Below are positions 1-24,807 of a DNA stretch of 24,807 bases, piece by piece (position 1 is the first letter of the stretch; the number at the start of each line of letters is the position of its first letter). The notes under the pieces were generated by a model, which made no database searches, was not told the origin of the DNA, and was given only the letters and a program-made list of their open reading frames with translations. Origin of the DNA: a virus. The position numbers and the translations under genes are program-made. The DNA lies in the IMG/VR virus record IMGVR_UViG_3300046542_000145, positions 1 to 24,807 of that record; one strand, written 5' to 3'.

Positions 1-72
1 TTCAAAAATATATTCCAGAGACTCGGATTCACTTACCTGGGTGCTCGTTGGAGTAAATAAATTATCATCCAT
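1..72 (-). CDS. Start of a baseplate-region gene, cut by the window edge
   Basis: Only the first 24 codons are present, beginning MDDNLFTPTSTQVSESESLE, and the frame stays open to base 1. The ATG at 72-70 lies inside the end of the hub gene, giving an 8-base overlap of the kind seen throughout this tail cluster, so translational coupling is likely. By position after the hub it should be another baseplate component, such as a spike or wedge protein. The visible residues do not identify a family. Confidence 0.6.
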   Translation of the reverse strand, partial: MDDNLFTPTSTQVSESESLEYIFE

Positions 73-955
73 TTGTTTTCTGAGCCTCCGCCCTTTCTTT
101 TTTCGTTCTGTTTGCAATGCAAATTGAATGCCATGAACCGCCTGGCATCCATGATGATAATTCATGCCTTACCGTCGATAATTGATATACCCCACTCGCC
201 CACGGCAAGTCGGTTTCAATATTAATATATCGTCCGATACTAAGAAGTGATGAATATTGTGTCTGAAACATCATTCCACCCGATGAAAAAATCGGATAGC
301 CAACAAGGCCGTAATCTCTGGATATAAAAGGCATTACTTCATCACGCTGCTCTGAAGACGGCCAGAACTCTACTTTCTTTGGTGGAGTTACTGACATTGA
401 AATCCCGTAGTCTGAACACACCCGATTTAGCTGATCGAATACACTCCCTTCAAAATGAGGGCTTCCTGATGTGGTCATTCCTTTCATGCCTTTGAATGCA
501 ACTTCGTATCCGGCAGCAGTGCAAATTGAACTAATCACATCTGTTATATTTTGCGAGCCCTGAGCAGTGAAAGGGCTTGCTGTCATGCTTTGCAGGTTTG
601 CATTGGCTGTTGCAGAAATCATCAAGCTGCTTTCAGGTGCCTCGTTCATGTTGGCGATTGATGCCGTCATGCCGCCAGAAAAAACTAATGATTCATCTGC
701 ATATATTTCAACATCTATTTGCTGGTCATCTGTAATAATCCCTTGAGCACGTCCGGACAAATCAGACATTCGTTTTAAACCAAGCCCAAAAAGTGAAATC
801 TCTGCGGTAGCACCCAACCTTCCCGCTACAATTGAATTTAAAGAAACGGTCGATTTTATATTACTAATGGAGATTTTATTATTTCCACTACCATCAAAGG
901 ATGATTTTTTATTTGTAAATTCAAATCGGAGTTCATGTTGCTTATACAAGCTCAC
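65..955 (-). CDS. Baseplate hub protein (gpD / Mu gp44-like)
   Basis: This 296-aa protein follows the Dit-like and plug genes in a contractile-tail cluster. Size, position and residue pattern fit the phage hub family (late control gene D, Mu gp44, T4 gp27-like), which forms the trimeric platform holding the central spike at the tail tip. The N-terminal half alternates short beta-type strands, including a segment near residues 65-110 rich in D, E and G that is typical of these hub barrels. The C-terminal part (about 205-285) contains the WxSG-VYQLSTVRHELS pattern common near the end of gpD-like proteins. The start at 955 lies within the end of the plug gene (14-base overlap). Family assignment is by pattern and position only. 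Confidence 0.65.
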   Translation of the reverse strand: MSLYKQHELRFEFTNKKSSFDGSGNNKISISNIKSTVSLNSIVAGRLGATAEISLFGLGLKRMSDLSGRAQGIITDDQQIDVEIYADESLVFSGGMTASIANMNEAPESSLMISATANANLQSMTASPFTAQGSQNITDVISSICTAAGYEVAFKGMKGMTTSGSPHFEGSVFDQLNRVCSDYGISMSVTPPKKVEFWPSSEQRDEVMPFISRDYGLVGYPIFSSGGMMFQTQYSSLLSIGRYINIETDLPWASGVYQLSTVRHELSSWMPGGSWHSICIANRTKKERAEAQKTNG

Positions 956-1244
956 TCTCCTCTATGTAATATAGAATATGACGCTTACCCAGCCCATCCC
1001 AATGCGGGTCTTGCTGGCCGTCGCTATCAAGGAAAACAAGATCGCCCTTAAACCCAAGGTATGAATACCCAACCATTTTATTACCATATAAGCACGGAAC
1101 GCCCTGCATTATTGGATTATCATTTACCGTTAAGTCCATATAGATAAAGCTTTCGCGTTGAGTCATGCGGATAACACATTTCTGACCAGCGAGGCCCACA
1201 GATATAGACTGAGATTTTTGCGGCTCAATTGAGATAGTTAACAT
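942..1244 (-). CDS. Baseplate plug-like protein
   Basis: This small 100-aa protein lies between a Dit-like gene and the hub. Proteins of about 100 aa in this position, with strands ending in a motif such as GDLVFLD followed by a Gly/His-containing loop, belong to the phage baseplate plug family in myoviruses of this kind. They are thought to close the tail tube at the baseplate until firing. No signal peptide or membrane segment is present. It begins 3 bases after the upstream gene's stop and overlaps the hub start by 14 bases, so the three genes are probably translated as a unit. Confidence 0.6.
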   Translation of the reverse strand: MLTISIEPQKSQSISVGLAGQKCVIRMTQRESFIYMDLTVNDNPIMQGVPCLYGNKMVGYSYLGFKGDLVFLDSDGQQDPHWDGLGKRHILYYIEESELV

Positions 1245-1247
1245 TTT

Positions 1248-2078
1248 CTATGTCTTCCTTGGGCCGGTGATATTGTCATTGATGTTTTTGACTAGCTCCG
1301 CAGCTTTCTGAGTTACGCTATTGGTAACTTCAAGAACTGGCTTTTTAACGGTGTCCAGGGCGCTTTGAAATCCAGTAGAGATGGTGCTTGATGCTTTCCC
1401 GGCGATATCGCTTACCGATTCATTTAACGAAGCCCACGACTTACCGAGCTCATCTACTGTTGACTGAGTTGCCCCACCAACCTTCTGGTCAGCACCAACC
1501 CCAGTCACCCCCTGGCTTATCTGATCATCAGTCGGCTTTTCATTGGTCTGTGCACCAGAAAGAACCACTTCCATTTGCTGCATGACCTCCTGAAAATCCA
1601 GGTAAACAGTCAGCAAAGAGACGCCTTTTTGAGAATTTACTTCATAGGCATGATCTACAAGGTCATAGCTAACAAGTGTCTCTTTTGGTGTCTCAATGTC
1701 ATAAGTGAATGCCGTGCTCAGCATGGTTTTTATCGTATCGAGCACTTCGTTCTGGCTGGTTAGAGTCAGGTCAAATATATTCGGCAGGCTGCCAGAGAAC
1801 CCCGTAAGCCCGCTAACTACAATCGAACAGCGAACTCTTGAGGGTTCCTTTACTTTGTTAATGGACTGATAGGTTCCTCGCTCCACAGGGGCATTAATTA
1901 TCTGCGCCCTGCCGCTTGGCTGGATTGACGCCATGCCGCTGAACTCAAGAGCTATCTGGCCGGATGGGTTGCTTCTGATCACATACTGAGGATGAAGAGC
2001 GCTATCAATGATAGATAGCGGAGAACCGCCGCCAATGGCGTTGAATATGTCTGCCGTGTTGAGGTCGATAATGCTCAT
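1248..2078 (-). CDS. Dit-like tail/baseplate protein
   Basis: This 276-aa protein is encoded downstream of the tape measure gene, where contractile-tailed phages of this type place a distal-tail (Dit)-like protein that joins the tube end to the hub. Residues 1-165 look globular and beta-rich. Residues 195-276 are a Ser/Thr/Lys/Val-rich, mostly helical tail (SVSDIAGKASS and similar) that could reach into the tube or contact the tape measure. The ATG at 2078 has a GGTGA-type ribosome site. An intrinsic terminator lies just upstream, between this gene and the tape measure, so expression should need read-through. The Dit assignment rests mainly on position. Confidence 0.55.
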   Translation of the reverse strand: MSIIDLNTADIFNAIGGGSPLSIIDSALHPQYVIRSNPSGQIALEFSGMASIQPSGRAQIINAPVERGTYQSINKVKEPSRVRCSIVVSGLTGFSGSLPNIFDLTLTSQNEVLDTIKTMLSTAFTYDIETPKETLVSYDLVDHAYEVNSQKGVSLLTVYLDFQEVMQQMEVVLSGAQTNEKPTDDQISQGVTGVGADQKVGGATQSTVDELGKSWASLNESVSDIAGKASSTISTGFQSALDTVKKPVLEVTNSVTQKAAELVKNINDNITGPRKT

Positions 2079-2087
2079 ATTTCACCC

Positions 2088-2116
2088 ATGAAAAAACCCG
2101 CCGTAGCGGGTATGAT
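2088..2116 (+). promoter_or_regulatory. Candidate promoter of the secreted accessory gene
   Basis: ATGAAA (2088-2093), a 17-base spacer and TATGAT (2111-2116) match the sigma-70 consensus at 4/6 and 5/6 positions. This would start RNA near 2123, about 50 bases before the accessory gene's ATG. The spacer is occupied by the hairpin of the opposite-strand terminator. This is the best candidate in the short gap, but it is only a sequence match. Confidence 0.35.
2091..2111 (-). terminator. Intrinsic terminator with UACG tetraloop
   Basis: On the minus strand a 5-bp stem, CCCGC/GCGGG, extended by an A-T pair, closes the exceptionally stable tetraloop UACG and is followed by six T residues. It lies only about 13 bases upstream of the start codon of the Dit-like gene and immediately beyond the promoter end of the opposite-strand accessory gene. 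It would stop unmodified minus-strand transcription coming from the tape measure before it reaches the last tail genes. Late transcription must therefore read through it, presumably by Q-dependent antitermination. Confidence 0.8.
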
Positions 2117-2174
2117 TGCGTGTTATTGCGATAGTTAATGGTTAGAATCAGGAAAACAGAATAAGGACGTCGAC

Positions 2175-3023
2175 ATGAAAAGCATTTCAATCGCAAAAAT
2201 AGTTGCATTCCTTGCCATAACTCATGCGGGACTTGCATATTCAGATGAATATAAAGACTTAGTGTCAGCAAGAGATGAATGCAATAGTTATGGTGATGCC
2301 CTTGTTGAAAAACAGGGTGGCGCGCTGGCGGAAGTCGGTGAATCACCAGTAGATATACGGAACACAGTTAAATATTATTGTATTAAAGGTTTTGAGTCTG
2401 CCTCAACTGCAAAATCACCAAAAGAGATTGAACAGTGGCGAACTGCAAGCCTGAGAAGTTTATCAGGTATAGTTTTTGAAATAGACACATATAAAACACT
2501 GGTTATCAATACCGTATACAAAAAAGCATTAGCCTTCTATAACGCACAGCACTCATCCCCCGCACCTGCACCTGCACCTGCACCTGCACCTGCACCTGCA
2601 CCTGCACCAAATGATGACACCTCACTAAGTAAAACCATCAACAAGTCTGATAAATATGATGGTGACACTCTCATTGTCAATAAGCCCAAGCAATATGTAG
2701 CAGTGGTTAGCTACAATATCGAAGGAGCAGGTTGCGATACTAAAATGCAGGATATGACCATCAGCGAAGTCATTCTCGACAAAGATGAGAGACATGTCGA
2801 ATCCATGCGATTTAAAGAACACCAATCTAAACTGGATGTGAACTTTAGCGGTCTTGAAAATGCCTCACGCTCATGGGTTGATAAAATATTTAAACTAGAT
2901 GACAAAGTTAGTGTAAATATTATGATTTGTGGTTCTGGTGGCTTTGAAAGCATGATTGGAATTGCCAAGCCCGTGACAAAAGACTTCCCTGCTGCTGGAG
3001 TTCAAATCAACGTACCGAACTAG
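2175..3023 (+). CDS. Secreted accessory (moron-type) protein with Ala-Pro repeat, function unknown
   Basis: This 282-aa protein is not one I recognise. It begins with a typical signal peptide: K2 and K8, a hydrophobic core about 9-21, and probable cleavage after A21 or S23, so it should be exported to the periplasm or beyond. A helical domain (24-125) is followed by a Pro-Ala linker (about 129-145) and a beta-rich C-terminal domain (150-282) with cysteines that could pair. A good AAGGA site lies 7 bases before ATG. It is the only plus-strand gene in the tail cluster. Its AT-rich sequence, its own promoter candidate and an adjacent terminator make it a moron, a gene carried for the lysogen rather than for virion assembly. 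Its stop lies 17 bases inside the convergent tape measure gene. It could affect surface properties or superinfection, but nothing shows this directly. Confidence 0.85.
   Translation: MKSISIAKIVAFLAITHAGLAYSDEYKDLVSARDECNSYGDALVEKQGGALAEVGESPVDIRNTVKYYCIKGFESASTAKSPKEIEQWRTASLRSLSGIVFEIDTYKTLVINTVYKKALAFYNAQHSSPAPAPAPAPAPAPAPAPNDDTSLSKTINKSDKYDGDTLIVNKPKQYVAVVSYNIEGAGCDTKMQDMTISEVILDKDERHVESMRFKEHQSKLDVNFSGLENASRSWVDKIFKLDDKVSVNIMICGSGGFESMIGIAKPVTKDFPAAGVQINVPN
2562..2608 (+). repeat. In-frame GCACCT hexanucleotide repeat
   Basis: Seven perfect copies of GCACCT and a partial eighth encode an alternating Ala-Pro rod between the two domains of the secreted accessory protein. Because the unit is six bases, slipped-strand changes would lengthen or shorten the linker without breaking the frame. 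Confidence 0.95.
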
Positions 3024-4833
3024 AAAATGCGGCATTGGTTGAACTTCTTTGCGCTTGTTGATTTACGCTCTTTGTCAGAGCATCTACGGTCTGCGGATTG
3101 CTAGTAACGTTCACCGTATTGATATGGGTGCTGTTGGTTACTTGCGGATTCCCGCCGCTTGAAGCCAGTTGGTATGGCTGGCTATCTGCCAGTCTCCCTT
3201 GGGTTGCATAGTAATTCCTTGTATCACCCATGTTGCCGTGGACTTTTCCTGTGTACTCTCGCGTCTCTTTGGGGAGGTCTGCGGTATTACTGCCATTAGC
3301 AATCCATTTATCTACATTTCCCATGCCCCAGTTATAAGCTCTCAGGGCGTTATCGACGTTGCCATCGTAACGTTTCAATAGCTGGCTCATGTATATTGAT
3401 GCTGCTGCCCTGGCTTTTTCAGGGTCAAGCCTTTCGTCTACCTGGGAATCAACACGTAGACCCATATCTCTGGCTGTCGCTGGCATGAACTGAAACGCAC
3501 CAGCAGCCCCTGAACCTGCATTGTAAGCAAGTGGGTCGCCGCCTGACTCTGTCATCATTACGCCATGAAGAAGATCATCCACTCCACCCTGAGATATCTG
3601 CCTTCTCCCTGACTGGGCGCGTTGCTCAGATTCCTCCCCAGGCTTCCTGCTATAAAACCAAGGCTTACCAGGAGTGAAATCAATTCCAGAGTTGTTCATC
3701 CAGTCACCGATGCTTGTGCCAGAAATGGCACTTGAAACAGCATCTGTGGCTGGATTTACGGTGGCGCCGACTATGGCCCCAGGTACCCCGCCAATTTTAT
3801 ATCCCGCATATGCTTGAGCGATTATTTTTAAAGCTTCGGTTGCTCCACCTACAGCATCTGCAAAGGCTTTTGCCTTATCGCCTGCTTCCGTAAAGAAGCC
3901 GATAATATCCCCCTGGTGTGTCTCAATCCATTTACCAAATGCTTCCATGCCAGCAATCACCTCGGGAGCGAAGGCGATTGCAAGGCCTTGGGCGATCCTC
4001 TCAATTTGAGAGCTAAGTTCACCCATTTTTACCACTAGGTTTTCTTGCTCCTTCACTTGTGCGGCAGTGATATTCGACTTCTTCGTTTCGGAATCGACAA
4101 GCGACTTCAACTCACCAGATTTAATTTTGGCTGCATCGGTGGGGTCGAATCCGGCGGCAGACATCACCTGCATCAGGTTTTCTTGTGAGTGAGATTTGCC
4201 GTACCGGGTAAACTCAGAGAGCGCTTTGTTGGGGTCGCCAAGTTTATTGATGTTCAGGCCGGTACGAGCGCCCAGCACCATAAGGTTTTGAGCTGCACCG
4301 GTCAGGCCGCCGAACACTGTAGGGTCAGCAATGTTAGCCAGGGCCATGCGGGCATTTCCGGAAGCAGAGATAAATGCGTCACCGTTAAGACCGGCTTGTC
4401 TGAACCCGCGCTGCACCCCGAACATCTTATTGACGTCAGATCCAAAGAACTTAGCCTGCTGGCTGGCTCTGACTATCTCGTTTGCCGTAGAGGTGAATAA
4501 CTGCTTAACACCGTATAACCCGGCACCAATTCCAAGGAACCCGGCCGCCGCCGCTGTAACGCCACGGAATGACGATACCGCCGCAGTACCGAACTTCTTA
4601 GCGTCAAAGCCAGCGTCAGACAGCGACTTCCCTGTTTCTTTATTCGAGCGCTGAATTTCATCGCCAACTTTGACGATTTCTTCACCGGTGGTCTTTGCTG
4701 TGTCGCCAATCCCTTCCCACTCTTTGGTGACCGTATCACCAAGCTCCTTGGCACCATCCGCTACTTTCTTTTTACCATTCAGGAACTCATCGGCCTTGAT
4801 GGTTACCTTATACGCCAGTTCCTGGATGATCAT
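3007..4833 (-). CDS. Tail tape measure protein with lytic transglycosylase domain
   Basis: This 608-aa protein sets tail length and is ejected ahead of the DNA. Residues 1-80 are charged and helical. A hydrophobic Ala/Gly-rich segment follows (about 85-110), then helical tape sequence to about 340 and another Gly/Ala-rich stretch (340-370). Residues about 415-540 form an SLT (Slt70-like) transglycosylase domain: the motif MMTESGGDP supplies the probable catalytic Glu429, followed by GAFQFMPATARDMG and RAYNWGMGNVD. This domain would open peptidoglycan during infection. The ATG overlaps the stop of the frameshifted chaperone (ATGA). The last codons overlap the convergent accessory gene by 17 bases. 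At about 600 residues it is short for a tape measure, which suggests a moderate tail length. Confidence 0.9.
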   Translation of the reverse strand: MIIQELAYKVTIKADEFLNGKKKVADGAKELGDTVTKEWEGIGDTAKTTGEEIVKVGDEIQRSNKETGKSLSDAGFDAKKFGTAAVSSFRGVTAAAAGFLGIGAGLYGVKQLFTSTANEIVRASQQAKFFGSDVNKMFGVQRGFRQAGLNGDAFISASGNARMALANIADPTVFGGLTGAAQNLMVLGARTGLNINKLGDPNKALSEFTRYGKSHSQENLMQVMSAAGFDPTDAAKIKSGELKSLVDSETKKSNITAAQVKEQENLVVKMGELSSQIERIAQGLAIAFAPEVIAGMEAFGKWIETHQGDIIGFFTEAGDKAKAFADAVGGATEALKIIAQAYAGYKIGGVPGAIVGATVNPATDAVSSAISGTSIGDWMNNSGIDFTPGKPWFYSRKPGEESEQRAQSGRRQISQGGVDDLLHGVMMTESGGDPLAYNAGSGAAGAFQFMPATARDMGLRVDSQVDERLDPEKARAAASIYMSQLLKRYDGNVDNALRAYNWGMGNVDKWIANGSNTADLPKETREYTGKVHGNMGDTRNYYATQGRLADSQPYQLASSGGNPQVTNSTHINTVNVTSNPQTVDALTKSVNQQAQRSSTNAAFSSSVR

Positions 4834-5455
4834 CGCTGCTCCTGATGCTTATGCCACACGCGCTGGTTAAAGTTCTCAACAGAGATAATCTCCAGCAGGT
4901 TGTACATATCCTTTACGGACAGGTTCTCCTGCAATTCGATGTACGTTGCTTTTCCAGCGCAGATGATGGCGTTGATAGTTTGGGAAATATTGACGGGAGA
5001 AACTAATTTCGCCGGAAGGGTTTCCTCTTCGAGAAACGGGTACTTTACCCTTCGGCGATTGTTAAAAAATCGAAGTTGGCCTTAAAGACTTTGTCCATAA
5101 CCAGGCGAATGGTTGAAACCTCTTCAAAGTCGATACCGCCATTCACTTTGCGGACTTGCCTTTGCCCTTCATGCGTTATGGCAATTTGCACAGTGGACAT
5201 AAGGCGATCGCGAAGAGTCCGGGCTACGTCAGGGGATGACGCAGAGAGCACGCTCAACCCTACAGTAGCAAGCCCGGCGCACCCCATCGCAATAACATCG
5301 GCCGGGATTTCAGAGAAGTTTGATTCACCCATTGCCCGGAAAATGTCCTGAGCCAGCTCGTCAGCGTCCCATGCCGACATCTCGGTGATGATGAACTCCT
5401 TCCCCTTATCCCGATTGTCTTCCTCAATAATGAATGGAATCTCTTTGCGTGACAT
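4830..5455 (-). CDS. Frameshifted long form of the tail assembly chaperone (gpGT-like)
   Basis: A -1 slip at 5063-5069 would continue translation past the short form's stop in the next frame, which stays open for 77 codons until TGA at 4832-4830, overlapping the tape measure ATG. The product is about 208 aa: the first 131 residues of the short form, then NNRRRVKYPFLEEETLP and a helical end, VKDMYNLLEIISVENFN. No other gene fills 4834-5044, and the extension has no good start of its own. This is the lambda G/GT arrangement, conserved immediately before tape measure genes, in which the long form links the chaperone to the tape measure and tube subunits. It is absent from simple ORF calling. Confidence 0.8.
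5045..5455 (-). CDS. Tail assembly chaperone, short form (gpG-like)
   Basis: This acidic 136-aa protein lies between the tube and tape measure genes, where tailed phages encode the assembly chaperone that coats the tape measure while the tube polymerises. It starts MSRKEIPFIIEEDNRDKGKE and is largely helical, including a central Ala/Gly-rich helix pair (about 38-70). Its ATG overlaps the tube gene's stop by one base (TGATG). Near its 3' end the codons TTT TTA form a -1 slippery site, so a minority of ribosomes should make the longer form ending at 4830. The assignment rests on position together with the slippery site. Confidence 0.8.
   Translation of the reverse strand: MSRKEIPFIIEEDNRDKGKEFIITEMSAWDADELAQDIFRAMGESNFSEIPADVIAMGCAGLATVGLSVLSASSPDVARTLRDRLMSTVQIAITHEGQRQVRKVNGGIDFEEVSTIRLVMDKVFKANFDFLTIAEG
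5063..5069 (-). promoter_or_regulatory. Programmed -1 ribosomal frameshift site T TTT TTA
   Basis: Read on the minus strand in the chaperone frame, GAT TTT TTA contains the canonical heptamer T TTT TTA (X XXY YYZ). After slippage both tRNAs can re-pair perfectly with TTT TTT and the next codon is AAC. The zero-frame stop follows about 16 bases later (TAA 5047-5045). The -1 frame is open to the tape measure start. I did not identify a definite downstream stimulatory RNA structure by eye. Confidence 0.85.
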
Positions 5456-5889
5456 CAGATAGCGCTCCGTGTAACGGTTTCAAAGTGGAATACTGCCGGG
5501 CGAGGCTGTAAAACTCGTCGACCCGGAGGTGCAGGCGTCCACGTATATAAAACCCCATTCACAAAGTTCCACTTCGACCCGAGCGCCGGGACGGTCAGCA
5601 CGGCGTTGCATGCAAAGGCAGAGATTGCTGTTCGCTCAGCGGCCAGCCAGTCATCAAGTAGACTGCCGGCATTGGATGTCGCCATCAGGTTGATGGTGAA
5701 CTCTGTCGGGTTGAAGATGAAGCCTGCGTGGTATTTCCCGTCAGCAGACATCATGTCTTCTTTGTTTTGTAGCGCACCCGTTTCAAACATGTTGTCTGCT
5801 GCGTAATCGTCTACATCAAAACCGCCAGGGTAGTAAGAAGGCACGACAATGCGCAGTTTCGAGTTGGCACTTGTAATATCAATTGGCAT
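5455..5889 (-). CDS. Tail tube protein
   Basis: This 144-aa protein follows the sheath gene directly, with a 10-base gap, which is the expected position and size for the inner tube subunit of a contractile tail. The N-terminus MPIDITSANSKLRIVVPSYY and the segment FNPTEFTINLMATS are strand-rich, in keeping with the hexameric tube fold. The family resembles DUF3277-type phage proteins found beside DUF3383 sheaths. No start other than the ATG at 5889 gives an equally compact gene. Six copies per ring would stack inside the sheath, with length set by the tape measure. Confidence 0.75.
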   Translation of the reverse strand: MPIDITSANSKLRIVVPSYYPGGFDVDDYAADNMFETGALQNKEDMMSADGKYHAGFIFNPTEFTINLMATSNAGSLLDDWLAAERTAISAFACNAVLTVPALGSKWNFVNGVLYTWTPAPPGRRVLQPRPAVFHFETVTRSAI

Positions 5890-5899
5890 TTTGTCGTCC

Positions 5900-7390
5900 T
5901 TACAGAATCGCGGTTGAAGACATGGAAATGGATTGGATCAGCTGACCGTCAACCCAGTAAAAAATCGCGCCCTGCAACTGTCGTTCAAGTCGCGCGGCCC
6001 CGGTCTGGGTAGGGATGAACAGATACCAGCCTTCCGAGTAGAGCGTTGCGGAAATGTCCTTTCCAACGGTGTTATTCACGATGCGGATTTGCGCATTATC
6101 CAGCACCACTCCTTTCTGGATGGCACCAAATGTCAGCGCCTGGCTTGCAACATCGATAGTCGCCGCCTGAACTGCACCATATCCATTTTGGTTGAACGGG
6201 TAGGACTGGTTATTGGTGAACAGTTCTGCATATGCGCTTACCAGATTGGCGTTGATCCACACCTGGTCAATAAAGGTGTCGAGCCACACGAACTTGCCGG
6301 TAATGGCACCATCCGATGTGTATTGCTTCATGGTTTTATTCAGGCTGTACGAGCCGTAGAAATTGTAGCCATTGGATTTCAGCGCCTGGGCAGTAGACAG
6401 ATCGCTCACATTCGGTGACAGCCCCGGGAAGGCGCGGAATTTAAACGAGATCCGTCCATTGGTTCGGGCAAAATTGATGGATGCCGCATAGGCCAGCGCC
6501 GTCGTCGCGTACAGATAAGAGCCGTACACAGGGAAAACACTCTCATATCCATTAGCCACAACCACTGACTGCACGAAGCATGCTGGGTTGTTCGCCACGG
6601 TAGGCGCTGCTGATGGGTCGTGAACCACGTAACCATAACGGTTCTTGCTACCGCTTGCCCACGCGCAAAGTTCTGTCTTCTCGGGGTCAGTCAACTCAAT
6701 CAGCACCTGGAACAGGATCCAGTTCTGGTTGGTGTTGATGATGTTATTCATCGTCTCAGTCGGCGTTACAGCATCAGAGCCAGGTGAAACAGTTGCCGCG
6801 GTGGCCGCAGTCAGTAATAACCCTGTCGCCAGTGCGCCAGGGTTAGCATATGAAACTGCACTGTCATCTCCAGTTGTTGCAGACCGGATAATGAAGCGGT
6901 TGGCTACAGACAGCCACTCGACAGCCACTTTTGTTGTGCCAATTCCGGTCTGAAGCTTGCTTGCGATGTCAGTGAAGCTCGTCGCTGTAGACAGGTCAAT
7001 TGAGGTGCTGGTTACTGATGTGCCGTCAACGGTTAGTGTGATGGTTCCTGCCGGGATTGCTTTCAGCGTGGCCAGTGGCACACCTTTAAGATTTCCTGAC
7101 AGCAAATACCCGGCAACATCTTCAGTCACGATGCGCGACATCAGCAATTCACCAGGGATTACGGAAGAGTTTTCATAGCCGTTAAAATACTGCTGCCCGG
7201 CGAGGAACTCCTTGGAATCACTGCCCATCAATGCAGAGATATCAGCAGCGGAAAAATAACTAACAACAGCGCCGACCGGCACCAGTTCATTGTCGGTCAG
7301 CATCAGGCCATTGGCGTCCACCGCATCACCGGCTGGCGTCACGACATTGGGCGTGATATTAAAATCAACGGATAAAGGGATTGTGCTCAT
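5900..7390 (-). CDS. Contractile tail sheath protein (DUF3383 type)
   Basis: This 496-aa protein is the largest beta-rich structural protein of the cluster and resembles the DUF3383 sheath family found in Bcep781- and ZF40-like myoviruses. The region around residues 105-185 (TITLTVDGTSVTSTSIDLS ...) is a repeat-like inserted domain probably exposed on the outside of the tail. The C-terminal part (about 290-480), with FKFRAFPGLSPNV and the ending DGQLIQSISMSSTAIL, is the conserved polymerising portion. It identifies the virion as a myovirus. The ATG overlaps the stop of the preceding gene by 4 bases. Confidence 0.85.
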   Translation of the reverse strand: MSTIPLSVDFNITPNVVTPAGDAVDANGLMLTDNELVPVGAVVSYFSAADISALMGSDSKEFLAGQQYFNGYENSSVIPGELLMSRIVTEDVAGYLLSGNLKGVPLATLKAIPAGTITLTVDGTSVTSTSIDLSTATSFTDIASKLQTGIGTTKVAVEWLSVANRFIIRSATTGDDSAVSYANPGALATGLLLTAATAATVSPGSDAVTPTETMNNIINTNQNWILFQVLIELTDPEKTELCAWASGSKNRYGYVVHDPSAAPTVANNPACFVQSVVVANGYESVFPVYGSYLYATTALAYAASINFARTNGRISFKFRAFPGLSPNVSDLSTAQALKSNGYNFYGSYSLNKTMKQYTSDGAITGKFVWLDTFIDQVWINANLVSAYAELFTNNQSYPFNQNGYGAVQAATIDVASQALTFGAIQKGVVLDNAQIRIVNNTVGKDISATLYSEGWYLFIPTQTGAARLERQLQGAIFYWVDGQLIQSISMSSTAIL

Positions 7391-7902
7391 GGGCGTTTAT
7401 CTACCTGTTCAGTGGTAATTTCGGCGTCGTCGAAATAATCCTGCGGGAGCGACACGGTAATATGTGCCTGTAAAGAAAGTGTTAGTGTGTAGCGTTCCTG
7501 CCACTGGCTTTCCGCATCAATCATCGGAGCCTGAATCGCAGCAGTTGAGTTAAGCGGAGCCAGTCTTGAATCGATGGCTTTAATTTTGTCGTATGCATGG
7601 CCAGAGGTAAAAACAGTCTCAAGCGCTATAGCCCGATCCCCTGCACCCTGACCATAGATATCTACCTGAATATCAGCCTGGCGAACCTCGGTGTAGCCCA
7701 TCGCACTGGTAGCCGGAGAGCCGGTATCTTGCTTAATGTCTCTCGTCGTGGATAACCGGGTGAATCGCAAGGGGGTCAGGATGCAGAACTGTCCTTTTGG
7801 CATCGGCACCCTGTTGGCCTGCGCCTGTCGGCAAGTCCCGCCAATTGGTTCGATGTAATCAGCCAGCACATCAATGATGTTATCAATCGTAAAGTCGTTC
7901 AT
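7387..7902 (-). CDS. Neck/tail-terminator-like protein
   Basis: This 171-aa protein stands immediately before the sheath and overlaps both neighbours by 4 bases. Short proteins here, starting with a helix (DNIIDVLADYIEP) and containing a central pattern such as VRQADIQVDIYG followed by a helix, belong to the LIC_12616/gp12-like tail terminator group, which caps the tube at the head end. The pattern fits well, but the functional assignment is by family and position. Confidence 0.6.
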   Translation of the reverse strand: MNDFTIDNIIDVLADYIEPIGGTCRQAQANRVPMPKGQFCILTPLRFTRLSTTRDIKQDTGSPATSAMGYTEVRQADIQVDIYGQGAGDRAIALETVFTSGHAYDKIKAIDSRLAPLNSTAAIQAPMIDAESQWQERYTLTLSLQAHITVSLPQDYFDDAEITTEQVDKRP

Positions 7903-8270
7903 GTGCTTACCTGTAGATTAACCAGCAGGCGGCACCAGTCCGGCCACAGTTCGATGGGCTCAACTACAAGCCACGTCTCGCCATTGATCTGGAAGATATC
8001 GCCGCCCTGCTCCTTTTCTCGTTGGACACTGAAGTAGTTGCCATTCACATAAATCGACTTGACCAGCCCCTGCACGTTCAGCCCATCCACATGCTGCATT
8101 TCCCCCTTGCTGAGGGGCTGCAACTGGATGATGACATCCTGATCGGGAAGGTATGAGGGCTGTGGATTTCGTCCAGGCCCGATGACTTCACCGGCGTATT
8201 TCTTCAGGACGGCGGAGATATTTGGGTTAACTCGGCGAATGGCGCTATTGGCTATCTTGTGAAGATTCAA
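7899..8270 (-). CDS. Head-tail joining or tail completion protein, unassigned
   Basis: This 123-aa protein of mixed strand and helix content includes PLSKGEMQHVDGLNVQG and ends LWPDWCRLLVNLQVST. It overlaps the neighbouring genes by 4 and 26 bases, so it belongs to the connector block between capsid and sheath genes. Homologous positions in other myoviruses carry collar or neck proteins. I do not recognise a specific family. Confidence 0.6.
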   Translation of the reverse strand: MNLHKIANSAIRRVNPNISAVLKKYAGEVIGPGRNPQPSYLPDQDVIIQLQPLSKGEMQHVDGLNVQGLVKSIYVNGNYFSVQREKEQGGDIFQINGETWLVVEPIELWPDWCRLLVNLQVST

Positions 8271-8709
8271 TGTCGCTCACCTCATAATGCACGTCACGTA
8301 TCATGACTTTGGTGTCAACAAGTGGTTTCGTTGACTCATTCCCCCTCTGAAGTCGTGCCGCGATAGTCGCCCCACTGATTTCAGGGTTCATGAGGGTTGC
8401 AATTGATTGAACGACATCACCTGCAATCTTTTCGCCTACCAGCGCAAGAACGTGTTCGGTTTCATAGCCACTCTCAATCCCTCTCGCTATGTCATCGTTC
8501 CACTCTGCTTCGTGCTCCGATATCGCGTTTCTGAAGAACGGCCTTGCTGGTTGGTTGTTCGCGGGATTCCCGTATTCATTGGTTGCTGCAACCATCGCTA
8601 CAGGCGTCCCATCTGGATAGGTCGCACCATCAATGAATCCAACCTTCAGTTGCTTGTTTGCTAATGCATTACCGATACCATCAAGGGCATCCATCACCTT
8701 GTCGCTCAT
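8245..8709 (-). CDS. Minor virion / tail completion protein (HK97 gp10- or Mu-like)
   Basis: This 154-aa protein carries the motif NEYGNPANNQPARPFFRNAI near residues 44-63. The pattern 'EYG...PARPFFR' is typical of HK97-gp10/Mu-type tail completion proteins that connect the tail to the head. Helical segments follow. Its start overlaps the stop of the DUF4054-like gene by 4 bases, and its end overlaps the next gene by 26. Confidence 0.7.
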   Translation of the reverse strand: MSDKVMDALDGIGNALANKQLKVGFIDGATYPDGTPVAMVAATNEYGNPANNQPARPFFRNAISEHEAEWNDDIARGIESGYETEHVLALVGEKIAGDVVQSIATLMNPEISGATIAARLQRGNESTKPLVDTKVMIRDVHYEVSDIESSQDSQ

Positions 8710-9107
8710 CGTCCTCTCCCCCGGTAAAAGCCCATCCGGTATATCTTCGTTCCTTGCCAGAACATGAACCCGTATGGAGACTGAAGAAAGAATTCAGCAC
8801 TGAAAGGAGCATTAGCCATGGATGACCCCACGCTGACGCTACCCTCAGAAGCAGAAGAAAGGCGACCAACCATTCCGGTTATCCCGCCATCTCCATTGGC
8901 ATCAACGTAGAATAAGTAAGCAATGTGAGCAGTCAGGAGGTAGAGGAAATACTTCCTCTTCTCCTCGTCACTGATAACGCATTGAGGCGTGTTCTCCAGA
9001 AATGTAGTCGCTGCGTAAAACAGGTCTTCCACCTGCTGGTCGGTCAGTGCGGTGTATTGCGGATATTTCGTTTTCCACTCACCCACATCCAGAGTTACCA
9101 CGCCCAT
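8706..9107 (-). CDS. Head completion adaptor (DUF4054-like)
   Basis: This 133-aa protein opens with a short N-terminal strand and then FKxKYPQY-type spacing (WKTKYPQYTALTDQQVEDLFYAATTFLEN), the hallmark of DUF4054/gp6-like head-tail adaptors that bind beneath the portal. The following helix, EEKRKYFLYLLTAHIAYLF, and a Gly/Ser-rich loop (GMVGRLSSASEGSVSVGSS) match the family pattern. The ending SPYGFMFWQGTKIYRMGFYRG is also typical. It sits between capsid and neck genes. Confidence 0.8.
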   Translation of the reverse strand: MGVVTLDVGEWKTKYPQYTALTDQQVEDLFYAATTFLENTPQCVISDEEKRKYFLYLLTAHIAYLFYVDANGDGGITGMVGRLSSASEGSVSVGSSMANAPFSAEFFLQSPYGFMFWQGTKIYRMGFYRGRGR

Positions 9108-9110
9108 ACG

Positions 9111-9431
9111 TTATTCCTCTTTTTCACCTTTCTTCAGTACGTGCTGCTCGCCGCCAGTTTTGAGGTCTTTCTTCTCTGCGGCTTCAGACTTGGCATTAGC
9201 CTCGTTCTTCTGTGCAAAGATGTATCCCTCCTGGATTGCGGTCATGCCTGCGTACTTCTTCTCGATGGCCTGCCAGGTTTCTTCAGGCATGCTGGTCATA
9301 CCGCATGCCCCCTGGTAACCATGAACAACAACCAACTCGCCGCTGTTCTGACCATTGACCACGATTTCCTTACCGTTCAATTCAAAGACGGTGCCATGGA
9401 TGAGCTTGCTACTTACAACTACGTTAGCCAT
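9111..9431 (-). CDS. Small structural-region protein, function unknown
   Basis: This 106-aa protein follows the major capsid gene. The first 70 residues look beta-rich (FELNGKEIVVNG...). The end (about 75-106) is highly charged with Lys and Glu and is probably a disordered tail. The ending EQHVLKKGEKEE resembles connector proteins of related phages, but I cannot name the family. It overlaps the capsid gene stop by one base and ends 3 bases before the DUF4054-like gene. Confidence 0.6.
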   Translation of the reverse strand: MANVVVSSKLIHGTVFELNGKEIVVNGQNSGELVVVHGYQGACGMTSMPEETWQAIEKKYAGMTAIQEGYIFAQKNEANAKSEAAEKKDLKTGGEQHVLKKGEKEE

Positions 9432-10462
9432 TAGAGAGTCCCTGTCATTTGAACCACGCCGGATGGGCGATAGATAACCGTGCCAAGAGTACCGGCAGCC
9501 AGTTTTTGGCTGGTCATGGAGTGCTCCACAAATACCGGGAACGCGCGCATTTTTTCGGTGTAAACCGTGTTGCCCACAGGAGTTCCGCCCAGACTTTCGG
9601 CGATCAGCTGAATAAGGCCGCCCGATGGAGTTCCAAACTCAGGAACAACCACAACGGTCAGGCTTGGATAGGTTTTCTTGATCAGGTCGATAGCCGAAGC
9701 GGTACCCAGTGCGTTGATTGCGCTCAGAGAGGCGTTATCGTCAGGGCTGACAGACAGCTTCATTGGGCTGGTTTCCTGCACCAGGCCCTGGTTTTTCTTC
9801 GCCATGCTCGTAAACATCTTCTTCACATCGTTGAAGATGCCAACCGCGTCTTTATCTGCCCACTTCACTTTGCCGTCAGCGGTGGTGATTGGTGTCAAAG
9901 CGGCCTGAAGAGATGGGTCGTTCATGATGCCGAAGTTCGGAGCACCGGAGATACCGAACATGTAGGACTTGTTGAAGAAACGGTTGATTGCGTCAACGCC
10001 TGCCGCCTGCTTCATGGCAACGTAAGGGATCAGCGCCATGCCATACTTTTCTTGCTCCAAATCGCCCCATTCGTTCATACCCTGGAAGCGCATCTGGCGA
10101 CGCTGTTCCCAGTTAGCATTGATATGGGTTGAACCAGCGCGAGAGCGGTCGTCATACGCAACAATTTCGTAGGCTTCTTCGGTGCGCGGGAACAGAACAT
10201 CCTGCACAGCCCAGGTGCCTTTCTTCACTTCAGGATAAATCTGCGTTGCTACGGTTGGCGCAAAGAGTTGCTTGATGATCATCGGGTCGATGACCTGCGC
10301 AGCCGCCGCCGGGATGCCGCCGTTTGCTACGGTGGCCATATCTACTGCGGAGTCACCAATTACGCCTTTCATGGAAAGATACGAAGGGGTTTTATCGAAG
10401 ACTACGCCCTTGTCTGCCAGTACTTTCAGGTACTGCGGCAGAGTGGATTGATTAAGATCCAT
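9431..10462 (-). CDS. Major capsid protein (DUF2184 type)
   Basis: This 343-aa protein resembles the DUF2184 family, the HK97-fold coat protein of Bcep781/ZF40-like myoviruses. Recognisable parts are an N-terminal arm (1-60), a basic region around 110-125 (RSRAGSTHINANWEQRRQMRFQ) that may correspond to the E-loop, and the segment PNFGIMNDPSLQAALTP near 177-193. The C-terminal VFVEHSMTSQKLAAGTLGTVIYRPSGV is the family's closing motif. It overlaps its cement-protein neighbour by one base. No obvious N-terminal delta domain is present, so scaffolding probably comes from the separate DUF2213 gene upstream. Confidence 0.9.
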   Translation of the reverse strand: MDLNQSTLPQYLKVLADKGVVFDKTPSYLSMKGVIGDSAVDMATVANGGIPAAAAQVIDPMIIKQLFAPTVATQIYPEVKKGTWAVQDVLFPRTEEAYEIVAYDDRSRAGSTHINANWEQRRQMRFQGMNEWGDLEQEKYGMALIPYVAMKQAAGVDAINRFFNKSYMFGISGAPNFGIMNDPSLQAALTPITTADGKVKWADKDAVGIFNDVKKMFTSMAKKNQGLVQETSPMKLSVSPDDNASLSAINALGTASAIDLIKKTYPSLTVVVVPEFGTPSGGLIQLIAESLGGTPVGNTVYTEKMRAFPVFVEHSMTSQKLAAGTLGTVIYRPSGVVQMTGTL

Positions 10463-10950
10463 TACAGAACCCCCTGCTTGGTCATTTTGATAATTGAGTT
10501 GGCATCTGCATCTGATGCTACGAAATACGGAGTTTCAATCGCGCCAGAAATTGTCGCGCCAGCTGCGCCAGTCTTGGTTGTACCGTCAGCCAGCACAGCA
10601 AAGATTTTCTGACCTTTAGTCGCTGCGGTTGCAGTGCGCACCCAGAAGTCACCAAGTGTGAATACGCCCAGATCGGTGCCTGCCTCTACTAGCATCGATC
10701 CAGTCGAGCCAAGAGGGATGACGCCTTTACCGGTATTCATCACCCACCCGGTAGGCAGGCCAGTACCGGTGTTATTGACCAGAGTAGGATCGGTGCCGTC
10801 CACCCACACCCAGCGCGCCTGGTAGACGCCACTCGCGCCAGCCTTGTAAGAGCCTTCTGGCGGTAGTGCTACGGCAGTTGGGTTGAGTGATGCCAGTTCA
10901 CCTTCTTTACCCGGTGCCGGATACAGAGTTACGGATTGCTGAAAAGTCAT
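10462..10950 (-). CDS. Capsid cement/decoration-type structural protein
   Basis: This 162-aa Gly/Ala/Thr-rich protein lies between the protease/scaffold gene and the major capsid gene, the usual place for a head-stabilising cement protein in phages with DUF2184 capsids. The sequence is almost wholly beta-type (ASGVYQARWVWVDG, VFTLGDFWVRTA, GQKIFAVLADG) and has no signal peptide or membrane segment. The central motif GDFWVRT followed by KGQKIF is shared with phage structural cement proteins. Confidence 0.65.
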   Translation of the reverse strand: MTFQQSVTLYPAPGKEGELASLNPTAVALPPEGSYKAGASGVYQARWVWVDGTDPTLVNNTGTGLPTGWVMNTGKGVIPLGSTGSMLVEAGTDLGVFTLGDFWVRTATAATKGQKIFAVLADGTTKTGAAGATISGAIETPYFVASDADANSIIKMTKQGVL

Positions 10951-10962
10951 TTTCGGTTTCCC

Positions 10963-12195
10963 TTAGAAGTATTCTTTGAAGTCAGCAGCGCTTGCCTGCT
11001 TCTCAGCAGAGTCACCAACTGGTTGTTTGCTGTTCTTTCCGTGAATGGCCATCTGAACCAGCGCTTTGTAAGCAGAAGGATGCACGCCATCGATGCTTAC
11101 CTTTTCCTGCTTCAGGACCGCCTTATAAATGTCATCAGCAGAGTCACCTGAAACATGGCCGTAAACAGGCTCGACTGTTCGCATGGCTTCGCGTGTTGCG
11201 GCGAACTCTTGACGCGCTTCTGTCAGCGCTTCCTTCTTGGTTTTCGCTACCAGATCGCGAATGGCGCTATCACCCATTGGCTCTTTACCTTTTTTGTCGT
11301 CTTCTTCGTCTTCGTCGCCAGCGGCGTCTTTGCCTGATTCATCATCAGCCTCGTCACCAGCAGCTTTGCCCTTTTTCTCATCGTCTTCCGACTCATCGCC
11401 AGACTTGTCGATTTCGCTTTGCTCATGCTGAGCCATAAGCTCCATGATGCCTTTTGCCAGTTCGTCAGCATCTGAATCGGATGCTGTGGCAAACTTGTTT
11501 TTAATCAGGTCGGTCAAGCCTTCCATCAAAGTTTCCTCTTGATCTTGTGAATCGCCGACAGCGCATTCAGCGCCTACACGGCCTTTAATGGTCAACGCGA
11601 CAGAGTTACCAGAGATGTTTCTGGCAATGCCGTCATACGCCTGACCCATGAACTCGCCCGGACTCATGTCCAGGTCGAAGAATGAAGGGAAGATGGAAAG
11701 CTCACGCCGCGTGGATTTCTCCACACCCTCTATTGCCGCCTTGTCCCACAGCTTCATGCTGGTAACGAGATAAGGGGCTTCGAATCGCGTATCTGTCCCG
11801 GTGGTTCCTACACGCTCCTGAGGTGTCTCAGGGGTATCTAGCTGGCTTGGGTGCTCAATGGTCACTGGCACGTTATTAAACGAGTCAGCGGCGCGTATGA
11901 GTTCTTCTGCGGGGCGGTAGATGTAGTAAAGGCGATCGGGATTTAGTCCTAACTCCATCCACTTCGGCAGACTGGAACCACGGTACTGACTCACACACTC
12001 TTTGCTGATATTGCACTGGGTGACATTCATTCGCCCGTAGTCGTCATACTCCCGGACGGATGACCCCATATCGTAAGAGTCACCGCGGTAGCCGTTGGCA
12101 AAGGCTGTCTTCTCTACCTCTTCGGCTTTCTCTTTCGATTTAAATGGGCCTTTGCTACCCCAGTACCAAGAGCCATCTTTTTGATGTACTGGCAT
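10963..12195 (-). CDS. Prohead protease/scaffold fusion (DUF2213 type)
   Basis: This 410-aa protein fits the DUF2213 family, a capsid-maturation protease joined to a scaffold. The N-terminal 36 residues (DGSWYWGSKGPFKSKEKAEE) form a small separate motif. The protease domain spans about 40-230, with VTIEHP (His115) and RRELSIF (Ser167) as likely catalytic residues by analogy with prohead proteases. From about 255 to 310 the chain is extremely acidic with Lys clusters, followed by a helical end (DLVAKTKKEALTEARQEF) of scaffold type. An AAAGG site precedes the ATG. A terminator lies just upstream (12219-12240). Confidence 0.8.
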   Translation of the reverse strand: MPVHQKDGSWYWGSKGPFKSKEKAEEVEKTAFANGYRGDSYDMGSSVREYDDYGRMNVTQCNISKECVSQYRGSSLPKWMELGLNPDRLYYIYRPAEELIRAADSFNNVPVTIEHPSQLDTPETPQERVGTTGTDTRFEAPYLVTSMKLWDKAAIEGVEKSTRRELSIFPSFFDLDMSPGEFMGQAYDGIARNISGNSVALTIKGRVGAECAVGDSQDQEETLMEGLTDLIKNKFATASDSDADELAKGIMELMAQHEQSEIDKSGDESEDDEKKGKAAGDEADDESGKDAAGDEDEEDDKKGKEPMGDSAIRDLVAKTKKEALTEARQEFAATREAMRTVEPVYGHVSGDSADDIYKAVLKQEKVSIDGVHPSAYKALVQMAIHGKNSKQPVGDSAEKQASAADFKEYF

Positions 12196-12218
12196 GGATT
12201 TACCTTTCTTCAGGTAAT

Positions 12219-12240
12219 AAAAAAGGCCGCCTAAGCGACC
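12219..12240 (-). terminator. Intrinsic terminator inside the head gene cluster
   Basis: On the minus strand GGTCGC pairs with GCGGCC (one G-T pair) around the loop TTAG, followed by six T residues. It lies between the MuF-like gene and the protease/scaffold gene. It would separate packaging genes from capsid genes in the absence of antitermination, or reduce their relative expression. Confidence 0.75.
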
Positions 12241-12248
12241 CGTAATGT

Positions 12249-13016
12249 TTAAAATGGCAACACTGGTTTCCAGCTACACCCGCAGTGAATTTCCTGCCCG
12301 GGCAACACGTATTCACCGTTATCACCCACAGGGAGCCCTTTATCCAAATCAAATTCCTGACCGTGAGCTTTCACATGCTTGGGCCGTGGATGACTGCCAC
12401 CGCCAGAGTGAATCCAGATGCCTTTAGTGATACCTAGCGACTGTTGCCTGACTCTCGATAACTCAGCCGTAGCCTTATTATTCTGGTCGATAGCAATGTT
12501 CTCAGCCCGGCGTCGGGTAATGCCGAATTGCTTCTGAAGCTCTTCGGTCATGTATTGCAGGTCACGCCCCCTGGTTATCGACTGGAGGGTGATTGTCTGC
12601 ACCTGGGTGAAATACTTCTCCGGTATTGATTTAATCAGGTTCACGTTTTCGGCAACGATGCCATCGACGGCTTGTTTCATCTCTGGCGTCATTGTGAACT
12701 TAACGCGGGGAATGTCTTTTTCACCGAGCGATCGCGTTAATGCTTTTGTCGCAGTGTTGTCTACGGCGTGCGTAAATCGCGGGGCGATCGTTAATGCTGC
12801 GTCGGCGAAAGTAGCCTCCCACTTGTCACGCAGGTCAATCAGGCGGTCAGCAATGTCATTCATGCCCCGCTCACCAGATTGATGAGCGTTGTACTGAGCC
12901 GTAGCCCAGTACTCGGCGCTTTTGGTCATTTCAGAGATTAGGTGCTTAAGCGATTTCGCGTACTGGCTTGCTATCGTCGAGTTGTAGTGAACCCTCCTCA
13001 GCGTCTTTATCTTCAT
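12249..13016 (-). CDS. MuF-like minor head protein (head morphogenesis)
   Basis: This 255-aa protein resembles the Mu gpF/SPP1 gp7 minor head proteins, which travel in the capsid with the portal and act in head assembly or DNA entry. Residues 1-150 are helical. The C-terminal third contains the family signature: ITRRRAENIAIDQNNKATAELSR, then HSGGGSHPRPKHVKAHGQEF (His/Arg-rich) and the ending GQEIHCGCSWKPVLP. The ATG at 13016 gives a 71-base overlap with the portal gene. A later ATG at 12929 would avoid it, but the N-terminal helix before it matches the family, so the longer form is preferred. Confidence 0.85.
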   Translation of the reverse strand: MKIKTLRRVHYNSTIASQYAKSLKHLISEMTKSAEYWATAQYNAHQSGERGMNDIADRLIDLRDKWEATFADAALTIAPRFTHAVDNTATKALTRSLGEKDIPRVKFTMTPEMKQAVDGIVAENVNLIKSIPEKYFTQVQTITLQSITRGRDLQYMTEELQKQFGITRRRAENIAIDQNNKATAELSRVRQQSLGITKGIWIHSGGGSHPRPKHVKAHGQEFDLDKGLPVGDNGEYVLPGQEIHCGCSWKPVLPF

Positions 13017-14460
13017 CAGTGTCGTCCTCGTCAGGGTATATGCTCACCACTTCGTACTTGATACCGTTGAACTCGGAGTCATCATCGGCGGCGATCACAT
13101 TGCATACCTGCTCAGGCGTGACTACTTCAGCATCAATCAACTTGACGTAGGTCTCAGCTTTTTTGTTGTTGATGTCAGCGATTTCCAGATCGCTCAACTC
13201 ATCCAGTGGATTGAAGTCGATATACAGGTCTTCGTAGAACTCACCAAACTCGTTCAGGCAGAGGATTTTCAATATCCAGTCCAGCACCGGCTTGTAGCTG
13301 TTCTTCTGCTTGTTGGAGATATTCTCATGCTGAGATTCTCGCTCTCCTTCACCGCTGGCGTTCATTCCGCTTGGCTGGCTACCGGTCAGGCTTGTGACGC
13401 TTAAGCGGGATGGCATGCAGAGAAGTTGCTGCTGCTGAGTAAGTAAGTCGCTTAATCCGGTGAGAGAGGTATTCATCTGCTCAAGTGTTTCCATCGTCTT
13501 ATCGATAGCCAACACACCGTGGTTATCCTTCCCGTAAACGAGAGTGTCGAGTCGCTTATCAAACTCGTTCCTGTCTTGCAGGTATGTCTCCATATCTGTC
13601 GACCAAATATACGTGCGGAACGACATGATGATGCGAGGGATGTCATCACGGACGCTTTCCCAGTTCACAACGTAAGGAAGCATCATCTGAATCAAGGACA
13701 GGCCGCCGAAGTTGTATGACGGCTTCAACATGTCCGGCACCGAATACAGCACCAACGACTTCATACGGCTGGCGCTAACAATCTTCCCCATCACATACCA
13801 TTGCTGCGGTACGAAGAAATCAGGGCTGATTGGGTCGATAGCGTTATAGGCCTGCGGGTAAGTCCACATGGGTTCAACAACCCGAAACCCCTCCAAATCG
13901 CCTTTCTTAATTTTGGCCGGGTCGAGCAACAACTCCTTGTTTCGCTCTGTCTCATCACCCTTAATTTTCACGAACAGGAATGAGTTACCGAACGCCTCTG
14001 CATTGAATCCGAGCAACTTAAGGTGCTTTTCTACTCCGTACTTCTCAAAGGCGTCTTCAATCTGGCCAATGATCTTAGTGCGGTCATTTTCGGTGTTGTT
14101 GGACTTCACTTTGAAGCCCTTACGGAATATCTCGTTTACTGACTGCTCGCAGGCTACTCGGTTCTCTGACTTCTGCGCCAGGGTCGCCAGTACCGGATAC
14201 CCCAGGAATACCGAGTCAGCCGAAACAAACATGCTGTTCAGTGTTCCGTAATCGACGCTATCGCCAACTACCGCATCGTCAGGCACCACTCCTGTGGGCG
14301 GCTTGTATGCCTTATGCTTCAGATCAGCGAAGTGCTTATCAATTTTTTGCTTTTGAAACTCGCCGTCAGATGCCCAGGACTGGCCCACAGCAAGCTTGCG
14401 CGGCTTCTGTGCTGCGCTTGGTTTTCTTTTTGACATGTTACCAGCCTGAGTTTTTGCCAA
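12946..14460 (-). CDS. Portal protein (HI1409/DUF1073 type)
   Basis: This 504-aa protein lies directly after the large terminase (23-base overlap) and before the MuF-like gene, the standard portal position. It forms the dodecameric ring through which DNA is packaged and ejected. The pattern PVLATLAQKSENRVACEQSVNEIFRKG (about 90-115) and the C-terminal block DLYIDFNPLDELSDLEIADINNKKAETYVKLIDA fit the HI1409/DUF1073 portal group. A Lys-rich N-terminus (about 1-60) and a very acidic C-terminal tail are outside the ring core. Confidence 0.88.
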   Translation of the reverse strand: MAKTQAGNMSKRKPSAAQKPRKLAVGQSWASDGEFQKQKIDKHFADLKHKAYKPPTGVVPDDAVVGDSVDYGTLNSMFVSADSVFLGYPVLATLAQKSENRVACEQSVNEIFRKGFKVKSNNTENDRTKIIGQIEDAFEKYGVEKHLKLLGFNAEAFGNSFLFVKIKGDETERNKELLLDPAKIKKGDLEGFRVVEPMWTYPQAYNAIDPISPDFFVPQQWYVMGKIVSASRMKSLVLYSVPDMLKPSYNFGGLSLIQMMLPYVVNWESVRDDIPRIIMSFRTYIWSTDMETYLQDRNEFDKRLDTLVYGKDNHGVLAIDKTMETLEQMNTSLTGLSDLLTQQQQLLCMPSRLSVTSLTGSQPSGMNASGEGERESQHENISNKQKNSYKPVLDWILKILCLNEFGEFYEDLYIDFNPLDELSDLEIADINNKKAETYVKLIDAEVVTPEQVCNVIAADDDSEFNGIKYEVVSIYPDEDDTDEDKDAEEGSLQLDDSKPVREIA

Positions 14461-15952
14461 CGAGGAGTTGTGGCTTGCCCTTCATCTCTGAAATGGCATC
14501 CATCATGGGATCTAATTGGTCATCATGTGTATTGAAGTCAGGGTTGATTGCTTCCATCTCGACAAGGAAATCGTTAATGAAATCAGCCCCAGCGGGAAGC
14601 TTTATGTATCCCGACTCGATATACCCCTGGGAGTCCATAAGGCGCGTATATTTGTCTTTGTTACGCTGAATTGCTCTTACTGGGCATAACGCGTCTTTCC
14701 GAATGCTTTGGATAAGGCCGGTTCCGGATGCCTTATCCTCAATGGCCATGTGTCGAAGAGGTCCGTTTTTAACCATCTTGCACTTTGACCAAAAGGATGT
14801 GGCCCGGCGTTTCAATTCGTCGGCTTCCCATTTTCCTCGGATCATATCGATTAAGTACAGGTACCCATCCTCTCCAATCCCCCAATGCTCGAATACAGAG
14901 AAGTCGTTTACCTCTTTCGTTTTCTGCGCAGTATCACCGTAGACCGCTCGCCACTTCATGACTGGTAGCTCCCGATACTCGCCGAACCATTCCGACTTAA
15001 TCAGACCGCCGCCTTTGGCTGTTGGCCGCTGCTGGTACAGGGCGTTCCACACTAACGATCCTCGCTGCTTGGCTTTATCGACGAACTCTTGCGGCATGCG
15101 CTCAGGGAAGAGGATTTCACCAGGCTTACGCAGAAAGTACTTTTTGCCGTTCAGCTCATGAATTTCTTCTTTCTCCGCTTCCATCGGGAAGCTAACCACG
15201 CGCCACTCTTCACCGCCCTCCTCGGCTTTCTTCAGTAATTGACCGGCAAGGTCATTCTGGTGCCAGCGAGTAAGAATGATGATGATCCCGTTAATTTTTG
15301 GGTCTGCACGGGTAAAGAAGGTTGTGTCATACCAGTCAATAACTGCTTCCTGATACGTTGGGGATGATGCGGTTTTGTAGTCTTTGGCCGGGTCATCAAT
15401 AATACCGATATTCATACCCTGACCGGTGATGCCGCCATTTACGCCTGCTGCACGATAAGCCCCGCCATGTATTTCACCAATGGCGTTTACCACTTCCCAT
15501 AGTTCTGCAGTGCGAATTGCTCCACCTGCGCCACTCCTTCCGGAGGGTAGTGACGTGCCAGGGAATACATCTGCGTATCTCTTCGACCCAACGATGCGCT
15601 GAGTGTCGCGTGACATGCGGTTGGCCAGGTCTGAAGAATACGAACAGGCGATCACATTCCAGTCGGGATGCTTACCCAACACATAAGCAGGGAATCTTCT
15701 GGACGCCTTTTCACTCTTACCAGAGCGTGGTGGCGCGAATATCATCAATCGGGGCATCTTTCCGGCTTCGACATCAGCCAGGAACTGGTCAAGCTCAGCA
15801 GACAGCAACTCATTAAACCAGCCAGTTTCGTACAGAGGGTTGGTGTAGAGCGTGAACCCCATCAGGGATTCTCTGGCTTCTGCTATAGCTCTGCGCTTAA
15901 ATGCCTCAAGAGTCTGCCTGTTTCTCAGCGAGCTGCGATCGGTGGCGGCCAT
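14438..15952 (-). CDS. Terminase large subunit
   Basis: This 504-aa packaging motor has an ATPase Walker A at about 73-80 (APPRSGKS), Walker B near 182-188 (IGIIDDP), a coupling-type motif [10 protein letters not shown] near 225-234 and a C-terminal RNase-H-like nuclease. The nuclease acidic residues are probably in VYGDTAQ (about 339), MAIEDKASG (about 404) and HDDQLD (about 477). It cuts concatemeric DNA and pumps it through the portal. It overlaps the small subunit gene by 47 bases and the portal by 23, so the three are translationally linked. The large subunit sequence alone does not tell me whether packaging is cos or pac. Confidence 0.95.
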
Positions 15953-16511
15953 GACCCAGCTCCTTTAATCTCTCTTCAAGTTCTTCAGGGGAAATATCGG
16001 CGTATTCAATCGGGCCACCGTCCTTACCTGTGTGCTCGTTAGATACCTGCTCTTTGAATGCCTGCACTGTTACATGCTTGCCAAGTAGCTCGAGGTTTTT
16101 CACCTTGTCAGGCCATTTGATTTTTTTGAGGATGCCAACCATTTCACGATCATCTCCTCGCCCCTCGAACATCTCGGCCACATCAACACCGCTTAGGTAA
16201 CGACGCCATGGAGCTGGCCAGTCAGAAACAGGCTTCAGGCTCATATCGTCTTTCATGATGTCGAGCACATCCATCTGGTCTATCTCAACCAAGCGACGCA
16301 GGACGTAAGCGGCATCAACGCCAACCGCTTCGTTCCTTGCGTCTTTGAGATGGATAATGCGCTCTGCGATGTCTGGTTTTGTTAGGTTCTCGCATCCAGT
16401 GGCGCGCGCAGTCTTCTCGCTGTAACCCGCCCTGATTGCTGCCTGAGTGGCGTTGAGGTCTTTCAGGTACTCACGGGCAAACAGCTCTTGTTTGTCGGTG
16501 AGCTTTGCCAT
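15906..16511 (-). CDS. Terminase small subunit
   Basis: This 201-aa protein starts [20 protein letters not shown], the signature of the Terminase_2/XtmA family. [20 protein letters not shown] forms the helix-turn-helix used to recognise the packaging site. The middle (about 60-130) is helical and the C-terminus is acidic, ending with an [12 protein letters not shown] segment likely to contact the large subunit. A good AAGGA site precedes the ATG. The 47-base overlap with the large subunit is unusually long but both reading frames are well supported. Confidence 0.93.
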
Positions 16512-16570
16512 TTATTTATTCCTTCTTAGCCGCAACCACTTTGGATGCTGTGATTGGCATGATCACACCC

Positions 16571-16783
16571 TTAGCTTGATGCCATCTGACCCGACGAGAT
16601 CAACTTGGTCAGCAGTGCGTTGAAATCAGCCTGAGTGGGCGCGGCAGTCAATTGAGCAGTGAACGCCATTTGCTTAACAACTCCCGCAGTAGTGGTAGTT
16701 GCCGCCATTGGCGCTGCGGGTACTTCTGAAACTTTTGGGACGCTTACTGCTTCGCCCGATTGAGCGACGACGATTACTGGCAT
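16571..16783 (-). CDS. Small head-fibre/decoration-like protein
   Basis: This 70-aa protein has a Val/Ala/Pro-rich start and a central TTTTAGVVKQMAFTAQLTAA followed by TQADFNALLTKLISSG. The 'GVVKQ...A.FNALL..L...G' pattern resembles the C-terminal part of head-fibre-type proteins that bind capsids. It stands between other short structural-looking genes and the terminase. The assignment is tentative. Confidence 0.5.
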   Translation of the reverse strand: MPVIVVAQSGEAVSVPKVSEVPAAPMAATTTTAGVVKQMAFTAQLTAAPTQADFNALLTKLISSGQMASS

Positions 16784-16791
16784 GATTTCAC

Positions 16792-17043
16792 CTATGCGTT
16801 AACGATGATGGTTGCGTCAGCGTTCAGCGGCTTGACGTATACAGGGGAGCCGGTTGAAGAGTGGTAAATATATTGAGTTAGCGAGGAGCCACTAAATGGC
16901 AGCCCAATAAGGTTTGCTGCTGGCGCGGTCGTTGACTGGCAGATATATGCCTCAGTTCCTGAGATGGAGATTGTTGCATCAGCCGTTCCGTCATAAACCT
17001 GCGTCCACACTCCAACAGGCGCATGTACGTTTAAAAGTTGCAT
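16792..17043 (-). CDS. Small probable virion protein, function unknown
   Basis: This 83-aa protein is all strand-like (VGVWTQVYDGTADATISISG ... YVKPLNADATIIVNA). It lies 8 bases from each neighbour, in the same late transcript as the collagen-like and fibre-like genes. No signal peptide, membrane segment or cysteine cluster is seen beyond one Cys. A decoration or short fibre role would fit, but I do not recognise the family. Confidence 0.5.
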   Translation of the reverse strand: MQLLNVHAPVGVWTQVYDGTADATISISGTEAYICQSTTAPAANLIGLPFSGSSLTQYIYHSSTGSPVYVKPLNADATIIVNA

Positions 17044-17051
17044 ATTTCACC

Positions 17052-17561
17052 CTATGGAGTTGGGACCATTTGTTCAGCGATGATCAGGATTGCAGTTGCT
17101 GTGAACGTCGCACCATTTGACTGGATAGTGATGTCACTGCCATTGGTTGCGAGGTTGCCGTCTTTATCAACGCTGAAGAATGTAGGGAATGACAGGATGT
17201 CAGTTGTTACCTGGGCATCTCTCGATGCTACAAGCGTGTTCCCGTTAGTTGCGGGGAATGACACCGTCATACTTCTGTTTGTTGACGCCCCACTCCAGGA
17301 GCCAACAACGTTTACCTTGAAGGTTGTTGTCGTATTCTGGTTGAAGACGGTGAATTTATTTGTTGTCGTGTTGAAGAACGGCGTTAGTGAGCCGGTGTGC
17401 GGCAGTGCCTTAATCAGGGTGATGAGATTTGTCGCAGTCGTGGGGATCACCAGACTCAGACCAGAGAAATAGCATTCTGACTTTTGCCTAACTGATGCCG
17501 CTCCTGCGGGCCCTTCTTTGCCAGCCGGTCCCGGTACGCTACCAAACGGATAAAGCGACAT
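17052..17561 (-). CDS. Collagen-like trimeric virion protein (probable decoration/fibre)
   Basis: This 169-aa protein carries a short collagen-like Gly-X-Y run near its start (PGPAGKEGPAGAA, about 10-22), followed by a beta-rich domain to the end (TATAILIIAEQMVPTP) that looks like a trimeric jelly-roll. Phages use such pairs in fibres and capsid decoration. A strong GGAG site (GGAGAAGGT) precedes the ATG. It is the first of three short genes between the lysis cassette and the terminase, expressed from the late transcript. Its exact place on the virion is not shown by the sequence. Confidence 0.6.
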   Translation of the reverse strand: MSLYPFGSVPGPAGKEGPAGAASVRQKSECYFSGLSLVIPTTATNLITLIKALPHTGSLTPFFNTTTNKFTVFNQNTTTTFKVNVVGSWSGASTNRSMTVSFPATNGNTLVASRDAQVTTDILSFPTFFSVDKDGNLATNGSDITIQSNGATFTATAILIIAEQMVPTP

Positions 17562-17695
17562 ACCTTCTCCTTATTGTTCAATTGGCGCAGGTTTGCGGTG
17601 CTTCACAGCAGGACTCACCCACTTACGGCTTACCCGTCAGCAAGATTGCGATCACCACCTTATCGGGGTTTTTCAATCTGTCCTTGTCGGAGGAT
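17562..17695. other. Gap between Rz and the collagen-like gene
   Basis: This 134-base stretch contains no convincing gene or terminator. A 16-codon TTG-started frame (KNPDKVVIAILLTGKP) has an AAGGA sequence nearby but is too short to call. The stretch could hold regulatory or packaging-site sequence, but none is recognisable. Confidence 0.4.
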
Positions 17696-18226
17696 TCATT
17701 TCACATCTGTAATGGAATCGTATGACCGTTCGCATGCCAGGCCAGCTATTCGCCTTTCGTCAGCAGTTGCTGCCAGTTGCTGATTTCGTTCGACAGATTT
17801 GCTGAGCACGTCGGCAAGCAATACTCCGGAGTTGGCCCTTGTCGCGCTTGCGTTGGCAATTGCGGAAAGCTTGCTGGTTTCACTTGCTGCGAGCTGACGC
17901 CGGATGTTTGCGATGGTGAGCTGCAACTTGTCAGCAGCAGACTGAGCGTTAGCAGCATCAAGCCGCGCTTTGTCGAGTTGAGTTTGTGCATCAGCTGTTA
18001 CCTGGTTGATTTGGTTCTGGCGGCGCTGTTCTTCGGTGCGCTCCTGCTCTTGGCGTCCGGCGAGTTCGAGTAAGTCCTTTCCATCACGTTCGGTCCACTT
18101 GATATTCCAAGCTTGATTAGCGTCGAACTTTCCAGACTCGTAGCCATTGTGATGGAGCGCGTAACCGATGCCACCGAGTGCCGAGAACACAAAAGCGATG
18201 ATGAGTAGCTGGTAGCGGGTTTTCAT
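17696..18226 (-). CDS. Rz: Rz-like inner-membrane spanin (DUF2514 type)
   Basis: This 176-aa protein begins MKTRYQLLIIAFVFSALGGI, a single N-terminal membrane anchor, followed by a long Gln/Arg/Ala-rich coiled coil (about 50-140) and a short C-terminal end with CERSYDSITDVK. This is the layout of i-spanins, which span the periplasm and fuse inner and outer membranes with Rz1 in the last step of lysis. The DUF2514 pattern fits. The ATG overlaps the endolysin stop (ATGA). An in-frame ATG six codons upstream exists but lies inside the endolysin gene. Confidence 0.85.
   Translation of the reverse strand: MKTRYQLLIIAFVFSALGGIGYALHHNGYESGKFDANQAWNIKWTERDGKDLLELAGRQEQERTEEQRRQNQINQVTADAQTQLDKARLDAANAQSAADKLQLTIANIRRQLAASETSKLSAIANASATRANSGVLLADVLSKSVERNQQLAATADERRIAGLACERSYDSITDVK
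17746..17991 (-). CDS. Rz1: Rz1-like outer-membrane spanin lipoprotein, nested in Rz
   Basis: This 81-aa frame lies wholly within Rz in another frame, the classic Rz/Rz1 arrangement. Residues 9-23 form a lipoprotein signal (KRGLMLLTLSLLLTSC), with Cys23 as the probable lipidated residue, giving a mature protein of 59 aa with several Pro residues and two further Cys (YCLPTC). It would sit in the outer membrane and bind the C-terminus of Rz. The translation start has only a weak AGGT site. Confidence 0.85.
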   Translation of the reverse strand: MHKLNSTKRGLMLLTLSLLLTSCSSPSQTSGVSSQQVKPASFPQLPTQARQGPTPEYCLPTCSANLSNEISNWQQLLTKGE

Positions 18227-18702
18227 TTCTGGCCCCAGGTGCAAACCTCATATTCAACGTCGCGCCGATTCATCAGGCCTTTCCATTTCTTCCCGCCCGC
18301 ATATACCCACTGCTTTAGTCCGTCACACGCCGCCTGGTAATTACCGGCGTTGAGGTTACGCAGCAAGGAAGAGCGTTCAAATGCCGATGCACCAACGTTG
18401 AAACTAAAACTGATAAGAGCCGCTTTCTGGTATTCACTGGCTGGTACCTTTACGGAACGCTCAACGGATTTGGCGAATGGCTGAAGGTCTTTGTCGAGAA
18501 TGGCCTTGCACCCTTTCTCGGTGTACTTCTTGCCGATGATGATGTCTTTGCCTGTGTGCCCGTAACAGACGGTGAGCACTCCAGCGACATCGTAATAAGG
18601 CTCGTATCGCACACCCTCAAGGTCAGGAATCAGCACCGCGGCTATTGCAAGAGCTCCGGAACCTGAAACCGCGATCAGCTTATTTCGTAGAGACGAATTC
18701 AT
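18223..18702 (-). CDS. SAR endolysin, GH24 lysozyme
   Basis: This 159-aa muramidase cuts peptidoglycan at lysis. The catalytic triad with GH24 spacing is visible: Glu29 (DLEGVR), Asp38 (YYDVAG) and Thr44 (VLTVCYGHTG). Residues 9-25 (KLIAVSGSGALAIAAVLI) are weakly hydrophobic and rich in Gly, Ala and Ser. This is a signal-arrest-release segment that keeps the enzyme tethered and inactive until the membrane is depolarised, as in phages P1 and 21. The start is one base past the holin stop, with a GGGAG site. A cut start or conventional lambda-type transglycosylase is excluded by the motif and N-terminus. Confidence 0.92.
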   Translation of the reverse strand: MNSSLRNKLIAVSGSGALAIAAVLIPDLEGVRYEPYYDVAGVLTVCYGHTGKDIIIGKKYTEKGCKAILDKDLQPFAKSVERSVKVPASEYQKAALISFSFNVGASAFERSSLLRNLNAGNYQAACDGLKQWVYAGGKKWKGLMNRRDVEYEVCTWGQK

Positions 18703-18975
18703 TCAAATCTCCCGGGGCGCTTTCTGACTCAGGTCAGCGATAACTTGGGCTGTGGCTGAAGGGTTTTTAACGTCTGTCTTGCTCAGGATGTCTTGCAGTA
18801 TCTTCGTGCGCTTCATCTGCTCACGCTTGTTGAGCCGGTATGTGAGGACGCCGAGGATAATGCTAAAGGCGACACCAATTATGAAGCCCCAATCCTGTAA
18901 GGACAGGCTGGCAAAGAAAGCCGCAAGACCAGCACTACCGTATGAGGCGTTACTGTATCTTTCGTCCATCTTCAT
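18703..18975 (-). CDS. Pinholin-like holin with dual start (phage 21 S type)
   Basis: This 90-aa protein starts Met-Lys-Met-Asp, so translation from codon 1 or 3 would give products differing by a positively charged Lys. This is the antiholin/holin device known from phage 21 S. The first membrane segment (about 10-26, ASYGSAGLAAFFASL) is weakly hydrophobic and rich in small residues, suitable for release from the membrane. The second (about 29-46, WGFIIGVAFSIILGVLTY) would form the small pores. The C-terminus is Lys/Arg-rich and cytoplasmic, and longer than that of S21. A GAGGAGAG site precedes the first ATG. Pairing with a SAR endolysin supports pinholin function. Confidence 0.8.
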   Translation of the reverse strand: MKMDERYSNASYGSAGLAAFFASLSLQDWGFIIGVAFSIILGVLTYRLNKREQMKRTKILQDILSKTDVKNPSATAQVIADLSQKAPREI

Positions 18976-19084
18976 AGTCTCTCTCCTCGCGTTGTTGGCG
19001 GGAGCTGTGTGAGTTCGGGGAAAGCGCCATCCATGCCACGGCACGTTATCTATGAGTGATATTGGTTGCTGGATGGTTGGCGCT

Positions 19085-19112
19085 AAATAAGAAAGGCCGC
19101 CGAATGGCAGCC
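19085..19112 (-). terminator. Intrinsic terminator upstream of the lysis cassette
   Basis: On the minus strand GGCTGCC pairs with GGCGGCC (one G-T pair) around an ATTC loop, followed by TTTCTTATTT. It lies after the small exported protein and before the holin, so it would keep unmodified transcripts out of the lysis genes. Confidence 0.75.
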
Positions 19113-19155
19113 TCAATAACTGACGGTTATCCGTCAGAGGGTAATATCTAATTGC

Positions 19156-19512
19156 TTACTTTTTGTGGGGAGCAGCTATCGTGAGGTAATTCATCAGGTC
19201 AACCTTTGCGCTATCCAGAGCTGATTTATTCTGAGCAATAAGGTAAAAACCTCTTCCATCATTTTCGGTTGTTTCAGCCGATGAACGCACTGAATACTCG
19301 AAGGTTGAACTTGCATTTGCACTTTGACATTTCAGCATCCAATCTCCATCAGCACTGTTTTCAGGTGTGCATGACGTGGGGCCGTAACTGTAAGCCAGAT
19401 ATGACTGAACGCGCCCTTGCGCATCAATTACGTACGTTGGGTTTTTGTTATAGGACTCAATGAAAACTACAGCTACCAGCACCACACCTGCGGCAACCAA
19501 AAATTTTCTCAT
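19156..19512 (-). CDS. Small exported or membrane-anchored protein, possible lysogen gene
   Basis: This 118-aa protein has an N-terminal hydrophobic segment (MRKFLVAAGVVLVAVVFIESY) that serves as signal anchor or export signal. The rest is soluble, with two Cys (SCTPENS, LKCQS) that could form a disulfide in the periplasm. It lies between two minus-strand terminators, the one after the late promoter and the one before the holin, so it could be transcribed alone. Its AT-rich flanks suggest an own promoter, but no clear -35/-10 pair was found. The ribosome site is weak (GGGT). I do not recognise the family, and position outside the virion genes suggests a moron or a lysis modulator. Confidence 0.75.
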   Translation of the reverse strand: MRKFLVAAGVVLVAVVFIESYNKNPTYVIDAQGRVQSYLAYSYGPTSCTPENSADGDWMLKCQSANASSTFEYSVRSSAETTENDGRGFYLIAQNKSALDSAKVDLMNYLTIAAPHKK

Positions 19513-19630
19513 TTAATTGACCCATCTTTTGCAGTAGAGATCTTCATATTAGAAGGGCTTTTTGAGTATTGAGAAATTCAAAAATAATTTTTCTCCTGAC
19601 AGGCACCAGGAATATAAATTTGTTAGAAAC

Positions 19631-19664
19631 AAAAAAGCCACCGGGAGTTAACCAGTGGCCTTTT
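19631..19664 (-). terminator. tR'-like terminator downstream of the late promoter
   Basis: On the minus strand GCCACTGG pairs with CCGGTGGC (one G-T pair) around a 7-base loop and is followed by six T residues (then GTTTC). It begins about 60 bases after the predicted late start, so early in infection it would yield a leader RNA of about 90 nt. Its other strand also has CTTTTG after the hairpin, so it may stop plus-strand transcription too. Confidence 0.85.
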
Positions 19665-19727
19665 GTTAGTGACGCTTCATTTCGTCATCATCGCGCTCTT
19701 TCGTCTTTGACTCCTGAGCATACATGA

Positions 19728-19756
19728 AATGTAATATGCCCAGGTGACGTTTTCAA
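19728..19756 (-). promoter_or_regulatory. Predicted late promoter (PR'-like)
   Basis: On the minus strand TTGAAA (19756-19751) and TACATT (19733-19728) are separated by 17 bases. It follows the Q-like gene by about 24 bases and faces the lysis, head and tail genes, with a terminator roughly 60 bases beyond the predicted start near 19721. This is the standard lambdoid place for PR' and the Q-binding site, though I cannot identify the qut bases. Confidence 0.75.
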
Positions 19757-19779
19757 GTTATTTTTATCGAATATTCAAT

Positions 19780-20394
19780 TTAAGCAGCAATTTGTTGATG
19801 AATCACCTCCATTTCACGTTGAAGACCATGATAAACGGCAGCCTCAAGCAATTTCATGCACCACTTAACTCGGGTTTTGCTGTTTTCAATGTGCATACCG
19901 GTTAACTCAGTAATCTTGTGTGCGATATCTTGCGAGCACTTGCGGTCGCAGTAGTATTTAATGGCTACTGCACGGATAGGGTTGTCGCCCTTGAATATCT
20001 TGCACATCACCGCTTCTACCAAATCAGCCTCTTCCTGTTCGTTGGCGCGTTCCAGAAGAGGTTTAATTTTCGAGTTCAGTAATACGATTTGCTGAGCTTT
20101 GACGAATAACTCAGTTCCGCTGTATCCCTGCTTATGAAGGTCTTCCACCACATTGATGATTCTTCCTGCCTCCTGGTCAGTGCATCGCTCTCGGATCATC
20201 AGCCTACCGATTACCGAGCACTTGCTGGTTTCCGGCCCTTCTCGACCACCATACTTTGCCCCCCATACATCAAGCATGCAGCGCACCCACGCAGACTGAA
20301 GCGGAGTGATTGTCTGAACTGGTTTGAGATATCTTTTGCGGAGGTCTGACTTTCGGAGGGTGCTGGCTAACTGAGATAGGGCATCACTTTTCAC
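19780..20394 (-). CDS. Q-like late antiterminator (DUF1133 type)
   Basis: This 204-aa basic protein resembles DUF1133 proteins of lambdoid prophages. Its position, last in the nin block and directly before the late promoter and its terminator, is that of Q, which loads onto RNA polymerase paused near PR' and makes it ignore terminators. The C-terminal half has helices with KYYCDRKCSQDIAHKITELTG and the following NSKTRVKWCMKLLEAA, which could form a DNA-binding unit. It starts with GTG at 20394, overlapping the preceding gene's stop (GTGA), with a GGAGGG site 7 bases upstream. The sequence family is less well characterised than lambda Q, so function rests largely on context. Confidence 0.75.
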   Translation of the reverse strand: MKSDALSQLASTLRKSDLRKRYLKPVQTITPLQSAWVRCMLDVWGAKYGGREGPETSKCSVIGRLMIRERCTDQEAGRIINVVEDLHKQGYSGTELFVKAQQIVLLNSKIKPLLERANEQEEADLVEAVMCKIFKGDNPIRAVAIKYYCDRKCSQDIAHKITELTGMHIENSKTRVKWCMKLLEAAVYHGLQREMEVIHQQIAA

Positions 20395-20555
20395 AGTCTT
20401 GCCCTCCGGCGCTGTTTAGCTTTGCGGCGCTCTGCTGCTTTACCTGTTCTACGGTTATTGGTGAGCGGGTATGAGTAGCCAGCCGAGAATGATGGCTGCC
20501 AACGTTGCGAGGCCATTGATGCAAGGGTGAGTGCTATTGCTGCGTGTAGTTTCAT
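20391..20555 (-). CDS. Small basic protein between RusA and Q
   Basis: This 54-aa protein, MKLHAAIALTLASMASQRWQ onward, has a short hydrophobic start (residues 4-15) and a very basic end rich in Arg, Lys and Gln. It begins inside the end of RusA (4-base overlap) with a strong GGAGG site, and its stop overlaps the GTG of the Q-like gene. This is the slot held by ylcG between rusA and quuD in the DLP12 prophage, but the sequences do not look alike. Function is unknown. Confidence 0.65.
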   Translation of the reverse strand: MKLHAAIALTLASMASQRWQPSFSAGYSYPLTNNRRTGKAAERRKAKQRRRARL

Positions 20556-20947
20556 GCTGCCTCCAATATGTCTTTGATGCTGGGAAGCTCTCCAGTCGTT
20601 TCTCTGATGACTAATACCAATTGCCCGCCAAGAACCCGCTGACATCGCTTAATGCGCATGTCGTCAATCTGACCGTCATCCAGCCAGAAGCCAGCACTGG
20701 TGAGAGCGTCAAAAACGGCTTTGGGCAGATTGTCCAAATCTCGTTTGCGGTTATCGGGAGGTGCTGCATGGATGGTTACTTTGATGCGGGGTGTAATGCT
20801 GATGTCTAACTTTGCTGCCTGGATAATCTGGATTACTTCTTTTCGGTATCTCTGCCCCCATTCGCTGATGTAGTGCCGTCCTCTGGAGTGTCGCCAGTAG
20901 CGATTATTGCTTGGCGGCCAGGGTAATATCAGTTGATAGCTTTTCAC
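20552..20947 (-). CDS. rusA: RusA-type Holliday junction resolvase
   Basis: This 131-aa enzyme cuts four-way DNA junctions formed during phage recombination. From the GTG at 20947 the residue numbering places the conserved acidic residues at D70, D72 (KRDLDNLPKA) and D91 (WLDDGQIDD), the same numbers known for E. coli RusA, which fixes the start. The N-terminal LPWPPSNNRYWRH is also characteristic. The GTG overlaps the stop of the YbcO-like gene (GTGA), and the gene ends inside the next small gene. An ATG 43 codons upstream would only add sequence from within the preceding gene. Confidence 0.95.
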   Translation of the reverse strand: MKSYQLILPWPPSNNRYWRHSRGRHYISEWGQRYRKEVIQIIQAAKLDISITPRIKVTIHAAPPDNRKRDLDNLPKAVFDALTSAGFWLDDGQIDDMRIKRCQRVLGGQLVLVIRETTGELPSIKDILEAA

Positions 20948-21234
20948 GTTTTCACCAATCCCTCTTTCAGCCAGATAACTTGAGTTCGTGCCATTCCTTC
21001 CAGTGCGCACTCTTTCGCGTATTCGGCGTCTACAACGTGCGTACGGCGATCTATCTCGTCGTGGCACTGACTGCATGCGATTGTGGCGATAAGGTCAGGA
21101 GGTTTGATTCCGGTGCCGCATAAGCCGGGCAATCGGATATGGGCTAAGACTGAGGTTTCTGCGTTGCCGTTACACACTCCAGGAATTCTGACCTGGCATT
21201 CACGGCCTCGAGCCGCCTTGCGTAGGTTAGCCAT
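20944..21234 (-). CDS. YbcO-like HNH-fold protein (DUF1364)
   Basis: This 96-aa protein, MANLRKAARGRECQVRIPGV onward, matches the DUF1364/YbcO family of lambdoid prophages, a probable nuclease of HNH-like fold that binds a metal. Five Cys are visible in the pattern CQVRIPGVC, LC, CSQC, with AHIR and HDEIDRRT between and after them. Immediate linkage to RusA downstream is the same as in the DLP12 prophage (ybcO-rusA). The chosen ATG overlaps the preceding gene by 8 bases. An ATG 12 codons upstream is less likely. Confidence 0.85.
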   Translation of the reverse strand: MANLRKAARGRECQVRIPGVCNGNAETSVLAHIRLPGLCGTGIKPPDLIATIACSQCHDEIDRRTHVVDAEYAKECALEGMARTQVIWLKEGLVKT

Positions 21235-21760
21235 TGCAATCCTCCTTCTCACCTGAAGGCAATCCGTCATAAATTTCTTTCAGATGCCCACGGATTTCCA
21301 TGCGGCGCAGCGCGGAGAACATGTAATCACACTCGGCCTGTTTGTTGGCGACAAATGGCTTGCTTGCCTTGTTGACCCAGTGCCACCCATCAGGCCAGCC
21401 GTGAACCTTGATAACCCGGCTCCCTTTGACGTGAAGCAGCCCCCACCCCTGCGGTAAATCCTTCACCTCGACAACACCCGGCTCCGATATGAAAAATCGC
21501 CAATCACCCATTCCTTTCTCGGGATCAATACGGAATGGCTTCTTTCGGTCGGCTAGCAAATCAGAACGAGAGCATTTGGCTTCAATCAGGCATGACGCGC
21601 CATTCTTGAATCCCATTGCATCAGGCTGTTCGCCGTAGGTTGTCCATGCTCTGAACTTGTCGTGAAAGGCAACTTTGAATCCGTTCCGTTGCAAAAATCG
21701 GCAAGCTATATCGCAAAGCTGATCGTGTGTAATTTTTGCATCCAGCAATAACTCACTCAT
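21227..21760 (-). CDS. PD-(D/E)XK nuclease-like protein
   Basis: This 177-aa protein starts MSELLLDAKITHDQLCDIAC with a GGAGG site. It contains the core nuclease pattern P46-D47 (GEQPDAMGF) and E60-A61-K62 (SCLIEAKCSRSDL), with a following helix DLLADRKKPFR. This is a typical PD-(D/E)XK restriction/repair-nuclease fold. A Trp/Gly-rich segment (GWGLLHVKGSRVIKVHGWPDGWHW) follows. It lies between a NinF-like gene and YbcO/RusA, so a role in DNA recombination or repair of phage DNA is reasonable. The substrate is not known to me. The ATG overlaps the upstream gene's stop by 8 bases. Confidence 0.7.
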   Translation of the reverse strand: MSELLLDAKITHDQLCDIACRFLQRNGFKVAFHDKFRAWTTYGEQPDAMGFKNGASCLIEAKCSRSDLLADRKKPFRIDPEKGMGDWRFFISEPGVVEVKDLPQGWGLLHVKGSRVIKVHGWPDGWHWVNKASKPFVANKQAECDYMFSALRRMEIRGHLKEIYDGLPSGEKEDCNG

Positions 21761-21932
21761 CGCTTTCCTCCATTCGGTAATTTGGGTCGCGCTCAACGTA
21801 AGCGTCAGAGGCACATTCGTTACATGCGTAAACTTCGCCAGGCTGCAAAGGCTTTGTACACGCTGCGCAATATCCTGCTGCTGCGTTGCTGTTGCGCTCG
21901 TATCTGGCTGTTTCTGTCGGGCTAAGCATCAT
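21753..21932 (-). CDS. ninF: NinF-like small zinc-binding protein
   Basis: This 59-aa protein has two CxxC pairs (CAAC about 21-24 and CNEC near 37-40), so it can bind zinc, and ends with DPNYRMEESDE. The Cys spacing, the Glu/Arg-rich N-terminus and the DPN...MEE end resemble lambda NinF. The function of NinF is not established. It has a GAGGAAAG site and two adjacent possible ATGs (21932 and 21929). It overlaps both neighbours. Confidence 0.65.
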   Translation of the reverse strand: MMLSPTETARYERNSNAAAGYCAACTKPLQPGEVYACNECASDAYVERDPNYRMEESDE

Positions 21933-22128
21933 CTTTCCTCTTCTGCTTGTTGTAGACAGCCCAACTGATTGCATCGAGCTTCTTGCGGCCGGCAGCGTCT
22001 ATAAGGTGAATACCTTCGTGACAGCTGTGATTGGCTTTCACATCATCTTCGAGCTGCTGCAACTGCTCGTATGTGTGGGTTGATAACTTGAGCCGGTTCC
22101 AGCCGAAGTTTCTCGGTAGCGTCGTCAT
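21922..22128 (-). CDS. Small nin-region protein, function unknown
   Basis: This 68-aa protein, MTTLPRNFGWNRLKLSTHTY onward, is helical and charged, with His and Lys. It starts at an ATG overlapping the NinE stop (ATGA) and ends overlapping the NinF-like gene, so it is tightly coupled within the nin block. It ends with basic KQKRKDDA. I do not recognise a family. Confidence 0.75.
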   Translation of the reverse strand: MTTLPRNFGWNRLKLSTHTYEQLQQLEDDVKANHSCHEGIHLIDAAGRKKLDAISWAVYNKQKRKDDA

Positions 22129-22268
22129 GCTCTTGTCCTTCTCATGCGATCCCATTTAGCGCGCAAGAGGCTGTAGACATAATCAAATGTCTGCACCTGG
22201 CTTTCGGTTGGGATTGGTTTGGGTTTGTTGCGGGAACGTTTGGTGGGTTTGAATATGGACGCATCCAT
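22125..22268 (-). CDS. ninE: NinE-like protein
   Basis: This 47-aa protein is short but recognisable. It carries PTKRSRNKPKPIPTESQVQT, nearly the central sequence of lambda NinE (as remembered), then FDYVYSLLRAKW and a basic end RMRRTRA. It lies in the gap between the methyltransferase and the next gene and overlaps the latter's start (ATGA). The function of NinE is not established, though it belongs to the nin recombination block. The ribosome site is weak, so coupling to the upstream gene may drive it. Confidence 0.8.
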   Translation of the reverse strand: MDASIFKPTKRSRNKPKPIPTESQVQTFDYVYSLLRAKWDRMRRTRA

Positions 22269-22276
22269 TACTGCGA

Positions 22277-22840
22277 CTATGCTGCTCTTTCGCTGGCGCA
22301 TTCCCCTCTCCCTGCTACTGCGGCACCGTATTCCATCAGCAGGTCACGCTCTACAAAGCTGACATTGCAGACGCCCAGCATGTGCGGATTCCAGATCAGC
22401 AGCATTGAACCTTTGTTATTGCCGTTCACTGGTTTACCGGTATCAGCGCGGACAAACGAAAGTCGGCCGCCAGTGATAAACCGGATTTCACTGCAGGTGC
22501 GTTTGGCATCATTGAACCACCCAACCGATGTATCTGCAGGAACCAGCATCACCGCGCCATGCTCGTCGCTATCTATCTGCGAGGCTTTGCGCACCCAGGG
22601 TGTGATGTCGCTGTATGGTGGGTTTATCCAGATATAACCAGGTGGGAAGTAAATATCCCATTCGGTTTCAAGAGCGTTCTGCTCTTCGGTCAGGTAAAGC
22701 GGGAAAAGGTGGTTCGCGTCGCTGGCGGCGGCATCACCAACAAAGTGAAATTCTTTGTTTAGCGCGGCGGCTATTTCCGGTGGCGTTTGCCATAAATTTC
22801 GGATGTCGATCGGGGTATTACTGCCGGTGTAATCGCTCAT
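22277..22840 (-). CDS. Phage N6-adenine DNA methyltransferase (Dam type)
   Basis: This 187-aa protein matches the phage Dam methyltransferase family. The catalytic motif N73-P74-P75-Y76 is present (WINPPYSD), with a probable S-adenosylmethionine-binding segment FVGDAAASDANHL (about 33-45) and the N-terminal LWQTPPEIAAALN typical of this group. It would methylate adenine, probably in GATC, and could protect phage DNA from restriction. The ATG overlaps the NinB stop (ATGA). Regulation is with the nin block. Sequence specificity cannot be read from the gene. Confidence 0.9.
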   Translation of the reverse strand: MSDYTGSNTPIDIRNLWQTPPEIAAALNKEFHFVGDAAASDANHLFPLYLTEEQNALETEWDIYFPPGYIWINPPYSDITPWVRKASQIDSDEHGAVMLVPADTSVGWFNDAKRTCSEIRFITGGRLSFVRADTGKPVNGNNKGSMLLIWNPHMLGVCNVSFVERDLLMEYGAAVAGRGECASERAA

Positions 22841-23247
22841 GAATAGCGTCCCTCTGTGAATTTAATCCCCTGCCCAACTGCCCAGCACGTGACATATTCG
22901 ATAAGGCTCGCCATGCGGCTGACGCTCATCTCTGCGCTGCTCTCGCGGATGTTTACGAACTCTCCCTCAATGCCCGGCACAATCTCGGCCTGCTGCTTTG
23001 TGGCGACGGCGTGACCGCTGATGAGCAACACCTTCCACTGCTCAGGCTTCAGCTTCTTGCCGCACCATTCAGCCTGGCGAGCAATGTCACCCAGGAGCGC
23101 GTGAAATTTTGCATTCTGGTCAAGGTTTCGTTTGTAGTCGGATATGCGGATTGTTACGGGTCGGTCTTTGTCGGTCAGGAGGGATTGGATGATGTTTATT
23201 GCGTTCTGCCTGATTCGTTCATCGCGAAGCATCAGGGTCTGTTTCAT
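22837..23247 (-). CDS. ninB: NinB-like recombination protein
   Basis: This 136-aa protein resembles lambda NinB (Orf), which binds single-stranded DNA and assists phage recombination in the way of RecFOR. Recognisable parts are the helical N-terminus, ITIRxSDYKRNLDQNAKFHALLGDIA (about 31-56), then CGKKLKPEQWKVLLISGHA and the end YVTCWAVGQGIKF. A GAGG site lies 9 bases before ATG. It heads the nin block and overlaps the methyltransferase by 4 bases. It is somewhat shorter than lambda NinB (146 aa). Confidence 0.9.
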   Translation of the reverse strand: MKQTLMLRDERIRQNAINIIQSLLTDKDRPVTIRISDYKRNLDQNAKFHALLGDIARQAEWCGKKLKPEQWKVLLISGHAVATKQQAEIVPGIEGEFVNIRESSAEMSVSRMASLIEYVTCWAVGQGIKFTEGRYS

Positions 23248-23258
23248 AGCTGATTACC

Positions 23259-23468
23259 TCATAGCGGCCTTTTGCCAGTGAGTATCCGGTCGTGACGTAT
23301 CAATCCCTCGCAGCGAAAGCGGTTAGCCATACGGTGGCATTTGCCATTCCATTTGGTTAAACGTGTTCCCTTTCGAGAGTCAAGCCATTGAGAGCGGAAG
23401 GAGAGAAAACGGTTTAAGGTGCCGAGGACGAGAAGCATTCTGCAGTGCTCCAGTGAGTAACGTCTCAC
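23259..23468 (-). CDS. Small basic nin-region protein, function unknown
   Basis: This 69-aa protein starts with GTG (23468) after a strong AAAGGAG site that lies inside the end of the upstream gene. It contains RRYSLEHCRMLLVLGTLN and a very basic second half (SRKGTRLTKWNGKCHRMANR) with three Cys in total. It runs 1 base after the preceding gene and 11 before ninB, so it is likely part of the same transcript. I do not recognise it. Confidence 0.65.
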   Translation of the reverse strand: MRRYSLEHCRMLLVLGTLNRFLSFRSQWLDSRKGTRLTKWNGKCHRMANRFRCEGLIRHDRILTGKRPL

Positions 23469-23469
23469 G

Positions 23470-23676
23470 TCAGTCTCCTTTAACGGTTATTCCAGCGGCG
23501 CGGATTCCACCCTGTAACCTTCTGTCTTGCTCAATCACCTTTCCTATCAAAGCGCATACAAAGGCGGTTTTTTGATCATTGCTCGATGTTTCATAACGCT
23601 GCATCAGGGTAAACTCAGGTCTATCAGCGCTCTTAAGTGCATTGTGAATTTCATTAGATAATTGGGATATATTCAT
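23470..23676 (-). CDS. Small protein, function unknown
   Basis: This 68-aa helical protein, MNISQLSNEIHNALKSADRP onward, includes AFVCALIGKVIEQDRRLQGG. Its ATG overlaps the ATG of the opposite-strand accessory gene (CATG), so minus-strand transcripts must come through that gene. Its stop nearly touches the next gene, supporting a shared transcript. The ribosome site is weak. The family is unknown. Confidence 0.65.
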   Translation of the reverse strand: MNISQLSNEIHNALKSADRPEFTLMQRYETSSNDQKTAFVCALIGKVIEQDRRLQGGIRAAGITVKGD

Positions 23677-24331
23677 GGGAATGCTCTCTTTTAATATTAC
23701 TTGCCCTCACTGCCTGCGGGAGAATGCTGTTCTGCAGGCTTTCAGTGAACATTTAAGGAATGACACATCTGTGTATGATGTGGCGTTTGCATGCAGGAGT
23801 TGTGAGAAATCTGGTATTGCTGTTGTTAATTCAAATGTAAGGCAAGGCCCGTACGCGCTAGCTAATGCAGGCAGGAACATTGTTATCCCTTCAAATGATG
23901 GAAAGTTTAATCTTTGGAATGTTTACCCAGCCATCGAAGCACATTCAGCTCCGGATAACACCCCACCGAGAGCAGCAGATGCTTTCGTTGAAGCAAAAGA
24001 TAATCTCAAAAGAGGTCGCTTCGATACCTCCGTCATGATTTGCAGAAAGACTATAGATATTGCAACTCGCAACCTCCTTGGTGATGATTCAAAAGATGAA
24101 AAATTGGTTAAACGAATATCAATGCTTCATGGAAAAGGCCTAATCACAGAACAAATGCGTGACTGGGCTCATATTGTGAGAATCGACTCAAATGGGGCAG
24201 TTCACTCTGATGAAGAGTTCACAAAAGAAGAAGCTGAGGAAATGATTGGTTTTACAGAAGTGTTTTTGCTCTATGCCTTTACTCTGCCTGCTATGGTGGC
24301 TGTGAAGCAGGAAGCTCAACAGCAGGATTAA
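23675..24331 (+). CDS. DUF4145-like accessory protein with zinc ribbon
   Basis: This 218-aa protein begins with a zinc ribbon made of CPHC (10-13) and CRSC (40-43), followed by a helical domain (about 100-210). The helical domain contains SVMICRKTIDIATRNLLG, then RIDSNGAVHSDEEF, an R...N...H pattern seen in DUF4145/HEPN-like domains. Such domains occur in restriction and defence proteins, and several HEPN proteins cut RNA. It is the only plus-strand gene in the early block, is AT-rich, and has its own terminator, so it looks like a moron. The ATG at 23675 has a GGGA site; a second ATG at 23681 is possible. Its activity is not shown here. Confidence 0.75.
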   Translation: MGMLSFNITCPHCLRENAVLQAFSEHLRNDTSVYDVAFACRSCEKSGIAVVNSNVRQGPYALANAGRNIVIPSNDGKFNLWNVYPAIEAHSAPDNTPPRAADAFVEAKDNLKRGRFDTSVMICRKTIDIATRNLLGDDSKDEKLVKRISMLHGKGLITEQMRDWAHIVRIDSNGAVHSDEEFTKEEAEEMIGFTEVFLLYAFTLPAMVAVKQEAQQQD

Positions 24332-24341
24332 TCATTGCTTA

Positions 24342-24371
24342 GAGGTCATATTATTGGCCTCACTACTTTTT
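24342..24371 (+). terminator. Intrinsic terminator of the DUF4145-like gene
   Basis: GAGGTCA pairs with TGGCCTC (one G-T pair) around a 6-base loop, followed after ACTAC by five T residues. It lies 11 bases after the gene's stop and works only in the plus direction, because the opposite strand has no T run. Its T run meets the end of the partial gene at the right edge. Confidence 0.75.
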
Positions 24372-24807
24372 AGACTGCTAGTTGTAACTGCATGTTGAAT
24401 CTGTCCCTTTCTTCGCAGTAGTCGAGTGAGCCCGGACTGTTGTGCGATTCGATACGCTCAACCATTAGCGCGGCGCGAGTCTCTTTGCTGGCTGGCGCGT
24501 AGGCACCTTTCCATGCTTTGTCGATGCCGATGTTCCGTGCAACGTTGGTGCTGTCGGCGCTGGCCAGTGGCAGCTTGGTGAAAATAAGCGGGTTAAGCAT
24601 GCGCAGGCCGTGCAGTTTGGAAATGGGTTGCCCGTAATCGTCAGTGACATACCGGATAAGATCTTTCATTCTGGCAACTGCGAGGTTGGGCCGCTTTACG
24701 TCGTAATCCCCACAACTGCCGATTGCCACCCGGGGGAAGTTATTGCACAGACGGATAAAGCGATCGTCACTTTCGTTCATGTGCCAGACCGGTACGCCGA
24801 AGAATTT
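24370..24807 (-). CDS. C-terminal part of a TGT/DpdA-like transglycosylase, cut by the window edge
   Basis: 145 residues are visible, starting beyond the right edge and open there. The segment VPVWHMNESDDRFIRLCNNF, then VAIGSCGDYD, KLHGLRMLNPLIF and ASADSTNVARN, follows in order the last strands of the tRNA-guanine transglycosylase barrel (the AIGG loop, the MGVG strand and the D-C-V/T-R catalytic-Asp region). The Asp in ASADST would be the nucleophile by this alignment. The CxC zinc motif of ordinary TGT is not seen. This fits DpdA-type enzymes, which insert 7-deazaguanines in DNA of some phages. It would sit before the nin genes in the early operon. The assignment is my own alignment by eye. 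A different barrel enzyme is possible. Confidence 0.5.
   Translation of the reverse strand, partial: KFFGVPVWHMNESDDRFIRLCNNFPRVAIGSCGDYDVKRPNLAVARMKDLIRYVTDDYGQPISKLHGLRMLNPLIFTKLPLASADSTNVARNIGIDKAWKGAYAPASKETRAALMVERIESHNSPGSLDYCEERDRFNMQLQLAV

Follow-up and report, generated by a model that had tools for sequence, protein, structure and literature searches.

Does the reading frame that runs off the end of this viral contig encode an enzyme exchanging guanine in phage DNA for a 7-deazaguanine base, and where would such a base come from? We consider it likely (probability of roughly 0.8) that the fragment represents the C-terminal end of a small guanine transglycosylase directed at DNA and belonging to the phage DpdA family, which would act as follows. 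The enzyme would recognise a site in phage DNA, break the glycosidic bond of a guanine via the active-site aspartate Asp191, with Asp47 as its partner, and insert preQ0 or a derivative such as ADG, a 7-deazaguanine base drawn from the queuosine pathway of the host. The DNA would then carry dPreQ0/dADG, at a low level or at specific sites, alongside the m6A introduced by Dam. Family, fold and conserved residues were established on relatives; DNA as the substrate, the base inserted and a protective effect are what we infer.

Family assignment of the truncated frame

The window, i.e., the whole stretch of DNA analysed, is the entire record of 24,807 bp, and the N-terminal ~106 residues of the dpdA product are therefore unreadable here. 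At the position initially annotated, a minus-strand frame of 145 residues runs off the contig end:

24370-24807, minus strand: dpdA-like gene, 5'-truncated by the contig end, 145 codons (PHROG 887, E = 1.4e-49)

The fragment represents residues 107-251, the last three-fifths, of a protein of ~251 residues, and is 93% identical to the full-length relative P0002 (L006), whose numbering is used throughout. Comparison with the closest relatives gave pS values of 0.74-0.83 and pN values of 0.05-0.07, with a dN/dS of ~0.02 where dS was unsaturated and computable. Almost all changes are thus silent, which marks a functional protein rather than a chance frame.

Profile searches assigned both the fragment and a full-length relative (E = 3.2e-99) to PHROG 887, named 'queuine tRNA-ribosyltransferase'. 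The Pfam TGT profile yielded zero matches over the cut-off, which places the window protein far from canonical TGT. Pfam and NCBIfam searches with the fragment returned nothing useful, hhalign found no match between the dpdA family profile and bacterial TGT, and sequence and profile searches of PDB sequences with the family produced chance hits only.

By means of tblastn, relatives were identified in 104 phage records and 440 IMG/VR stretches. They occur widely among phages and prophages of enterobacteria, and most are full length (~251 residues). The genes of BTP1, SPN3UB, SfI and Pantoea phage AH07 show 69-94% full-length identity to P0002, which also matches the DpdA of MED16 (38% identity) and a protein of phage 7-11 (34%). 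Used as a single query, the DpdA of Arthrobacter phage Sonali matches both CAjan DpdA (4e-9) and the BTP1 protein (7e-5). In the tree, the window, BTP1, L006, L017 and L170 group together (98/95) within a clade of 13 rows (100/100). In the same 33-row group (100/99), MED16 and 7-11 make up a second clade; the CAjan group falls outside. Together with the barrel model and the conserved residues of full-length relatives described below, the PHROG assignment bears out the TGT/DpdA identity proposed initially. Membership in the DpdA family is well supported; base exchange by this clade is a prediction. The window dpdA is a typical representative of a family already described; its context is the part of interest.

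In L065 (4539-5438), the C-terminal half of dpdA is fused in frame to an unrelated N-terminal part and the N-terminal aspartates are gone; this copy is a recombination product. L074 (4554-5438) carries an internal stop codon in dpdA. GenBank OR850331.1, a 1,719 bp 'Staphylococcus phage' record with a dpdA 93% identical to an enterobacterial one, is probably mislabelled or contaminated.

Fold, conserved residues and competing substrates

The L006 protein was modelled by AlphaFold2 with an alignment of 64 diverse relatives (pLDDT 90.5, pTM 0.88), single-sequence prediction being unusable (pLDDT 39). The model is an eight-stranded (beta/alpha)8 barrel of which the window fragment covers strands 5 to 8, in agreement with the earlier by-eye alignment to the last strands of the TGT/DpdA barrel. 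The plain Foldseek ranking was led by generic TIM barrels such as tryptophan synthase alpha, with TGT at rank 32. In a second look with VIA-align, the top row was the complex of Cap10 and its deazaguanylated partner (9ntn; Z 15.3, rmsd 4.0 over 230), followed by archaeosine TGT (1iq8; Z 15.1, rmsd 7.3 over 233), Zymomonas TGT (4htb; Z 14.9, rmsd 3.0 over 214) and the DNA preQ0 insertase DpdA (7ui4; Z 14.5, rmsd 3.1 over 212). These rows are tied, and structure therefore does not separate the TGT-type sub-families. Of the HMM and structure searches that had been proposed, PHROG 887 and the structural rows thus pointed to TGT/DpdA families, and the searches of Pfam TGT, by hhalign and of PDB sequences did not.

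Eleven residues are invariant in the window family and the DpdA proteins of CAjan, JenP2 and Vid5: D47, G49, A50, D87, P112, H115, G136, H172, P186, D191 and S192. Three of them bear directly on the putative active site and are readable in the window:

24781-24783, minus strand: His115 codon, motif PVWH, end of strand 5; invariant in 64 relatives and the CAjan alignment
24610-24612, minus strand: His172 codon, motif LHGLRML, end of strand 7; invariant in the CAjan alignment and at least 90% conserved in 64 relatives
24553-24555, minus strand: Asp191 codon, motif ASADSTN, end of barrel strand 8; invariant in 64 relatives and the CAjan DpdA alignment; predicted nucleophile

D47 and D87 lie beyond the contig end. 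The N-terminal aspartate motif (DNGAF/DSGAF), invariant in the 64 relatives, is likewise off the contig end in the window copy. The active site of such barrels lies at the strand ends, and in the L006 model this is where D47 (strand 3), H115 (strand 5), H172 (strand 7) and D191 (strand 8) are located. By analogy with established knowledge of TGT, D191 is predicted to be the nucleophile and D47 its partner. The TGT fold and the catalytic-type aspartates, on which the initial annotation had made its proposal depend, are both present in full-length relatives, with Asp191 in the window itself.

The PHROG name and the shared fold could also describe a tRNA-guanine transglycosylase of phages, which would act on the tRNA of host or phage and thereby tune translation. 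Canonical TGT carries a zinc site, CxCxxC...H, after the nucleophile. This site is absent after Asp191: P0002 has one Cys and one His there, and no Cys is conserved among the 64 relatives. Besides the missing Pfam TGT match, canonical tgt was already present in 16/16 tested bacterial genomes with a dpdA-like gene, and the frequent DNA methyltransferase neighbours, including one fused to a DpdA, also speak against tRNA, so that we regard this reading as improbable.

Slightly less probable still is a Cap10-like enzyme that binds 7-deazaguanine or attaches it to protein instead of DNA, for example in counter-defence. Such protein modification is known in type IV CBASS (PMC11996544), and 9ntn was the top structural row, albeit tied with TGT and DpdA; the genomic context, in contrast, points toward DNA, and a QueC-like partner was not found over the cut-off in 50 related phage records (see below). 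A decaying or inactive dpdA remnant carried by recombination, as the truncation at the contig end, L065 and L074 might suggest, is very improbable given the low dN/dS, the intactness of every readable catalytic-type residue and the mostly full-length relatives.

Supply of the base and neighbouring genes

In type IV CBASS, Cap10 is encoded together with a nucleotidyltransferase and with Cap9, a QueC-like partner that the system needs. QueC was over the cut-off in 0/50 related phage records, some of which may be fragments, versus a strong match in 37 of 41 bacterial genomes with a dpdA-like gene, so preQ0 is likely to come from the host. The host is thus the most likely source, as had been suggested from the outset. 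Among distant dpdA relatives, the gene adjoins QueC/QueD/QueE/FolE or QueC/FolE. A YhhQ-family (Vut_1) gene was found in 10 of 240 loci, always directly adjacent to dpdA and on the same strand; all ten match Vut_1, nine of them over the curated cut-off. Under random positions, this adjacency would have a probability of ~1e-10, a value to be read with the relatedness of the loci and the seeding of the search from neighbours in mind. A Vut_1/YhhQ-family gene occurred in 1/50 related phage records. Members of Vut_1 such as YhhQ carry preQ0 (PMC6884629). Of the four genomes that lack a strong QueC, two have a YhhQ-family gene, versus 1/37 with QueC (p = 0.02; numbers are small and some assemblies are drafts), and the distribution of YhhQ and QueC is consistent with preQ0 being supplied by the host or salvaged. 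The genetic link to 7-deazaguanine supply is seen in relatives (preQ0 genes, YhhQ-family genes, host QueC), with none visible in the window itself, and no gene for conversion of preQ0 to ADG was identified in the analysis.

On the minus strand of the window, dpdA is followed by two small ORFs, ninB, dam, YbcO, RusA and a Q-like antiterminator. The relevant neighbours are:

23675-24331, plus strand: DUF4145/HEPN-like gene (Pfam DUF4145, E = 1.2e-9; PHROG 1305, E = 1.4e-47), between dpdA and ninB-dam
22837-23247, minus strand: NinB recombination mediator (Pfam NinB, E = 2.1e-53), overlapping the dam start
22277-22840, minus strand: Dam-type N6-adenine DNA methyltransferase (Pfam PF05869, E = 2e-50; PHROG 111), 1.5 kb from dpdA

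Dam had been placed with dpdA in one early operon. Its proximity holds, but the plus-strand gene splits dpdA from ninB-dam, and a single operon is therefore unsupported for the window phage. The intervening gene looks like an independent accessory gene; its protein has N-terminal CxxC pairs, and it is followed by a terminator-like hairpin, although such hairpins are not more frequent there than expected by chance. The notion of a temperate lambdoid phage is consistent with the nin/Q/lysis order and with close relatives in bacterial chromosomes, and the phage is presumably temperate, although the window yielded neither an integrase nor a repressor. Elsewhere in the window (2175-3023, plus strand), the strand opposite to the tail genes encodes a protein of 282 residues that begins like a signal peptide, contains an AP repeat and has no PHROG match.

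In L017, whose dpdA is 94% identical, a YhhQ-family gene, dpdA, a NinB-like gene and dam lie on one strand, with the YhhQ-family stop overlapping the dpdA start. We counted DNA methyltransferases of the Dam, MT-A70, D12, C5 and N4/N6 families, assigned from motifs and from their resemblance to seed proteins; they were found by direct phmmer, an iterative D12 profile having drifted. In a set reduced at 90% identity, they occupied 18 of 255 positions within two genes of dpdA versus 14 of 1019 farther away (odds ratio 5.5, p = 4.8e-6), an enrichment that may partly reflect the placement of accessory genes in lambdoid phages. PF05869 Dam was over the cut-off in 11/50 related phage records. Moreover, an uninterrupted frame of 572 residues in Rosenbergiella metrosideri (L235:9968-11683) joins a DpdA-like half, 65% identical to the DpdA of phage SW9, to a D12-class N6-adenine methyltransferase; it is the single instance of such a fusion found. 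These features of the neighbourhood make DNA a likelier target than tRNA or protein, although they are no proof of it. ParB-like genes overlap the beginning of dpdA in Pantoea phage AH07 (L002:6361-7683) and Arthrobacter phage Sonali (L091:3312-3905); as possible helpers they were kept as a lead, such genes being scattered over many positions.

A tentative and rather doubtful extension is that the DpdA clade of temperate phages belongs to a mobile DNA-modification cassette of importer, base-swapping enzyme and adenine or cytosine methyltransferase, in which insertion and methylation would be functionally coupled, with a bifunctional protein such as that of L235 as the extreme case.

Characterised relatives and implications

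The closest measured parallels are MED16 and Salmonella phage 7-11, which share a short stand-alone DpdA, the lack of preQ0 genes and an enterobacterial host with the window phage; MED16 also has an N6-adenine methyltransferase. Their modified DNA has been measured, and their DpdA proteins are only 34-38% identical and form a separate supported clade (PMC6884629, PMC8306585). Phage 7-11 DNA contains 50 dADG per million nucleotides (PMC6884629), and MED16 DNA contains 354 dADG and 633 m6dA (PMC8306585), i.e., a precedent for the two modification layers in one phage that were initially envisaged. These levels are very low (0.02-0.13% of G), and most of the enzymes tried still cleaved MED16 DNA, which has ~0.13% dADG (PMC8306585). 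In the literature, we found no measured modified DNA for any member of the window's own dpdA clade.

The DpdA proteins of the Queuovirinae (CAjan, JenP2) have D47, D87, H115, H172 and D191 in common with the window family, with Sonali DpdA as a bridge. However, those of CAjan, 9g and JenP2 are only 16-18% identical, have ~306-317 residues, and are accompanied by preQ0 or G+ pathway genes and heavy modification; in CAjan, dpdA is essential for dPreQ0 (PMC6884629). Bacterial DpdA (7ui4) and canonical TGT share the (beta/alpha)8 barrel (Z 14-15) but are much longer, and canonical TGT has the zinc site that the window family lacks. The 'queuine tRNA-ribosyltransferase' genes of BTP1, SPN3UB, SfI and Pantoea phage AH07 belong to the same PHROG, whereas their neighbours differ from those in the window; no function for them was found in the literature, and the BTP1 literature examined does not mention the gene.

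If the clade is active, 7-deazaguanine modification of DNA would extend beyond the few lytic phages that encode a pathway themselves, and would be a widespread, light-touch trait among temperate phages and prophages of enterobacteria, fed by the host. The recurrent company of DNA methyltransferases and preQ0 importers, as well as the DpdA-methyltransferase fusion, would be worth following. It would then be testable why many phages keep a lone DpdA despite rare measured marks, and whether base exchange and methylation act together.
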